This document shows positions 1 through 64,000 of a stretch of 64,000 nt of DNA, one piece after another (position 1 is the stretch's first letter; each line of letters starts with the position of its first letter). A program made the position numbers and the translations under genes. Origin of the DNA: Calothrix sp. PCC 7716 (lineage in GTDB: Bacteria > Cyanobacteriota > Cyanobacteriia > Cyanobacteriales > Nostocaceae); NCBI RefSeq assembly GCF_019977735.1, contig NZ_AP025018.1, positions 7,134,580-7,198,579 on the forward strand, read 5' to 3'. The notes below the pieces were generated by a model that saw only the letters and a program-made list of their open reading frames with translations, ran no database searches and was not told where the DNA came from.

Positions 1-231
1 GTAGATACCTCAGAACAACCCAGCCTAATAGTATTTATTCATACTAACCAGCCACTTGAGGCGCCTGCAATTACATTTTTAGAAAGCTTAGGAATTAAAG
101 ATGTAGCTAGCGACAAAGATATTTATACTGCCACCGTTTCATCTGGTACAGTTTCTCAACTGTCACACCAACCTTGGGTGAAGTCTATTAAGCTATCGCA
201 AAAACTGCGCTTGATGAAAGTTGGAAATTAG
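1..231 (+). CDS. hypothetical protein, 3' end only
   Basis: An open frame runs from the window edge to a TAG at 229-231, giving 76 residues of C-terminus; the start lies outside the window. The fragment has an alternating alpha/beta look and ends with the motif QPWVKSIKLSQKLRLM. It vaguely recalls the small inhibitor_I9-like domains found in cyanobacterial proteins, but I do not recognise the family. No membrane segment is visible. GGCGCC occurs inside it at position 60. Confidence 0.6.
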   Translation, partial: VDTSEQPSLIVFIHTNQPLEAPAITFLESLGIKDVASDKDIYTATVSSGTVSQLSHQPWVKSIKLSQKLRLMKVGN

Positions 232-566
232 TTGCTCAGATTTTGGCAGTGTTATTACTTATTAATGCTGGGTTAATTTGTCTTCAGTGAGTTCAGAAGT
301 TATTTTTCTCTGGAAATATAATATTGTCATGAGTTGGGTTGCGTTCCTCCACCCAACCTACGTACAAGAGTGGTGCTTAGGAATATGACAATTATATTTA
401 AATGTATTTTTTTATACTTACGGTAATAATAATCAAAGTGAAACTTTTATAAAAAAGAAAATATTGTTTATAAATAAACTCAATAGAATTTTGTAACCCC
501 CTTATCAGTAGTAACAGAGAGTCATAAACTGAAGGTGGAGATGAACGGCAGTCGGGAGAAACCAGA
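232..566. other. intergenic region upstream of glgC
   Basis: About 335 bases without a credible gene. It contains a short inverted repeat at roughly 331-364 (GGTTGGG-type arms, see the repeat entry) and an AT-rich stretch at 395-480 that probably holds the glgC promoter. I cannot place the promoter exactly. A nine-codon ORF (541-570) overlaps the glgC GTG start. Confidence 0.5.
331..364. repeat. dispersed inverted repeat, GTAGGTTGGG family
   Basis: The arms GTTGGGT and ACCCAAC flank a short loop (GCGTTCCTCC), so the transcript would fold into a hairpin. Related copies sit at about 14551-14650 and 53105-53145, each downstream of or between genes. This is a typical cyanobacterial short interspersed palindrome with no coding potential. 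Confidence 0.6.
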
Positions 567-1856
567 GTGAAAAAAGTATTATCAATAATTCTCGGCGGCG
601 GTGCAGGAACCCGCCTCTACCCATTGACGAAGTTACGTGCGAAACCGGCAGTGCCTGTGGCAGGTAAATACCGTTTAATAGATATCCCTGTAAGTAACTG
701 TATAAATTCGGAAATATATAAGATATACGTCCTGACACAGTTTAACTCAGCCTCTTTAAACCGCCATATTGCTCGTGCGTATAGTTTTGCGGGTTTTAGT
801 GAGGGTTTTGTGGAGGTGTTAGCAGCACAGCAAACACCCGAAAACCCTAGTTGGTTCCAAGGAACAGCAGATGCAGTACGTCAATACCTTTGGTTATTAG
901 AGGAATGGAATGTTTCGGAATTCCTAATTTTATCGGGTGACCACCTTTACCGGATGGACTACCGATTATTTATAGAACGTCATCGTCAAACAAATGCTGA
1001 CATTACACTGTCGGTAATACCAATGGATGAGCGACGCGCGTCAGACTTTGGGTTAATGAAAATAAATGACTCAGGTAGGGTAATTGACTTTAGCGAAAAG
1101 CCAAAAGGTGATGCTCTTAAACAGATGCAAGTTGATACTAGCGTACTGGGATTAAGTGAGCAGCAAGCCAAGCTTCAACCGTATATTGCCTCAATGGGGA
1201 TTTACGTATTTAAGAAAGAGGTTTTGATCAAGTTACTCAAGGAATCTTTAGAACGAACAGATTTTGGTAAAGAGATTATTCCAGATGCAGCAAAAGACCA
1301 TAACGTACAGGCGTATTTGTTTAACGGTTACTGGGAAGACATTGGAACAATAGAGTCTTTCTATCACGCGAACTTAGCGCTAACGCAACAGCCACTACCT
1401 CCATTTAGTTTCTATGACGAACAAGCTCCTATATACACCCGCGCTCGTTACTTACCTCCAAGTAAATTATTAGATTGTCAAATAACCCAATCGATAATTG
1501 GGGAAGGATGTATCCTCAAAAATTGTCGAATCGAACATTCGGTACTTGGTGTACGTGCGCGCGTAGATTCTGGATGCATAATTGAAGACTCGTTATTAAT
1601 GGGCGCCGACTTTTACCAAACTTCTGTAGATAGAAAAGGTATTCGAGATGAAGGAAATATTCCTGTAGGTATTGGTGCAGAAACAATAATTCGCCGTGCC
1701 ATCGTCGATAAAAATGCACGTATTGGTCATGATGTCAAAATTATCAACAAAGATAACGTTCAAGAAGCTAACCGTGAAGCCCAAGGGTTTTACATTAGAA
1801 GCGGTATCGTAGTAGTACTCAAAGGCGCCATTATTCCAGACGGAACAGTTATATAG
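567..1856 (+). CDS. glgC: glucose-1-phosphate adenylyltransferase (ADP-glucose pyrophosphorylase)
   Basis: Catalyses ATP + glucose-1-phosphate to ADP-glucose + PPi, the committed step of glycogen synthesis in the cytoplasm. The 429 residues match the usual cyanobacterial length. The N-terminal nucleotidyltransferase signature [13 protein letters not shown] is at residues 9-21, the sugar-binding region [10 protein letters not shown] near 123-132, and the C-terminal left-handed beta-helix (hexapeptide-like repeats around [14 protein letters not shown] and GVRARVDSG) binds allosteric effectors such as 3-PGA. The start is GTG at 567, preceded by GGGAGA at 554-559. No in-frame ATG lies upstream. 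A nine-codon ORF overlaps the start (see findings). It is followed by a repeat hairpin and then the chaperone gene, so it is probably monocistronic. Confidence 0.97.
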
Positions 1857-1931
1857 TGCTGAGTGCTGAGTGCTGAGTGCTGAGTAAAGAGTTAAAACTC
1901 AGCACTCAGCACTTTCTACTCAGCACTCTTT
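1857..1931. repeat. heptamer-repeat hairpin (GCTGAGT / ACTCAGC)
   Basis: Tandem GCTGAGT heptamers (about four) are followed by a spacer and then ACTCAGCACTCAGC plus a further copy, so the segment folds back on itself. It begins directly after the glgC stop codon and ends in CTCTTTTA, so it may also act as a transcription terminator. A shorter relative is found at about 7128-7165 beside the hli array. This is the short tandemly repeated repetitive (STRR) style common in heterocystous cyanobacteria. Confidence 0.7.
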
Positions 1932-2126
1932 TAGTTCGGAAATTGCCCTTTGACATTGAGCAAGAACCGCACTTAGTCGTGTTGAATTATTTGTTAAGTT
2001 ATAAATCAGAGTATTTTTCTCTCGCCATATATCTCTAAACAATATCTAACACCTTGCATCCTAATATTTAGGAATAAGGTATAAACTAAAAACCTATTAT
2101 CAGTAATTTCTACAGGAGGCTGCTGA

Positions 2127-3131
2127 ATGGCTGCAACCGATTTTAAAGATTATTATTCACTCTTGGGAGTTAACAAAACTGCTAGCCAAGAAGAAATTAA
2201 ACAAGCATTCCGTAAGCTCGCACGTAAATATCACCCTGATGTAAACCAGGGAAATAAACAAGCCGAGGCAAAATTCAAAGAAGTCAACGAAGCATACGAA
2301 GTATTATCTGACCCAGACAAACGTAAAAAGTACGACCAATTTGGTCAGTACTGGAAACAAGCAGGGCAAGGTTTCCCTGGAGGCGCCGGAGCTGGTGGTG
2401 TTGGCGTTGACATGAACGGCTTCGACTTCGGGCAGTACGGCAGCTTTGAAGACTTTATAAATGAATTATTAGGTCGCTTTGGAGGTCCCGGAGGCGCCCG
2501 CAGTCAAAGTTACTCGTACCGAACTTCAACAGGCGCCCCAAGTGGGTATGATGGTTTTGGTTTTCAACAAGATTATCCTGGGGGTAGTGGAACTCAAGAT
2601 AGCGAAGCAATGATTTCACTATCTTTAGGCGAAGCGTATAACGGAGTTGAAAAAAGACTCCAAGTTGCTAACGATATTATTAACGTTCGCATTCCCGCAG
2701 GCGCCAAAACAGGAAGTAGGTTACGTGTACGCGGAAAAGGGCCAACCAATCCACAAACAAAACAACGTGGTGACTTATACCTAAAAGTTCAAATACAGCC
2801 ACATTCATTTTTCCAGTTAGACGGCGATAACCTAGTATGCGAAGTCCCAATAGCACCAGATGAAGCAGTACTAGGAGCATCTATCGACGTTCCAACACCT
2901 GACGGAACAACAGCAAAAGTAAATGTACCAGCAGGAATACGTTCTGGGCAGTCACTGCGTTTGCGTGGTAAAGGTTGGGTATCAGGAAAAGGTGGACGTG
3001 GTGATTTACTCGTAAAAATTATGATTGTTGCTCCTAAAGATTTGAGTCAGCAAGAACGCGAATTATACGAAAAGCTACGCGCAATTCGTTCCTATAACCC
3101 ACGCAGTAACTTGAATAATATCAAGTTGTAA
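2127..3131 (+). CDS. DnaJ-family co-chaperone without zinc finger (CbpA-like, class B)
   Basis: A J-domain protein that stimulates a DnaK/Hsp70 ATPase and delivers client proteins. Residues 7-75 form the J domain with the HPD motif at 36-38. A Gly/Phe/Tyr/Ser-rich linker follows (about 80-165). The region from about 170 holds the two beta-barrel substrate-binding domains ([33 protein letters not shown] and [19 protein letters not shown]). The four CxxCxGxG zinc motifs of true DnaJ are missing, so this is a class B protein. The ATG is preceded by AGGAGG at 2115-2120. A long AT-rich leader precedes it. It probably has its own promoter, with a TATAAA-like box near 2080. Confidence 0.93.
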
Positions 3132-3192
3132 ACTTGGCAACGGATAGAACGGATGTAACGGATGGTTGATTCGTTATATCCCTTACTCTCCT

Positions 3193-3400
3193 GTCATGCC
3201 AAGAAACGAAGCATCCCTAAATGTCATGCCAAGAAACGAAGCATCCCTAAATGTCATGCCAAGAAACGAAGCATCTCTAAATGTCATGCCAAGAAACGAA
3301 GCATCTCTAAATGCCATACTAAAGAACGAAGCATCTCTAAATGCCATACTAAAGAACGAAGCATCTCTATAATGTCATGCTGAGGAACGAAGCATCTTTA
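3193..3400. repeat. 30-bp tandem repeat, about seven units
   Basis: Units start at 3193, 3223, 3253, 3283, 3313 and 3343, with a seventh variant near 3373. Each carries the core AACGAAGCATC. The first four units are nearly identical (GTCATGCCAAGAAACG...), units 5-6 share a second variant (GCCATACTAAAGAACG), and the last is the form GTCATGCTGAGGAACG seen as a single copy at about 50565. The array lies between convergent genes. Open frames across it exist only because the period is divisible by three. Confidence 0.9.
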
Positions 3401-3428
3401 AAATTTTGATTTTATCTACAAAAAACTT

Positions 3429-5948
3429 CTAACCATCTTTCAGCATATTAGCTTTCGCAGCAGCACGAACAATACGATTAGCATCTTTAGTCAGAAATTC
3501 TAGTATATAATCAGGCGTACTTGGATTTTGAGCTATTGCATACCTTTCTAACCAATAGCTAGAACGATAATTTTTGATAAGCAAATGAGTAGGCGCCAGT
3601 GGATGTAGCAAAGCAAACAAGCGACTCAAACTAAATGGAGAATCTTTTATATACTGACCGATGAATTTACTTGCTCGCTTAGAACCTCTTGAAATAAGAT
3701 TTTTGACTGCTACTGTATGAATATTAGTATTCCATTTGTGACGGTCAGCCAACTTTTCAAGAATTTCATTGGGAGTATTAGGATTTTGTGCAACAGCAAA
3801 CTGTACATGTCTTGCTTTATCTTCAGCCAGTTTTGTTAAAGTATCTATAGAAGTATTAGGGTGAAGCGCAACACGTTCTCTAATAATTAACCATTTACTA
3901 ATAGCAATTTCATCAAGAATGTCAGGCACTGTATTAATATTCTCAACAATTTGTAATTGTTCACTGAAATTAATATCTCGTTCTTCTGAGAAAGATTGCT
4001 GATAAACAGTTAAAGCTGATTCTCTGACAAGTTTATCCTTATCTTCTAGAAAACTTCTTATAATACTGATAGGAGTTTTAGAATTTTTAGTAATTAATAA
4101 ACGTATATTAGCTTGACGGTGTTTTGCAAATCGCTCCAATATCTCAATAGATGTATTTGGATGACGGATTATAGCAGCTTCTAAAGCAAGATATGGAATT
4201 TTAGCAGCTTGTTCCAACACTTGCGTGGAAACATTAGGGTTAACGATAATTAACTCACACAAATCTTTAATTGCCTTTTGCTTAATTGAAATATCTGTAT
4301 GCTGTGCTAAATTTAATAAAACTTCAATATTCTCTTCTTTGACAACAAAACCGAAACCTGCTTCTATAGCTATTTTATCTGACCGAATTTGAGGATTGAT
4401 TGCTTTCAAAAGCTGTTTGGTATGATTTTTAATTGATTTATGAGAAAATATTTTACTATCATATGCTTTAAGTTCTAATAAAACTTCTTTTGGAGTACTT
4501 GGATTTCCAGCTACAGACATATGAATAGCATTATTGTTAATTTTTGCCAGTTTAGTTAAAATTGATGCTGGTGTTTTTGGACTAGCTGCTAATGTTGTGA
4601 GAACAGCATTAGATTTCATGTCAGCTAATTTTTCAATAATATTTTCTGTAACGTTAGGATGGTGAGCGATTAGTTTTACTAGATAATAATCAGGATTGTC
4701 TTTTAATATTAATTTTAAAATTCGTTCATTTGCATTAGGGTTGCACATAATTGCTTCAATAACAAAAAAATATCTATTATTTTGTTCAGTATAATTTTTG
4801 ATAATTTTATCAAGTATATCAGCATTAGTATTATCATTTACAGCTAAAGCGGTATAAAGTAGCTCATCAAGTTCTTCTGCTAGTTCGCTTAGTACGTCAA
4901 CTGGTGTGTTAGGATGATAAGCAACACCTCTACGAATATGTACCCACTTGCTCTTGGCTAATTTTCGGAGTATTTCTGATGAGGTGCTACGAGTTGTGAT
5001 TGCTGTATTAGAAGAGTAAAACTCCTGTAGAACAGTTAGCGGAATACTGGAATTATAAATAACTTTTTCATGTAAAATTGCTTTACCAAAGCTTACATTA
5101 TACTCTCCAACAAGTCTTTCTAATACAAATAAGGGAGTGTTTATATTTGTAGAAAGTGCAATTAAAGTAGAATTATCAACAGCATTATTCAATATTTGTA
5201 AAAATGTATTTTCTGCTATTTGTTTTAAAATAAATACAGGAGTTGTTAATTCACTAGCTAAATTAGCATATACATGACGACCAAATTTAATGATTAGCGG
5301 TTCTGGTATTAATCCTACTTGATATGCAGCAACATCTTTCTGATTACACCAAAAGATAGTACTTTCTATCATAGTGCAAGCTGCATCTTTCCAGTCAGTA
5401 TCTACTTCACCTGACCAATTAATGTGTAATTGCGCTGCGTCAATAACATGATTATATGAATCTTCAGATAGAACTGTTATATCTGGTTTATTAAGAATAA
5501 GCTGTTCTAAAGTATCTTTAGATATTTTTAAATTCATCGCAATAGCAAGTAGTAAATTATTTTCATTGTTATTATCTACTGCCCACTTAACAAACGAATC
5601 TGGGACAACAGCTACTTTTAAAAAGCTTTCTATAGTCTTTTTTGGAATTATCTCTACTAAATTAGGATTTTCTATAAGCAGCAGTGGAAATACAGGGTTA
5701 CTCAAAACTTCCTCTGGAAATTCTGCTCCTACCTTCCATAAAACGTCTGTAGGAGTATTTGGGTTACTTGCTACTGCTGAGAGTATTTTCTCATCAGACT
5801 TGTTTGCTAACTTTCGTAATAAATCTGGTTCGGCATTAGGATTTGTACATACTAGTCGTGCTAGCTTTTTACTTTGCTCTGCAAGCGCGCGTAATTTTTC
5901 TGGTGGAGTATTTAGATTACAAGCTTGCTGTTCCGGAATTGAATCCAT
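3429..5948 (-). CDS. leucine-rich repeat variant (LRV) solenoid protein
   Basis: An 839-residue, probably cytoplasmic solenoid with no signal peptide or membrane segment. It is built almost entirely of ~24-residue units of the form NPNTPxxxLxxLAxxxxxxVRxAVAx. Clear examples include NPNTPTDVL near residue 62, HPNTPVDVLSELAEE near the middle, HPNTSIEILERFAKH, HPNTSIDTLTKLAED, NPNTPNEILEKLADR and NPSTPDYILEFLT at the C-terminus. LRV and HEAT-like folds mediate protein-protein contacts; no catalytic motif is visible, so the partner is unknown. The start ATG is at 5948-5946. It is convergent with the dnaJ-like gene and separated from it by the 30-bp repeat array. Confidence 0.8.
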   Translation of the reverse strand: MDSIPEQQACNLNTPPEKLRALAEQSKKLARLVCTNPNAEPDLLRKLANKSDEKILSAVASNPNTPTDVLWKVGAEFPEEVLSNPVFPLLLIENPNLVEIIPKKTIESFLKVAVVPDSFVKWAVDNNNENNLLLAIAMNLKISKDTLEQLILNKPDITVLSEDSYNHVIDAAQLHINWSGEVDTDWKDAACTMIESTIFWCNQKDVAAYQVGLIPEPLIIKFGRHVYANLASELTTPVFILKQIAENTFLQILNNAVDNSTLIALSTNINTPLFVLERLVGEYNVSFGKAILHEKVIYNSSIPLTVLQEFYSSNTAITTRSTSSEILRKLAKSKWVHIRRGVAYHPNTPVDVLSELAEELDELLYTALAVNDNTNADILDKIIKNYTEQNNRYFFVIEAIMCNPNANERILKLILKDNPDYYLVKLIAHHPNVTENIIEKLADMKSNAVLTTLAASPKTPASILTKLAKINNNAIHMSVAGNPSTPKEVLLELKAYDSKIFSHKSIKNHTKQLLKAINPQIRSDKIAIEAGFGFVVKEENIEVLLNLAQHTDISIKQKAIKDLCELIIVNPNVSTQVLEQAAKIPYLALEAAIIRHPNTSIEILERFAKHRQANIRLLITKNSKTPISIIRSFLEDKDKLVRESALTVYQQSFSEERDINFSEQLQIVENINTVPDILDEIAISKWLIIRERVALHPNTSIDTLTKLAEDKARHVQFAVAQNPNTPNEILEKLADRHKWNTNIHTVAVKNLISRGSKRASKFIGQYIKDSPFSLSRLFALLHPLAPTHLLIKNYRSSYWLERYAIAQNPSTPDYILEFLTKDANRIVRAAAKANMLKDG

Positions 5949-6059
5949 AAAAATTAAGTTTGACTACTAGCTATTACTTGTATTATTCCCACTTTTATTA
6001 TCGCTCGTAACAACCCACTATATTAATGTAAGAAAGACGGTGCCAACTATTAAATCTCT

Positions 6060-6140
6060 ATCTGGCTCTGCTCCGTGTCCTAATAGTCTCTGTGGTAAAA
6101 TAAAATACTTCACTGCACAGGCAAGATGCCTGTGCCACAG
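6060..6140. repeat. dispersed repeats (TCTCTGTGGT and CAGGCAAGATGCCTG)
   Basis: Two interspersed families lie back to back. CCTAATAGTCTCTGTGGTAA (about 6077-6096) belongs to the CCACAGAGACACAGAG family, also found flanking the ISL3 element and at about 42955 and 56890. CAGGCAAGATGCCTG (about 6117-6132) is a short hairpin, repeated near 24800 and 27305. They lie immediately downstream of the VanY-type gene. Confidence 0.6.
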
Positions 6141-6141
6141 G

Positions 6142-6942
6142 TTACTTTTGGGGCTTTAAATTTTTGGCTTTGTAGAAGGTTTCCAAACTTTGAGTATCAC
6201 CAACAAAACGCCAGTGCCAAGGTTCATAACTCACACCTTGAATATTATCTTTAGGAAAAGACAACTCAAAGCGAAACTTAGCGGCATTTTGTGATAACCA
6301 TTCATAAGCCTTAGTTTTCTCAAAGTTAGCACTTAAATTTGTAGCCGGTACATTCCCGTCACCAATATCAATCGCGTAACCAGTATGATGCTCACTATAA
6401 CCAGGAGGCGCCGATAGTGCCGCACGTTGCGCTGGAGTTTGGTTACGTTGGGCGCCAACAGCGAAAAATAACTGTTCTTGTTCTTTAACTGAACGAAACG
6501 CGGAAATAACAGTTAAATTTACACCAGCGCTACGAGCAGCTTGTTGCATTGCTAAAAATTGCTGTGCAGCAGCTTTTCGCATTCGGAAACGTCCATCGTT
6601 AGAAATGGGAGCAAGTTCAGACTCAGGAGCTTCAGCATACGGCAAATGTCCTAATAATGAACCATTTGCTTGAGCTTGAGCATCAGCAGGATTAACAGAT
6701 GGACTTGCAGTGGTTGATGGCGCCGAAACTTCTTGTGTAGATTTTTTTGGTGCAGTGATAAAAAATAAAAATCCACTAATAACAGCAAGCACAACAAACC
6801 CAGCGGCTCCACCCAATATCAATACTGGTAGTTTACCCTTACCAGGCGCCACATCAGAAGCGTCACGTAACGCTGCGGGAATATCTTCACCAGAATCAGG
6901 TGAGGGTTTTTGTGGCTTTCCAGAAAACCCAGCATTACTCAA
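6142..6942 (-). CDS. membrane-anchored D-alanyl-D-alanine carboxypeptidase (VanY, M15B)
   Basis: Trims the terminal D-Ala from peptidoglycan stem peptides in the periplasm. Of 266 residues, 1-37 are a polar cytoplasmic head, about 38-62 form one transmembrane helix (VLILGGAAGFVVLAVISGF), then comes a Ser/Pro/Ala-rich linker, and from about 110 the M15 catalytic domain. The zinc site is visible as SEHHTGYAIDIGD (pattern SxHxxGxAxD) and EPWHWRFVG (pattern ExWHxR). All catalytic positions look intact. It stands alone between the LRV gene and the hli array. The ATG is followed by a Pro/Asp-rich N-terminus. Confidence 0.92.
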   Translation of the reverse strand: MSNAGFSGKPQKPSPDSGEDIPAALRDASDVAPGKGKLPVLILGGAAGFVVLAVISGFLFFITAPKKSTQEVSAPSTTASPSVNPADAQAQANGSLLGHLPYAEAPESELAPISNDGRFRMRKAAAQQFLAMQQAARSAGVNLTVISAFRSVKEQEQLFFAVGAQRNQTPAQRAALSAPPGYSEHHTGYAIDIGDGNVPATNLSANFEKTKAYEWLSQNAAKFRFELSFPKDNIQGVSYEPWHWRFVGDTQSLETFYKAKNLKPQK

Positions 6943-7064
6943 GGGTCAACTCCTGCATTTTCTTCAATAATTATTACCGATTGTAATCTGGAAAAAATAT
7001 AACGCAATAGATTAAATTTGACATCTATATTTATAGTTCCCTCTAATAAGTATTTACACGCACT

Positions 7065-7092
7065 CAAAACCCCCCAAACTTTGGAGGGTTAA
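7065..7092 (-). terminator. factor-independent terminator for the hli array
   Basis: On the minus strand AACCCTCCAAA and TTTGGGGGGTT form an ~11-bp stem with one mismatch, followed by a short T run (TTTTGAG). The plus-strand reading also ends in AAAAAATAA-type sequence. It lies about 80 bases downstream of the last hli gene. Confidence 0.6.
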
Positions 7093-7172
7093 AAAATAAT
7101 CTTTTAAAATAGTAATTAAATACTACTCAATTCACTCAGTACTCAGCACTTTCCACTCAGCACTAATTAAAA

Positions 7173-7373
7173 TTAACCAAGAAAGCTTAATACATCGCGT
7201 ATCACACTGTAACCAGCCAAGTCCCAAAGCAAATAAGCAAGAAATCCAATCATTGCCAAGCGACCGTTCCATAGTTCGGCTTGAGGATTGGCGCCAAACA
7301 TAAAAGCATTACGGTCTACTTCATTATAAGCTTTAGCTACTTTTGGTAAATCGCTAGAAGGACGAGTTTCCAT
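7173..7373 (-). CDS. high-light-inducible (Hli/Scp) chlorophyll-binding protein, copy 1 (divergent copy)
   Basis: A single-helix relative of plant light-harvesting proteins. Such proteins sit in the thylakoid membrane, bind chlorophyll and carotenoid, and quench excess energy under stress. It has 66 residues with the LHC motif AELWNGRLAMIGF at about 33-45, carrying the chlorophyll-ligand Glu and Asn and the Arg that pairs with Glu. The helix continues through LAYLLWDLAG. It is the most divergent of four tandem paralogues (KVAKAYNEV and MFGANPQ where the others have AVAKEYNGV and LFGFTPQ) and the promoter-distal member. The RBS GGAGAAAG precedes the ATG. Confidence 0.93.
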   Translation of the reverse strand: METRPSSDLPKVAKAYNEVDRNAFMFGANPQAELWNGRLAMIGFLAYLLWDLAGYSVIRDVLSFLG

Positions 7374-7397
7374 TTTCTTTCTCCGATATTAGGTATT

Positions 7398-7485
7398 GAG
7401 GAGAAACCTGGTTTCTTGTTGACATGTTGCAATCAAAATTATCATTTGTCTGCGACAATGAATGCGTAGAAACCAGGTTTCTGAT
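7398..7485. repeat. inverted repeat of the AGAAACCNGGTTTCT family between hli copies
   Basis: GAAACCTGGTTTC is followed about 60 bases later by GAAACCAGGTTTC, so each arm is itself a palindrome and the two arms can also pair. Equivalent repeats separate the other hli copies and occur near 8606 and 15920. Confidence 0.75.
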
Positions 7486-7488
7486 TAG

Positions 7489-7701
7489 TTAATAACCGAT
7501 AAAGTGTAATACGTCACGTAATACACTGTAACCAGCTAAGTCCCAAAGCAGGTAAGCGAGGAATCCAATTGCTGCCAAACGACCATTCCATAATTCTGCT
7601 TGAGGAGTAAAACCGAAAAGAAAAGCGTTGCGGTCTACACCGTTATATTCTTTAGCTACTGCTGGTAAATCACTTGAAGGACGAGTTTCACGAGTTTCCA
7701 T
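7489..7701 (-). CDS. high-light-inducible (Hli/Scp) protein, copy 2
   Basis: 70 residues with the same LHC helix (AELWNGRLAAIGFLAYLLWDLAG). It is almost identical to copies 3 and 4. It starts METRETRPSS, a duplication of ETR that is absent from copies 1 and 3, and ends in VLHFIGY rather than VLHLIGY. In copies 2-4 the residue after RLA is Ala where copy 1 has the more typical Met. The RBS GGAGAAAG is upstream. Thylakoid stress-protective pigment binding is inferred from the family. Confidence 0.93.
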   Translation of the reverse strand: METRETRPSSDLPAVAKEYNGVDRNAFLFGFTPQAELWNGRLAAIGFLAYLLWDLAGYSVLRDVLHFIGY

Positions 7702-7745
7702 TTTCTTTCTCCAATATTAGGTATTAGGTAATTAGTAATAGGCTT

Positions 7746-7816
7746 GAGAAACCGGGTTTTTTATTGATATCTTGCAATGAAAACAATATTTTGCATAAAA
7801 ACCCGGTTTCTAATTA
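7746..7816. repeat. inverted repeat GAAACCGGGTTTTT / AAAAACCCGGTTTC between hli copies 2 and 3
   Basis: The two arms lie about 40 bases apart and would form a strong stem, possibly acting as an RNA-stability element or attenuator between the cistrons. Essentially the same ~70-bp segment recurs at 8066-8134, showing that gene plus spacer was duplicated as one unit. Confidence 0.8.
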
Positions 7817-7817
7817 G

Positions 7818-8021
7818 TTAGTAACCGATAAGGTGCAATACGTCACGTAACACGCTATATCCTGCCAAGTCCCAAAGCAAGTAAGCGAGGAATCCAATTG
7901 CTGCCAAGCGACCATTCCATAATTCTGCTTGAGGAGTAAAACCGAAAAGAAAAGCGTTGCGGTCTACACCGTTATATTCTTTAGCTACTGCTGGTAAATC
8001 ACTTGAAGGACGAGTTTCCAT
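7818..8021 (-). CDS. high-light-inducible (Hli/Scp) protein, copy 3
   Basis: 67 residues. From residue 4 it is the same as copy 4, but it lacks the N-terminal ETR duplication (METRPSSDLP). The LHC motif with Glu, Asn and Arg is intact. The near-identity of coding and spacer DNA with the neighbouring copies shows recent tandem duplication or gene conversion. The role is inferred from the family: pigment binding and photoprotection in the thylakoid membrane. Confidence 0.93.
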   Translation of the reverse strand: METRPSSDLPAVAKEYNGVDRNAFLFGFTPQAELWNGRLAAIGFLAYLLWDLAGYSVLRDVLHLIGY

Positions 8022-8065
8022 TTTCTTTCTCCGATATTAGGTATTAGGTAATTAGTAATAGGCTT

Positions 8066-8134
8066 GAGAAACCGGGTTTTTTTATTGATATCTTGCAATG
8101 AAAACAATATTTTGCATAAAAACCCGGTTTCTAA
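8066..8134. repeat. inverted repeat GAAACCGGGTTTTT / AAAAACCCGGTTTC between hli copies 3 and 4
   Basis: Near-identical copy of the 7746-7816 segment, including the internal TTGATATCTTGCAATG. It separates the third and fourth hli cistrons. Confidence 0.8.
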
Positions 8135-8138
8135 TTAG

Positions 8139-8351
8139 TTAGTAACCGATGAGGTGTAATACGTCACGTAACACGCTATATCCTGCCAAGTCCCAAAGCA
8201 AGTAAGCGAGGAATCCAATTGCTGCCAAGCGACCATTCCATAATTCTGCTTGAGGAGTAAAACCGAAAAGAAAAGCGTTGCGGTCTACACCGTTATATTC
8301 TTTAGCTACCGCTGGTAAATCACTTGAAGGACGAGTTTCACGAGTTTCCAT
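8139..8351 (-). CDS. high-light-inducible (Hli/Scp) protein, copy 4 (promoter-proximal)
   Basis: 70 residues beginning METRETRPSS, with the LHC helix AELWNGRLAAIGF. It is the first gene of the array on the minus strand, so the promoter should lie in 8352-8600. Unlike copies 1-3, its leader reads GGGGAAATAAAA before the ATG, giving it a different ribosome-binding context. Function as for the other copies. Confidence 0.93.
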   Translation of the reverse strand: METRETRPSSDLPAVAKEYNGVDRNAFLFGFTPQAELWNGRLAAIGFLAYLLWDLAGYSVLRDVLHLIGY

Positions 8352-8831
8352 TTTTATTTCCCCTAAATTTCATTTCGAGCGCAATGTTTTAGCCTAATTT
8401 CTTAATCTAATTAGCTATTTATCTAATTAGTCGGCTGTTGTGTTTTTCTTGTCTTTAATTTAACTTTTAAAAAGTTTTTTGGTTTCTGTCTACAGGCACA
8501 ACATGCACGTACTTGTGGACTATTGTTTTCAATAGTATTTACGTGAAAATATCCACCTATAGGATGTTAAAAAAAACAAAATGTAACGAAATGTAACGAA
8601 TGTAACAGAAACCGGGTTTCTTAGTACAAACCTGGTTTATTGGCGCTTTTGGACTAAAGATGATGACATTTCTATCTAACGCTGGAGGTAGGGTTCAAAC
8701 TAGCGAGAGATGCCCAAAAGGTGTTGTATAGCCGATTCTATTACTTAAGAGTTGGGTCAATCCATACAATAACTTTCCCTTATGTAATTTTATTCCCCAA
8801 TGTTTTAATACGATTAGAGGAAGCAGATACA
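8352..8831. promoter_or_regulatory. divergent intergenic region between the hli array and the repeat membrane protein
   Basis: About 480 bases without a supported gene. Near the hli side are two direct copies of TCTAATTAG (about 8405-8440) in very AT-rich DNA, a plausible promoter zone for the hli operon. A further copy of the AGAAACCGGGTTTCT palindrome lies near 8606-8625. An in-frame extension of the downstream ORF back to 8721 exists but lacks a ribosome-binding site. Confidence 0.4.
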
Positions 8832-11800
8832 ATGTTTGATAAATTAGATATAGGGCTGTTTAGTATTAAGCCGCTATTGTGGTTTATGCAAGCGGCGCCA
8901 ATAGACACCTCACAAATCTCACCAGCGCAAGCTTCGGTGGTTACAGCAGGCCCCCGGTTTTTTGTAGCTCTAATCGCTGGTGTGATTTTGGCTTTTGCAA
9001 TTCAACTAGTTTTAACAAATTTATCGGTTGCTGCTGGTATTACCTATTTAGGACGTTCCTCTGACTCCGACTCACATTCGACCCATAATGAAGCAGGCAG
9101 TTTTGGCGGGACAATCCGTAAAATTGGAACTGCTGTGGGTATGTGGACTTTAGTTACCGTTACCATTGCACTAGCTATTGCATCGTTTCTTGCAGTTAAA
9201 CTAAGCTTATTAGTTCTCAGTCCTGGGTTGGGTGCAATATTAGGGCTAGTAATTTGGGGTGCCTACTTTTTACTATTAGTATGGGTAAGTTCTACAACGG
9301 TAGGTTCTTTAATTGGTAATGTTGTCAATACTGCAACATCTGGACTGCAAGCGATTATGGGTACTGCAACTGCCGCATTAGGCGCCAAAGCATTAAATAA
9401 TCAAGTTGTCTCAACAGCAGAAGCAGCAGCAGCAGCAGTTCGTAGAGAATTTGGTGGTGCCATTGACCCAGGCCACATCCGAGATAATATTGAAGATTAT
9501 CTCGAAATGCTTCGTCCACCTGAGTTAGATTTGGGTAAAATTAGAGGCGAGTTTGAAAAGTTACTCAATGACCCTCAGTTAAAAGACATTGCAGGTAGTG
9601 ACCTTCGCCATATTAATAAAGACAAATTTATTGATTTAGTAAGCGAACGTACTGATATTTCCAAACGTGATGCAAATCGTATCGCGGATACATTATATGG
9701 AGTATGGCAGCAAGTAGTTAATCAACAACCTCAAAAAGACCGTTTAGGTGAGTTAGTTGATTACCTCAAGTCTTTACCACCAGGACAAACTAAAACAGAT
9801 GAACTGAACGCTAAGTTAGAAGCTTTAATTGCAGAAACACGTTCGGCAAAACAAGCTGATGATAGAGCGGCAAAAGAAGCAGCTCCTGGTCCATTACAAA
9901 GAACATTACAACAAGGATTTTCAACGTTATCGGGTATTGTACTAGGACGTACAGATTTATCTGATTTTGACGTTGAGAAAATTATAGGCGCCTTAAGTCA
10001 AGCCAAAGATAAAGTTAGTAACCAAGCAGATAAACTAGGTATACCAACACCAACGAAACCTTTTAGTGCAATTCGTGCGGACGTTGAAAATTATTTACTT
10101 AACACCTACGCATGGCAGTTAAGTAACGAAAAAATTGCTCAGGAGTTCCGCGACGTTATATATGATCCTGCTGCTGACCCTGCAAGAGTCCGTCAAGAAG
10201 TAGAAAATCTTGGACGTAATGACTTTATAAATATTCTTCAGCAGCGTGGGTTGTTGACACAAACCGAAATTCAACGTATTGCCGACCAACTCGAAGCAGT
10301 TCGTCAAGAAGTTTTGGTAAGCGTCACAGCAGCAGAAGAGCGCGAAATAGTGCTTGACTTACAGCGACGAGTTGAAAGTTATTTGCTCGTCACTCCAAAA
10401 GACAACTTTACACCCGAAGCTATTGAGAGAGACTTTAAACCCATACTCGAAGACAAAAACGCAGACTACGAAACGTTATCACGACGGTTATTAGTACTTG
10501 ACCGTCAGCAAATGCTTGACATTTTACTCGAACGGAATGATATTCAACCTCGCGAAGCTACCTATGTTATTGAACTGTTAGAAAAGCAGCGCGACCAAGC
10601 TTTAATTGAGTCGAAAGGACTGGCAGAGCAAGCTAAGTATCAAGCTGAGACTTTGTGGTTGAATTTAGAATCTTACCTGCGAAATACTGGTAAATCTGAA
10701 CTAAATCCTGATGCTATTCGTGCAGACCTGAAAAGATTACTTGATGACCCCCAAGCTGGACTTTCGGCAATTCAAGCGCGTTTATCTCGATTTGACCGTG
10801 ATACTCTGGTTAAATTGCTCGCGCAACGTCAAGATATGACGGAAAGTGAAGCAAATCAAATTCTCAATACAGTTTCAGAGTCGTGGCATAATGTTCAAAA
10901 GGCGCCATCAGCAATAGCTGACAAAGCCAAAGAACAATACGACAACGTAACAGCTACGCTAACAGATTACCTACGCAAAACAGGCAAAGAAGAATTAAAC
11001 CCTGAAGGTATTCAGCGCGACTTAAACAAACTGTTCCAAAACCCCCAAGAAGGCGTAATTGCTTTACGTAATCGCTTGTCTAAAGTTGACAGAGATACTC
11101 TCGTACAATTACTATCACAGCGACGCGATTTAAGCGAAGAGCAAGTTAACCAAGTTATCGATTCGGTACAAACTTCGATTCGTGACATTATAGGCGCTCC
11201 ACGTCGAATAGCCACTCGTACACAGCAGCGAGTAGAAACCTTCCAAGCTTACCTGCAAGAGTATTTACGCCAAACAGGTAAAGAAGAACTCAACCCAGAA
11301 GGTATCAAACGTGACTTGAATTTACTACTACACGACCCACGAGTTGGAGTAGACACTATATCCGAGCGTCTTTCGCACTTTGACCGCGACACAATAGTAG
11401 CGCTGCTCAAAATTCGTGAAGATATTACAGATGCCGAAGCTGAACAAATCGCAGATAACATCTTCTCGGTACGCGACCAATTTGTCGAGCAAGTACGAGG
11501 AATACAACGACGCATTCAAGACGCAATCGATGGAGTATTCGGAAAAATTCGTAACTACCTAAATTCGCTTGACCGTCCGGAATTAAACTACGATGGCATC
11601 AAACGTGACGTTCGTAAATTGTTCGATGACCCACAAGCAGGATTCGATGCATTAAAAGACCGCTTGCAATCGTTTAACCGTGAAACCTTGGTTGCAATAA
11701 TGAGTTCTCGTGATGACATCTCTCAAGATGATGCCAACCGAGTTATTGACCAAGTTGAGCGCGCGCGCAACAACGTATTACAACGTGCAGAACGTATCCA

Positions 11801-11972
11801 ACACGAAGCACAACGGCGCCTAGAAGACGTTAAACAACAAGCACAACGTCAAGCGGAAGAAACCCGTAAAGCCGCAGCCAATGCCGCTTGGTGGTTATTC
11901 CTCACAGCAGTTGTCTCCGCTATTTTCTCAGCAATTGCAGGCGCCGTTGCAGCCACAGCTTTACTGATATAA
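8832..11972 (+). CDS. large membrane protein with seven internal ~90-residue repeats
   Basis: I place the start at ATG 8832, preceded by GAGGAA at 8817-8822; the frame stays open back to 8721 but that stretch looks non-coding. The 1046 residues begin with three hydrophobic segments (FFVALIAGVILAFAIQLVL, VGMWTLVTVTIALAIASFL, GAILGLVIWGAYFLLLVWV). Seven degenerate repeats follow, of the form YLRxTGKxELNPxxIxRDLxxLLxDPxxG...FDRDTLVxLLxxRxDxSExxANxIxD. Then come a coiled coil (RIQHEAQRRLEDVKQQAQ) and a C-terminal hydrophobic helix (WWLFLTAVVSAIFSAIAGA). Both ends could insert in the membrane, with the repeat region between them. I do not recognise a named family and no catalytic motif is visible. 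A strong terminator follows. Confidence 0.85.
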   Translation: MFDKLDIGLFSIKPLLWFMQAAPIDTSQISPAQASVVTAGPRFFVALIAGVILAFAIQLVLTNLSVAAGITYLGRSSDSDSHSTHNEAGSFGGTIRKIGTAVGMWTLVTVTIALAIASFLAVKLSLLVLSPGLGAILGLVIWGAYFLLLVWVSSTTVGSLIGNVVNTATSGLQAIMGTATAALGAKALNNQVVSTAEAAAAAVRREFGGAIDPGHIRDNIEDYLEMLRPPELDLGKIRGEFEKLLNDPQLKDIAGSDLRHINKDKFIDLVSERTDISKRDANRIADTLYGVWQQVVNQQPQKDRLGELVDYLKSLPPGQTKTDELNAKLEALIAETRSAKQADDRAAKEAAPGPLQRTLQQGFSTLSGIVLGRTDLSDFDVEKIIGALSQAKDKVSNQADKLGIPTPTKPFSAIRADVENYLLNTYAWQLSNEKIAQEFRDVIYDPAADPARVRQEVENLGRNDFINILQQRGLLTQTEIQRIADQLEAVRQEVLVSVTAAEEREIVLDLQRRVESYLLVTPKDNFTPEAIERDFKPILEDKNADYETLSRRLLVLDRQQMLDILLERNDIQPREATYVIELLEKQRDQALIESKGLAEQAKYQAETLWLNLESYLRNTGKSELNPDAIRADLKRLLDDPQAGLSAIQARLSRFDRDTLVKLLAQRQDMTESEANQILNTVSESWHNVQKAPSAIADKAKEQYDNVTATLTDYLRKTGKEELNPEGIQRDLNKLFQNPQEGVIALRNRLSKVDRDTLVQLLSQRRDLSEEQVNQVIDSVQTSIRDIIGAPRRIATRTQQRVETFQAYLQEYLRQTGKEELNPEGIKRDLNLLLHDPRVGVDTISERLSHFDRDTIVALLKIREDITDAEAEQIADNIFSVRDQFVEQVRGIQRRIQDAIDGVFGKIRNYLNSLDRPELNYDGIKRDVRKLFDDPQAGFDALKDRLQSFNRETLVAIMSSRDDISQDDANRVIDQVERARNNVLQRAERIQHEAQRRLEDVKQQAQRQAEETRKAAANAAWWLFLTAVVSAIFSAIAGAVAATALLI

Positions 11973-12003
11973 CCCCCCTTATCTCCCCCTTAATCTCAAT
12001 ACC

Positions 12004-12040
12004 AGCCTCCCATGTTTAAATTAGGGAGGCTTTTTATTTT
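12004..12040 (+). terminator. factor-independent terminator
   Basis: GCCTCCC (12005-12011) pairs with GGGAGGC (12024-12030) over a 12-base AT-rich loop and is followed by TTTTTATTTT. It ends the transcript of the repeat membrane protein. Confidence 0.85.
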
Positions 12041-12076
12041 CTCTCTCCGTGTCCTCCGTGTCTCTGTGGTGAAATA
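12035..12076. repeat. dispersed repeat GTGTCTCTGTGGT, left of the IS
   Basis: CTCCGTGTCCTCCGTGTCTC followed by TGTGGTGAAA matches, in opposite orientation, the sequence directly right of the IS (13528-13552: TACCACAGAGACACAGAG). Other copies are at about 6077, 30577, 42955 and 56890. It is a common interspersed cyanobacterial repeat. Confidence 0.65.
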
Positions 12077-12081
12077 ATTTT

Positions 12082-13517
12082 GGTTCTTCAGTACTTGTTA
12101 TGCTAAACTAAGAATTAAAGTGCCAAGCTAATAAGCATCGAACTCGGAAATTTTCAAAATTTCTAAACCCATAAGCGGAGCGCTTAATTAATTTAATTTT
12201 ATTATTGATACCTTCAACGGCGCCGCTAGTAGTGCCATTATCAAAATAAGCAATAATTTCATCAAACCAACGAATAAAAGTGTTATTGCTATTTGGGAAA
12301 TATGTTTTAGCTTTTGAAAGCCACATACCTAATTTAAATACTGCTGGATACCAATGATTAGTTTTATTAAAAATTATTCTAAGTTTTTCCTTTAATTCAT
12401 GCATCATTTTTAAAGTAGGAGATACAGCTTTAACTTGAATTAATTTTTTGATTTGTTCTTCATTTAAGTCCTTTTCATTTTTGAGTAAAGCATATTTACT
12501 ATTTTTCAAACCTTCTAATATTTTTTCGTACTCATCTTTCTTTTCAGATGTTTCTGCTAATTTAATTAATTCCTCTATTTTGTACTTTTCTCTCTTCCTC
12601 TGTGTGTCTAATTCTTTATTTACTTGCACCATTACGTGAAATCTATCGGCGACGACTTGAACGTTAGGCATTAATTCTATCACTAAATTTTTGTACCCTT
12701 GCCATAAATCTATACTCACTTCTTTAATTTGCTCTAAGACCTCAACTCCCCAACCGATAAGAACTTCCTCGATTACTCCTTGTGTACGCGCGTTCAAAAT
12801 AGCGATTGGTTTAGATGTATCTAAATCTATTAGCACTGCACAGTAATTACCCTTTCCTTTTCTTAAAGCTATTTCATCAATTCCAAGCCTTTTTAAATTT
12901 TTAGGTTTTGTTAAATTTAGTTTTTCAGATGCATCTTTTAACATTCTTTCTATCTCTTCTGTTGTAACTATACCTTTTGATGCTACGCTATGTATGTCGT
13001 TTTCTAAAACTTCTTGTATTATTTGATTTGCAAGCCGATTTGTATAAGTTCTTTTCTTTCTTGCAAAGTCAAATTCTTCACTAAAGGGTTTTTTACAAAT
13101 TCTGCATTTAAATTGGCGCCGATTTATTTCTAAAAAAATTGGTTTCTCTCCAAAAGGTAAATCTTTAATAATATGACGATGGTTTTGATGTAGTTTATGG
13201 CTTTCCGTACCACAAGATGGACATACACTATACAGCTTTATTGGCTCTGTTCGTAAAATTATTCCAATTTCGTTATAAATGCTGTGCGATATAACTTTTA
13301 CTTCGTCTATATCCAGAATTTGTGATAAGATTTTTATATCTTTTTTATTGACCATGACTGTAAATGTACCCTAAAATACAATAATTATATATATAGTCAA
13401 TAATAAATAAGGCTTACAAGTCAATGCCATCAAGCTTTTTTGTAATATTTTTTAAAATAAGTTAATAATTATTTACATCTATATTTAACAATTTAGCATA
13501 ACAACTACTGAAGAACC
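12082..13517 (-). mobile_element. ISL3-family insertion sequence, complete
   Basis: 26-bp terminal inverted repeats at 12082-12107 and 13492-13517 both read GGTTCTTCAGTA[C/G]TTGTTATGC... from the outside inwards and differ at a single position. They enclose one transposase gene on the minus strand. The flanking octamers ATAATTTT (12074-12081) and ACAATTTT (13518-13525) agree at 7 of 8 positions, consistent with the 8-bp target duplication of ISL3 elements, one copy having mutated. The 1436-bp length is normal for the family. The element appears intact and possibly active. Confidence 0.9.
12108..13355 (-). CDS. ISL3-family transposase
   Basis: 415 residues, the usual ISL3 length. An N-terminal zinc-binding region carries CPSCGTESHKLHQ (about 45-57) and CRICKKPF. 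The helix-turn-helix region follows, then the DDE domain: LGIDEIALRKG holds the first Asp/Glu, VVADRFHVMVQVNKELD holds the second acidic site, and the C-terminal AVEGINNKIKLIKRSAYGFRN carries the final Glu. No frameshift or internal stop is visible. The gene fills the element between its inverted repeats. It cuts and joins DNA at the IS ends. Confidence 0.95.
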   Translation of the reverse strand: MVNKKDIKILSQILDIDEVKVISHSIYNEIGIILRTEPIKLYSVCPSCGTESHKLHQNHRHIIKDLPFGEKPIFLEINRRQFKCRICKKPFSEEFDFARKKRTYTNRLANQIIQEVLENDIHSVASKGIVTTEEIERMLKDASEKLNLTKPKNLKRLGIDEIALRKGKGNYCAVLIDLDTSKPIAILNARTQGVIEEVLIGWGVEVLEQIKEVSIDLWQGYKNLVIELMPNVQVVADRFHVMVQVNKELDTQRKREKYKIEELIKLAETSEKKDEYEKILEGLKNSKYALLKNEKDLNEEQIKKLIQVKAVSPTLKMMHELKEKLRIIFNKTNHWYPAVFKLGMWLSKAKTYFPNSNNTFIRWFDEIIAYFDNGTTSGAVEGINNKIKLIKRSAYGFRNFENFRVRCLLAWHFNS

Positions 13518-13644
13518 ACAATTTTTTACCACAGAGACACAGAGAGCGCAGAGAAGAGGAGAGTCCAGAAACAAATTACAGTAAAGTTCGTTATTATTCT
13601 TAGATGCTTTAAACAGTAGCTAGTATTCACTAAGATATATATAT

Positions 13645-14547
13645 ATGAAAACTATTTCCCGCGCGTCACGTAAAGCCTCAATATTAATTGCTATATCACC
13701 CTTATTTATCACACCCTTATTTTCGCACTCAGCCTTAGCGCAATCAACCAACCCATCACAAATAAATTCATATATCCAGCAACTAAGCAACACCAATCAA
13801 AATCAACAAGCCCTAAAATCATTAGTAAATATAGGTAAACCTGCAGTTCAGGCTTTAATTACGGCACTACAACAGCATCAAAACCCTGAAGTCCGTGCTG
13901 CTGCTGCTACTGCATTAGCTCAAATAGGCAATGATGCGGCACCAGCTTTACCAGCACTATCAAGAGCATTACAAGACAAAGACCCAAAAGTTCGCTCTGC
14001 CGCAGTGGAAGCATTTGGCAGTATCGGCAAACGAGCCATGATACCTTACTTAGTAGCTAATTTAAAACACGAAAACGCATCTGTACGTTATAATGCAGCA
14101 CACGGATTAACTCGCCTTGGTAATTATGCTGAAAGCGCAGTTCCCACATTGACAGAAACTCTAAAAGATCAAGAAACTTGGGTGAGATTAACAGCAGCGA
14201 CAGCACTAGGTAATATTGGAGTACGTGCGCTGTCATCACTACCCGCTTTAGTAACAAGCATGGAAGATAAAGATATATCAGTACGACATAGTGCCGCGTA
14301 TGCTTTAGGAAGTATAGCCACAAACGCACAAGAAACAGTAAATAAAGTATCAACAAAAGAACTAGACACACTGATATTACACCTAGAAAAAGGCTTAAAA
14401 GTAGCAGTAAAACCAAACCTAGAATTTAGACAGCAAGCAGTATCATCCGTTCGCACACCCCTAGAAGCATTAAAAAAAGAAAGAAACAAACGTAGAATTA
14501 CCCAAATACTATCTCAATGGAAACATCTTTCTCTACAAAAAATTTAA
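13645..14547 (+). CDS. secreted HEAT-repeat (PBS-lyase-like) protein
   Basis: 300 residues. A signal peptide with a basic N-terminus and hydrophobic core (residues 1-33) has a likely cleavage at SALA-Q near 32. The mature part is 5-6 HEAT/PBS-lyase HEAT-like repeats, for example NPEVRAAAATALAQIG, DPKVRSAAVEAFGSIG, NASVRYNAAHGLTRLG, ETWVRLTAATALGNIG and DISVRHSAAYALGSIA. In the cytoplasm such repeats belong to phycobilin lyases, but the signal peptide argues for a periplasmic scaffold instead. No lyase-specific residues can be assigned. It follows the IS with its own leader. Confidence 0.85.
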   Translation: MKTISRASRKASILIAISPLFITPLFSHSALAQSTNPSQINSYIQQLSNTNQNQQALKSLVNIGKPAVQALITALQQHQNPEVRAAAATALAQIGNDAAPALPALSRALQDKDPKVRSAAVEAFGSIGKRAMIPYLVANLKHENASVRYNAAHGLTRLGNYAESAVPTLTETLKDQETWVRLTAATALGNIGVRALSSLPALVTSMEDKDISVRHSAAYALGSIATNAQETVNKVSTKELDTLILHLEKGLKVAVKPNLEFRQQAVSSVRTPLEALKKERNKRRITQILSQWKHLSLQKI

Positions 14548-14550
14548 CTT

Positions 14551-14650
14551 GTAGGTTGGGGAGGCACCGCGTTGCCGGCGTTCCCCCGGTTGAAGCGAGT
14601 GCCGTTGGAGGCTTTGCGTTCACGTAGTGTCCCGCAGGGAAACCCAACAT
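14551..14650. repeat. dispersed inverted repeat, GTAGGTTGGG ... CCCAACATA family (long form)
   Basis: TGTAGGTTGGG at the left and AAACCCAACATA at the right bracket a GC-rich core. The core contains GCGTTCACGTAGTGTCCCGCAGGG-like sequence that also appears, partly, inside the element interrupting the AraC gene (33150-33170) and in the repeat near 23625. It lies just after the HEAT gene stop and may end its transcript. Confidence 0.65.
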
Positions 14651-14760
14651 AAACACTATAATAATTAAAATCAATGCAATCCTTCTTAAGGATGTAGCCA
14701 AACAAATAATTTAATTGTTTATTTAAAATAGGAGTAGTATAAACAAGGGAAAATAAAACA

Positions 14761-14949
14761 ATGAATAAAACGATAGTATCAATTGTAATAAGTTTATTTG
14801 TCTTATTATTTATTTTCTCGCCGTTTGCAGCATTCTCTGGCTTATTATTTGTATTATTCTTTTCAGTAATATCTTCGCTGTTTTTTAATATCTTTCAAGC
14901 ATTGCTGGGAAAAAATACAGATAACTCAAATTCTAATCCGGCGCCTTAA
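14761..14949 (+). CDS. small membrane protein
   Basis: 62 residues, mostly hydrophobic: two helices at about 5-28 (VSIVISLFVLLFIFSPFAA) and 28-50 (LFVLFFSVISSLFFNIF), then a polar Asn/Ser tail. AAGGGAA precedes the ATG by about 10 bases. No homologous family is recognised. It sits alone between repeats, upstream of the convergent WGxxG gene. The calls for a gene rest on its hydrophobic pattern and ribosome-binding site. Confidence 0.55.
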   Translation: MNKTIVSIVISLFVLLFIFSPFAAFSGLLFVLFFSVISSLFFNIFQALLGKNTDNSNSNPAP

Positions 14950-15041
14950 TGGTGATTATGTAAGGGACGGGCAAGGATGCCCATCCCACAAGAATTATTT
15001 CACAAGAATTAGATAAAATCCTTTCTTGAAATTACAAAAGC

Positions 15042-15854
15042 TTAATATCTTGTGCCTACTTCATTGGGGTCACGATAAGCATGAGGTTTTTCATCGCGTT
15101 TGAGAAGACCAGCTAAACCAAGTAATCCTAACCAACCAAGCCATCCCCAACTGGTACCACGCTCTTCTTGGACTCCCGTTGTGCGTTGAGAATTAGTAGT
15201 ATCGATTGTTGTACCTGTACCAGTGGTTGTTCCATCGGTAGTAGTGCCTGTTGTTGCCCCACCTGTTGTAGTTGTTTCATTCGTAGTAGTACCAGTTGTG
15301 GTGCCTGTTGTACCTGCGGCGCCAGTTCCTGTACCTAATGTTGAATCAGTTCCTGTACCTGTTGTGCCTGTTGTGCCTGTTGTACCTGTTGTACCTGCAG
15401 CGCCAGTTCCTGTACCTAATGTTGAATCAGTTCCGGGACTTGTAGTACCTGTTGTGCCTGTTGTACCAGTTCCAGTACCTGTGGCGCCTGTACCTGTACC
15501 ATAAGTTGATGAACCTGTACCAGTACCTGTGGCGCCCGTACCAGTAGTACCTGTACCTGTACCCAATGAGCCAGTTCCTGTACCAGTAGTACCTGTACCT
15601 GTACCCAATGAGCCAGTTCCTGTACCAGTAGTACCTGTACCTAATGAACCAGTTCCTGTACTAGTTGTACCAGTGCTACCCGTTCCAGAAGTTGTGCCAG
15701 TTCCTGTTGTACCACCTGTGCTGCTACCTGACGAAGAGGCGCCTGAACCTGAACCACCTGTTTGCGCTGAAGCTGGTAAATATATAGGTAAGGTCGCAAT
15801 ACCGAAAATACAGGCACTGGTCAATAGTAGTTTGGATATCTTGGAAGGTTTCAT
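15042..15854 (-). CDS. secreted Gly/Thr-rich WGxxGxxG-type protein
   Basis: 270 residues. A signal peptide (1-30, ending ASA-Q) is followed by ~180 residues of low-complexity Gly/Thr/Ser repeats (GTGTTGTGTGSLG-type units, several tandem at the DNA level). The C-terminal hydrophobic stretch SWGWLGWLGLLGLAGLLKR plus a charged tail matches the WGxxGxxG pattern of exported cyanobacterial proteins, probably a membrane-retention or sorting signal. The repeat tract probably varies in copy number. The start is the ATG at 15854. The exact role is unknown; surface or periplasmic location is inferred. Confidence 0.8.
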   Translation of the reverse strand: MKPSKISKLLLTSACIFGIATLPIYLPASAQTGGSGSGASSSGSSTGGTTGTGTTSGTGSTGTTSTGTGSLGTGTTGTGTGSLGTGTGTTGTGTGSLGTGTGTTGTGATGTGTGSSTYGTGTGATGTGTGTTGTTGTTSPGTDSTLGTGTGAAGTTGTTGTTGTTGTGTDSTLGTGTGAAGTTGTTTGTTTNETTTTGGATTGTTTDGTTTGTGTTIDTTNSQRTTGVQEERGTSWGWLGWLGLLGLAGLLKRDEKPHAYRDPNEVGTRY

Positions 15855-16279
15855 TGTTTTAGTTGCTCCGATTTTTTAGGATAATGGGTTAACTTAATAT
15901 CTTGCATCATTCGCAATAAGCCAAAAGAAACCGGGCTTCTGTACCAAAAATCAACGTTTCATTGCAATATCTTTGGCAAGAAGCCCGGTTTCTGTTCGAG
16001 GTACATTCTGGTGAGTTAATGTTGGCGATGCAATAATTACAATTTGAATTCGATTGCTAGAACAGAAGTTATTTATCTCAAATTCCTTTGAAATTAGTTT
16101 GAGATATTTAGATTGAGTTAATAAACACTTAACTAGGATAAAAGCTTTAACTATATTTCACTTCCACCACAGATAGAAAGTTGCTACATCAAAAGGAATA
16201 GGAATATATATACGCAAAAAATAAAGAGACGCGAAATTTTGCGTCTCTACATCATTTGTGGATATTGGTGTTTTGATGC
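15855..16279. other. intergenic region with one dispersed hairpin
   Basis: About 425 bases. AGAAACCGGGCTTCT (about 15924-15938) and AGAAGCCCGGTTTCT (about 15979-15993) form an inverted repeat of the hli-spacer family. A smaller GAGACGC...GCGTCTC hairpin is at about 16228-16250. I see no gene; the remainder is AT-rich. Confidence 0.55.
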
Positions 16280-17296
16280 TCAAATTGAATAATAAAGGGG
16301 AAATGATTTTGCGTCTTTGGGTTTGACGTAGACTTTTTGCTGTGGTTCGAGGTTTAATTCGTCGAAGCGTTCGCGCGATAAGTGCGCTGTCATTACTTGT
16401 CCGTCTTCTAACGTTAACTCGGCTTGTATTTCCCAACCTAAGTTGATTAATCGACTTATTCTTGCAGGTACTGTTGTACCGTTAGGGTTTGTTTCTATGA
16501 TTACGTCTTGGGGTCGTAAGAACATTTTTGGATGTGCTGAGTCAAACCCATTACTCTGAAATAACCCTGATGTGCTGGGTAAAACGTTTACTGGACCAAT
16601 AAAACTCATTACAAATGCTGATGCTGGGTGGTCATAAATTTCGGCGGGTGTCCCAATTTGCTCGACAGCACCTTTATTCATTACGACAACCTCATCAGAA
16701 ACTTCCATTGCTTCTTCTTGGTCATGGGTTACAAATACTGTGGTTACATGCACTTCATCGTGCAAACGTCGTAACCATGCACGCAAATCTTTACGAACTT
16801 TCGCATCTAAGGCGCCAAATGGTTCATCAAGTAATAATACCTCTGGTTCCACAGCTAATGCTCGTGCTAATGCGACACGCTGCCGTTGTCCTCCCGAAAG
16901 CTGTGAGGGGTATCTATCTCCAAGTCCACTCAATTGTACTAATTCAAGTAGTTCTGAAACTCGGTTTTTTACCTTATTTTTTGGCGCCTTACGAATTTCT
17001 AGACCAAAGGCGATATTTTGCCGCACCGTTAAATGCTTGAATAAAGCATAGTGCTGAAACACAAATCCGATGTTCCGTTCTTGAACACTTTGATAAGTCG
17101 CGTCTTTGCCTGTTAACAATATTCTACCTGTGTCGGGCAGTTCTAAACCTGAAATCAAACGCAGTAATGTAGATTTACCGGAACCTGAAGGTCCTAACAA
17201 CGCTACTAACGAACCGCTTTTAATTTCTAGACTAACGTTATCAACTGCCTTAAAACTTCCAAACTGTTTGGATACGCTTTCAACTACTATGCCCAC
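16280..17296 (-). CDS. cysA: sulfate/thiosulfate ABC importer ATP-binding subunit
   Basis: ATPase that powers sulfate/thiosulfate uptake through CysT-CysW at the cytoplasmic membrane. It has 338 residues. Walker [10 protein letters not shown] is at 35-43, the Q-loop in VFQHYALF, the signature [15 protein letters not shown] at about 132-146, Walker [13 protein letters not shown], and the switch His in [15 protein letters not shown]. The C-terminal TOBE domain (from about 240) is typical of the CysA/MalK group. The start is GTG at 17296, with AAGGTGG just upstream. No cysT, cysW or binding-protein gene is adjacent, so it must join subunits encoded elsewhere or serve another importer. Confidence 0.88.
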
Positions 17297-17385
17297 TGAC
17301 TAACCACCTTTATTTATAATCTACGGTTACTGGGTAGGGATACCGTGTTATAAATATACCATATGTGGATGATTTTGGTTAAAAG

Positions 17386-18579
17386 CTATTTGAGGGGGAT
17401 AGAAACGATGAAAGTGGTTCCAACTCCCTCTTTGCTGACGAAACTTATATCTCCACCGTGTAGTTCAACATACTGTTTGACGATGGATAACCCTAAGCCG
17501 TTACCAGGAATTTTACCAACATTGCGGCAGCGGTGAAATTCATTAAATAATTCCTCTTGGTCTGTGTAGGGAATACCAATACCTTTATCTTGGATACGAA
17601 AGATAGCTTCTTCCTGAAGACAGAATAAATCAAATTTGACGGGTTCACCGTTTGGTGAATATTTGACAGCGTTTGTGAGCAAGTTTGTTAAAATGTGTTG
17701 TAGCAGCTTTTCGTCGAGAATGGGTAACTGGGTGGTTGCTTCTTTTGTAGAGGTAATATTAGTTGTTGTATTTGCTGGGTTTTTCTCTAAGCACCGTAAG
17801 TTAGAAGTTGATGTGCTATCTTCTCCTTGCTTTGCACATCTTCCTTGAGCGGTGAAAATAATGGGATTAGAATTTTTGGTACAAAGTTGAACTTCTTCGG
17901 TTAGGTCTTTGCAAAATTGTTCTAAATTTAGAGGCGCCGGGTTAAAATGAACTTTACCGACTTCACCTTGACCAACGAGTAAAACATCACCTAATAACTC
18001 TGTCATATGCGTTGCAGCTTTTTTGATATGATTGAGATATTCAGTTTTTTTATTATCGTTGATTTGGGCACCGTGAACTACAAGTAATTCGGTTGAAGTA
18101 ATTATGGCACTTAAAGGGTTACGAAACTCATGGCTAACTCTTGAAACAAACTGCGATTTTAGTTGACGTAGTGTTTTTTCTTTTGCTAGCGCTTCTCGCA
18201 TGACCATTTCATTTTGATGTCGAGAAAGTGCAATTTCAATAGTAGTAATTAGTTGAGCTTCGTCAAATGGTTTTAGAATATATCCAAATGGCTGGGTCTG
18301 TTGTGCTTTTGCAAGTGTATTCCCATCCGAATAAGCTGTTAAATATACAACAGGAATATGAAACCGAGAATAAATTTCTTCTGCTGCTTCAATACCGCTC
18401 ATTTCACCTTTAAGCATTACATCCATTAATATTAAATCTGGCTCTAATGCTTCAGCTTTTTCAATTGCATGTTCTCCATATGCGACAATTGCGGGTACAT
18501 TATAACCTGAACGTTCTAGAGAGTTTCTAATATCGCAAGCGATAATGCGCTCGTCTTCTACAACTAGGATATTTTTCAT
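17386..18579 (-). CDS. receiver-histidine kinase hybrid (response regulator at the N-terminus)
   Basis: 397 residues. Residues 1-120 are a receiver domain with the phospho-acceptor Asp at 53 (LILMDVML), acidic pocket EDE near 8-10 and Lys in ILKPF near 103. Residues 135-205 are HisKA with His150 in SRVSHEFRNP. The HATPase_c domain follows with N box NLLTNAVKYS, G1 DKGIGIP and G2 GNGLGLSIVKQY. Its start ATG lies 15 bases after the stop of the upstream kinase gene, with AAGGAGG overlapping that gap, so the two are co-transcribed. The order receiver then kinase suggests its activity is set by phosphorylation from the partner kinase. Confidence 0.9.
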   Translation of the reverse strand: MKNILVVEDERIIACDIRNSLERSGYNVPAIVAYGEHAIEKAEALEPDLILMDVMLKGEMSGIEAAEEIYSRFHIPVVYLTAYSDGNTLAKAQQTQPFGYILKPFDEAQLITTIEIALSRHQNEMVMREALAKEKTLRQLKSQFVSRVSHEFRNPLSAIITSTELLVVHGAQINDNKKTEYLNHIKKAATHMTELLGDVLLVGQGEVGKVHFNPAPLNLEQFCKDLTEEVQLCTKNSNPIIFTAQGRCAKQGEDSTSTSNLRCLEKNPANTTTNITSTKEATTQLPILDEKLLQHILTNLLTNAVKYSPNGEPVKFDLFCLQEEAIFRIQDKGIGIPYTDQEELFNEFHRCRNVGKIPGNGLGLSIVKQYVELHGGDISFVSKEGVGTTFIVSIPLK

Positions 18580-18593
18580 GAGTTAATTCCTCC

Positions 18594-20507
18594 TTATTGT
18601 TCGACGAATGTGATTGTGAATGAGGTACCGAGTTTGTTATTAAAAATAATCGAACCTTCTAATTGCTCAACTAAGCTCCAAACTAATTGTAACCCTAAAG
18701 ATTGATTTCTACGTAATTCAATATCATCGGGAACACCAATTCCATTATCGCTGACACTGAAAGAGTATTTACTATTTCCTAAATCTAAAAATTCTATATA
18801 TATCACTCCAAACTCAGCGTTAATAAATGCGTGCTTGATTGCATTTGAAACAAGCTCGTTAATAATGAGACCGCAGGGAATCGCTGTATCTATTCTCAAC
18901 TCTACTTGATGAATTTGTAAGTTAATTTTTATGTCTTTATTAAGAGAGTACCCACATGCAAGATTATTACTTAAGTTACGAATATATTCAGAAAACTTAA
19001 TCTTACCCAAATCAGTCGATTGATATAAACTCTCGTGAATCATTGCCATTGCACGCACACGATTTTGACTATCACGCAAAATATCTAGTGCTTCTTCATC
19101 TTTAATGTATCGTGCTTGTAGTCGAAGTAAACTAGATATGACTTGTAAATTGTTTTTGACGCGATGATGAATTTCTTTAAGTAATACTTCTTTTTCTTTT
19201 AAAGAGCCTTTTAAACGAGCTTCTGTATACTTACTGACGGTAATATCTGTATTTGAGCCTGCCATGAAGCATATTTTCTCGTTAATATCACACAACATTG
19301 TACCGCGTGCTAAAAACCAAATATACTGACCATCACGATGTCGCATTCGATGCTCTATCTCATACTTAGGAATCAACCCTTCAATATAAGCATTTATCTC
19401 GACTTTGAGCGCATCAATATCTGAAGGGTGAACTAAATTTAACCATGCTTCAAAACAATTTGATAATTCGTTATCAGCGTAACCCAACATTGCTTTTAAG
19501 TTAGGGTCGATATATATTTCATTAGTATCAATATTCCATTCCCATATTCCCACTTTTCCGGCATAAATCGCTCGTGTATAACGTTCTTCAGCCTTTTTTA
19601 GCTCATATGTTCTAGCTTCAACTCTTTGCTCAAGTGAGTCCTTGGCTGTTTGCAAAGCAGCTTGCGCTTGTTTACGCTGTGTAATGTCACGAATAATTAC
19701 GATAACTTGCTCTTGAATCGATGGTAGTAAACGTGCTTCAAAACTTTTCTCTCCATCGTGCATCAATAAAGAGTACTCGATTGCTACTAGCGATTTTGTT
19801 TGGTTAAGTTCGACAATTGCAGTATTAAACTTTTCGCTAACCTCGGATGGTACAACATCCTTAACAGGTTTACCTAAAAATTCTTCAGGTGGTAAATATA
19901 GTGCTGATTCGTCTTGAGCATAGTAACTAAGTATTGTTCCATCAGCAGCAAGACGAAAATAAATATCGGGAAATGCTTGAAATATCTGCTGTAACTCAGA
20001 TGTTGTTTTTAGTAGCTGTGCTTCGGTTTTAACCGAAAAGTAAATTTTCTGTTGTAGTTGCTGATTAGCTGTTGCTAATTTTTCTGCACGAATTGCATGT
20101 TGCTTAGTTTCATTCAACTGAGTTTGTAATTGTGCTGCAATTGTCTCTGGTGTTAAAATCCCTAAAAAAGAACCGTCTTCATCAACAATAGCTAAGGATT
20201 TATGATATTGTTTTCCGAAGAGTGATAATGCTGTACTAATTTCCACATTTTTGTTAACCGTTACAGGCGCCTGCATAACTTCGCCAATTGTAATAGTAGT
20301 ATAATCTACTTTAGAGAGCAGTAATTTTACTAAATCATTAACCGTAAATATACCAACTAAACGTGATTGTTCGACAACATAAACACAATCACATGGCACC
20401 GTTTGACATGTAGATTCTGAATATGCACCCATAAAATTAATTACATGGGGTAAAGGCGTATTACTGGTAAACGTTAGTGTCGGAACAATACTTTCTACTG
20501 TTGGCAT
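18594..20507 (-). CDS. CBS-PAS sensor histidine kinase (HisKA_2 type)
   Basis: 637 residues, soluble. Residues ~5-130 are a CBS pair (VYVVEQSRLVGIFTVNDLV, LAIVDEDGSFLGILTPETI), often an adenine-nucleotide sensor. A coiled coil follows, PAS domains at ~165-285 and ~310-430 (the second with a PAC motif), then HisKA_2 with KEIHHRVKNNLQVISSLLRLQ (phospho-His near 445) and a C-terminal ATPase domain (NELVSNAIKHAF, DNGIGVP). HisKA_2 kinases commonly pass phosphate to separate receivers. It is the first gene of a two-gene operon with the receiver-kinase hybrid. The ligand is unknown. Confidence 0.9.
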   Translation of the reverse strand: MPTVESIVPTLTFTSNTPLPHVINFMGAYSESTCQTVPCDCVYVVEQSRLVGIFTVNDLVKLLLSKVDYTTITIGEVMQAPVTVNKNVEISTALSLFGKQYHKSLAIVDEDGSFLGILTPETIAAQLQTQLNETKQHAIRAEKLATANQQLQQKIYFSVKTEAQLLKTTSELQQIFQAFPDIYFRLAADGTILSYYAQDESALYLPPEEFLGKPVKDVVPSEVSEKFNTAIVELNQTKSLVAIEYSLLMHDGEKSFEARLLPSIQEQVIVIIRDITQRKQAQAALQTAKDSLEQRVEARTYELKKAEERYTRAIYAGKVGIWEWNIDTNEIYIDPNLKAMLGYADNELSNCFEAWLNLVHPSDIDALKVEINAYIEGLIPKYEIEHRMRHRDGQYIWFLARGTMLCDINEKICFMAGSNTDITVSKYTEARLKGSLKEKEVLLKEIHHRVKNNLQVISSLLRLQARYIKDEEALDILRDSQNRVRAMAMIHESLYQSTDLGKIKFSEYIRNLSNNLACGYSLNKDIKINLQIHQVELRIDTAIPCGLIINELVSNAIKHAFINAEFGVIYIEFLDLGNSKYSFSVSDNGIGVPDDIELRRNQSLGLQLVWSLVEQLEGSIIFNNKLGTSFTITFVEQ

Positions 20508-20736
20508 AAGCGTTCGTTCTCATAGCTCAGGTGCAAGTGAAATGAATATTAATATGTTAAGTCTTGTTTATGTCACAATTGTTTAGCTAGTTTGTTTTTT
20601 GTATAAAACTATATTAATGAGTTAGGGTACATTCAAAACAATAAATCTGTATTTCCACTCGATATGTACCTGCTGTAACGAGAATTAAAGGCATAAAATA
20701 GTTAAGTCGGGAATAACGGGAATAATAGGTGAGCGA

Positions 20737-22026
20737 ATGAAAGCGATGTTATCAGAAAAACAAATTCCACAAATTGCAGCAATAGTTGGAGAAGATGCGG
20801 TTTGTATGTGGGATTCTATAGAAACTAGTCACCTTTCCCGTATTAGTCGTGCGTTTTTACCTACAGTCACACCTCCTAGCTGCATCGTTTATCCACAGTC
20901 AGAAGGTCAATTAGCTTCACTTCTAACTATTGCACACGGCAATAAATGGCGAATTTTGAGTTGCGGCAATGCCAGCAAACTTAGTTGGGGCAATTTGGCA
21001 AGTAATATAGATATAGTCATCAGTACCGAACGGATGAATCAAGTTATCGAACATGCAGTTGGTGACTTGACGGTAACAGTATATTCTGGCATGAAATTTG
21101 CGGCTTTACAGCAAATGTTAGGAAACACTAAACAATTTCTTGCCCTTGACCCCAATCCATTATCAACGATTGGTGGTGTTATTGCTACAGGAGATACTGG
21201 TTCATTACGACAGCGTTACGGCAGTGTTCGCGACCAATTGCTTGGTATTACGTTTGTTTTAGCAGACGGACAAATTGCAAAAGCTGGGGGAAGGGTAGTA
21301 AAAAATGTTGCCGGGTATGATTTGATGAAATTATTTACTGGTTCTTATGGCAGTTTAGGAATTATTACCCAAGCGACATTTCGGTTATATCCTATGCAGT
21401 CAGCATCTTCTACCGTTGTACTAACGGGTGAAAGTGATACAATACAGCAAGCAGCAGACATTCTACGTGGTTCAGCGTTAACTCCTACACAAGCAGATTT
21501 ACTATCGAGTCAACTAGTAACAAATTTAGAGTTAGGCAAAGGACTAGGATTAATTGTTCGCTTTCAAAGTATTGCCGAAAGTGTTAAGGAACAAGCAATT
21601 CGACTTTTAGAGGTTGGGCAGAAATTAGGTTTGCAAGGAAGTTTATATGAATTAGAAGATGACGCAAGCTTATGGGAGAAATTACAACAACAAATCCATT
21701 CTTCTAGTAATACGGACTTAATTAAGTGCAAAATAGGAATATTACCGACACAAGCAGTTGATGTGCTGAGTTTAGGAGAGATAGGAATGGTTCATATCAG
21801 TAGTGGTTTAGGAGTATTAGAGTTTACGCATCTAGACAAAGTATTAGAAGCGCGTGCGTTATGTCAAAAGCACAGTGGATATTTGACGATTTTAGAGGCG
21901 CCTGCTTCTGTCAAGCAGAAAACAGATGTATGGGGTTACACTGGAAATGGTCTAGATTTGATGCGAAAGATAAAACAGCAGTTTGACCCAGAGAATATTT
22001 TAAACCCAGATAAATTTATAGCTTAA
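20737..22026 (+). CDS. glcE: glycolate dehydrogenase FAD-binding subunit GlcE
   Basis: Subunit of glycolate dehydrogenase, which oxidises photorespiratory glycolate to glyoxylate. 429 residues. The FAD_binding_4 (PCMH) fold spans ~45-225, with PLSTIGGVIATGDTGSLRQRYG and RVVKNVAGYDLMKLFTGSYG contacting FAD. The C-terminus ends FDPENILNPDKF, typical of the family. The start is ATG 20737; a second ATG nine bases on cannot be excluded. glcF follows after a 113-bp minisatellite, so the two are probably one transcript. No glcD is in the window. Confidence 0.92.
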   Translation: MKAMLSEKQIPQIAAIVGEDAVCMWDSIETSHLSRISRAFLPTVTPPSCIVYPQSEGQLASLLTIAHGNKWRILSCGNASKLSWGNLASNIDIVISTERMNQVIEHAVGDLTVTVYSGMKFAALQQMLGNTKQFLALDPNPLSTIGGVIATGDTGSLRQRYGSVRDQLLGITFVLADGQIAKAGGRVVKNVAGYDLMKLFTGSYGSLGIITQATFRLYPMQSASSTVVLTGESDTIQQAADILRGSALTPTQADLLSSQLVTNLELGKGLGLIVRFQSIAESVKEQAIRLLEVGQKLGLQGSLYELEDDASLWEKLQQQIHSSSNTDLIKCKIGILPTQAVDVLSLGEIGMVHISSGLGVLEFTHLDKVLEARALCQKHSGYLTILEAPASVKQKTDVWGYTGNGLDLMRKIKQQFDPENILNPDKFIA

Positions 22027-22029
22027 ACA

Positions 22030-22139
22030 TCCCCTCCTCCCTCCTGACCCCCATTCTCCTCCCTCCTGACCCCCATTCTCCTCCCTCCTGACCCCTATTC
22101 TCCTCCCTCCTGACCCCTATTCTCCTCCCTCCTGACCCT
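22030..22139. repeat. 22-bp pyrimidine-rich tandem repeat between glcE and glcF
   Basis: Five units of CTCCTCCCTCCTGACCCC[C/T]ATT-type sequence fill the whole glcE-glcF gap and run right up to the glcF ATG. The plus strand is almost pure pyrimidine apart from GA and A, so glcF has no Shine-Dalgarno sequence. The complementary strand reads GGGAGGAG repeatedly. The unit number probably varies between strains. Confidence 0.9.
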
Positions 22140-23492
22140 ATGCAAACTTCAGAAAATCCAATCAACGAAACTGCCAACATAAAAAACCTCAAAGGGTTCG
22201 ACGCAAACCATCCACCCGACCCCAAACTTATAGATAGCTGTGTTCATTGTGGGTTTTGTCTCTCAACATGTCCAAGCTACAGAGTACTTGGCAAAGAAAT
22301 GGACTCCCCACGTGGACGTATCTATTTAATGGACGCAATAAACGAAGGTGAAATTGCACTCAACGAAGCATCCGCACAACATTTTGACTCATGTTTAGGA
22401 TGTTTAGCTTGTGTAACAACTTGTCCTTCTGGGGTACAGTACGACAAACTAATATCGGCAACTCGTCATCAAGTCGAACGTAACTACTCTCGTAACTGGT
22501 TTGACACATTAATACGTAAATTAATCTTCACGTTATTTCCTTACCCGAATCTTTTACGTGTTTTTTTAGTTCCTTTGTTTATCTACCAAAAACTAGGTTT
22601 ACAAAAACTAGTACGTGCAACAGGTTTACTCAAACTAATTTCTCCTCGCCTAGCCGCGATGGATTCGATATTACCAGAAATCACCTTAAAGTCATTTCAG
22701 AGTAACCTACCAACAATAATTCCTGCACAAGGAGAAAAGCGCTACCGTGTTGGTGTAATTTTAGGTTGTGTTCAACGCTTATTTTTCTCACCAGTCAACG
22801 AAGCAACAGTACGTGTACTAACAGCGAACGGTTGTGAAGTAGTAATTCCCAAATCACAAGGATGTTGTGCAGCACTACCAGAACACCAAGGACAAACCCA
22901 ACAAGCACAAGCATTAGCAAAGCAAATGATAGACAGTTTTGCCGACACCAACGTCGATTATGTAATTATTAATGCAGCAGGTTGCGGACACACCTTAAAA
23001 GAATACGGTCACATTTTAGAAAACGACCCAGAATACAGCGAAAAAGCCAAGCAATTTGCAGCAAAAGTCAGAGATGCACAAGAATTTTTAGCAACTATTG
23101 GCTTAACAACAAAACTATCATCAATTACCGAAAAACCCTTGACATTAGTCTACCAAGATGCATGTCATTTACTACATGGTCAAAAAATTAGCGTCCAACC
23201 ACGTCAACTTTTACGACAAATACCTAATATCAAATTAAAAGAACCGTTAGATGCGGCATTATGCTGTGGCAGTGCTGGTGTATATAACATGCTGCAACCG
23301 GATGTAGCAGAGGAGCTTGGACAGCAAAAAGTGCAGAATTTACTTAATACAGGCGCCGAGCTAATAGCTTCACCAAACCCAGGATGCGCGCTGCAAATTA
23401 GCAAACATTTAAAAGCACAAGGTAAAAATGTTGAAGTAATGCATCCAATAGAATTGTTAGATTACGCAATTCGCGGTGAGAAATTGAGTTGA
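22140..23492 (+). CDS. glcF: glycolate dehydrogenase iron-sulfur subunit GlcF
   Basis: Electron-transfer subunit partnering GlcE (and GlcD). 450 residues. Two [4Fe-4S] ferredoxin motifs sit at CVHCGFCLSTCP (about 32-43) and CLGCLACVTTCP (about 84-95). Two CCG (heterodisulfide-reductase-like) domains follow: GCVQRLFF...GCCAALPEHQG and DACHLLHG...CCGSAGVYN. The start is the ATG directly after the minisatellite. Without a Shine-Dalgarno, translation may depend on coupling or on an A-rich initiation region. Length and motifs are complete. Confidence 0.93.
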   Translation: MQTSENPINETANIKNLKGFDANHPPDPKLIDSCVHCGFCLSTCPSYRVLGKEMDSPRGRIYLMDAINEGEIALNEASAQHFDSCLGCLACVTTCPSGVQYDKLISATRHQVERNYSRNWFDTLIRKLIFTLFPYPNLLRVFLVPLFIYQKLGLQKLVRATGLLKLISPRLAAMDSILPEITLKSFQSNLPTIIPAQGEKRYRVGVILGCVQRLFFSPVNEATVRVLTANGCEVVIPKSQGCCAALPEHQGQTQQAQALAKQMIDSFADTNVDYVIINAAGCGHTLKEYGHILENDPEYSEKAKQFAAKVRDAQEFLATIGLTTKLSSITEKPLTLVYQDACHLLHGQKISVQPRQLLRQIPNIKLKEPLDAALCCGSAGVYNMLQPDVAEELGQQKVQNLLNTGAELIASPNPGCALQISKHLKAQGKNVEVMHPIELLDYAIRGEKLS

Positions 23493-23890
23493 TCCCCCCC
23501 AACCCCCCCTTAATAAGGGGGGGCTTTAAGATAACTCTAAAAATGTCATTCTGAGCGCAGCGAAGAATCTCTCCAAATATCAAAAGTAAAAACAAGCCTA
23601 AAATGTCATTCTGAGCGCAGCGTAAACGGAGTTTTCCCGCAGGGTAGAATCTCTATAAATCTCCAAACTAAAAACAATCCTAAAATAATTAACTACAAGC
23701 ACATTACTTTGAGTGAAACGCTCTATAAATTTGTCCAAGCATTCAGATATCTGAATTATGCCACAAATGCAAAGGCGCTCACTAAATTGTTTAAGTTTAA
23801 CAATAATTTATTAAAGTCCATACAAGACTAATCCAAAAATATATTTAAACTATAGTAGTTGTTTCTTATCTACTTTATGAGTAACAAGTT
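23493..23890. other. intergenic region after glcF
   Basis: About 400 bases. The first 160 are the repeats described separately. The rest (23660-23890) is AT-rich, with no coding signal that I can support, and should contain the promoter of the DUF6745-like gene. Confidence 0.4.
23499..23652. repeat. hairpin plus two TGTCATTCTGAGCGCAGCG repeats
   Basis: CCCCCCTTA / TAAGGGGGG (about 23503-23522) forms a hairpin directly after glcF and probably terminates it. AAATGTCATTCTGAGCGCAG occurs at about 23541 and again at about 23599. The second copy is split from its usual end (GAATCTCT) by ~22 bases (TAAACGGAGTTTTCCCGCAG...). The same family occurs at 50565-50695. Confidence 0.7.
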
Positions 23891-24616
23891 ATGTCAGAAA
23901 ATTTAATAATTGCCCAGCTTACACCTGAACAAGAAGCTTTAATCCCAGTTTATCAGGAAAAATGGTGCCAAATAGCGCTTTCAACTGAGCGAATTGATAG
24001 AGACAAAGCTGCTAAGGCAATCAAAACAGCTTATAAATTAATTGATGAAGATGAACCAGATGTTATTTTCTTTGATAGCCCTTATGAGGCTGCCAAACAT
24101 TTACTATTTAATGATAATTACTCTAACTTGCGTTATGATGAGCTATTGACTAGGTTAATAATAGAAGTGTGCAAAGTTGGAGAAAATTATCCTCAGCTTT
24201 CCTTGGAACTACAAGTAAATGATGAATTATGGGACAAAATTACAAACTTTGATGAGATTATGTTGCGAGCAGTTGCGGAACAATTAAAAGCAAACTATGA
24301 TAAAACGCTATATATATCTGCCGAATTTGAGGGAAGACCACTACAAAGTATTAATATAGACCGTCTAAATTTTGCTTGGGAAGCTGATTTTATCATTTCT
24401 GAGCTAAACTTGAAAAGTAATGTGGGCTTAAGCATTTTTTTTAATATTATTGAACATTGTGGATGGATTAATGCATATCAAGAAGCTTGTCTTATTTGTG
24501 ACCGTCCGACAAAACTATCTTTTAACAGCCAAAACCTTCTTCATGCAGAGGGCAAACCAGCAATAGAGTATGTAGATGGTTTCAGGGTTTACGTTGATAA
24601 AGGTGTTATACTATAA
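23891..24616 (+). pseudogene. DUF6745-like protein, probably shortened by an internal deletion
   Basis: The ORF codes for 241 residues (MSENLIIAQLTPEQEALI...) resembling the N-terminal and central part of DUF6745 proteins, including EKWCQIALSTERIDR. It stops at TAA 24614-24616 in IEYVDGFRVYVDKGVIL. Immediately after the stop, in the same frame, the sequence continues STGSIHILRVPPDM...REAICWVNWGIEPE to a TGA near 24730, which looks like the family's C-terminal end. The middle-to-late part (roughly 60-80 residues in relatives as I remember them) is missing. The product may still be made as a truncated protein. Function unknown. Confidence 0.6.
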
Positions 24617-24730
24617 AGCACTGGAAGCATTCATATTTTGCGTGTCCCACCAGATATGACATCCGCGCGTGAGGCTATTTGTTGGGTAAATTGGGGTATT
24701 GAGCCAGAAAATTTTGCAGTGCAAAGTTGA
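24617..24730 (+). pseudogene. C-terminal remnant of the DUF6745-like gene
   Basis: Thirty-seven codons, in frame with the preceding gene but beyond its TAA, encode STGSIHILRVPPDMTS followed by AREAICWVNWGIEPENFAVQ. There is no start codon and no ribosome-binding site, so it is unlikely to be translated alone. It is best read as the displaced tail of the gene before it. Confidence 0.55.
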
Positions 24731-24837
24731 GATAATTAGATGTATATATAACTTTTTGATTAGCTAGTGATGTATATTTATGGTGTGATTTGAAGACTAC
24801 ACAGGCAGGATGCCTGTGCTACAAGAGTTTATTTAAA

Positions 24838-25200
24838 TTAAGCGGTGGCGCCTACTGTAGCTGGTTGCAATAAACTTAGTAAATGTTTATCGGGGGTACG
24901 TACTGCGGCAACTTTGCCGAACGACGGTTCGCGAACTCGTCCTTCTAATTTTGCTCCCATGTTTTCAAGTGTGGCAATGACTTGGTGAATATCATCGACG
25001 TTGAAGCTTAAAATTGGTGAGTCGCCTGTTTCGGCATCAGATTCGGCGCCATGAAAAGCAATGGTAGTACCACCTGCATCGATTTCAGCCCATCCAGGTG
25101 TAGAAATTTTTACAGTTAATCCTAACCCTTCACTATAAAATTTCACTGCTGCGGGCACATCCTTCACCATCAGCATTACGTACTTAAACTGTGCTGGCAT
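24838..25200 (-). CDS. VOC-family (glyoxalase/bleomycin-resistance-like) protein
   Basis: 120 residues forming a single VOC module: two beta-alpha-beta-beta-beta units, FKYVMLMVKDVPAAVKFYSEGLGL at the N-terminus and SFNVDDIHQVIATLENMGAKL...PDKHLLSLLQP at the C-terminus. The metal-ligand pattern of true glyoxalase I is not convincing, so substrate and reaction are open. Small VOC proteins act in detoxification or dioxygenation. The gene stands alone; GTAG-type sequence precedes the ATG, a weak ribosome-binding site. A CAGGCAGGATGCCTG repeat lies just downstream (about 24802). Confidence 0.82.
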   Translation of the reverse strand: MPAQFKYVMLMVKDVPAAVKFYSEGLGLTVKISTPGWAEIDAGGTTIAFHGAESDAETGDSPILSFNVDDIHQVIATLENMGAKLEGRVREPSFGKVAAVRTPDKHLLSLLQPATVGATA

Positions 25201-25373
25201 TGTTTGCTACCTATATATATTGTCTCTAGTTTAATTGTATACGTAGAACACTTGTAGAACAGCCTTATATGTTTTAATGAAAGGTTAAGGTCAGGCAGTT
25301 TCTTAAAATTTATAGAAGTTTGAGCATTATTAACGCGATACGGGAATAGTAGAAGTATTACGAGTAATGTGTT

Positions 25374-25427
25374 ATGGCAGAAAATTTTATTATTGACCAA
25401 CTTACTGCCTGCTACCCTTTTTTATGA
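25374..25427 (+). pseudogene. 5' fragment of a second DUF6745-like gene
   Basis: The 18 codons ATG...TGA read MAENFIIDQLTACYPFL. The first eleven match the start of the gene at 23891 (MSENLIIAQLT), and the DNA upstream (GTAATGTGTTATG versus GTAACAAGTTATG) matches as well. The match ends where the AbiE region begins, so a second copy was probably cut short by the arrival or rearrangement of that module. Confidence 0.5.
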
Positions 25428-25454
25428 TGATTTAGCATTCATTATTTCGGAGCA

Positions 25455-26378
25455 TCAAATATTAGACCAATATTTTGAAGGAATCCATATTTTGTTAAAA
25501 TTCTGTTCTTGCGCGGCAGCAAGGCTTGGAGGCATTAAAAATTCTCCGATAACAGTAATGACTTCAGTCAAGGAAACTTGTTCTGTCTTCAGTTGCCCCT
25601 TATCAACAAAGGATTTCCATTGTTTCTGTTTAGCGGTGTCAAGAGCAAATTCTAAGGTTAAAGCGAAGGGTAAGATTGTAGGTAATGTTGTTTTGCGTCG
25701 GTTAAAGGTGTTTTTGATTGCTTCAGAAAGGATTTCTCCCTGAAATTCAAATTTTTGACAGAGAAACCAGATATCATAAAAATCTTTTAATCGACTGTTT
25801 GTGATGCCAAGGTCAACCATTGCTTGAAATTTTTCAGCAACGACTGTTTCACGAGGATAGACAAGCAAACAGGGAGCAGGCATATCCAAGATAGTAGGAA
25901 ATTCAGCTAATGCCGCTGATGGTGTAACTGCATCACCAAATCCAATATCAACTTGAACCTGGATATGAATCGAAGTCAGTTTACCCGTCAACTTAATTCG
26001 TACCCCTTCATATTCCTGTTCTTCCTTGATTTTTTCACCCTTCACACTTTCTTGATCAAAGACAATGCCATCATCCTCAAAGGCTATGCAGCAAATTTCT
26101 GCAAATACTTTTTCCAGATAAGAAATTTCATTTTCCCCATAACCAAGGAGGTCTAAATCTTTAGTAGCTCTATGCGGCTCACCATGCCATATCCTAAATA
26201 GGCTTGCTCCCTTTAGGATAAACTGCTGCTTGTATGGAGACTGACTCAGCCTGTACAAAAGACGGTCAGCGGCATAACGAGTAAGCAGATAATTAAAATC
26301 CTCTTGTCGTAGTTTTGAGAGCTACAGCAACCGCCCTTTAACTGAAGCTGGAATATTACGAAGTGACTTTTTATTCAT
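25455..26378 (-). pseudogene. abiEii: AbiEii-type nucleotidyltransferase toxin with an early amber codon
   Basis: Toxin half of a type IV AbiE system; AbiEii proteins are nucleotidyltransferases. The natural start is ATG 26378-26376, overlapping the antitoxin stop as ATGA. The frame reads MNKKSLRNIPASVKGRLL, then TAG (26324-26322, codon 19), then LSKLRQEDFNYLLTRYAADRLLYRLS and on to the end without further stops. The nucleotidyltransferase motif LKGASLFRIWHGE...TKDLDLLG and the late motif KFQAMVDLG...RLKDFYDIW are intact. Without readthrough, only a product from a TTG at 26258 (267 residues, missing the first 40) could form. A recent nonsense mutation is the simplest reading. Confidence 0.8.
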
Positions 26379-26971
26379 CTGAGCGACTCCAAATAAGGAC
26401 GCATCACATTTTGCATTCGGCAGATTTTCGCATAATGCCAAATCTCATCAATACTGCAATGTCTCTCCCGTGTGCCAGAACGTAGTGCTTCGATAGCGAC
26501 ATCAAGACCAATTTTGTTACGGAACTTGAAACAATCTACAACGGTTTTGGCAACAGAATAAACTCTTACGCGCACTCCTTCAATTTCATGCTCCTCAATC
26601 CCAGATTCCAAAGCTTGACCAGACATATAAACAATCCGTAGTGGAAGTATATCTTCTTTAGGAGCGCGTGCTTTTTGGGATATAGTTAGCCATACTTCAA
26701 AAGGGGCTTGGGTCGTCAGTTCATAAAAGCTGAGAGCAGAAAGCAGGCAGATTATTCCATGAGGAACCCTTTTGGCTGCTTCCACAAAGCTATGACTTTT
26801 TGTAATTTCTGCTTCTGTGAAAGTATAAAGCCCACGGGCAGAACGAATTAGCAGTCCTTGCTGCTCAAGACGTTTTAGATATTCCGGATGGATTCCTTTT
26901 GCTTCCGCGTCTTTAGCGCGAATCACTCCCATCTCATGGGCGAGTTCCAGCACTTGCTGCATTTTGGACAT
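26375..26971 (-). CDS. abiEi: AbiEi-type antitoxin / transcriptional repressor
   Basis: 198 residues. The N-terminal winged helix (QVLELAHEMGVIRAKDAEAKGIHPEYLKRLEQQGLLIRSARGLY, about 6-50, here broken by no gaps in the protein) binds the operon's own promoter in this family. The C-terminal domain neutralises the AbiEii toxin, with HGIICLLSALSFYELT and the VYSVAKTVVDCFKFRNKIG region. The reading frame is intact. The stop TGA overlaps the ATG of the toxin gene. Because the toxin carries an amber codon, this antitoxin may now be without a partner. Confidence 0.85.
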   Translation of the reverse strand: MSKMQQVLELAHEMGVIRAKDAEAKGIHPEYLKRLEQQGLLIRSARGLYTFTEAEITKSHSFVEAAKRVPHGIICLLSALSFYELTTQAPFEVWLTISQKARAPKEDILPLRIVYMSGQALESGIEEHEIEGVRVRVYSVAKTVVDCFKFRNKIGLDVAIEALRSGTRERHCSIDEIWHYAKICRMQNVMRPYLESLR

Positions 26972-27343
26972 ATTTTAATTCCCCACCTGGTTCAATTTAC
27001 ATTTAAGTGATAAAACGTTAGTTCTTCTATATATTTACCCACATTTTATCACAAAATGTCATCAATTAATATTTTTGATTGATATATTGTAGCTGTACGT
27101 ATAAACTACATATTAGTTAATAAAAAGTAGTAAAAGTAACATTTATTTTTAGTCTTCTTATAGAAGACTTCTGCTATTAGCATGGGGACTGAAAGGAACA
27201 TGCGGGTAGGAAAATACATCAAATTTTAGGTATATGAGGTATATAAATAATACCCTAAACCTTGTAGAGACGCGAGGAACATCGCGTCTCTACATGTACC
27301 GAACACAGGCAAGATGCCTGTGCCACAAGAGAGAAAAGAAGGG
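26972..27343. other. intergenic region with two dispersed hairpins
   Basis: About 370 bases, AT-rich, probably holding the abiE promoter on the right-hand side of the antitoxin gene. TGTAGAGACGCG / CGCGTCTCTACA (about 27262-27293) is a perfect 12-bp inverted repeat. CAGGCAAGATGCCTG follows at about 27305. Both belong to families seen elsewhere in the window. No gene is supported. Confidence 0.55.
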
Positions 27344-28126
27344 TTAATGGATTATTGATAGGATGAGGGTTACTGCTGAACATAGGGAGAGGGCAAGTAA
27401 CCAGGTGTTGAATTGTTTTTGCTTTTTTGCTTGAGTTTCTAGTTTTTGGTGTAGTCGTTCGATTTCTGTCTGTGCTTGTTGAAGTTGGTTGTGGATGGTT
27501 TGGTTATCGAGATGTAGCTTGTCTAGTGCTTGTTTTCCTCCAAAGTCGGTTATTATTGTTTGAATTTCGGTTTTTATGGTTTGAATTTGTGAGTGTGCTT
27601 GAGATACTTCGTTGGTTTGTGATTGGGTTTTTTCTTGGTATCTGGCTATTTCTTGTTTGGTTGTTTCGATTTGCGCTGCTAGTTGGTTGATATGTTCGAG
27701 TTGTTGAGGCAAGTCTTTGGTGAATGCTGGTAAGATTGCTTCTAGTTGTTGTGCTTGAGTTTTTGTTGCGTCTACGCTGTCTATGACAATTTTTAGCCCT
27801 TGTCTAAATGAATCTAGTACAGTTTGGTAATTTCCTATTTGCTCTAAGTATGATGTTATTTCATCGCGAATTTCATGGATTGTGCTGATATTTGCTTCTA
27901 GTTTGACTTGTTGTTCTTGGATTTCTTGGATGTTGTTTTTAACAGTTTGTAAGAATAAGAATGTGTCTGATTTTAGTTGCTCTATTTTGCTGTTATCTTC
28001 TATAATAGCTGTGTGAATGTTGGCAGCTTGTTTGACTGCACTGTTCGCTGTTGTAATTCCTCGTTCGATAGTATGCCAAAGTTCTTCTAGTTGTTTGGCT
28101 ATTTCTGCATCTGTATGTAATTTCAT
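27344..28126 (-). CDS. coiled-coil protein with C-terminal membrane anchor
   Basis: 260 residues. About 10-235 are predicted by eye to be long coiled coil: heptad-like Leu/Ile/Ala spacing with many Gln, Glu, Lys and Thr, as in AAQIETTKQEIARYQEK and LQQAQTEIERLHQKLETQ. Residues ~243-258 are a single hydrophobic helix (WLLALSLCSAVTLILSI) at the extreme C-terminus, so it is probably tail-anchored in the inner membrane. Its ATG directly follows the TAA of the RelE-helicase gene (TAAATG), implying translational coupling and a joint role. No enzyme motif is visible. Structurally it recalls membrane-sensor or pore partners of defence operons, but that is inference. Confidence 0.8.
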   Translation of the reverse strand: MKLHTDAEIAKQLEELWHTIERGITTANSAVKQAANIHTAIIEDNSKIEQLKSDTFLFLQTVKNNIQEIQEQQVKLEANISTIHEIRDEITSYLEQIGNYQTVLDSFRQGLKIVIDSVDATKTQAQQLEAILPAFTKDLPQQLEHINQLAAQIETTKQEIARYQEKTQSQTNEVSQAHSQIQTIKTEIQTIITDFGGKQALDKLHLDNQTIHNQLQQAQTEIERLHQKLETQAKKQKQFNTWLLALSLCSAVTLILSIIH

Positions 28127-30436
28127 TTAATTTTCTCCTTTTGATAATAGATTATTTAGACGTGATGTAAATGATTCACATAGTAATGTTACAAGTGGCT
28201 TTTGTTGGTTTGATTGAGTGTTGATATCTTGCCAAAAACTTAGGTTTTGCTGGTAGTTGCCATCATATATATGTGACCTGACGCGCGCTGCTTCATATGG
28301 TAGTCCTTTGGCTTCTAGGTCTTTGGCTATACTCTTTAATAAGTATTTATATTCTTGAAAGTCGGTATCTTTTAATATTTCTGCTTCTGCTACTGCTTGC
28401 CACGATAGCCCCATCGCGCGCAATAGTAAACAGCGCAGGTGAATATTTTGAGTTTTTTGGAGTTCGTTGTTTAAGTGTTCATGTGTGTGTTTTTTTAATA
28501 GTGTTATGGCTTGGGTTTCCCATATATATAGTTCTGCGTTTTCTACTCCGGCAAATTGCAGTGCTAAATAACTATCCCAATATAGATAACCTGTTTCGCA
28601 ACGTTTGAGTAGACGTTGTTGTACGTCATCGGTAATTTGATTTAAGTCAGCGTCACTGACAATTTCACTAATCCAATTTATGGCACCTTGGGTATCGATT
28701 GTTTCACATTGCTGAAAAAAGTTATAGCCGTTATTGGTAAGGCGCCTTATTTCCGATGTTGTTACAACTACTAACAAACGGGAGCGCGCGCGCGTCAAAA
28801 GTGTATACCACTGAAAACTTTCTTCTAGAGTTGGTTTTTCTTCACCTTCAAACAAGCAAAAAGCTACACAAGCTTCAAATTCACGACCTTTAGCTTTTTC
28901 TGGGTTGAGAATCACTAAGTTATCGTTTGAGTTTAATACTTTATTGGAAAGTACTTTAACAGCTTTAGCTAAGTCACGCAGTAAATAACGACGATTTTCT
29001 TCGTTACCACATTCTCCAGCAAGTTTGTCTAAAAATAAAATAGCTTCTTCTTTAGATGCACATTCTAATAATTTTACACTTTCACCACTTTCAAAAGCGT
29101 GTTTAGGATTCGCTGGTAATGGTAGCTCTTTACATTTGTTTTCGGATGTAATTGTTTTTGCTACTTCCCAAAATTGATTTGCAAATTCTAATATTTGGCG
29201 TGAGTTACGGTAATTACGTACTAGTTCAATTGAGTTCTTAATATGTAACTGTCCCCAGTTAAAATCAGTAGCTTGAATGCGTTGATTTAAATCACCTAAC
29301 AGCCATAAATAGGTTTGATGTCCTTGGGCAGCCCATGATTTACATACTGAAATAATAGCTTGTAACTCGCTTAATAAATAATCTTGCGTTTCATCTACTA
29401 TTAATAAAGTGCATTCAGAATTACTAGGGTTAATGTTCTGTGAATTCTGTAATATTTTCGCTGCATCTGACCGTGATATACGACAAGATAAAGCTTTATA
29501 AAAATGCTTCTTACTAATTTTCAATAAATTTTCGACTCGGTGTGAGTTTACTTGATACATAACGTTTTTATCATTAGCTTTATATTTATTTTCATCTAAT
29601 ACAAAAGCTTGATATAATAGAACGTCATCGGTTGTAATATCAGTTTGACGACTATATTTCAGTGCTTGCTTTAATGCATCTAACTCTTCTTGTCCTGAAG
29701 CTAGACGGTTTTTAAACTCAGGATTAATTTTAGTCAACCACTGCGGAAACGTACCTAACCAAAAATTATCTTGAGTTGCTGCTGTTTTAACTTCAGAAAA
29801 TTCGGAAATATCACGCCGCAAAGCTTCCGGTACAATCAACATTGTATTCCACCCAAAATTACGGTGAATTTCGCAAGCGAATAAAGTTGCACAAACCGTC
29901 TTACCAGTACCAGGTGCGCTTTGAATAACTATGCACGAACTATCTTCAAACTCATGCACTGTACTTGGTTGATACTGCGAACACAATATTCGTAAAGGTT
30001 CATCCAAAATATTGCGCTGGTAATTCGTCAAAATAGGTGAGTACCGATAGCTACCATACACAAACCTATACCAATCGGTATCTTGCTCTCGATTCCAATG
30101 GTATGCTGGGTTCTCTTCTAACGCAGTACCTTGTGGGTGCAAAAGTTCTTCAATAACGTTTGTGTGCGAACATTGTCGCTCATCAAAGGCATCATCATAA
30201 ACACTATCGCGCAACCCAGCTTTGATAACAACTACATTATTATCCGCGCGATGCCAAATAACGCGCCACTTGCCAGAGCGAGTTCGCAATAAATTATCAA
30301 AACCCTTGAGCGCTTTCGTTTGCCTTTCATCTCCCTGACTCAACCGATGCAAAATCTGATAAATCCTTTGCAGGTCAGAAGGTGGAAGCTTTTGGATTTC
30401 GCGAAAGGCTGCTCGTATTATTTTCACGTCAGCCAT
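28127..30436 (-). CDS. RelE-domain / superfamily-1 helicase fusion
   Basis: 769 residues. Residues 1-~88 look like a complete RelE/ParE toxin fold (IIRAAFREIQKLPPSDLQRI..LKGFDNLLRTRSGKWRVIWHR..VVVIKAGLRDSVY). A linker follows, then a UvrD-like ATPase core: Q-motif-like NYQRNIL near 138, Walker A SAPGTGKT at 173-180, DETQD at 348-352, motif III-like LLGDLNQRI, YRNSRQILEFAN, and a late TLLTRARSRLLVVVT motif VI region. The last ~170 residues are helical. No antitoxin gene is adjacent. It heads a two-gene operon with the coiled-coil anchor protein. A nucleic-acid-sensing or ribosome-linked stress/defence function is plausible but unproven. Confidence 0.82.
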   Translation of the reverse strand: MADVKIIRAAFREIQKLPPSDLQRIYQILHRLSQGDERQTKALKGFDNLLRTRSGKWRVIWHRADNNVVVIKAGLRDSVYDDAFDERQCSHTNVIEELLHPQGTALEENPAYHWNREQDTDWYRFVYGSYRYSPILTNYQRNILDEPLRILCSQYQPSTVHEFEDSSCIVIQSAPGTGKTVCATLFACEIHRNFGWNTMLIVPEALRRDISEFSEVKTAATQDNFWLGTFPQWLTKINPEFKNRLASGQEELDALKQALKYSRQTDITTDDVLLYQAFVLDENKYKANDKNVMYQVNSHRVENLLKISKKHFYKALSCRISRSDAAKILQNSQNINPSNSECTLLIVDETQDYLLSELQAIISVCKSWAAQGHQTYLWLLGDLNQRIQATDFNWGQLHIKNSIELVRNYRNSRQILEFANQFWEVAKTITSENKCKELPLPANPKHAFESGESVKLLECASKEEAILFLDKLAGECGNEENRRYLLRDLAKAVKVLSNKVLNSNDNLVILNPEKAKGREFEACVAFCLFEGEEKPTLEESFQWYTLLTRARSRLLVVVTTSEIRRLTNNGYNFFQQCETIDTQGAINWISEIVSDADLNQITDDVQQRLLKRCETGYLYWDSYLALQFAGVENAELYIWETQAITLLKKHTHEHLNNELQKTQNIHLRCLLLRAMGLSWQAVAEAEILKDTDFQEYKYLLKSIAKDLEAKGLPYEAARVRSHIYDGNYQQNLSFWQDINTQSNQQKPLVTLLCESFTSRLNNLLSKGEN

Positions 30437-30529
30437 ACAAAACGTCTTCTCCCCGATAAACTGTAGTTGTATGTGCTTAGTATTCCCAGCTTTGCTAACA
30501 ATTAATCATCTTGTAGGATAGACATCTTG

Positions 30530-30670
30530 TGGAATGGGCATCCTTGCCCGTTTCATATCACAAGTTTATTTTTTATACCACAGAGACTCGACGGGCACAG
30601 TACAGACCGAATTAATTCGGTCTGTACAAAGGATTAAACCACGCTCGTCACAAAGGACACAAAGGAAGAG
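30530..30670. repeat. nested dispersed repeats with a perfect 28-bp palindrome
   Basis: GGGCATCCTTGCCCG (about 30537-30551) is the inverse of the GGGCAAGGATGCCC family. ACCACAGAGACTCGACGGGC begins a CCACAGAGACACAGAG repeat whose other end, CACAAAGGACACAAAGG, resumes at about 30649. Between them lies a perfect 28-bp palindrome at 30600-30627, each half being GTACAGACCGAATT or its complement. It looks like a palindromic unit inserted into an older repeat. Confidence 0.75.
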
Positions 30671-30685
30671 TAGGAGAAGAGAAGT

Positions 30686-30880
30686 TCAAATTCCTTGCTC
30701 AAATTCGTCTATGGCTAAAATGTCATCTGAAATTAACGTGCATTCTTCATAATTATGCCAACTGGCGCCACTAGTGATAAATCTTTCCTCTGGGTCATCA
30801 GCTTGAGCTATTTCTGGTTCTTCAATAAGTTTTTTGAGAACTGCTGACCATTTTATCCTCCCTATTATCCTCTTATTATA
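30686..30880 (-). pseudogene. possible gene remnant without a start codon
   Basis: An open minus-strand frame ending at TGA 30688-30686 reads KLIEEPEIAQADDPEERF, then ITSGASWHNYEE, and ends DDILAIDEFEQGI. It has gene-like composition, and the SGxSWxxYE segment resembles the N-terminus of Uma2-family (DUF820) proteins. No ATG, GTG or TTG exists in the frame before an upstream stop, so it cannot be expressed conventionally. Weak call. Confidence 0.3.
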
Positions 30881-30952
30881 TTCGAGCGACTAAGCCAGAA
30901 GTCTAGGGAACTTGTATACTAGAGAAAAGTTTGTGTGATGGAAGTTTCACCT

Positions 30953-31747
30953 ATGCCCTCACCATTTCCAGGCATGGATCCATACCTTGAGCAGGCAGTT
31001 TTCTGGTCTTCGTTTCATAGCCGACTCATAGTAGCCATTGCTGATGTAATTGAACCGCAGTTAAGTTCGCAGTATTATGTCGAAGTTGAAACCCGAACTT
31101 ATCAAAGCGATGACAGCGATGATAGTTTACTGATAGGTGTCCCCGATGCTGTTATATTCGCGAGCAAATCTGACATAACAAGCGAGCAACTTACGGATAA
31201 TAGCTCTGTTGCAACACAGTCTCGTCCTGAATTAGTTATGTTACCGATGCCAGTTTCAGTTAACGAGCGTTATTTGGAAGTGCGCGAGATGGTCACGGAT
31301 GATGTCGTTACTGTGATTGAACTTTTATCACCAAAGAACAAGCGAGCTGGGGATGGTCGAACTGCTTATGAGAAAAAACGACGAGCAATTTTAGGTAGTG
31401 CTACTAATTTAATCGAACTAGATTTATTACGGGCAGGCAAACCGATGGAGATTCGAGGTATGCAATCAACAACTGCGTATAGAATCTTAGTTAGTCGCAG
31501 TCATCAACGTCCCGCAGCAGAACTTTACCGTGTTTCCCTGCAACAGCAGTTACCAATTTTCCCTATACCTTTGAAGCTTAATCAAGTAGAACCTTTAGTA
31601 AATTTACAAGAAGTATTTAATGGTGTTTATGAACGCGCGCGTTATGCAACACGTATAGATTATCACCAGCCTGTTCCATCACCTGCATTGTCAAAACAAG
31701 ATGAACAATGGGTTAAAGCGTTGTTGTCTCCGATTCGAGTTATATAA
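30953..31747 (+). CDS. DUF4058 family protein
   Basis: The N-terminus MPSPFPGMDPYLE is diagnostic of DUF4058, so I start at ATG 30953; GTG 30935 and ATG 30938 in the same frame would add 5-6 residues. It has 264 residues. Characteristic segments are EVETRTYQSDDSD, PDAVIF, REMVTDDVVTVIELLSPKNKRAGDGR and YEKKRRAILGSATNLIELDLLR. The acidic-then-Lys pattern (VIELLSPKNK) hints at a PD-(D/E)XK-like nuclease fold, but function is unknown. Cyanobacteria usually carry many copies. No signal peptide or membrane segment. Confidence 0.88.
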   Translation: MPSPFPGMDPYLEQAVFWSSFHSRLIVAIADVIEPQLSSQYYVEVETRTYQSDDSDDSLLIGVPDAVIFASKSDITSEQLTDNSSVATQSRPELVMLPMPVSVNERYLEVREMVTDDVVTVIELLSPKNKRAGDGRTAYEKKRRAILGSATNLIELDLLRAGKPMEIRGMQSTTAYRILVSRSHQRPAAELYRVSLQQQLPIFPIPLKLNQVEPLVNLQEVFNGVYERARYATRIDYHQPVPSPALSKQDEQWVKALLSPIRVI

Positions 31748-31798
31748 TTCTCTATTATATATAGACGTAATTAAATATTTAAGGAAGTGAAAGTGCTT

Positions 31799-31981
31799 AT
31801 GATACAAAAAGAGTTTGGTGCAAAACGAGTGTATCCAAGCGAAGAAGGTTTGCATTTTGAACTTTATACTGAGGCTGAAGCGATTGATGCTTATAACGAT
31901 GCCAAAAATAGAAATGTGTCAGTGGAACTCAATGGCTTGATTTTGACATGGAAGTTTCCTAATCCGAAAAAAAAGCCATAA
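31799..31981 (+). CDS. small hypothetical protein
   Basis: 60 residues from ATG 31799 (MIQKEFGAKRVYPSEEGLHFELYT...); GTG at 31793 or 31787 would extend it slightly. AAGGAAG at 31781-31787 is a good ribosome-binding site, best spaced for GTG 31793. It is acidic in the middle with a basic Pro/Lys tail (NPKKKP). No family recognised. It lies 50 bases after the DUF4058 gene on the same strand and could be co-transcribed with it. Confidence 0.55.
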   Translation: MIQKEFGAKRVYPSEEGLHFELYTEAEAIDAYNDAKNRNVSVELNGLILTWKFPNPKKKP

Positions 31982-31987
31982 GAGTAA

Positions 31988-32677
31988 ATAATTTATATAA
32001 ATCAAGGCTTTGGCCTCCCTGTAATTTTAATTAGTGGTGGACCTGGCTGCTACAACTATCTCGAACCCGTAGCTGCACTTCTTAATGATATAGTACACAC
32101 AATTCGTTTTGACCCTCGCGGGTGTGGTCGTTCTTCACTGACACCACCATACGACCTCCAAACGACAATTACAGACCTTGATGAGTTACGTAAAATACTT
32201 GGTATTGAAGAATGGGTAGTGTTAGGACATTCTTGGGGTGCAGACGTGGCACTTGCTTATGCTCTTACATACCCTACGTGTACACGCGGTATCATTTACC
32301 TTTGTGGTCGAGGGTTACAAAATGACAAAGATTGGAAGGATGCTTACCGTAGAGGACGTGACGCAGGAGTAGAAATTGCACCAGATTTTGCTTACCCAAT
32401 GAATATGGAAGTCAACGAGGTGGGCAATTGTTCATGGAAAGCATTTATCAAGCAACCATTATTATGGAAACAAGTTTCAATACTCGCGGCGCCGATGTTT
32501 GCTGTGGTTGGTCGCGAAGATATTCGTCCCAGTTGGCCAGTTGAGCAAATAACAAACCTCATGCCCAAAGCTCGTTTTGAAATAATTAAGGGGGCAGGGC
32601 ATTATGTGTGGCTGACACATTCGAGTCAGTTACGCTTGATTTTACGAGATTTTTTATGTTCTATATGTAGCCCATAA
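31988..32677 (+). pseudogene. alpha/beta hydrolase (proline iminopeptidase-like) lacking a start codon
   Basis: The frame is open from 31988 (after TAA 31985-31987) to the stop at 32675-32677, 229 codons. It reads IINQGFGLPVILISGGPGCYNYLEPVA at the start (here abbreviated), with the oxyanion motif GGPG, FDPRGCGRSS, nucleophile elbow GHSWGAD, late Asp in REDIRPSWPVE and His in GAGHYVWLTH, so the catalytic triad is complete. No ATG, GTG or TTG precedes these motifs in frame; the first is GTG 32219, which would remove a third of the fold. Either it starts at a rare ATT (31991) or the first ~10-15 residues have been lost. Confidence 0.6.
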
Positions 32678-32772
32678 GTTGTGATGAGTTTACACAAGTA
32701 TTTGCCCTAAAATGATGCGTTTAATTTGATACAGAGTAGGATTCGTTTGCACAGTGTATAAGTAATGTACTA

Positions 32773-33906
32773 ATGTCAAAAAAGAAACCTTTGAATATAG
32801 ACTTTTCAAAAGAAACAGAGGTAGGCTATAAGCGTGTTTACTCACGATTGCCACTTTTAACAAACCTTGGAGCAGTCTGGGATGGGGTTTACTTTGCATA
32901 TGACAATCAACCACCTCATGAAACTCCCGAAGTAATCGCTCCACAAATAGGTGTTGCTATTTTTACACAAGTGCCTGAAGCTATTCAGTATGAACAAACT
33001 TTAGATAGGCGCCTTTATTGTAAACAAGTTTGTTCTGGTGATATTTTCAGAAGGCAGAAGGCAGAAGGCAGGAGGCAGAGGGCAGAAGGAACCCACCTTT
33101 AAAAAAGTGGGATTGAAGCAAGGACGCTGTTTTTCTTCGCGCTTCGCGGTCTCGTTCACGTAGTGTACCGAAGGTAAAAACGTCTTTTTTTTACTGGGCT
33201 TTAAACCCAGAACGCGCATTTCTTACTGGTATTTTACCTTCTGCCATCTGCCCTCTGCCCTCTGCCTTTTCTTGTAATTACTCCGGCAAATACAAGTACT
33301 CGCGCGCGGTGGAATAAGACTTTTGGGACAATTTTACTTGGCTTTGAACCATTAGTTTTTAAGCGTACAATTTACGAGTTGCTTGACCCAGACAAAGTAG
33401 AAATGGCGCCACACTTTGGAGTTTCTGACCCATTAGTTTACCAAATTGGACTAGCGTTAAAATCAGCTTTGGAAAATTATAGTACGCCCAGTCGTTTATA
33501 CGTAGAAACGATGGCAAACGCTTTGGCTGTTCACATAATACAAAAATACTTAATTAACAAGCCTGTGATACAGGATTATACACAGGGATTATCGCGATAC
33601 CAGTTGCAAACAGTTATTGATTATATTCATGCACATCTGAGTGAAAATATAGGATTAGCAGAACTAGCAGAGTTAGTACAAATGAGTTCGCGCTATTTTC
33701 TAAAACTTTTTAAAACATCGACAGGCATTACTCCTCATCAATTTGTCATCCGTACCAGGGTAGAACTTGCCAAGCAGTTATTGCGAGCAGGAAGAATGAG
33801 CATTGCTGAAATCGCACATTACTGCGGTTTTGCAAATCAGAGTCATTTGAATATGCACTTTAAGCGTTTGCTTGGCATAACTCCTAAACAGTTTCAACAG
33901 AAATAG
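32773..33906 (+). pseudogene. AraC-family regulator interrupted by an inverted-repeat element
   Basis: The N-terminal part (32773 to about 33048, MSKKKPLNIDFSKETEVG...CSGDIF) and the C-terminal part (from about 33271, VITPANTSTRARWNKTFG..., then the HTH domain) belong to one AraC protein, as the intact relative at 53326 shows. The C-terminal 100 residues contain both AraC HTH helices (IGLAELAELVQMSSRYFLKLFK and MSIAEIAHYCGFANQSHLNMHFKR, each under two helices). About 218 bases of non-coding repeat separate the parts. The longest downstream ORF (33379 start) would give a 175-residue protein with DNA-binding domain only. Confidence 0.85.
33049..33266. repeat. MITE-like inverted-repeat element inserted in the AraC gene
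   Basis: The left end is a run of AGAAGGCAGAAGGCAGAAGG-type heptamers and the right end its approximate complement (CCTTCTGCCATCTGCCCTCT...), giving ~35-bp imperfect terminal inverted repeats. The pentamer TTTTC flanks both sides (33044-33048 and 33267-33271), a possible target duplication. It codes for no protein. The core contains the CTCGTTCACGTAGTGTACCG motif found in other repeats of this window. Confidence 0.75.
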
Positions 33907-33989
33907 TAATAACTTACAAAAATCTGAATAATCTGAAAGACAACGAACCGTCGATTTTGCTTTATTACAAGAAACGTCATTTAAGCAAA

Positions 33990-35108
33990 ATGAACACAGA
34001 ACTTGACTTTCAAGGAAGTTTTATCCAATCTCTTGTAGATATGGGAGTACCAATTGGCGCCGCAAAAGCGATCTGGATGCCGTTACCAATGGTACTAATG
34101 TTGATTGTTGCAACGGTGGGAGTGCTGGTTTGTATATGGCAAGAGCGAAAAATTTCTGCCGCAGTACAGCAACGTATTGGCCCAGAGTATATAGGCCCTC
34201 TGGGATTATTAGCTCCAGTGGCGGATGGTTTAAAGTTGGTATTCAAAGAAGATGTAGTACCAGCGAATGCGGACGCTTGGTTATTCACACTTGGTCCCAT
34301 AATCGTAATACTTCCGGTATTTATCTCTTACCTGATTGTGCCCTTTGGACAGAATTTAATTATTGGTAACGTTGGTATAGGTGTATTTTTGTGGATTGCT
34401 TTATCTAGCATTTAGCCTATAGGTTTGCTGATGTCTGGTTATGCGTCGAATAATAAATATTCTCTATTAGGAGGATTACGTGCTGCTGCACAGTCAATTA
34501 GTTATGAAATTCCTCTTGCCCTCAGTGTTTTAGCTGTAGTCATGATGTCCAACAGCCTTAGTACTATCGATATTGTTAATCAGCAGTCTGGTTACGGTAT
34601 TTTAGGATGGAATATTTGGCGCCAGCCAGTAGGTTTTATTATATTTTGGATAGCAGCGCTTGCTGAATGCGAACGAATGCCTTTCGATTTACCAGAAGCA
34701 GAAGAAGAAATTGTAGCAGGTTATCAAACAGAATACTCTGGAATGAAATTTGCTTTGTTTTATATTGCTTCTTACGTCAACTTGGTTTTATCTGCCTTGC
34801 TGGTATCAATTTTATATTTAGGAGGTTGGGATTTTCCAATTCCGATTAACTTAATAGCTAATTGGCTCTCGATTAGTCAAACTCATCCCATACTACAAGT
34901 TGTAACCGCTTGTTTGGGAATAATTATGACTTTGCTCAAAACTTACTTTCTCGTATTTATCGCTATTCTTCTACGGTGGACAGTACCGCGCGTTCGTATC
35001 GACCAGCTACTAAATTTAGGATGGAAATTTTTGCTACCTGTCGCTTTAGTAAATCTACTAATAACAGCCGCGCTTAAATTAATTTTTCCTCTAGCTTTTG
35101 GTGGTTAA
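33990..35108 (+). pseudogene. ndhA: NAD(P)H-quinone oxidoreductase subunit 1 (NdhA) copy with an in-frame TAG
   Basis: NdhA is the quinone-proximal membrane subunit of the photosynthetic NDH-1 complex. From ATG 33990 the frame covers 372 codons, the normal NdhA length, with one TAG at 34413-34415 (IALSSI[13 protein letters not shown]). Conserved segments are otherwise intact: [68 protein letters not shown] and [15 protein letters not shown]. The usual ndhI-ndhG-ndhE neighbours are absent, so this is probably an extra copy. Either it is a young pseudogene or it needs amber readthrough; two partial proteins are the alternative. Confidence 0.88.
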
Positions 35109-35234
35109 TAAGATAGTCTTGATTAGTATCATGAAGAAGCCATTCGATCCAATCCCCATAAGGACTACAATAGGCTAAAGTGTGTGAGGTTTTGATTCCT
35201 TTTCTAAAAAACTAACTTCGACGAGTTATTCACG

Positions 35235-35984
35235 TTATTTAACTTTTTCAGAAGCGTTAATACTTCCATCGCTAACTAAGTGTCCATCTTCCATATATAC
35301 AATTCGGTCGGCAATATCTAAAATACGGTTATCGTGAGTTACTAACAGAATTGTGCAACCTTGCTCTTTAGCTAGTACTTGCATCATTTCTACTACATCT
35401 CTTCCTGATTTTTTATCAAGAGCAGCAGTTGGTTCGTCAGCAAGCACGATTTTGGGGTGACTGACCAAAGCGCGCGCTATTGCTACACGTTGTTTTTGGC
35501 CTCCTGATAAACTATCTGGATAGTAATCAACACGTTCTCCCAACCCAACTTGTTTAAGTATCTCGGTTGCAATTTTATTCATATCTTTTTTCAAAAAGTC
35601 ATCGTGTATTTCTAGAGACATTCGCACATTTTGCTTTGCGGTTAAAAAAGTGAGTAAGTTATGTGCTTGGAAAATATAGCCAATTTTCTGCCTTAATTGC
35701 GTTAGTTGTTTTTTACTGGCGCCGCAAATTTCTTGTCCAAGTATTTTTAAACTTCCAGATTGCGCTGAACGTAAACCTCCCATTAACGTAAGCAGAGTCG
35801 TTTTCCCAGAACCACTAGGTCCCGTCATAATCACAATTTCACCAGTATTAATATTAAGATTGATGTCAAACAGAGCCTGTTTGCGAAGCTCACCCTCTCC
35901 AAAATAATGATTAACATTACAAGCTGAAATTACGGGTTCAGTTTTTGTTCGTTGTTCAATATTAGCAAAATTAATATCTTGCAT
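35235..35984 (-). CDS. devA: DevA-type ABC exporter ATP-binding protein
   Basis: ATPase of a DevBCA exporter (heterocyst-glycolipid type). I start at ATG 35984, four bases after the TAA of the fasciclin gene, with AAGG upstream. From there it is 249 residues. Walker A GPSGSGKTT, Q-loop FQAHNLL, signature LSGGQKQRVAIARALV, Walker B IVLADEPTAALD and H-loop LVTHDNR are all present, and the MacB/LolD-like organisation fits DevA. It is the last gene of the operon devB-devC-FAS1-devA, controlled from the divergent promoter region next to the MarR gene. Confidence 0.9.
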   Translation of the reverse strand: MQDINFANIEQRTKTEPVISACNVNHYFGEGELRKQALFDINLNINTGEIVIMTGPSGSGKTTLLTLMGGLRSAQSGSLKILGQEICGASKKQLTQLRQKIGYIFQAHNLLTFLTAKQNVRMSLEIHDDFLKKDMNKIATEILKQVGLGERVDYYPDSLSGGQKQRVAIARALVSHPKIVLADEPTAALDKKSGRDVVEMMQVLAKEQGCTILLVTHDNRILDIADRIVYMEDGHLVSDGSINASEKVK

Positions 35985-35988
35985 AAGT

Positions 35989-36552
35989 TTACCTTGATTT
36001 ATTGCTTTCAGGAAAAACGACTTTATCAATTACATGAATAACACCATTAGCTGCTTTAATATCTGCTTGAGTTACCCTGGCATTATTAACGCGCACTCGA
36101 CCAGTTATACTAACCCCAATATCTAATGAACTGCCTTCAAAACTTTTTAATTGACCAATTCTAAAACTTCTAGAATTATACGCATTGGCAACAATATGAT
36201 AATTTATGGCTTTGCGTAATAGTTCTTTATTTTCTGGCTTGAATAAAGATTCTAAAGTACTTTTTGGTAAAGCTGCAAACGCTTCATCTGTAGGTACAAA
36301 CACTGTAAATATTTTATCACTTGATAAAATTTCTGTTAATCCTGCGGCTTCAACAGCTTTGCGAAACGTTTTCGTATTAGGTTGATTAGCAATAACCTGA
36401 ACAATTGTATCAGCTTGAAATGTTACATTATTTGCCTCGGAAGCAATGTAACCAGCTTTAGCATTATTTGGAAAGTTAATTAACAAGTCTGTATTTATCA
36501 AAGCAAACACAAGCGTTTGAGCCAGTATGTGTTGATGTTTTTGAAGTTTCAT
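35989..36552 (-). CDS. secreted fasciclin (FAS1) domain protein inside the dev operon
   Basis: 187 residues. The N-terminal ~32 residues form a signal-peptide-like hydrophobic stretch (ILAQTLVFALINTDLLI). Residues ~48-185 are one FAS1 domain: H1 motif FTVFVPTDEAFAALP and H2-like GVIHVIDKVVFP at the end, with YHIV between. FAS1 domains mediate adhesion in the periplasm or at the cell surface. It lies between devC (31 bases upstream) and devA (4 bases downstream), an unusual addition to a devBCA operon, suggesting a periplasmic accessory role in export or envelope assembly. Confidence 0.88.
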   Translation of the reverse strand: MKLQKHQHILAQTLVFALINTDLLINFPNNAKAGYIASEANNVTFQADTIVQVIANQPNTKTFRKAVEAAGLTEILSSDKIFTVFVPTDEAFAALPKSTLESLFKPENKELLRKAINYHIVANAYNSRSFRIGQLKSFEGSSLDIGVSITGRVRVNNARVTQADIKAANGVIHVIDKVVFPESNKSR

Positions 36553-36582
36553 AACGATTAGTTGTATATATTAGCTATCAAA

Positions 36583-37752
36583 TTAGAAAATATCTGCCGG
36601 GTCAGCAGCTTGTAACTTACGCATTGCTACGCTACCAGATACAGTACACATAACAATGGTGAGAAAAAGTACTAAAATCGCGCGGTTAACTGTCATCCCA
36701 ATGGGTAAAAGTGTTGCAGATGCAGCAAGTAAGTAAAAAGCACTAGAAAGTACAAAACCTGGTATAAATCCTAAAATTGCCAAAATCAATGATTCTTGAA
36801 TTAATACGCCAACAAGATACATATCGCTGTAACCCATTGCTTTGAGGGTGGCATACTCGGACAAATGGTCTGATACATCGGAATAGAGAATTTGGTAAAC
36901 GATTACAATCCCGACAACAAAGCCAATCACGGTTCCAAATCCAAAAATAAAACCTGTAGGCGTACTAGTCGCCCAGTATACTTTTTCTCGTTCTGCAAAT
37001 TCTTCTATAGTCAATATCAACACATCTTTTGGCAGATAATCTCGTAACGCAGTTTGTACTAGTTGCTTATTCACCCCAGGCTTTAATTTGATTAAACCAA
37101 CGTCAATTTCCTCTGGTTGGCGCTCAGGAAATATACGCATAAACGTTGAGTCACTGGTAATCATCATTCCATCAGAACCGAAGGAAACACCAAAAGTAAA
37201 TAACCCCACTACTTGTAGTTGTTTATCGTTAGCTTGCACTGTTAAAGAATTATCTTTCTGAAAAAGAGTTGCAATATCTCCAAACTCAGCACGACTCGCT
37301 CTGTCAAATATGACTCTATCAAGCATCTTGAGTTTGTTAAATTGCTGTGCTATCTCTGGTTGGTTAAATACTGGTTTAGCAGGACTTACACCAACTGTTA
37401 ATACAGTACGTTCTCTTTGAGTTTCTTGTGGATTGCGCCATGTTGCACGTCCAATATAAATTGGAGTTACAGATTTCACCTCTTTAAAGGCGCCTGTTTG
37501 ATACAACCGTTCTCTAGGAAAAGATTTGAGCGATGTAAATGCTTCGGAAATAGGATTGATGATAAATAAATCTGCTTGCAAAGAGTAATGGAGGTTAGCT
37601 GCGGATTCATAAAGTGTTTCATTTAATCCCATTTGGACAAACATGAGAACATCAGCAAATGCAATTCCCGCTAAAGCTATAGCAAGACGAGTTTTTTCAC
37701 GTCGCACCTGAAACCATGCCAGTGGAGTTTTACGCAGTAGTTGACGAAACAT
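36583..37752 (-). CDS. devC: DevC-type ABC exporter permease
   Basis: 389 residues with the MacB/FtsX layout: N-terminal membrane helix (about 24-44, LAIALAGIAFADVLMFVQMG), a ~220-residue periplasmic domain, then three helices at the C-terminus (FIFGFGTVIGFVVGIVIVYQI, ESLILAILGFIPGFVLSSA, AILVLFLTIVMCTVSGSVA). The DevC landmarks RKTPLAWFQV near the start and LQAADPADIF at the end are present. It pairs with DevA (ATPase) and DevB (fusion protein) to export envelope glycolipids through TolC in relatives. It lies 24 bases downstream of devB. Confidence 0.93.
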   Translation of the reverse strand: MFRQLLRKTPLAWFQVRREKTRLAIALAGIAFADVLMFVQMGLNETLYESAANLHYSLQADLFIINPISEAFTSLKSFPRERLYQTGAFKEVKSVTPIYIGRATWRNPQETQRERTVLTVGVSPAKPVFNQPEIAQQFNKLKMLDRVIFDRASRAEFGDIATLFQKDNSLTVQANDKQLQVVGLFTFGVSFGSDGMMITSDSTFMRIFPERQPEEIDVGLIKLKPGVNKQLVQTALRDYLPKDVLILTIEEFAEREKVYWATSTPTGFIFGFGTVIGFVVGIVIVYQILYSDVSDHLSEYATLKAMGYSDMYLVGVLIQESLILAILGFIPGFVLSSAFYLLAASATLLPIGMTVNRAILVLFLTIVMCTVSGSVAMRKLQAADPADIF

Positions 37753-37776
37753 AAGATGTTTTCGATTATGTTTGAA

Positions 37777-39168
37777 TTAAATTTGGATTGCTGCTTGTAC
37801 TTGCAAGTTTGTTAAATTTGCAACTCGTTGACTCGATTCTGGATTTAAGCGGATTCGCACTTCCACAACTCGACGCTCTAGATTTTCACCTGGTTGACCG
37901 CTTGTAATTTCTTGTGGTGTAACAATTATTCCAACCAAGCTAACGGCGCCACTCACTTCTCCTGTAAATGATTCGCTTGTTATAATTGCTTGTTGACCTG
38001 TGCGGATTTTACCAATATCTGTTTGGTAAACTTCTGCGACTACTTCCATTTGGTTAGTTTGCCCTAAGTCGGCAATACCCGATGTACCAACAATTTCTCC
38101 AGCTTTTGCATGAATTTCTAGAATTCTACCGGATTTTGGCGCCCGAACATAAGCATTATCTAAATTAGCTTGAGCGATCTTGACGGCAGATGAAGCTTTG
38201 TCCACGCTAGCAGTAGCTTTCTTGACATCAACTGGACGTACTTCCATTATCCTATTCAGCGTGGCTACTGCTTCATTAACTTGTTGTTTTCCTGACAACT
38301 CTATACGTCTTAGATTTGCCTGTGCTTCGAGTATTTGTTGCTGACGTGATGCTTGAATACGGTTAAAATTTGCGCGTGCTTCGACTATTTGCTGCTGTCG
38401 CGATGCTTGAATACGTTTTAAATTTGCTTGCGCTTCTGCTAGTTGCTGTTGTGCTTTTTGCATTGCCAAGCGCTTACTATCTCTTAATGAAGCAGAAATT
38501 GCTCCCTCTTGAAACAGTTGCTGATTACGTTGATATTCTGTTTGAGCATTATTTAATTCTGCCTGAAAGCTTTCAATCAATGCTTTTTGTGCTGCAATTT
38601 CTGTTTCTCGTTCCGATTGTAAACGCGCGATAGCTGCTTGTTGTGCCTCTATTTCTGTATTTTTCTCCGCTTGAAGACGATTGATAGTTGCTCGTTGTGC
38701 TTCAGCAAGTGTAGTGTTTTCTACCTTCAAGCGCGCAATAGTAGCTTGTTGTGCCCCTATTTCTCCTGTTTTGGCGCCTGCTTTAACTATTGCTAATTCA
38801 GCTTCTGAGACTTTTACCTGTTCTTGTGCTTCATTGAGTGTACTTTCTAAGCTATCGCGCGCATTCATAACAGCAATCACATCACCAGCTTTTACCTTAT
38901 CACCTCGGTTTACCATAAGTTTTGCTACACGGTCATTACTTAATGTTGCTCCAACAGATACTTTTATAACTTCTCCAACTGGCTGAAGTCTTCCTAAAGC
39001 AGTCACTTGCCTCACTTGAGGTATTACAGTCTGTTCAGGTTCTTTCTGAGTTTGCCCAATTTGAGAAAATCCATAGTAGACCGCTACACCTGTAATACAA
39101 GTGGCGCCAACAATTAAAGCAATCATCCACCTATTTTTTAAAGGCTTCAATATTACTTGGAAGCTCAT
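37777..39168 (-). CDS. devB: DevB-type membrane fusion protein (HlyD family)
   Basis: 463 residues. One membrane helix (about 13-33), a lipoyl/barrel-sandwich half motif (RLQPVGEVIKVSVG...VNRGDKVKAGDVIAVM), then a very long alpha-helical hairpin (about 100-320) with repeated IARLQSERETEIAAQKALIE-type and ANLKRIQASRQQQI-type units. The second lipoyl half is YVRAPKSGRILEIHAKAGE, and the beta-barrel C-terminus follows. It bridges the DevC permease to an outer-membrane TolC-like channel. First gene of the operon; the three MarR-type operators lie directly upstream. The hairpin repeats are longer than strictly needed, suggesting internal duplication. Confidence 0.92.
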   Translation of the reverse strand: MSFQVILKPLKNRWMIALIVGATCITGVAVYYGFSQIGQTQKEPEQTVIPQVRQVTALGRLQPVGEVIKVSVGATLSNDRVAKLMVNRGDKVKAGDVIAVMNARDSLESTLNEAQEQVKVSEAELAIVKAGAKTGEIGAQQATIARLKVENTTLAEAQRATINRLQAEKNTEIEAQQAAIARLQSERETEIAAQKALIESFQAELNNAQTEYQRNQQLFQEGAISASLRDSKRLAMQKAQQQLAEAQANLKRIQASRQQQIVEARANFNRIQASRQQQILEAQANLRRIELSGKQQVNEAVATLNRIMEVRPVDVKKATASVDKASSAVKIAQANLDNAYVRAPKSGRILEIHAKAGEIVGTSGIADLGQTNQMEVVAEVYQTDIGKIRTGQQAIITSESFTGEVSGAVSLVGIIVTPQEITSGQPGENLERRVVEVRIRLNPESSQRVANLTNLQVQAAIQI

Positions 39169-39226
39169 GAAAGATTCCTCATAAATTTCTTTCTTAGATT
39201 TGGAAGCAGGATTTTACGTATTTTTC

Positions 39227-39348
39227 TCAACATGTTGATATTATCTATCCTATATCAACTTGTTGAGATTGGCAAGAAAAAATTACAGCTAGGATGCAAC
39301 TAATACTCAAGCACTGCCTGACCCAACTTACCCATATCAACAAGTTGA
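39227..39348. promoter_or_regulatory. three TCAACNNGTTGA operators in the devB / marR divergent promoter
   Basis: 12-bp near-palindromes occur at 39227-39238 (TCAACATGTTGA, perfect), 39255-39266 (TCAACTTGTTGA) and 39337-39348 (TCAACAAGTTGA, with flanks extending it to TATCAAC/GTTGATA). Spacing between the first two is 28 bases centre to centre. Dyads of this form are typical MarR-family sites, and a marR gene starts at 39414. One or two sites should control devB and the third marR itself. Confidence 0.75.
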
Positions 39349-39413
39349 TAGTTGTGATAAAATCTTTGAATATGTGATGAATATTATTAGTACGTTTCGG
39401 GCGCAGTTCAAAG

Positions 39414-39842
39414 GTGAATCAGTTTACAAGCAACAGTAAGATTATTAATGTTTATCGAGCCAGTGCTGTGCTTGAAAGTGTGCTTGATACTGCCTTGGCG
39501 CCTATCGGGCTGACAACGGCACAATGGGGTGCATTGCGAATTATATATGAAAATCCAGGTTCTTCAGGTGCGGATATGTCACGGATAGCTTTTGTGTCTC
39601 CACAAGCGGCTGCCACAATGTTGCAACGTTTGGATCAAGCAAAACTAATTACTCGGCGCCCTCCAAAACGTGGTCGAATCTTAGAAACATATTTAACTGA
39701 ACGTGGTGAGGAGCTTTTGCGCGAAGGTGATCATATTGTTGATGAGACAGAAGCGCGCTTTTTCTCGAATTTCACGCCAACAGAACAAAAGGACTTTAAC
39801 GAGTATCTACTACGTTCCATTGCGAATATGGACTTTAAGTAA
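39414..39842 (+). CDS. MarR-family transcriptional regulator (divergent from devBCA)
   Basis: 142 residues starting at GTG 39414. The winged-helix core is clear: TAQWGALRIIYENPGSSGADMSR, recognition helix SPQAAATMLQRLDQAKLI (about 64-81), wing RRPPKRGRILETYLTERG. N- and C-terminal helices form the dimer interface. It probably represses the devB-devC-FAS1-devA operon and itself, with release by a small lipophilic or phenolic ligand, by analogy with the family. Its candidate operators lie in the 245-bp divergent region. Confidence 0.9.
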   Translation: MNQFTSNSKIINVYRASAVLESVLDTALAPIGLTTAQWGALRIIYENPGSSGADMSRIAFVSPQAAATMLQRLDQAKLITRRPPKRGRILETYLTERGEELLREGDHIVDETEARFFSNFTPTEQKDFNEYLLRSIANMDFK

Positions 39843-39869
39843 GGGACTTCCATATAAAAAAATCTCCAA

Positions 39870-39968
39870 ATTTTTTTGTGGAGCAGGCATCCTTGCCTGC
39901 TCTAGACGCAGGCGGGCAAGGATGCCCGCTCCACAACATGAAGAATTTATTTTTTGGAAGTCCCTAAG
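39870..39968. repeat. dispersed repeat GCATCCTTGCCTGC / GGGCAAGGATGCCC with shared tail
   Basis: GCAGGCATCCTTGCCTGC and GCGGGCAAGGATGCCCGC follow each other as two hairpins. The sequence after them, CTCCACAACATGAAGAATTT through TTTTTTGGAAGTCCCTAAG, recurs almost exactly at 43050-43090, so at least 60 bases are shared between the two loci. Smaller relatives are at about 14966 and 30537. Confidence 0.75.
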
Positions 39969-39999
39969 TGATTGTAACTAAATAATTAACGTAAGAATA

Positions 40000-40235
40000 T
40001 CAAAAAAGAAACCTTTAAATATAGACTTTTCAAAAGAAACAGAGGACAATCAAAGGAATACCTTGTACTTGAGGGTTCTGCATTATGGCCAAAATTTGTA
40101 TTAAATTTAGTTAGCGTTCCGGGTGTTAAAGCAATTTGGCTTACGGCTTCTAACCAACTTTTTCAAAGCCGAATCAAGCTTGAAAGCAATTTTTGTAATG
40201 TATGTGAGGACGAAAAATACTTAATTCAAAAGTAA
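40000..40235 (+). pseudogene. chimeric gene remnant: AraC 5' fragment joined to a P-loop-kinase-like tail
   Basis: Bases ~40000-40045 repeat the first ~48 bases of the AraC gene at 32773 (SKKKPLNIDFSKETE) but have lost the ATG (ATATC instead of ATGTC). From ~40052 a different frame reads EYLVLEGSALWPKFVLNLVS, then VPGVKAIWLTASNQLFQSRI, to a TAA at 40233-40235. This resembles the lid region of small P-loop kinases. The two parts are unrelated, so this is a rearrangement scar. Confidence 0.5.
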
Positions 40236-40254
40236 AAAATATGAATGGGTTACG

Positions 40255-40280
40255 CTCATTCCATGCTAGCATGGAATGAG
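40255..40280. repeat. perfect 26-bp palindrome
   Basis: The half-site CTCATTCCATGCT is followed immediately by its exact complement, with no loop (centre CTAG). It ends 20 bases before the ATG of the small protein at 40300 and overlaps a possible earlier ATG (40276). It could be an operator, an mRNA hairpin hiding a start site, or a small interspersed palindrome. Confidence 0.8.
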
Positions 40281-40299
40281 CAAGAAAGGTTTTATTGTC

Positions 40300-40548
40300 A
40301 TGAGTAAAAAGACTCTATTGCTGGAAGCAATTGCAGCTCTGCCGGAGGAACTAGTTGATCAAGCATTGACCTATGTGCTGATGTTGCAAAATCCAATTCA
40401 GATTACACCTGGAGTTTGCGGAGGGCAGGCACTTGCAGCAGAGGGTGTTCAAAAAGGTTTGTTTGTTGACACGCAGACAATGCGTCCAAAGCGTTTAACT
40501 CCAGAAGAAAGGGCTTTGTTTAACCCATATTTAGACCCAAGTACTTAA
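40300..40548 (+). CDS. small hypothetical protein, antitoxin-like N-terminus
   Basis: 82 residues from ATG 40300 (MSKKTLLLEAIAALPEELVD...); ATG 40276 in frame would add eight and begins inside the palindrome. AAGAAAGG upstream serves ATG 40300. The first 35 residues (LEAIAALPEELVDQALTYVLML) resemble the helical N-terminus of DUF2281/VapB-like antitoxins. The rest contains GGQALAAEGVQKGLFVD and RLTPEERALFNPYLD. No toxin gene is adjacent. Function unknown. Confidence 0.55.
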   Translation: MSKKTLLLEAIAALPEELVDQALTYVLMLQNPIQITPGVCGGQALAAEGVQKGLFVDTQTMRPKRLTPEERALFNPYLDPST

Positions 40549-40704
40549 GTGAAGGTATTTGCAAAAGCTTATCCCGGTTTTCTTTAGGCTTTAGTATGTT
40601 TTTAATTGAATGGCAGTTATTTACAGTAATTTTTATATCAAATAAACAGCAGTAAAAGTGAGAGTAACTGCCATGAAAAGTAACTAATACATTAGTCATT
40701 AAAA

Positions 40705-41349
40705 TTATGTGACAATAGACTCAATAATTAACCATACACCGATTATAAATAAAAGTATTTGAAAAATTTTGGGTGAGTATTTTGTGATTTGATAAGCAAT
40801 TTTAAGAATTAAGCGGGCTGACTGTTCTCGATAAAAAAGATAAATTAGCAGTAGACCTAGTAATGGGAATACAAAAATAAAATTGTAGAATATTAGTGTA
40901 AAAATCACTTCTATGGAACTCAATTTACTTTGAACGATACGCTCAATAGCTATAATGTAGGGGAAAGCTGTTGGCGCCTCTAAAAAAGTCACGCTGAGTC
41001 CTAATAAAAAAGTATTAATTGGTTTCGTCACTTTTGGCTTATCGATAGCTTTTTCTGATGAATATGGATTGATACTTAACGCAAATACTATCATCGCTAC
41101 GCCGATTAGGAATTGTAATATGTAGATGTACGAACCAATATAATTGATAATATTCTCAATTAATTTCGTAAAACCCAGTGCAAGCAAGCAACCCGCAATG
41201 AAGTATGCAAGAAAAACTCCTAATATAAATGTTGCAGAACGTTTGACTGGATTGGGTGTGGAAAGTAAATAGATTTGTAGTATAGCTGCCGTAGGATTGA
41301 TACTATCGGCAAGAGCAATTACGCCAAGATAAGTTAGTAGTCCAAACAT
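40705..41349 (-). CDS. GAP/LysE-type small-molecule exporter
   Basis: 214 residues with six hydrophobic helices (for example GLLTYLGVIALADSINPTA, ATFILGVFLAYFIAGCLLAL, FLIGVAMIVFALSINPY, FTLIFYNFIFVFPLLGLLLIYL and FQILLFIIGVWLIIESI, each possibly slightly longer). The DSINPTA motif in the first helix and a conserved Pro-rich FLEAPTAFPY in the middle are typical of the GAP family, related to LysE and to mycobacterial glycolipid-addressing proteins. It starts 22 bases after devC2 on the same strand. That suggests a joint role in lipid or envelope export. Substrate unknown. Confidence 0.82.
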   Translation of the reverse strand: MFGLLTYLGVIALADSINPTAAILQIYLLSTPNPVKRSATFILGVFLAYFIAGCLLALGFTKLIENIINYIGSYIYILQFLIGVAMIVFALSINPYSSEKAIDKPKVTKPINTFLLGLSVTFLEAPTAFPYIIAIERIVQSKLSSIEVIFTLIFYNFIFVFPLLGLLLIYLFYREQSARLILKIAYQITKYSPKIFQILLFIIGVWLIIESIVT

Positions 41350-41371
41350 GATAATTATTAGCTATTGATTA

Positions 41372-42538
41372 CTAAAAAACATCTGCTGGGTCGGCAGATT
41401 GAAGTTTACGAAGTGCAATGGCGCCTGAAAAAGTACACATAACCACAGTTAGTAAGAACACATGCACTGCTCTCTCAACTGTCATACCGATTGGTAATAA
41501 TGTTGCTACATAGGCAATTTGATAAATGCCTATAGACACCAAATATCCTGGAATGAAACCGAAAGCTGCCAACAACAATGCTTCTTGCATAAGGACACCA
41601 ATAAAATATCCATCTCCATAACCCATTGCTTTTAAAGTTGCATACTCTGGCAGGTGATTAGCAACATCGGTATAAAGAATTTGATATACAATCACAATGC
41701 CAACGATAAAGCCAACAATTACACCAAGTCCAAAAATAAAACCAATTGTCCCCCCACTCTCTACATAATGTCTCTCCGCAGCAACGAATTCTTCGAGGGT
41801 GAAAATTTTTATGTCCTTTGGCAATCCCATACTTAACTGCGCGCGCATAGATATTGGATTGACTCCCGGTTTCAGTTGAATTAAACCAACATCAACTTCA
41901 TATGCTTGGCGCCCTGGAAATAGCCTCAAAAATGTTGAGTCACCAACAATCACGTTGCCATCGGCAGTAAACGAAGTGCCAAGGTTGAAAAGACCGCTCA
42001 CTAAGACATCCCGACGGTTTAAATTCGCTTCGATTTGTCCCTGTTTTTGTATCGACTCAGCTACATTTCCATATTCAGGACGCGATGCCAAATCAAAGAG
42101 AGCCGAATTCAAAAGTTTTAATTCAGAAGCATTTCGACGCAGTTCGGGTAACTTAAAACTGGCGCCATCTGGCTCGATACCCCAAATCATAATCGCGCGA
42201 TTAATATCAGTTTGAGCATTCTTACACTGCCCCATACCTGCATAAATCGAGCTTACTGACTTCACTCCAGAGTAGCTCAATACTTGATACAGCCTGTCTC
42301 TGGAAAAGCTTTTTGTTGTGGATAAACTTTGAAATTGCCTATCCACTACTATCAAATCTCCATCCAGCATTTTGTTGGCTTTGGTGGCACTGGTATAAAG
42401 TGAAGCCTCAAACCCCATTTGCACAAAGATAAGAATATCCGCAAAGGCTATACCAGCTACAGCTACAGCCAAACGTGTCTTTTCCTTCATTACCTGGCGC
42501 CATGCTAGAGGAGTCTTGCGAAATAATTTATTCAGCAT
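41372..42538 (-). CDS. DevC-type ABC exporter permease, second copy
   Basis: 388 residues from ATG 42538 (MLNKLFRKTPLAWRQV), which matches the start of the devC at 37752; an upstream TTG/ATG extension to 42571 looks spurious. It has the same four-helix, periplasmic-domain layout and ends LQSADPADVF. It is roughly half identical to devC by eye. It lacks neighbouring devA and devB genes, so it must borrow partners, perhaps from the operon at 35-39 kb. It forms a two-gene unit with the GAP-family gene. A TetR-type double operator lies about 250 bases upstream. Confidence 0.9.
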   Translation of the reverse strand: MLNKLFRKTPLAWRQVMKEKTRLAVAVAGIAFADILIFVQMGFEASLYTSATKANKMLDGDLIVVDRQFQSLSTTKSFSRDRLYQVLSYSGVKSVSSIYAGMGQCKNAQTDINRAIMIWGIEPDGASFKLPELRRNASELKLLNSALFDLASRPEYGNVAESIQKQGQIEANLNRRDVLVSGLFNLGTSFTADGNVIVGDSTFLRLFPGRQAYEVDVGLIQLKPGVNPISMRAQLSMGLPKDIKIFTLEEFVAAERHYVESGGTIGFIFGLGVIVGFIVGIVIVYQILYTDVANHLPEYATLKAMGYGDGYFIGVLMQEALLLAAFGFIPGYLVSIGIYQIAYVATLLPIGMTVERAVHVFLLTVVMCTFSGAIALRKLQSADPADVF

Positions 42539-43349
42539 ATTTTTGTATATCGAACATTCGTTATATAACAAATCAGCAAAATTATGGTTAATTGAGAAAT
42601 AACGTAATAAGCAATACCTCCTGTTACTGTAATCGCAGCAACTTATAGCCGATCTTCTTTCATATTTGACTGGGGGGCAAATATTTTAAAATTCATAAGA
42701 CTACGTGCGGTAGTCTAAGACAAACGTGCTTTTATGCGCTATGCGACATAAAAGTTCATAGCATGGATATTTGCTGACACCTTTTACTGTACCAGCTAGA
42801 CGGTAAACATGTCAAGAAGAAACCGTCTGGATGGTATACTTAAGCTGTAGAGGCGACTTATTCTAGGCAAACTCAGTGAATGTCCTTTGTGCCCTAAGAA
42901 AGCGGGAAATCCTCGCTCCTTACGTAGTTTATTCCTCTTGCCTCTGTGTACTCTGCGTCTCTGTGGTAAATATATATACTCCTCTTCATGAATAACATAG
43001 ACCACTAGTGTTGGTAAACGCCCACAGTTGGAACGGGCAAGGATGCCCATTCCACAACATGGAGAATTAATTTTTTGGAAGTCCCTAAGATGTTGTGAGT
43101 AAAGTTTTGATGAGCAATAAAAAGCGATGAAATGCCCTTACCAATGATTTTAGCGGGCTTACGCAGGATTTTTATAAGTATTTGATACTGGATATGGGGC
43201 ACGAGCAACACAGGCTAGTCATTCTCGCAGTACTGTTAAGAAAAATAACGTAATAATTAATACCTCCTGTTACAGGAATTGGCGCCGTTTAATGATGAAA
43301 CCAGGTAGGGACACGACGCACGTAATGTCTCTACCGATTATTTATCAAA
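42539..43349. other. 810-base intergenic region with operators and repeats
   Basis: No gene is supported. Contents: AATACCTCCTGTTAC at about 42611, repeated at about 43261 near the other end; the double TetR-type operator at 42790-42838; a CCTCTGTGTACTCTGCGTCT-type dispersed repeat at about 42940-42970; the GGGCAAGGATGCCC repeat with its 60-base tail at 43034-43090. Short open frames are not convincing. Confidence 0.5.
42790..42838. promoter_or_regulatory. double TetR-type operator upstream of devC2
   Basis: Two near-palindromes, TACCAGCTAGACGGTA (42790-42805) and ACCGTCTGGATGGTATA (42822-42838), are separated by AACATGTCAAGAAGAA. The same two-site module, with a similar spacer, is at 44146-44193 beside the TetR gene. 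A single site is at 46664-46687. Confidence 0.75.
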
Positions 43350-44063
43350 TTAATTTATCAGTTGAATATCTAACTCTTTTTGCCATTGCAAGATTGATTT
43401 ATTCCACCCTTGTTCCCACTTAGCTGCAATTAATGGTTTAGCAGTCTTTCCCATTTGCCAACCTTGCTCTATAACCGCAAGATACTTTGGCAGCATGTCT
43501 TTTGATGCCACCAAACTGCCAATCAAAGCACCAACAAGAGCAACTACTGCTGAAGGTAAACGAAATTGTGCTACATAAAACGCTTGTAAACCTAGTTCAC
43601 CCAAGACAGAAGTATCAAATCCTGTCACAACATGCCATAAATCATGAGTGATTTGATAGCGGTACTCTATATAACTCACATCCGAATTTACTTTTTGCCA
43701 TGAAAATAAATTTGGATCAAGGTCTAAGGGTTTTAAGTTAGCTTGCTTTAAGCGTGATGCGTAGACATAACCTAAAGAATCTTCAGGCAATTTCAATAAA
43801 GTCTCTAGTTCTGGAAGCGGCGCCGAATAACGCTCTTGAATAATTGCAGCAACATCTGAATTAGACTTTATATCTTTCACAGCTTCTTTGTAAACGCTTG
43901 ACTTAACTAGATGTTCTGTTAATCTGGCGTAAACTTCATTTACAGCATCAATATCAAATTCATCAGTCTCTTGTGTAGCTGTAAACGTTGCCAGAATTGC
44001 TTCCATCAAGTCTTCTTGAAAAGAATTTGTGTTGTCTTTTTTCTGTATATTTAGTGTTTCCAT
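43350..44063 (-). CDS. COQ4-like protein
   Basis: 237 residues. Residues ~135-165 hold the COQ4 zinc motif HDLWHVVTGFDTSVLGELG (HDxxH followed by 11 residues and Glu). The central and C-terminal helices (VVALVGALIGSL, VIEQGWQMGKTAKPLIAAKWEQGW) also fit. In eukaryotes COQ4 acts in ubiquinone ring processing. Cyanobacteria make plastoquinone, so a role in binding or modifying an isoprenoid quinone or lipid is inferred. It is divergent from the TetR gene, sharing a 188-base operator-rich promoter region. GGAG precedes the ATG. Confidence 0.85.
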   Translation of the reverse strand: METLNIQKKDNTNSFQEDLMEAILATFTATQETDEFDIDAVNEVYARLTEHLVKSSVYKEAVKDIKSNSDVAAIIQERYSAPLPELETLLKLPEDSLGYVYASRLKQANLKPLDLDPNLFSWQKVNSDVSYIEYRYQITHDLWHVVTGFDTSVLGELGLQAFYVAQFRLPSAVVALVGALIGSLVASKDMLPKYLAVIEQGWQMGKTAKPLIAAKWEQGWNKSILQWQKELDIQLIN

Positions 44064-44117
44064 GACTCCAGTCCTTAATTAATCAATAAGTATGGTGCCA
44101 GTAAAGCGAATTACTAT

Positions 44118-44193
44118 ACTGTCTGGACGGTTTATAAATCTACTGTACCAACCAGACGGTAAGATGTCAACAAAAAACCGTCTATATGGTATA
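44118..44193. promoter_or_regulatory. TetR-type operators in the COQ4-like / tetR divergent promoter
   Basis: Three dyads: ACTGTCTGGACGGT (44118-44131), TACCAACCAGACGGTA (44146-44161) and ACCGTCTATATGGTATA (44177-44193). The last two form the module found at 42790-42838. The consensus is roughly TACCRTCTAGACGGTA. A position between two divergent genes, one of them the regulator, fits autoregulation. Confidence 0.8.
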
Positions 44194-44251
44194 GTATGGA
44201 TATACGAGCAATGTATGCTTGTAAAAACAATAGTTTCTTGCAAGCGAGTTT

Positions 44252-44854
44252 ATGAAATCTGCTGAAGTTTCTACACCAAAGCCATCAAAAGGCGCCAGTA
44301 AATCGAAATCTGGCTCTGCGACTCGTGATAAACTCCTTTCAGCAGCGATTCAAATTATTATTACTCAAGGTATAGAAAGGCTAACCTTGGATGCGGTTGC
44401 TCGTGAAGCGGTCGTTAGTAAAGGTGGTTTGCTTTATCATTTTCCTAGTAAAGAAGCTTTAGTTGCTGGGGTCATATCTTATTTAATTGATGATTTTAAT
44501 GCTGCAATTGAAAAAGAATTAGAACACTCACATACAGATAACCCTTCAAAAGAATGGCTTAAAGCTTATGTACGAGCAAGCTTTAATAGTAGCCAACCAC
44601 CCCTAGCCTTAATTGCTGGCTTATTTATAGCTGTTACACATAATCCAGAGTTAGTAGAACATGCACGTGATGGTTGTGCCCAATGGCAACGCCACTTTGA
44701 TGAAAGTGGACTTGACCCTGTTCGTGCTGGTATTATTCGATTAGCTACAGAAGGTTTATATCCAACAGAAATGTTTGGTGTTGAACCAATTCAAGAGCCT
44801 TTACGCAGTCAGTTAAAAGATGCAATTTTAGAACTTATCGATTCGTCAAATTAA
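44252..44854 (+). CDS. TetR-family transcriptional regulator
   Basis: 200 residues. After a basic Ser/Lys-rich head, residues ~24-70 are the TetR HTH: RDKLLSAAIQIIITQGIERLTLDAVAREAVVSKGGLLYHFPSKEALV (recognition helix SKGGLLYHF; quoted here in pieces of the family pattern). The C-terminal ligand domain resembles TetR_C members with WLKAYVRASF and LIAGLFIAVTHNP. It probably represses the divergent COQ4-like gene, the devC2-GAP operon and the AI-2E-type gene through the shared operator. The ligand is unknown; a lipophilic compound is plausible given the targets. Confidence 0.9.
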   Translation: MKSAEVSTPKPSKGASKSKSGSATRDKLLSAAIQIIITQGIERLTLDAVAREAVVSKGGLLYHFPSKEALVAGVISYLIDDFNAAIEKELEHSHTDNPSKEWLKAYVRASFNSSQPPLALIAGLFIAVTHNPELVEHARDGCAQWQRHFDESGLDPVRAGIIRLATEGLYPTEMFGVEPIQEPLRSQLKDAILELIDSSN

Positions 44855-44870
44855 TTTGCATTATTTGGCG

Positions 44871-45470
44871 TTAATCGGTTGTGAGCGTTGCCAACAGAAT
44901 TCCTAAGAGACGCTCGATAGGTGTTATATCATATTCAGTAATATCAACCACAAGTTCAGTTCCTGAGAGCTTGAGGAATTTCCAATTACTGCCATTGGTT
45001 ACACAACCATAGACAGAGGAAATCGTAAGATTGTGAGTTTGATTAAACAGTTGTGCTGCTACCATAGCGGCGGCACATTGTCCTAGCCCATTTTCTAAAA
45101 TACCACGTTTGGCTGACTCTATCACTACAACTGGAGCTTGAATTACAGATTGAATAGGGCTAAGGCTAATTAAAAAATCACAGTAGCCATTTAACTTGCG
45201 TTGCGGGTCTACGTTAAATTCTTTACCAGCAAATACACTTATCTGCTGATGTTTCATCTCTCTTATTTCCAGCAGTACTTGAGCAATAATCCCACTATAA
45301 CGAGCAATTTCAGACCCCACTGCAATTGCCCAAGGCATTTCCCGTTCGAGAATTGCAACTAATAGTTCCGTTGGTTGTACGGGTTGACTTTGAATTAGCG
45401 AGCGCGTTTCCCGAATGCTAAGATTAAACTGTTCGAGAACCATTTCTAACGTAAAGTGACTATACACCAT
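44871..45470 (-). CDS. conserved hypothetical protein, PD-(D/E)XK-like
   Basis: 199 residues. A helical N-terminus is followed by a core with YCDFLISLS...APVVVIESAKRG...GLGQCAAAMVAAQLFN. The order Asp, then Glu-Ser-Ala-Lys, then Gln-containing helix matches the PD-(D/E)XK nuclease-like fold common in cyanobacterial hypotheticals. GGAGGAG sits 10 bases before the ATG. It is convergent with the TetR gene. Biological role unknown. Confidence 0.7.
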   Translation of the reverse strand: MVYSHFTLEMVLEQFNLSIRETRSLIQSQPVQPTELLVAILEREMPWAIAVGSEIARYSGIIAQVLLEIREMKHQQISVFAGKEFNVDPQRKLNGYCDFLISLSPIQSVIQAPVVVIESAKRGILENGLGQCAAAMVAAQLFNQTHNLTISSVYGCVTNGSNWKFLKLSGTELVVDITEYDITPIERLLGILLATLTTD

Positions 45471-45538
45471 CGTAATATTGCTCCTCCATAATCTACTTTA
45501 CCGCATTTCTCACAAGTAGGCAGTAAAAAAGAATAATT

Positions 45539-46624
45539 TTATTGATTCGTCAAATTGATTTGCGGCATTGATTCTGCTTCTTTTGTAGCACTAGAGGTTC
45601 TAATTGCCGAAGCTAAAATTTTAATAAAGCTGGCAATTGGAACTGCTAAAAATAACCCTAATGGGCCTGCAAATCTGGCGCCTAAGAACAGCGAAATCAA
45701 AAGCCAAAAAGGATTTAAGCCAACCAAGTTACCAAGAATACGGGGAGCTATCAACGTTTCATTTATTTGACCAAGTATAACTGTTATAACCAAGACTTTG
45801 ATTCCTACCCAAAAATCCTGAATAGTTAATATTAATCCAATTATTGCAATGCTGGTGGCGCCTCCCAAAGGGATTAAGCTCATAATTCCAATAACCACTC
45901 CAAACAGCAAACCAAAAGGTACATTTAATAATAAAAATGCACTGGTTTGCAAAACAGTTAAAATCGTTGCAATAATAAATTGACCAGAAATAAAATTTTC
46001 AAAAGTTTGCCGTAGAGAATTTTGTATTTGCTCTCTCCACCACAAAGGCAACCAACTTAATAAACCTTTCCAAACCCTATCACCGCTCAAAGTCAACACA
46101 AGGGTGAAAACAAGGATTAAAAAAATATTCGCAATACTACCAAGAGTCTCAAAAGCAACATTAAACGCTTGACTAGCGATTACCTGAACTTGGTGAAGTA
46201 ACTGGTCACTAAACTGAGCAGTAATTCCATCCAAATTTATTGGTAGCTGTCGAGCTTCTACCCAAGCGTTAAGAACATCAGCTTGTTTGTCAATTAATTC
46301 AATCCAATGCGGCAGATTAATTAATAATTCGTTAGCTTGGAGGATAATTTCAGGCACCAACGTTAGAGCTAGAGCAGTTATACCAATCAAAGCACTTACG
46401 AATACCAGTACTACTGCTAATACTCGCTTTAAACCAAGTTTTTCCAAAAACCCAATTGGATAATCAAGCAAAAATGCAAACAAAATAGCTAGAACCACTA
46501 TTGTAGCTAGAGGTTGCACTTGTTGTACGAGTATAAGCAAAAGCCAGCCGTTGAGGAACAACATCGGAAAAAACAGTCCCCAACGAAATTCCGAAGGAAT
46601 TAGCGCAATAGCTTTCTGTATCAT
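45539..46624 (-). CDS. AI-2E-family membrane transporter
   Basis: 361 residues from ATG 46624 (the frame extends to a TTG at 46630). About eight hydrophobic helices. The family core GLLFGVVIGIMSLIPLGGA near 245-263 and the C-terminal LFLGARFAGPLGLFLAVP are recognisable. The family was named for a quorum-signal exporter but includes Na+/H+ antiporters and uncharacterised permeases; the substrate here is unknown. A near-perfect TetR-type operator lies 40 bases upstream of the start, linking it to the regulator at 44252. Confidence 0.85.
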   Translation of the reverse strand: MIQKAIALIPSEFRWGLFFPMLFLNGWLLLILVQQVQPLATIVVLAILFAFLLDYPIGFLEKLGLKRVLAVVLVFVSALIGITALALTLVPEIILQANELLINLPHWIELIDKQADVLNAWVEARQLPINLDGITAQFSDQLLHQVQVIASQAFNVAFETLGSIANIFLILVFTLVLTLSGDRVWKGLLSWLPLWWREQIQNSLRQTFENFISGQFIIATILTVLQTSAFLLLNVPFGLLFGVVIGIMSLIPLGGATSIAIIGLILTIQDFWVGIKVLVITVILGQINETLIAPRILGNLVGLNPFWLLISLFLGARFAGPLGLFLAVPIASFIKILASAIRTSSATKEAESMPQINLTNQ

Positions 46625-46663
46625 TTGCAATAATTACCAGATAAAATATCATTAATTATAATT

Positions 46664-46687
46664 AGTATACCATCTAGACGGTATACT
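46664..46687. promoter_or_regulatory. single TetR-type operator upstream of the AI-2E gene
   Basis: The 24-bp near-perfect palindrome has arms AGTATACC[A]TCTAGA and its complement, one mismatch per pair in the middle of the arms. It is the best-formed copy of the ACCGTCTAGACGGT site in the window and lies about 40 bases before the AI-2E start on one side and 12 bases before a 24-codon ORF (46699-46773) on the other. Confidence 0.8.
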
Positions 46688-46698
46688 AAAATAGTGTT

Positions 46699-46773
46699 AT
46701 GAGTTTAATTTTTGGATGGCTTTATTGGCGCCAAAGGCTTTTAGCTACTATATTAGTACAGTTAAAAATTTAA
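46699..46773 (+). CDS. possible 24-residue membrane peptide
   Basis: ATG 46699 to TAA 46773 encodes MSLIFGWLYWRQRLLATILV plus QLKI, a basic amphipathic or membrane peptide. It starts 12 bases after the TetR-type operator, so it could be the first codons of a regulated gene, a truncated gene start, or chance. No good Shine-Dalgarno is seen. Weak call. Confidence 0.2.
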   Translation: MSLIFGWLYWRQRLLATILVQLKI

Positions 46774-46909
46774 ACACGTGCTAAAAGTTGAAAAGCTTTA
46801 GCCAAATTATGATTCATAGTCATAACATTAAATTCTTGAAAGTAAACACGCTTAAAATTGACAGTTAGTGTATTTACCCAGTCACTATCATGACACTAGA
46901 AAAATCACG

Positions 46910-47194
46910 TTAGTAAACTTCGTCGTGTGTACCTACATCGACTAAAACGATTGCTTCTTCTTCCTCATCCTCAACTTTTTCAAAATAGAAGATAATCCGA
47001 AAGTCATATTCCACAGAACACGACCAAAGACCCTTAAGCTCCCCTTGCAGTTTGTGGGTTTTGAGGGTAGGGTAAAATGGATCCATTTCAAGCTGACTTA
47101 AAGTAATTAAAACTTTGGCTTGAAGTTGAGGGCGATTTTTACAACGACGTTTAAGGGCACGGCGAAAACTTTCGTCGAAAATTAACAGCCTCAT
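46910..47194 (-). CDS. RelE/YafQ-type mRNA interferase toxin
   Basis: 94 residues of the RelE/ParE superfamily: FRRALKRRCKNRPQLQAKV, LKTHKLQGELKGLWSCSVEYDFRIIFYF and a C-terminal DVGTHDEVY. The YafQ-like basic patch and the terminal GTHDEVY (His near the C-terminus) suggest ribosome-dependent mRNA cleavage. Its ATG overlaps the antitoxin TGA by four bases, so the antitoxin is translated first. Confidence 0.85.
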   Translation of the reverse strand: MRLLIFDESFRRALKRRCKNRPQLQAKVLITLSQLEMDPFYPTLKTHKLQGELKGLWSCSVEYDFRIIFYFEKVEDEEEEAIVLVDVGTHDEVY

Positions 47195-47415
47195 TCCTCA
47201 TCTCCAAATATATTAGCCATCAGTTCGGCGGCAGTGCCCCTAATAGCAGTGCCGTTACTGACGGCTTGCATTGTTGTAAGTGCTGATTCGGCAATTTCTT
47301 GGCGCCGTTTAGCAATGCGACGTTTGTAAATCAATTCAAATAGCACATCTTGCTCGTCTTCTGAAAGAGCTTCCACGGAATCAATGATTGTTTGCAAGGT
47401 AGGAGCTTGAGACAT
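47191..47415 (-). CDS. antitoxin of the RelE/YafQ pair
   Basis: 74 residues, first gene of the pair. N-terminal VEALSEDEQDVLFELIYKRRIAKRRQEIAES forms helices that commonly dimerise and bind the operator; the C-terminal part should wrap the toxin. The pattern ALxxDEQxxLxxLIxxR is common in cyanobacterial antitoxins. The short leader (about 47416-47450) is AT-rich and presumably carries the promoter under autoregulation. Confidence 0.8.
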   Translation of the reverse strand: MSQAPTLQTIIDSVEALSEDEQDVLFELIYKRRIAKRRQEIAESALTTMQAVSNGTAIRGTAAELMANIFGDEE

Positions 47416-47679
47416 AAATTAAATAATGCGGTTTAGTTTTCATTATAATATCCTTCCTACAAGTGGGAAGTACGCTTGTTTGATTCATAAGTGCCCTCAA
47501 ACGAGCGTACTTAGGAGCGAATTGCTAAAATATCTGGCTCTTTATCGCTCATCAATTGCTTTAAGTTCTGGTTTTCTGTATTGATGAATAATTATAGTTG
47601 CTTAGAGAGATTTACGCAGCTAGTTAAAAGATGAGATTTTAGCCTTAATTGAAAAATCCTATTGTTGGGGAAGTTATTC

Positions 47680-48195
47680 TTAGGTTGCGTTTTTAAAGTC
47701 TGGATTTGATAGAGCATCTGTTCCAGTTTGCACCTTGTTTAATAGCTTAATCAAAGTTTTCTTTTCTGTTGGCGCCAGATTTGCCATTAATCCTGTCGTG
47801 CGGCAGAAATGATCAGGCAATATTTTAGTAACTAACTGGCGCCCTTTTTGAGTCAGACGAATAATCAGTCTTCGACGGTCGTTAGGATGTGCTTCGCGTT
47901 TAACTAATTCTTCTCGCTCAAGCCCATCTAACAGTCCAGTGATAGTAGCACGAGTTACATCCGCGCGTTCAGCAAATTCAGAAGGTGTAAGTCCTTCGGA
48001 AGCAACATACAACTGCATTAGCAGTGTAAATTTTCCGATTGAAAGACCATAACGAGCAAAGTGGATATCGAAGGCTGCATAAACGGATGCCGTTACATCA
48101 AGGAATGCCAAACAGGTTTCGACAGAAGGAATATCCAGTTCAGAATATTGACTGGCAAGTTCATCAATAGCTTGGCGATTTGGGAAAGTTCTCAT
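47680..48195 (-). CDS. MarR-family regulator (divergent from the DUF2269 gene)
   Basis: 171 residues. Winged-helix core KFTLLMQLYVASEGLTPSEFAER, recognition helix DVTRATITGLLDGLEREEL (about 88-106), wing KREAHPNDRRRLIIRLTQKG. The DRR motif of the wing is intact. It has longer helical ends than the MarR protein at 39414. It probably controls itself and the divergent DUF2269-porin genes via TTAGCCGCCTAA sites. Confidence 0.9.
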   Translation of the reverse strand: MRTFPNRQAIDELASQYSELDIPSVETCLAFLDVTASVYAAFDIHFARYGLSIGKFTLLMQLYVASEGLTPSEFAERADVTRATITGLLDGLEREELVKREAHPNDRRRLIIRLTQKGRQLVTKILPDHFCRTTGLMANLAPTEKKTLIKLLNKVQTGTDALSNPDFKNAT

Positions 48196-48226
48196 AGAGG
48201 TACATTTATGGATAGCTACCTTATTA

Positions 48227-48303
48227 TAAGCCGCCTAACAATATTTACTTTCACTACAAAGCATGACACAATATAATTAGCCGCCTAACTATCAGGTGGC
48301 TAA
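48227..48303. promoter_or_regulatory. MarR-type operators TTAGCCGCCTAA in the divergent promoter
   Basis: Three related 12-mers: TAAGCCGCCTAA (48227-48238), TTAGCCGCCTAA (48277-48288) and, inverted, TCAGGTGGCTAA (48292-48303). The second and third form a 27-bp inverted pair 20 bases before the DUF2269 ATG. The first lies 31 bases before marR. The TTAG/CTAA arms are typical of MarR-family sites. Confidence 0.75.
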
Positions 48304-48323
48304 TGTAATTAGGGATTTTGGTC

Positions 48324-48827
48324 ATGAAATTGAAAGTACACCAGAAAAATTGGTTGTTGAGCTTCCATATTGTTTCTGCAAGCACTTGGTTAGGGACTGC
48401 TTTTTGCTCACTAGTTCTCGCTATCTATTATCAAAACTGGGCAAACGGTAACGAACTCTATGCAATAAATACAGCACGTAACATAATGGGTGAGTTGATT
48501 ATTGTTCCTTCAGCAGTTTCATCTTTAGTTTCGGGGTTACTTTTGTGCAGCTTTACAGTTTGGGGATTTTTCAAGCATCGTTGGGTAATTGCAAAGCAGA
48601 TTTTAACTATGATGCTCATCATTATTGGGTCAGTTTGGCTTGGCCCTTGGACTAAACAAGCTACATCTATTTCTGCAACCGAACGTTTACAAGTCTTGCA
48701 AAATCCTACTTATGTTTTTATTCGTGATGCAGTGATTGTTGGAGGCGCCGTACAAACGCTTGTACTTGTATTCATCATCGTCATCTCAGTATTGAAACCT
48801 TGGGGACGGCGTAAAACATCTCTGTAA
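48324..48827 (+). CDS. DUF2269-like integral membrane protein
   Basis: 167 residues from ATG 48324 (a TTG two codons upstream is in frame). Four helices: WLLSFHIVSASTWLGTAFCS, IIVPSAVSSLVSGLLLCSF, AKQILTMMLIIIGSVWLGP and DAVIVGGAVQTLVLVFIIVI (approximate ends). The early FHIVSASTWLG with His and Trp is characteristic of DUF2269. Function unknown. It begins just after the inverted operator pair, and the porin gene follows 44 bases later, so they are probably one MarR-regulated operon. Confidence 0.85.
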   Translation: MKLKVHQKNWLLSFHIVSASTWLGTAFCSLVLAIYYQNWANGNELYAINTARNIMGELIIVPSAVSSLVSGLLLCSFTVWGFFKHRWVIAKQILTMMLIIIGSVWLGPWTKQATSISATERLQVLQNPTYVFIRDAVIVGGAVQTLVLVFIIVISVLKPWGRRKTSL

Positions 48828-48871
48828 CCATGCTTGCTAAATAAAACAACAGCCCTCAACATCCGCATGAC

Positions 48872-50464
48872 ATGTTAAATTACACTGCTGCTACCAATAT
48901 CTACCAGAAACCTATAACTCGCACCATTGCTCTTGGAATTAGTTTGTTACTTTACTTGCTGTTGGCTAAATATCCAGCAAAAGCAGAAACTGAGATAAGT
49001 GAGGCGCCTTTTCGCGATCAAATCACATCGGTCGATGAACTTTCTGATGTCCAACCCAGTGATTGGGCATTTAAAGCACTACAATCACTAATAGAACGTT
49101 ATGGTTGTATTGCTGGATACAATAGCAATTTCCGTGGTAATCGCGCAATTACCCGTTATGAGTTTGCTGCTGGTTTAAATACTTGTTTGAACAACATTAA
49201 TCAATTAATTTCATCAGTCACAGACGGAAGCGTTAAAACAGAAGAACTGACAACCTTGAAAAAGCTCCAACAAGAGTTTAGTACTGAACTCAGTATCTTG
49301 CAGGAACGAGTAAATACTTTACAAGCTCATACAGCAAGTTTGGAATCACAACAATTTTCTACAACTACCAAGTTACAAGGGCAAGTAATCATGTCTGTTA
49401 ATGCGGGTGGGTTTGATGGAAAACAGATTATCGACTCTAATGGGAGAGAACTTGCTGATACAAATCCTAACCCAACAGTAATATATAGAGCGGGAGTTGA
49501 TTTAAATACAAGTTTCCACGGTACAGACTTACTCAAAATACGAGTTGAGACTGGTAGTGGTGGCGCATTGGATAATGCCGCAGGAGTTCTAGAACCAAAT
49601 TTCGGTAGTTCGTTGGACTACTCAGTTAAGCCACCTGTAGACCGTGATATGGTAATCGGAAGGCTGTATTACACCTTTAAACCAAATAGTGATTTCATAG
49701 TTTCTATTGGGCCAGATATTCGCACGACTGATTATTTAGACCGTAACAGTTATGCTAATCGCAGTTTTTTAGACTTTAGCACTCAACCATTTGTAAATAA
49801 CTTTATTCTCTTTCCCGTTAGTGGTCCTGCTTCTGGAGGGGCAGTTGACTGGAAACCAGGGCAAGGAGCATTTGCATTACGAGCCGTATATGCTGTTGCC
49901 GATGCAGCTAACCCAAGTAATACTGGTCGAATTACTGGCGCCTCATCATTTGCACGTTTGCTATATCCCAATTCACCGGGTGGAGACCGTGGCTTATTTG
50001 GCGATAGTTATCAAAGAAGTGTAGAGATAGAATATGCACCGACTAAGAATTTTGCCTTGCGTTTGCAATACAGTAGTGGAGAAGTATTTAACAACCGCTT
50101 TGATGTAATCGGCGCCAATTTTGAGCTTACATTAGGTACACAGTTTGGAATTTTTGGTAGGTACGGTTACAGTCGCTTTGATAACACAGTATTTGGGGAT
50201 ATAGAACCAAATTATTGGATGGCAGGAGTTTCTCTACGAGATTTATTCCAAGAAGGCGCCATTTTTGGCGTAGCAGTTGGTCAGCCATTCATCGATAGTA
50301 ATATTGGCGACGCAACTCAAACAAGTTTAGAAGCTTTTTACAACTATCCGTTGAGTCAAAATATTCGCATTACACCATCAGTTCAAGTCATTACTAATGC
50401 AGGAAACCAAGATAGTAACGGTGATATTGTAACAAGTACACTTCGGACAGTATTTTCTTTTTAG
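48872..50464 (+). CDS. SLH-domain OprB-type outer-membrane porin (iron-uptake porin type)
   Basis: 530 residues. A signal peptide (hydrophobic ~18-38, ending AKA-E) precedes one SLH domain (about 58-115: DVQPSDWAFKALQSLIERYG, ITRYEFAAGLNTCLN) that binds peptidoglycan-linked polymer. A coiled coil follows (about 135-180, LSILQERVNTLQAHTASLES), then a 16- or 18-stranded OprB-like barrel ending in the aromatic LRTVFSF. In cyanobacteria this family forms the major outer-membrane pores, some linked to iron uptake. It is in line with the DUF2269 gene under the same MarR-type operators. Confidence 0.9.
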   Translation: MLNYTAATNIYQKPITRTIALGISLLLYLLLAKYPAKAETEISEAPFRDQITSVDELSDVQPSDWAFKALQSLIERYGCIAGYNSNFRGNRAITRYEFAAGLNTCLNNINQLISSVTDGSVKTEELTTLKKLQQEFSTELSILQERVNTLQAHTASLESQQFSTTTKLQGQVIMSVNAGGFDGKQIIDSNGRELADTNPNPTVIYRAGVDLNTSFHGTDLLKIRVETGSGGALDNAAGVLEPNFGSSLDYSVKPPVDRDMVIGRLYYTFKPNSDFIVSIGPDIRTTDYLDRNSYANRSFLDFSTQPFVNNFILFPVSGPASGGAVDWKPGQGAFALRAVYAVADAANPSNTGRITGASSFARLLYPNSPGGDRGLFGDSYQRSVEIEYAPTKNFALRLQYSSGEVFNNRFDVIGANFELTLGTQFGIFGRYGYSRFDNTVFGDIEPNYWMAGVSLRDLFQEGAIFGVAVGQPFIDSNIGDATQTSLEAFYNYPLSQNIRITPSVQVITNAGNQDSNGDIVTSTLRTVFSF

Positions 50465-50559
50465 CCAAAATTTCAACAAGCATAAAATAGGAGCTTTAAC
50501 AGTGATAAAAGTTAACTATTACTTTGCTCAATTCATCATCTTAATATTGCCCGGATCCA

Positions 50560-50700
50560 ATGTTGTCATGCTGAGGAACGAAGCATCTCAAAGCGTGATG
50601 TAAACGTAGTTTTGCCGCTTTCTTAGCATATCCGCGAGATTCTAGCCTGCGGCAAATGCTTCGCATAACACTGCGTTCAGAATGACATTGGGCATTTTTT
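50560..50700. repeat. dispersed hairpin repeat GTCATGCTGAGGAACGAAGC ... TTCAGAATGACA
   Basis: TGTCATGCTGAGGAACGAAG (about 50564) at the left and GCGTTCAGAATGACATTG (about 50671) at the right are the two ends of the same repeat family in opposite orientation. An internal AAATGCTTCGC pairs with GCGAAGCATTT-type sequence. The left end equals the last unit of the 30-bp array at 3373. It lies between the convergent porin and methyltransferase genes. Confidence 0.7.
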
Positions 50701-50723
50701 TAGTGGAATTCTCTAAATAACTT

Positions 50724-51456
50724 CTAATTGCTGTAATGTTTTTTTACACAGGATACAAAAAGAATGGTTGGAACAATGCCGCATCCAGGAACGCGCTCTA
50801 TGGCTGCCTGTGTCGCTTCTGGTTCATATATCTGTTTAATCTCGAAACCTGTTCCAATCAAAGTGTTGATATAAGTAGATAATTTTCTATGATAGGCACC
50901 TAATATACCCCTAATTCGATTTGAATTAGCCGACTGCCAAAATCCCTCTGTAAAGTACTGTGTCACTTCTAAACTGACTTTTCCATCTGCATTGGTACGC
51001 CATTGACTATGAGGCGATTCAAAACAGGGATGCGTGATGGCAAACCCAAACCAGCCTCTTGGACGAAGTACCCGATATACTGCATGGCACAGTGCATCTA
51101 AATCAGGAATATCCATTAACGCCAGATAAGAAGTTGCACCATCAAAGCCAATCATCAAGTTGCGCCAGCTTTTGAGCATCGTCAACCAAATACTGAATAC
51201 CAAGCCCAACCTGCTGCTCTTCTCGTTGTGCAATTTCAATCAGTTGAGAAGAAATATCAATACCAACAACTCGCGCCTTTTTTTGAGCCAATGACCGAGC
51301 AATGCGTCCCTGTCCACAGGCTACATCGCATATTAACTGGTTATCCACGGCGCCGATAAAATCAAGGAATGTCGATACAGTTGTATTGTCTACTGCGCTT
51401 TGATCACGTACCCAAGCGTCATACCAATTAGCAATCGAATCATACCCTGCTTGCAT
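50724..51456 (-). pseudogene. SAM-dependent methyltransferase, frameshifted
   Basis: From ATG 51456 the frame reads MQAGYDSIANWYDAWVRDQS with SAM motif VACGQGRIARSLAQK and VGIDISSQLIEIAQ, then stops at LAQLDDWL. The rest of the protein continues in the -1 frame: GFDGATSYLALMDIPDLDAL, RVLRPRGWFGFAITHPCFE, to a stop at 50724. Removing one base from the AA pair at 51150-51151 (T on the coding strand) restores LAQLDDGFDGATSYL, the expected motif. So it is one ~243-residue class I methyltransferase with a +1 frameshift. A sequencing error is the alternative. Confidence 0.85.
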
Positions 51457-51713
51457 GTGTATTTCCTTGCACGAGTCTCAACTACATCTAATTATTATAA
51501 TGACGTAAATGCCTGACGGTTAGTTTGGCTATTTGAGCCACAGTGAATAAGCGTGCAGTCTATGATGATTGTTCTTAAATAGCAAGATTTTTATATTCGC
51601 GCAAGAAACTGAAAGATTTTTCGGTTCAACATCATTAACTTGTAACTATATCAAGCCGCATTGAAATAATTACCTATTTCACGCTCGAAGAGCCAGTTAC
51701 CAGTTACCAACTT

Positions 51714-53090
51714 ATGACCTCAATATCTCCAAACTCCAAATTAAAAACAGAAATCCGAGAATTTGTCCAACTAGCAATACCCTTGGCGAGCGCTCAAGTA
51801 ACACAGTCATTAACGGGTTTTGTAGATACTGTGATGATGGGTAGATTAGGACAAGAAGCTCTCGCTGCGGGAGGTTTGGCTTCGTTAACTTTTCTTGTAC
51901 TGTCATTTACAGCAAGTGGTGTTGTAATGGGGGTGAGTCCTCTTGTTGCTGAAGCTTACGGTGAAGGTAAAAAAACGCGCGTTTCGGTATTAGGGCGCCA
52001 GGGATTATGGTTGTCGCTGTTAATCGCTATACCAACGATGTTCTTAATTGGGCATATGGATAGTTTAATGATTAAATTTGGGCAAGCAGTAAATATTGTT
52101 ACCTTAGCCAATAGCTACTTAGATGTAATGTTATGGGGATTATTTCCAGCAGTGGGGTTTGCAATGCTTCGGAGCTTTATCTCTGGACTTTCTCTAGCTC
52201 GTCCAATAATGGCAATTGTAATTGGGGGAACGCTGTTCAATATTGTCGGAAATTACACTTTAGGATACGGTAAATTTGGCTTTCCTCGAATGGAATTAGC
52301 AGGTTTAGCTTTGTCAAGCGCTCTTGCTCAATGGCTAATGTTTTTGGCTTTAGTAATTTATGTCCTTAAACACGAGCGACTTAAAAATTACCGAGTATTT
52401 CAAGATTTACATCGCATTAAACCAACAATCATTCGAGAATTATTATGGATTGGGGCGCCGATTGGAATTGCAGTGGCATTAGAAAGTGGTCTATTTGCAG
52501 TTGTTACTTACCTCATGGGTATATTAGGAACTGAAGTACTTGCAGCGCATCAAATTATTTTGCAAACAACAATGGTTATTTACATGGTTCCTTTAGGTAT
52601 GTCTTTTGCAACAACAGCGCGCGTTGGTCAATGTTTGGGGCAGAAAAACTATGAAGGTATATTTAGGGCAGGCTATGTTAGTATCTCAAGTGCGGCAATA
52701 TTTATGACTTTGACGGCAATAGCACTTCTGACTCATTCACGACAGATTGTTGGGCTTTTCTTAGATATCAACAATCCAGAAAATGCCAAAGTGTTAGCGC
52801 TTGCAACTTCAATGTTAACAGTCGCAGCTTTTGCACAGATTTTAGATGGAGTACAAAAAACTACCTACGGAGCATTACAAGGATTGCAAGACACGCGCGT
52901 GCCAGTAATTTTGAGCTTAATATCTTTTTGGGGAATAGGTTTAACTTTGGGTTATTTTCTAGGATTTCATCTTGGTTTTGGTGGTACAGGTTTGTGGTTA
53001 GGGCAGTCAATAGGTGTTGCAATTTCCGCAGGATGTTTTATCTGGCGCTTCCGCAAGCTATTATCAAAGAATAAAACCCAAGCATTTTGA
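51714..53090 (+). CDS. MATE-family multidrug/Na+ antiporter
   Basis: 458 residues with twelve hydrophobic helices in two homologous MatE halves (about 14-180 and 235-400). Family landmarks: LASAQVTQSLTGFVDTVMMG in helix 1, GVVMGVSPLVAEAYGEGK, and in the second half GLFAVVTYLMGILGTEVLAAHQI. It exports cationic drugs or metabolites in exchange for Na+ or H+ at the cytoplasmic membrane. It starts at ATG 51714 in a rather weak ribosome-binding context. It stands alone between the broken methyltransferase and the AraC gene. Confidence 0.93.
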   Translation: MTSISPNSKLKTEIREFVQLAIPLASAQVTQSLTGFVDTVMMGRLGQEALAAGGLASLTFLVLSFTASGVVMGVSPLVAEAYGEGKKTRVSVLGRQGLWLSLLIAIPTMFLIGHMDSLMIKFGQAVNIVTLANSYLDVMLWGLFPAVGFAMLRSFISGLSLARPIMAIVIGGTLFNIVGNYTLGYGKFGFPRMELAGLALSSALAQWLMFLALVIYVLKHERLKNYRVFQDLHRIKPTIIRELLWIGAPIGIAVALESGLFAVVTYLMGILGTEVLAAHQIILQTTMVIYMVPLGMSFATTARVGQCLGQKNYEGIFRAGYVSISSAAIFMTLTAIALLTHSRQIVGLFLDINNPENAKVLALATSMLTVAAFAQILDGVQKTTYGALQGLQDTRVPVILSLISFWGIGLTLGYFLGFHLGFGGTGLWLGQSIGVAISAGCFIWRFRKLLSKNKTQAF

Positions 53091-53104
53091 ATAAACTTTG
53101 CAAA

Positions 53105-53145
53105 ATGTAGGTTGGGTGGAGGCTTTGCGGAACCCAACATAACGT
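53105..53145. repeat. dispersed inverted repeat, GTAGGTTGGG ... CCCAACATA
   Basis: TGTAGGTTGGGTGGAGGC and GCGGAACCCAACATAACG bracket a short loop 10 bases after the MATE stop; it probably serves as terminator. Same family as 331-364 and 14551-14650. Confidence 0.7.
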
Positions 53146-53325
53146 CTACGATCTTCACACAGTAGCATAGATTCTAATCTATGCTATTTATACCTATTCA
53201 CAATTATCTAATATCATAGAGACTGTTATGCCAAGATTATTAAGAAAATCTAAAATATTCATAAAACTAATTTTTTAGATTTAAACTCATTAATCTTAAA
53301 TCCAAGACACACCAGGGTAAAGGTA

Positions 53326-54225
53326 ATGCCACAGAACGATTCTCCTATTATTGATTTAGCAAAAGAAGAGGACGTTTTAAAGATTTTACCTTGCGTTCCC
53401 AAGTATTCCAGTCGTAGTGCAGGCTGGAAAAGTATCCAACTTCTGCACAACAGCTTACCAGCTTGGGAAAGCGTTGAACATTCTTATACAGACCATATAG
53501 TTGATATCAGCGATACACAAGTAGCTAAATTGGAACGAGTACTTGAAAATAAGAGGCAAGAAACTTCAATTAGTACTGGAGAAGTCGCTATTATTCCTGC
53601 TTATACACCTCATAGACTAGCTTGTAACCAAGCAAGTGAATGTACGTTTTTAATTCTTAATCCATCTGTTATTGCGCGCGTTGCATACGAATCAACTGAC
53701 CCTGATAAACTAGAATTAGTACCCCATTTTGATAAACCTGACCCATTAATTTACCAAATTTGTTCGGCATTAAAAAACATATTGCAAACAAATCCACAAG
53801 GAAGTTCTCTTTATGCTGAGTCAATGGTAACAGCTTTAGCAGCACATTTATTGCAATATTACTCTGCTCAAAAAGCAGTTGTACAAAATTTCAAGGGTGG
53901 AATAACAAAATATAAACTGCAACAAGCTATTGATTATATCCATCAGAATTTAGCAGAGGATATATCTTTAGAAGCGTTAGCTCAACACGTAGAAATGAGT
54001 CAATATCATTTTTCTCGTTTATTTAAAGAAGCAACAGGTTTGGCGCCTTACCAATTTGTAATGAAGTGTCGGGTTGAACGCGCGAAAGAATTAATATTGC
54101 ATCGAGAGTTAAATATTGCGGAAATTTCTTTAAAAGTTGGGTTTAACAGTCAAAGTAATTTTACGCAAAATTTTAAGCGTTTTACTGGTGTTACTCCTAA
54201 ACAATACACAGCTCATATGAAATAG
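53326..54225 (+). CDS. AraC-family transcriptional regulator (intact)
   Basis: 299 residues. Residues 1-~180 form an N-terminal sensor domain, with TGEVAIIPAYTPHRL matching the point where the relative at 32773 is interrupted. The C-terminal ~100 residues are the double HTH: ISLEALAQHVEMSQYHFSRL FK-type first motif and LNIAEISLKVGFNSQSNFTQ second motif, ending GVTPKQYTAHMK. AAGG precedes the ATG. Targets are unknown; the adjacent MATE exporter is a candidate. Confidence 0.92.
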   Translation: MPQNDSPIIDLAKEEDVLKILPCVPKYSSRSAGWKSIQLLHNSLPAWESVEHSYTDHIVDISDTQVAKLERVLENKRQETSISTGEVAIIPAYTPHRLACNQASECTFLILNPSVIARVAYESTDPDKLELVPHFDKPDPLIYQICSALKNILQTNPQGSSLYAESMVTALAAHLLQYYSAQKAVVQNFKGGITKYKLQQAIDYIHQNLAEDISLEALAQHVEMSQYHFSRLFKEATGLAPYQFVMKCRVERAKELILHRELNIAEISLKVGFNSQSNFTQNFKRFTGVTPKQYTAHMK

Positions 54226-54432
54226 GGAATATACTCTTAATTTTACTAAATTTTATTACAAAAGTGCCTATAAACTTAGTGGAAAATATGCTTTTGATAA
54301 CTGTTACTTAATCTGATTGTGGCACCGTATGTTTTGGTAAGATGTGAAATATAGGTGGTTAAAGTATATAGTCAAGTTTATAATAGTATTGTACTAAAGA
54401 AATAATTCATTTAGAGCGCTTATGGCAATCCA

Positions 54433-54667
54433 TTGGCTAGTATTGTTATCAATCTGGGAGATGCATTTTTAATAAATACACCTCCCAATGGCGAACATCT
54501 CTACATTGCAATTGCACACACAAACATCTGAAATTTTGTACTTGTTTGTCAATGTAACAACTCGGAGAAGTAGCTCTGAAACTGCCTGTATTCTTTTACC
54601 TGGTACAGATGTGCCGGATTTTATCGTTCGTGAGTCTATACATCTTCAAAAAGGTTTCATTGATTAA
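54433..54667 (+). pseudogene. small hypothetical protein, frameshifted
   Basis: From a TTG at 54433 the frame reads LASIVINLGDAFLINTPPNG, EHLYIAIAHTNI, then TGA. One base shifted, it continues EILYLFVNVTTRRSSSETAC, ILLPGTDVPDFIVRESIHLQ to TAA 54665-54667. The two halves look like one protein of ~77 residues with conserved-looking segments, broken by a single-base indel near 54530. The upstream ATG frame (54422) is closed. I do not know a named family. Confidence 0.5.
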
Positions 54668-54908
54668 AGCTTTGTGCTAATTGTTTCTCCATAGCTATTA
54701 CGTGTGCTAACTCTAGCTCTAGTGCTTGCTTGCGCTTACGAATTCTTTCTAACCGCTGCGCTTGTACTTCTTTACTAAAAAATCTTTCTACCAAGGCTTC
54801 TTGTTGAGTTGGAGTTAATCGTCCAATACCTGGGTCTTTATCTACTTCATCAAGAACCTGCCACATTTTAAGTTGTTCTTCTGTTGGAGTGTTATTAATT
54901 TGACTCAT
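54657..54908 (-). CDS. small hypothetical protein
   Basis: 83 residues from ATG 54908; TTG 54923 in frame would overlap the upstream gene. Almost entirely alpha-helical and charged: TEEQLKMWQVLDEVDKDPG, then RLERIRKRKQALELELAHVI. No family recognised. It follows the 197-residue hypothetical gene by seven bases, so both are probably co-transcribed. Its tail overlaps the end of the convergent frameshifted gene by about 11 bases. Confidence 0.6.
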   Translation of the reverse strand: MSQINNTPTEEQLKMWQVLDEVDKDPGIGRLTPTQQEALVERFFSKEVQAQRLERIRKRKQALELELAHVIAMEKQLAQSFNQ

Positions 54909-54915
54909 GGTTTTA

Positions 54916-55509
54916 CTAATCAAATAATTGAGATGAACGACGGTAAGCTTGGTTAGCGAGAAATCTTTCTGCTAATTCTCTTGTAAGCAACATTTCTCCT
55001 GAACCATCAGTTTCTATGAACCCAATTTCATTGTAACGGTATTTGGCGCGAGGGATAGCAAATAATTTAACAACCCCACCAAATTGCTTAGATTGACTCT
55101 CTTTAACAATTTCTTCCACCAACGAAGTTGCAGAGCCTTTTTTTGTTTCCACTTGTACTTGCTCAACAACATTCCAAGGAGCATTAGTCAGAGATTCGAT
55201 TGCTATCGCATTTAATCTTTCTCCTTCGTACTCTACTTCTACCTCTTTGATTGCTGCAATAGCTTGAAGAACTTGGTTATCATCAACAACTCCTCTAAAC
55301 TCATCGATTGTTATGTCTTGGTCTCCAAATAGTATTGCATCACTTAAAAACTGTATTTTTGATACACAATCCCAAAAAGGTGTATCACGGGTGTTTTCTC
55401 TATTGCCTTCAAAGTAAATATTAATGTATTCTTGAGCTTTTAATGCCCATTCATCTAAAATACTAGAAACATCTATTGAATTTCCTATAACGTAACTAAA
55501 ACTGTTCAT
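54916..55509 (-). CDS. hypothetical protein, possible GNAT-like C-terminus
   Basis: 197 residues from ATG 55509, chosen because GGAG lies 11 bases upstream; ATG 55536 and TTG 55560 are in frame. The N-terminal part is helical and acidic. The last third, VVKLFAIPRAKYRYNEIGFIE, resembles the end of a GNAT acetyltransferase (Tyr...Gly-Phe). No acetyl-CoA-binding QxxGxG/A motif is seen, so activity is doubtful. First gene of a two-gene unit. Confidence 0.55.
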   Translation of the reverse strand: MNSFSYVIGNSIDVSSILDEWALKAQEYINIYFEGNRENTRDTPFWDCVSKIQFLSDAILFGDQDITIDEFRGVVDDNQVLQAIAAIKEVEVEYEGERLNAIAIESLTNAPWNVVEQVQVETKKGSATSLVEEIVKESQSKQFGGVVKLFAIPRAKYRYNEIGFIETDGSGEMLLTRELAERFLANQAYRRSSQLFD

Positions 55510-55814
55510 TATTTGAAAAACTCCAATTTTATTCATTAATTTAACTATATCATATTCCAATAAGTATCAAAAGAGCAACCTAATATTTAGAATATCAAAT
55601 ATTGACGTACTTCATTAACTATATATAATATTAATTTTTATTCCTATTTAATAATGAGTGCATTTTTTGATAATTCGATGCCAATTTTAAACTTAGGAGT
55701 TCGTCAAGGCTCATAAATACTTGGGAATCGATAATTTTTTATTATAAACGTTATTCAAGCGTTATCTTTTTTCGCTTAATGTACCTGCAATAATAATTGT
55801 CGTGCGTATTAGTT

Positions 55815-56213
55815 TTAGTTAACTTCATTTCTCCAAAGTCCTGCCGAAGACGGCATAAAGCCGCAGCGTGAGTAAAAGTTTGAATGCGAGGCTTTGAATG
55901 TCACTGTGACGATTTTGATTCCAATTCTTTTAGCTTCCTCTAGAAGAATTTTTACCAAAGCAGAACCAATCCCTTTACGCTGGTAACCTGGATGAACCAT
56001 AATATCCTCTAAATATCCGTGTTCTAATCCTGTGCCCGCAATGTAGCCGAATGCGATTAATTTGCCCTTTTCGTGTACCCCTACCCAAAAGGTACATTTT
56101 TCAAATAGTAATGGGTAATCACTGTCACGCCTCTCCCAACCTACTGATTCTCTCAGGTCAGGAACTTCCCAATCCTTTATTTTTGGATTTAGATTAACAT
56201 GATAATTTTCCAT
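55815..56213 (-). CDS. GNAT-family N-acetyltransferase
   Basis: 132 residues, a compact GNAT fold. Motif A MVHPGYQRKGIGSALVKILL (about 72-91) carries the acetyl-CoA pyrophosphate-binding QRKGIG loop, and motif B ends FYSRCGFMPSS. It would transfer acetyl groups from acetyl-CoA to an unknown amine. Its ATG lies two bases after the stop of a LysR remnant on the same strand. The length is normal for single-domain members. Confidence 0.9.
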   Translation of the reverse strand: MENYHVNLNPKIKDWEVPDLRESVGWERRDSDYPLLFEKCTFWVGVHEKGKLIAFGYIAGTGLEHGYLEDIMVHPGYQRKGIGSALVKILLEEAKRIGIKIVTVTFKASHSNFYSRCGFMPSSAGLWRNEVN

Positions 56214-56215
56214 AT

Positions 56216-56411
56216 TCAGCTATTATGATATTCAAAATTCTTTGGTTCAGTACTTGTTATGAGTTCATCTATTTTATGATAACTGTATATTTCCAACAGT
56301 ACCTCAATAAACTTTATTAAAACAGGAGATAATTCTTCTTGGCGCCAAACAGCAGCAAGCTGTAACTGGGGAATTTTACCTTCTATTTGTCTACAAACTA
56401 CACCAGAACCT
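56216..56411 (-). pseudogene. C-terminal remnant of a LysR-type regulator
   Basis: The minus frame ending at TGA 56218-56216 reads VVCRQIEGKIPQLQLAAVWR, then QEELSPVLIKFIEVLLEIYS, the typical end of a LysR substrate-binding domain. The HTH and most of the ligand domain are absent: homology stops at about 56411, where a devC fragment on the other strand begins. It is the scar of a deletion. Confidence 0.6.
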
Positions 56412-56760
56412 TACACGACGAAGACTTTTGCAGTCAATGGATATACCAGGAGTAAAATCAGCTCAAGGAATTTATCTTGGTATCGTTTCTTGGAAAAATC
56501 CCCAAACCCGTAAGCGAGCAAATGTATTAGCAATTGGTTTTAATCCCTCTAAACCTGCTTTCGACATACCAGAAATTAATCGCCAATTAAGTACTATCAA
56601 GATGCCAGATACTTTTCTTTTTGACCGTGGCGCCAGGGGAGAATATCAAGAAACAAGAGCTACTATTAAGCAAGGTAAGCCTGTTACTACTGAAGTTGGG
56701 CGCCGCGCGATTACTATAAATAGCTTATTTCAGGTAGGAGCATCCTTTGCATTTCAAACA
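56412..56760 (+). pseudogene. internal fragment of a third devC
   Basis: The frame around RRLLQSMDIPGVKSAQGIYL, SWKNPQTRKRANVLAIGFNP and INSLFQVGASFAFQ matches the periplasmic domain of DevC proteins (compare QVLSYSGVKSVSSIYAGMGQ in the copy at 41372). The N-terminal and all C-terminal membrane helices are missing. After about 56760 the sequence switches to unrelated codons. It cannot form a working permease. Confidence 0.75.
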
Positions 56761-56864
56761 TCCTCTAAGGAATATCTTTTACAGATAAAGATGTTTTACC
56801 AATTCCTCCCATTCCTAATATCGTATCACCAATGACAGTTTTATTATGTTATAAGAAATCATCT

Positions 56865-56925
56865 TATTTAAGGAGGCGCCTCTACTCTGTGCCCTCTGTG
56901 TCTCTGTGGTAAAAAATTATATGAC
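56865..56925. repeat. dispersed repeat CTCTGTGTCTCTGTGGTAAAA
   Basis: A CTCTGTGCCCTCTGTGTCTC-type copy of the family seen at 6077, 12035, 13528, 30577 and 42940. It lies between the devC remnant and the helicase region. Confidence 0.65.
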
Positions 56926-56946
56926 TGCACATCTGAGACAGATGTG

Positions 56947-57915
56947 CTACATATGGGGGGCATTTTGTAACGTTTCTATTTTTTCGACTAAGAGACGAAG
57001 TTGAGCGGGTTTATTGCGAAACCAATCTGTTGACCAAATTCGGTGGATGTTCCAGCCAAGTTTTTCAAGTACTTGTTGCCTTAAACGGTCACGGTCTCTG
57101 GCTGTAGGGGAACTATGGTAGGATGCACCATCACATTCAATGCCTAATAAAAATTCTCCTGGGTGATTTTTGTTGACAACTGCTAGGTCAATTCGATAAC
57201 CTGAACATCCAACTTGAGTACGTATAGTATACCCATGTTTTACTAAGGTGTGGTAAACATCTTCTTCAAATGGTGAGTCAAATTTAAGTTCCGAGGTATA
57301 CAAATTACCTTCGAGTCTTTTACCACCGCTTTCTGCATACTCTAAGTAATCTCGTAATAATTTTATACCCTGGCTTTTACTGCGTGTTATATCTATATCA
57401 CCAGCTAGGAGAGAGGAGACTAAGGTAATTTTACTTTTTGCCCGTGTAATAGCTACATTCAGGCGCCGTTCTCCACCTTGTTTTATAATTGGGCCAAAAT
57501 TAAGATAAAGTTTACCTTCGGAGTCACGAGCATAACCGACGCTAAGTAATATCACATCTCGCTCATCACCTTGAACATTTTCTAGTGCTTTGAGGAAAAA
57601 CTGAGGTGAGTTGTCGCTGCAAAATATTTCAAATTCGGGGTTGTCGCGTCCCAAAATCTCTATTTGCTCTTGAATTGCGTTAGCTTGAGCTTCGCTAAAT
57701 GCAATAATACCGAGAGATTGGTTGGGAGATGATTGAAAATGTTCTAACGCTAACTGAGCAACTACTTCTGCCTCACGTCTATTATCCCGGCGCCCACCTC
57801 GGTCGTAAATACCATCAGGGACATGTTTAAACCATACTCCCAAGTTGAGATTTTGAACTGGGTTCGGAAATGTAATTAATTGAGATTCGTAAAAATGTTT
57901 AATTTGAACATTCAT
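56947..57915 (-). pseudogene. C-terminal part of a broken DUF4011-type helicase, with PD-(D/E)XK nuclease domain
   Basis: 322 codons in a different frame from the larger upstream ORF. From about residue 6 (HFYESQLITFPNPVQ) it continues the helicase: motifs V-VI are NVQGDERDVILLSVGYARD and GGERRLNVAITRAKSKITLV. The last ~110 residues form a Vsr/DUF559/MTES_1575-like nuclease: FEEDVYHTLVKHGYTIRTQVG, YRIDLAVVNKNHPGEFLLGIECDG (quoted in parts; Asp, then Glu-x-Asp), and LEKLGWNIHRIWSTDWF. The first five codons only arise from the deletion junction, so it is not an independent gene. Translation from ATG 57915 is possible but would lack the ATPase core. Confidence 0.8.
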
Positions 57916-60900
57916 CTAAAACGCTTTCATAGCTTGCATTATCCTCATCTTCTACATCTTCTCCATTATCTCCGGTTGTAAAGAAAGATGTTGGTGGAAG
58001 TTGTTTGTTGTCACCTATTACAATAACTTGGTCGGCACGAATAATCGCAGGAACAACATCCTCCGTGCGAAGTTGAGAAGCTTCATCGAAAATTAGAACG
58101 TCAAAATGAATTACCGATGCATCAATATATTGACTAACTGATAGTGGACTCATCATCCAGCAAGGTTTTAAAGCTTTGACTAAGTTTGGCGCCCCTTTTT
58201 GTTTATCATTAAGGAGTTTACGAATCGGCAAATGCTGCTTTTTCTTAGTTACTTCTCTTTTCAGTATTTGTAACTCAGCTTGAATATCTAAGCTTTTTTC
58301 GTAATTTTGCCAGCGTTGTGCGTGAAGTTGCTTTAAACGTTCTCTAGCAGTATCAAGTTGGTTGCTATCAAGTTTAGAAAAATCTTCAATTTGTCGTTCG
58401 TGTACCTCAACATTAAAGTTCTTTAACTCAGGTTTCTGAGCAAGGATAGCATCAAGGCATGTTTTGTAGATAATTTTTTCTAGACATGGAAACCATTGTA
58501 ATGGTTTTATTTTACGCTCGCGTAAAGCATCTAATAATTTTTTAGTACCTAAATTTTCAAGTTTTTCATAGGTTTCTTTATAAGTTAACCATTCTTGGAA
58601 GTCAGATAATTCAGATTTAGCTAAATTCAGAAAACTTTCTAATTCTACGAAAGTAATTTTATTTTTGGGTAGATAAGAATCTGTAATATCACTTTCATTA
58701 AAGTATAATAGGATAAAATCTAACCCTTGCTTGATATTTTTATGCGTTAATTCAAATGTTTTTACAAGTTCGCTGAGTTCGCGTCGTTGAGAGGGAGAAT
58801 TTAGAATTTGCTGAACAGAATCAGTGTCGAGCGAATACTGTTGTAAATCAAGGCGCCAATTTAAAGCTTCTTTTATTTGTTTTAATTCTGCTTGACTGGA
58901 AATTTGCGGGTTAAACAAAGAACCAAAAATTTGAGCAGGTAGATAATCAGCTTGACTGAGCTTATTTTTAAGGACAGCCATAGGATTTAGTTTATCATCC
59001 CGCAAAGCATCTACAAATTCTTGAAGCCCTAAATTTTCTAGCTCTGTATGTATTGCTTTATATGTTAGCCAATCGCGGAAATGTGATAAATCAGTTTTAG
59101 CTGCAAATAGAAAATTCGCCAAATCGGTAAATAAAATTTGAGTATGAGGTAGATATTGCCCAACAATATCATTTTCTTTAAAGTACATAAGTACCAAATT
59201 CATACCCTTTCTAAAATTTTCAGGAAAGGATTCAATTTTCTCAAATAATTCAACTAGTTCACGTCGCTCTCCAGCAGAATTTAGAACTTGCTGAATATAG
59301 TGAGTGTCGAGCGGATACTGTTGTAAATCAACTAGCCAATTTAAAGCTTCCTCAATTTGTTTTAATTCTGCTTGGCTCGAAATTTGCGTGTTAAATAAGC
59401 AGCCAAAAACTTGAGCAGGTAAATAATCTATTTGGCTGAGTTTATTTTGAAGGACGACTATAGGACTTGGTTTATTATCTCGCAAAGCATCTACAAAGTT
59501 TTGAAATCCTAAATTTTCTAGCTTTGTATGAATTTCTTTGTATGTTGACCAATTACGAAAATGTGGTAAATCAGTTTTAGCTTGATTCAAAAACTTTATC
59601 AGGTCAGTAAATAATATTTTATTTGCAGGTAGATATTGCCCGATGATATCATTTTCGTTAAAGTATGAAGTCAAAAAATTCATTCCCTGGTTAAAGTTAT
59701 CAGGGAATGATTCAACTATTTTAACTAGTTCACTCAGTTCCTGCCGTAAAGATGGAGAATTTATAAGGCGCCTAACAGAGTCATGAGTCAGCGAATAATT
59801 TGGTAAGTTAGTCAGCCAACTTAAAGCTTGCTCAATTTCGATTAATTCTGACTGACGAGAAAATTCAGGGTTAAATAAAGACCCAAAAACTTGACGAGCA
59901 GGGTAGTTGCTTTCATACAGTTCATTTCTTGCTGCTTGTACTTCAACAGCTTGTAATAAATCACGTTTTAATTCATTAAACGAAATCTGTCCTTTTTGAA
60001 TGCGTAGTTTTTTCAAATAGTTAATATCGTTTCTATATTTGGGATTAAAAATTCTCATAATCCAATAACGATTATATCTTTGAAACCTATTATTCAAAGC
60101 AGGCAATTCTGAAGAAAATAATTCTGCATTATATTTTTGTTTTAAAAATGGTTCATTTTCTTCTAAAAATGTGATATTTGCTTTTAACTTAGCAAAGGCA
60201 TCCTGAGCAATTGAAACATCTACTGTGTTCCAGTCACTTGGCAAATCAGATGGACTATTTAATGTATAATGAAGAGCAGGCAAGGATGCTTCAATATTTT
60301 CTAAATTTAATAGTGGCTGAATTGTTAAAATAGTTTGAAGCTGTTGAGATGCTGTTTGAAGCGAATAAATAGCTTTCTGAAAACTTTCTATTTTGTTATT
60401 AATTTCTAGTTCTAGAGTTTCTGAACAAGATTGTAATTTACTGTGATGCCAAATAGTTGTAGTTTCTTCTCTTAAAAAGGGTAGAAACATAGAAAGCTGA
60501 TGCAGTAAATTTTTAGCTTCTACTGAAAGCTTATTTTTCTCAATTTCTCGAACATCGTTTCTCAAAATATTTAAAGCATCTCGAATAATTGAAATATTCA
60601 ATAAGACCCAGTTCTCTGGTAACTTAGATGGCGCCTTCAATATATGTTGAAGAGTTAGATAGCAAATTTGTACATCTCTTAAATTCAACAAAGGTTGAAC
60701 TTTAAGTGTCATTTCAAGCTGTTGACTAACTGTTTGAATTAAATAAATTGCTTGTTGAAATTCCTCAAGTTTACTTTTTATTTCCAATTCCTGCGTTTCA
60801 GAGCAATGCTTTAAATTGCTTCGTTCCCAAATAAGTGTTTTTTCTCCTCTTAAGAATAATAAAAATGAATAAAGTCGAGCAAGTAGATTTTTAGCTTCTT

Positions 60901-62665
60901 GAGAAATTTTTTTGTTTTCAATTTCTTGAACGTCTTTTTCTAAAATACTAAATGCTTCACGAGCGCTGGAAACATCTAATTTAGTCCAATTTTCTGGTAA
61001 TTCTAATGGCGCCTTTACTATATGATATATAGCTGAGTAGCAATTTTCGAGTGACTCTAAATTAGTTAAAGCTTGAATTTGTAATATTCTTTGTAACTCT
61101 TGACTAATGTTTTGAGTTGAAATAATTGCTTGCTGGAACTCTTGTATTTTTTCTCTAATTTCTAATTCCAGATGGTAAGAATAAGTCGCAAGAGAACTTT
61201 TTGCCCAAATAGTTGTTTTATCTCCTTGAAAGAACGGTAAAAACTGCGCTAGCTGATTCAATAAATTTTCAGCCTCTTGCAATTTGTGTAAATTCCATTG
61301 ACTGAAATTAGAAAGTATAATATCAATATCTGGAATTCCTTCGCGCTCTTTCTTCAAAAGTGTGCCAAATATTTCAAATGGTGATTTATCTAAAGGCTTT
61401 TCTTTCGCATGTAGACTTGTGTGATATGAATTAACTAATTGACGATTAGAAGCAAACCTTTCAAAAAATAAATTGTGATTTTCTGAACTAGATATTTGTG
61501 ATATATCATTAATGGTTTTGTCTAAATTCTGGATAAGTTTGCGTTTATCAGTTGTACCACTGTGGTGAAGATTAAGACAGATATGGTCTAAACCACATTC
61601 TACCATGCGCTTATAAACAACACTTAATGCTGTTTCTTTTTCTGCAACCAATAGAACTGATTTACCCTCACCAACCAGTTCAGCAATTATATTTACAATA
61701 GTTTGGCTTTTACCAGTTCCTGGTGGTCCCTGAACAACAAAACTAGAACCTCTTTTTGCTGCTTCTATCACAACTTGCTGACTAGAATCAGCATCTAAAA
61801 TTTGAAATATTTGTTCTGGTTTAACTAGTGAATCTAAAGCTTCGGCATTTGGTGGTTCTTTAAAGTTGGATTGATAGCTAGTTAAATCTCCGCTAATTGC
61901 TTGCAAAATCGGGTGAGAAAAAATTCGTGTCTCATTTTCAATGATGTCCCTAACCATTGTCGCTTTGGCATAAGAAAACAGTGATAAAAACACATTATCT
62001 TTAATTTGCCAAGTCTGACGGTCTACTAAAAATTCTCTAATTAGGGTAATTATTTCGTCGTAATTTAAGTCTTGTATAATTTCTGCTTCTGGAAGCTCAA
62101 TCCCAAATTGCTTTAACTTTTGCACTAAGGTTGGATTTAATACTACATCCTCTTCTAAGGCAGATAGTTTATATACATCTCGTCTAGGTTGCTTAATTAA
62201 CTTTACAGGAACTAAAATTAACGGCGAGGTTAAAGCTTCTTCTGGTTTATCCTTGTCATACCAAGTTAATGCTCCCAATGCAAGAAATAAACTGTTTACT
62301 CCTCGCTCTTCAAATGACAGTCGCGCTTCGCTACGTAATTTCTTCAGGCGTTTGAGTTGTTCGCTACCTGTTTGACGAGTAATTAATTCCAGAGGATTTG
62401 CGGCGCCTGGTAATGCTTTATTATTTTTCAATAGCGAAGTATCTTGATACTCACTATCAAACATCTGAAAATTAAGCGTTTTCTTCTCAAATACAAGGTT
62501 TTGCAAGAGAATATTCGCAGAATCTGTGAGAATCTCTAAAGCTCGTGGACTATCTTGGTTAAACTTGATAAGAGGATTTCGTTTCCCCAAGTCAGCTAAC
62601 CCAGCTTTCCACTTTGCAATCTTTTGAATAAGGTTTTGCCGAAAGTCCAAAGCTGGCTGCTGCAT
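57899..62665 (-). pseudogene. N-terminal part of a giant DUF4011-type superfamily-1 helicase with internal repeats
   Basis: 1588 residues. The N-terminal ~230 residues resemble DUF4011 (IQKIAKWKAGLADLGKRNPL, SFEERGVNSLFLALGALTW). Walker A GPPGTGKS is at 313-320 and the DEASQ box at about 1527-1531, then IGDNKQLPPTSFF. The ~1200 residues between contain three ~125-residue repeats (about 455-850) and three ~155-residue repeats (about 930-1400). The frame ends at YESVLDECSN just where the family continues with WHYRSRHE-type motif IV, which is deleted. With the nuclease part at 56947 it formed one ~1930-residue helicase-nuclease, an architecture associated with phage defence. Confidence 0.8.
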
Positions 62666-62879
62666 ATCCGCTCTCTTGTTTAATTACACTTATACTAGAA
62701 CACTGTAGTTATTTTAGCTGACTAGCGTTTGCTTGAAAAATACTTTCTATACAAATAAACAACAAGATTTTTCCTGTATCTCTAAATTCGTATCAGGAGA
62801 AAATTCTCAGAGGTAAAGTGTAATATGTTTTACAGATAAGCAACGGCGCCCATTATCTTGTAGAAGGCACCTATCCAAC

Positions 62880-63572
62880 TTATGGTTTTGCTAATTTTTG
62901 TACAAAACTTACATATTCGGAACTACTCAATCCTTGTTGTCGCACAGCTAAAACCTTTGCCATATCACCCGCAAGCAATGCTTTCACATCTAACCACAAA
63001 CCTGGATAAACCTGGCTTTTAATTACACCACTTGCATCAGCTTCTAAAGATATATACTCGCCATTCTGTAAGCAAAACCAATCAAGTTTATTATCTAACG
63101 TTTGCCAAACAATATATTCTTTTACGCCATTGCGACGATAAACTTTTTTCTTATCGTGTAAATCATTCGCTGCGCTGCTTCCTGCGACTTCAGCAACTAA
63201 TTCTGGCGCCCCTTCTATATAATCATCAATAGTAATACGCGAATTTCCACCTGATTCGATACGTAGCGAAGCGTCAGGTTGTGGTTCGTTGTCTGCATCT
63301 AACCGAACTGTTGCATTATCATTCAAATCAACCCCCGGAGTAACTGCTTCGTAAACTCCCAACCACGTCATCAACCTTCCGTGAGGTTTACCATGAGCTT
63401 TAGAGCGGACTGGAGATGCCATGTATACTATTCCCTCTATCAATTCTGCTTTTTTAATATGCGGCATCGCGGTATATCGCCGTTCAAATTCATGACGAGT
63501 CAACCTATCGCCATTTTCCAATGGTGGAATGTAAGTACTTCTATTAAGGTTTTGCTCTACTGATGCTGTCAT
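62880..63572 (-). CDS. Uma2-family (DUF820) putative endonuclease
   Basis: 230 residues from ATG 63572 (a TTG at 63587 is in frame). The PD-(D/E)XK core is typical of Uma2: KKAELIEGIVYMASPVR, QPDASLRI, APELVAEVAGSSAANDLHDK (Glu...Asp...Lys) and KVYRRNGVKEYIVWQ. These proteins are abundant in cyanobacteria, and a nuclease role is suggested by the fold only. It is a single gene between the helicase and the TPR gene. A GGCGCC site lies within the conserved APELVAE segment. Confidence 0.9.
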   Translation of the reverse strand: MTASVEQNLNRSTYIPPLENGDRLTRHEFERRYTAMPHIKKAELIEGIVYMASPVRSKAHGKPHGRLMTWLGVYEAVTPGVDLNDNATVRLDADNEPQPDASLRIESGGNSRITIDDYIEGAPELVAEVAGSSAANDLHDKKKVYRRNGVKEYIVWQTLDNKLDWFCLQNGEYISLEADASGVIKSQVYPGLWLDVKALLAGDMAKVLAVRQQGLSSSEYVSFVQKLAKP

Positions 63573-63758
63573 GCCGGAAAATACCAATAAAGAATTGTCC
63601 TTGCGTTTAGTATATCAGTTTTAGTCAGTAGCTGTTTAACATTGGGGGCTAAATGATAAGATTTGTAACAATTTCGGCAAGTTTGTGTAAAAACCGCGCG
63701 CATAAAAATGAATTATATTTATAAGCTCAACTTTTGATGATGCTGTTTAGTAGCAGAT

Positions 63759-64000
63759 ATGAGATTAACACCTTGGTCGCTCTTTATCTTGATGGCAATA
63801 GGGATAATAGTTAATATTCCGGTTAGTCTCCTTGCTCAATCTCAACCTATACAGCAAGTAGGACAACCAAACAGCGAAGAAGAAGTCAAGCAAAAGAATC
63901 TACAAGTGCTTCGATTGTACATGGAAGGCAATTACACAGATGCTATTAACCTTGCAGAGCGTACTTTGGCAATTGCTCAAAAGATATTAGGAAAAGAACA
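63759..64000 (+). CDS. TPR-repeat protein, 5' end only
   Basis: 80 codons before the window ends. A signal peptide (MRLTPWSLFILMAIGIIVNI with cleavage near LLAQ-S, residue ~25) is followed by a Gln/Glu-rich stretch. The first TPR motif then begins, with LRLYMEGNYTDAINLAERTL. The layout matches secreted cyanobacterial TPR proteins that often end in a CHAT protease domain, but that part is outside the window. Confidence 0.75.
   Translation, partial: MRLTPWSLFILMAIGIIVNIPVSLLAQSQPIQQVGQPNSEEEVKQKNLQVLRLYMEGNYTDAINLAERTLAIAQKILGKE

Follow-up and report, generated by a model that had tools for sequence, protein, structure and literature searches.

What does a bacterium do with a helicase that begins in a RelE-like toxin domain, and whose gene runs directly into one for a coiled-coil protein? 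The question is raised by two genes in a 64,000-nucleotide window of contig NZ_AP025018.1 from Calothrix sp. PCC 7716, the window being the whole stretch of DNA analysed (Table 1). We suggest, with about even confidence, that the two form a horizontally mobile accessory cassette of cyanobacteria that most likely acts as an anti-invader or stress effector. Both reading frames and the TAAATG junction given in a preliminary description of this DNA are present on the minus strand: the helicase TAA abuts the partner ATG with zero gap, and a ribosome-binding-like AGGAG lies within the 3' end of the helicase gene. The absence of an adjacent antitoxin, also claimed there, was confirmed by an upstream scan of the minus strand, which returned no candidate; the single open reading frame of at least 25 aa is one of 25 aa that overlaps the helicase start. 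The AbiE genes sit on the opposite side of the pair from this search. No small antitoxin gene of a type II toxin-antitoxin module was thus seen, the downstream gene encoding the coiled coil.

Table 1. Features of the two-gene locus, in window positions.
Feature	Positions	Strand	Details
RelE-SF1 helicase gene, first of cassette	28127..30436	-	769 aa
RelE-family domain	30188..30430	-	residues about 3-83; profile and alignment with 1wmi
SF1 helicase core	28742..29959	-	residues about 160-565; all motor motifs present
Helicase C-terminal region	28130..28726	-	residues 571-769; conserved in family, helical, no Pfam match
Two-gene junction TAA|ATG	28124..28129	-	AGGAG just ahead at 28135-28139
Coiled-coil partner gene	27344..28126	-	260 aa
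Partner N-terminal motif, proposed docking helix	27992..28126	-	TD.E.A..LE.L...I..GI..A
Partner C-terminal hydrophobic segment, likely tail anchor	27350..27406	-	residues 241-259

The toxin-like domain is not called by a Pfam search of the 769-aa window protein, and a relative (L095) has a Pfam ParE_toxin match (E 0.0011) that does not reach the curated cut-off. A profile built from 16 family rows matches the solved RelE chains 1wmi, 9g12 and 3g5o over positions 3-83 (E 4.7e-5 to 4.5e-4), and profile-profile comparison yields a probability of 98.1 (E 1e-13, 81 columns) against 10 stand-alone cyanobacterial RelE/ParE-type domains. Homology to the RelE/ParE superfamily (BECR fold) therefore extends over the whole domain that Pfam misses in the window protein. 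R51, R58, R76 and Y80 of the helicase align with R58, R65, R85 and Y89 of the archaeal RelE 1wmi, the latter numbers being counted by hand on the printed alignment; the aligned arginines and tyrosine of 1wmi are presumably RelE active-site residues. R58, R76 and Y80, and with them active-site arginines and the C-terminal tyrosine, are invariant in all 16 family rows, and the stand-alone domains conserve equivalent arginine and tyrosine positions. For RelE itself, the accessible text of PMC2791442 names K52, R81, R83 and Y87. A shallow model of residues 1-110 is of low confidence (mean pLDDT 56); the top two PDB hits are to RelE chains (E 0.08-0.10, TM 0.32-0.44), and nothing reached E 0.001. 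Poor as it is, the model does not point away from a RelE fold. Judged by its sequence, the protein carries a RelE-family domain, as the preliminary description held; the active-site positions are kept, and the domain is predicted to be an RNase.

The rest of the protein contains a complete SF1 motor, in agreement with the UvrD-like ATPase with Walker A and DETQD motifs first described. GTGKT (176-180), D348/E349/Q351/D352, G381/D382/N384/Q385, R410, K516/G517/E519/F520 and T548/R549 are invariant in 16/16 rows. Matches to individual families (UvrD/GajB/HelD-like) are weak but consistent. Among solved structures the motor is closest to HelD, which recycles RNA polymerase (6wvk, E 6.3e-15), with UPF1 chains at E about 1e-5; the NCBIfam HelD match (E 1.1e-10) falls far below that model's own cut-off, and the best PADLOC matches of the window protein are GajB models. 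Schlafen group 3 proteins also join an RNase domain to an SF1 helicase in immunity; Pfam SLFN-g3_helicase matches only weakly (E 0.45) and the RNase fold is unrelated, and we claim no membership.

The preliminary description knew of no system with this composition, which is too strong a statement, as RelE-SF1 fusions are already known in ArmD of ARMADA and CnuH of CoCoNuTs. The window protein shares the RelE-SF1 architecture of ArmD (ARMADA type II), its RelE and SF1 parts being co-linear with RelE-UvrD proteins, and deletion of ArmD or mutation of its Walker A motif abolished phage protection according to the accessible text of a preprint (PMC12458937). As described in that text, ARMADA requires a YprA-like helicase, a BrxHII-like helicase and a PglX-like methylase. 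The ORFs flanking the window pair, scanned or read by eye, include no such gene, and the same text mentions no coiled-coil partner gene for ArmD. CnuH is likewise an SF1 helicase with a RelE-fold (RTL) domain; its operons also encode coiled-coil proteins, and it is predicted to act on RNA. It differs in its SmpB-like OB fold, its UPF1-like stalk and its wHTH-nuclease partner and McrBC GTPase, and its RTL domain has no sequence conservation with known RelE, whereas the window RelE domain is recognisable by sequence. Neither a McrB-like NxD GTPase nor a McrC homologue lies beside the window pair, and the GajA OLD-family nuclease of Gabija was not found next to the GajB-like gene, which has AbiE and DUF4058 genes and the coiled-coil gene as neighbours. 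Stand-alone cyanobacterial RelE/ParE-type toxins, homologous over 81 profile columns with common arginine and tyrosine positions, are unfused and usually accompanied by a small antitoxin. The main text of Gerdes 2025 (PMC11980606) does not contain the word 'helicase', and the paper states that it set aside many multidomain RelE proteins. The same genome encodes a RelE-UvrD protein that lacks a coiled-coil partner (L099, 5127-7220), and the RelE-helicase fusion alone is therefore not the novelty. What was not found described is its pairing with a coiled coil: literature searches, with many subscription papers outside their reach, returned no paper on such a pair and no mention of slr7081 or slr7082.

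This pairing is the strongest result. In all 30 loci where the helicase gene is either whole or split, the partner lies downstream on the same strand, and the first motif profile matches it in 28 of them. Among 192 genomes of the family, 31 match the helicase and all 31 also match the partner's N-terminal motif, 25 of them having contributed no row to the motif profile. Where the helicase-motif spacing could be measured on one contig (30/31 genomes), it was 9-38 bp in 26 cases and 383-1245 bp in four. The Fisher p of 5.6e-35 treats genomes as independent, which they are not. No whole helicase gene was seen without its partner; L057 is a helicase fragment lacking one. The converse occurs in a single genome (G094), whose orphan partner has no helicase within 18 kb or in genome searches. 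An order-level search with the motif added four weak matches (E 0.003-0.007).

The cassette is patchy in cyanobacteria and appears to have moved horizontally. Long matches occur in 16 of 386 genomes of the phylum; the tree splits the rows of one family into two clades, both of which also contain rows of other families, and nests a row from another order. The helicase family treated here forms its own clade, marked by an extra C-terminal region. None of 50,697 phage records matched and no match in viral contigs was confirmed, while 72,556 plasmid records gave eight matches, all cyanobacterial. Restriction to cyanobacteria is only likely, because chromosomes beyond the phylum were scanned by six peptide patterns alone, patterns that found six close relatives. 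The cassette is under purifying selection, with dN/dS values in seven close loci of 0.053 for the RelE domain, 0.054 for the SF1 part and 0.19 for the partner. Such strong constraint, the HelD and UPF1 matches and the housekeeping neighbourhoods of some copies would also suit a HelD- or UPF1-like factor for RNA or translation surveillance, in which the RelE fold serves just to recognise the ribosomal A site and the motor is held near the membrane by its coiled-coil partner. We consider this quite unlikely, as presence in 16/386 and 31/192 genomes together with transfer is unlike a core factor, and the active-site positions of the RelE domain have been retained instead of decaying.

Genomic context gives a mixed picture. 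AbiE genes do adjoin the window pair, as first noted, but they are not part of the system: only two of seven close Calothrix-type loci have them beside the pair, and AbiE was rejected as a component on the strength of the other five. Nor does a defence setting accompany every homologue, several chromosomal copies adjoining housekeeping genes by eye. On plasmids of Synechocystis PCC 6803 and PCC 6714 the pair lies between csx3 (or a homologue) and cmr genes, that is, in a type III-B CRISPR region, and in strain B12 it lies beside TIGR03985 and RAMP genes. These three Synechocystis plasmid cases probably represent one ancestral event. No conserved Cas10/Cmr linkage was found outside the Synechocystis plasmids, the other inspected loci being free of Cmr genes by eye, including a Synechocystis-clade copy (L054, G078) with no cmr-like ORF nearby. 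On pAQ6 the pair is near several TA pairs. In a PADLOC comparison at E 1e-8, crude in that models are redundant, 25 families are listed and 2/20 control regions have no ORF, the 150 flanking ORFs compared (of 153, from 19 loci) matched 226 models and the 138 control ORFs compared (of 139) matched 81, which gives no clean sign of defence enrichment. The control matches, among those listed, are dominated by PD-T4-6 models, which we take to be kinases. We infer a defence role from the ArmD homology, from plasmid settings with CRISPR genes or several TA pairs, and from patchy transfer.

Should the pair be such an effector, the motor might load on foreign or abnormal nucleic acid (e.g. unusual transcripts, R-loops or DNA ends), and ATP-driven movement could then bring the RelE domain to ribosome-bound mRNA. 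Cleavage of that mRNA would halt translation, either locally or cell-wide. The coiled coil would bind the helicase through its N-terminal helix, assemble it into clusters or filaments near the membrane and, at rest, may restrain the RelE domain as an antitoxin otherwise would. The release of the toxin by nucleic-acid sensing put forward in the preliminary description may likewise apply.

The C-terminal membrane helix originally attributed to the coiled-coil protein is likely in the window copy (peak 19-residue hydropathy 2.21, from residue 241) and is not universal: a hydrophobic tail is present at 12 of 19 loci and absent from seven, one of these with masked sequence. Partner length ranges from 191 to 652 aa, while D6, L13 and L16 of the N-terminal motif are invariant in 19/19 rows. 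The partner on Synechocystis pSYSA (L085) has no hydrophobic tail and matches the N-terminal motif (E 3.8e-8). Gene order, rather than any tag in its record, suggests that it is Slr7083, which is published as an orphan filament-forming peripheral protein in a source whose accessible text uses the word 'helicase' 0 times (PMC7002697). According to that text, Slr7083 forms polymers in vitro, is found at the cell periphery and binds HmpF in a two-hybrid assay, and PCC-M cells that have lost it show weaker twitching motility and disturbed cytokinesis. Experimental evidence on a partner homologue is confined to motility and cytokinesis, which counts against the effector reading.

These observations raise the alternative of a cytoskeletal or motility module, with the coiled coil as the main product and the helicase as passenger, and polymerisation, peripheral localisation, HmpF binding and the phenotype all speak for it. 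We nevertheless think it very improbable: one exception aside, the partner is not found without the helicase, its length is highly variable, purified coiled coils commonly form filaments, and Slr7083 is equated with L085 by gene order only.

A toxin-antitoxin-like addiction module, with the RelE-helicase as toxin and the coiled coil as antidote, also appears unlikely to us. It would account for a partner that abuts the toxin gene where a classical antitoxin is absent, for a whole helicase never seen alone beside one orphan partner, for the faster evolution of the partner and for plasmid copies. Yet the orphan is a single genome and the L057 fragment stands without a partner; a Pfam search of the partner found no DNA-binding domain, and its gene comes after the toxin gene, not before it. 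An slr7083 deletion was also obtained, according to the accessible text of PMC7002697; it is uninformative, since the adjoining PCC 6803 helicase is split into two CDS.

A more specific version of the effector reading, and a rather doubtful one, is that coiled-coil filaments near the membrane store or recruit the RelE-armed helicase and replace the antitoxin, that invader nucleic acid releases or activates it, and that one lineage has come under type III CRISPR. If this were true, Slr7083 would provide the scaffold of an immune cassette, its effector being the gene that is split in the laboratory strain, and an orphan cyanobacterial filament protein would gain a molecular partner. The growing set of RelE-armed immune helicases would acquire a membrane-near, polymer-forming partner, and the pair would exemplify a toxin domain held without a classical antitoxin. 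We note that pSYSA also encodes the CARF-RelE Csm6 Sll7062, for which the accessible text of PMC9676260 reports that in vitro RNase activity was not seen; it too is a RelE effector of type III CRISPR fused to a sensor, the sensor in its case being CARF and not a helicase.

The cassette is real and well conserved, and it is a variant of a known RelE-SF1 defence architecture in which the obligate coiled-coil partner is what is new. The preliminary description had correctly recognised its anatomy (a RelE domain joined to a helicase, with an abutting coiled-coil gene) and the pairing of the two genes, but was too confident in finding no precedent, since the RelE-SF1 helicases ArmD and CnuH had already been described. 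In the part of the ARMADA account on which we draw, ArmD of ARMADA type II combines a RelE-like domain with a GajB-like helicase; protection is abolished by deleting any of four genes or by mutating the ArmD Walker A motif, whereas Walker B mutation causes only partial loss, and that part holds no test of the ArmD RelE site (PMC12458937). CnuH of CoCoNuT systems, as described in the portion consulted, is likewise an SF1 helicase with a built-in RelE-fold domain and has coiled-coil companions (PMC11090510). Beyond the window, the same Calothrix genome encodes another RelE-UvrD fusion, with ParE_toxin above its cut-off and no coiled-coil partner, which may be an ARMADA-like ArmD because an Eco57I-type methylase ORF lies upstream. 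An E. coli plasmid match of this protein comes after genes annotated as a methyltransferase and as a large DEAD helicase, apparently the order expected of ARMADA.

Features of the cassette, its surroundings and related loci
Feature	Location	Strand	Details
RelE-SF1 helicase gene, first of pair	window 28127-30436	-	769 aa
Coiled-coil partner gene, second of pair	window 27344-28126	-	260 aa
AbiEi/AbiEii pair	window 25455-26971		PADLOC E 1.3e-90 and 6.1e-100
Stand-alone YafQ-type toxin ORF	window 46910-47194		Pfam YafQ_toxin E 7.9e-9
Large DUF4011/AAA_11 SF1 helicase, then AAA_12 + MTES_1575 nuclease ORF	window 56947-62665
Second RelE-UvrD fusion, same genome	L099:5127-7220 (G000:C1)		697 aa
RelE-type toxin ORF + antitoxin-like ORF	L091:11075-11735		ParE_toxin E 1.3e-7; 79 aa (antitoxin-like)
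Orphan partner gene	L139:8961-9800

The two genes meet at TAA|ATG, and a ribosome-binding-like AGGAG lies inside the 3' end of the helicase gene, ahead of the partner start. Pfam calls no RelE-type domain in the window protein. The first 83 positions of a 16-member family profile nevertheless match RelE chains of known structure (1wmi, E 4.7e-5; 9g12, E 1.0e-4; 3g5o, E 4.5e-4), a domain-only profile matches the same three (E 0.001-0.02), and hhalign against ten stand-alone cyanobacterial RelE/ParE-type domains gives a probability of 98.1 (E 1e-13). R58, R76 and Y80, counterparts of positions conserved in those stand-alone domains, are invariant in 16/16 helicase rows. The best two PDB matches of a poor AlphaFold2 model of residues 1-110 (seven near-identical sequences, pLDDT 56) are RelE chains (E 0.08-0.10), which is compatible with the fold and no proof of it. 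None of the core SF1 motifs checked is missing, and none varies across the 16-row alignment. GajB is the nearest PADLOC family (E 3.7e-8) and HelD the best named solved-chain relative of the motor (6wvk, E 6.3e-15, family profile); the NCBIfam HelD match falls far below its cut-off, and those to AAA_19 and UvrD_C just below Pfam's. Residues 571-769 match no Pfam model, though conserved in the helicase family.

In all 30 loci whose helicase gene is whole or split, the partner follows it on the same strand. Its length varies from 191 to 652 aa, with D6, L13 and L16 of an N-terminal motif invariant (19/19 rows) and a hydrophobic C-terminal stretch in 12 of 19 distinct loci, one of the other seven having masked sequence. 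A profile of this motif, built from 18 of the 30 loci, matches 28, including 10 of the 12 left out of training; the two missed (L094, L095) have a partner start that looks motif-like by eye. At L057, a helicase fragment stands without a partner. Across 192 genomes of the taxonomic family, the helicase occurs in 31 (E 1e-20) and the motif (E 1e-4) in 32, the same 31 plus G094, with 25 of the 31 contributing no row to the motif profile. Both lie on one contig and strand in 30 of these genomes (26 at 9-38 bp, four at 383-1245 bp); in the 31st, G529, contig ends cut the helicase match, and its C-terminal piece sits beside the motif, so that the partner accompanies all 31. An order sample of 195 genomes gave strong motif matches in 15 (14 helicase loci and G094), which mainly shows the motif's rarity elsewhere, most of these genomes being already in the profile. 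The G094 orphan has a hydrophobic tail, no helicase within 18 kb and, adjoining it, a large NTPase-like ORF with repeats. At L091, toxin and antitoxin-like ORFs lie between helicase and coiled coil; the gap there is shorter in two related loci.

Among named loci, the closest come from Calothrix and Dulcicalothrix (protein identity 97-98% in 4 of 6); the contig that holds the window measures 11.4 Mb, in a genome of 12.4 Mb. Of 386 genomes from across the phylum, 16 have long matches, as do 31 of the 192 in the taxonomic family. The tree divides the rows of family f1 between two clades, both of which include an f12 row, and places a row of a different order (f39), with 93/90 support, within a clade supported at 98/97. 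Tree placement and patchy presence together indicate horizontal transfer, old duplication followed by loss being a possible alternative. In seven close loci, dN/dS is 0.053 for RelE, 0.054 for SF1, 0.091 for the helicase C-terminus and 0.19 for the partner, so every part is under constraint.

Our preferred reading is a defence or stress effector whose motor would recognise nucleic acid and whose RelE domain would cut ribosome-bound mRNA; the coiled coil would dock via its first helix, scaffold the complex near the membrane and perhaps restrain it. What the sequences establish is the domains, their retained motifs, the obligate pairing, the constraint and the patchy transfer; docking, RNase activity, restraint, a trigger and the defence role are proposed steps. 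The defence context first proposed was overstated: AbiE adjoins the pair in only 2 of 7 Calothrix-type loci (the window and one of six others), and several chromosomal copies sit among housekeeping genes. A PADLOC comparison of flanking with control regions gave no clean signal of defence enrichment. In the four of eight matching plasmid records whose gene context was examined, the pair has the csx3-position gene on one side and cmr genes on the other, within a type III-B locus (PCC 6803 pSYSA, PCC 6714 pSYLA), adjoins TIGR03985 and RAMP genes (strain B12), or has several TA pairs nearby (PCC 7002 pAQ6). The related L054 copy has no cmr-like ORF nearby, by eye. As rival readings, an addiction module is unlikely and a surveillance factor quite unlikely. 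Annotation divides the helicase into two CDS on pSYSA and pAQ6; in relatives from PCC 6714, B12 and PCC 7003 it is a single ORF.

By gene order, slr7080 having been identified as Csx3 (PMC9676260, in the part consulted), the pSYSA partner would be Slr7083. The portion of its account used here reports polymerisation in vitro, location at the cell periphery and effects on motility and cytokinesis in motile strain PCC-M, with no defect on deletion in a non-motile strain; the word "helicase" is absent from that paper (PMC7002697). We consider a cytoskeletal module very unlikely, and retain the effector reading.

Elsewhere in the window are a stand-alone YafQ-type toxin ORF and the DUF4011/AAA_11 and AAA_12/MTES_1575 ORFs, perhaps one gene split in two.
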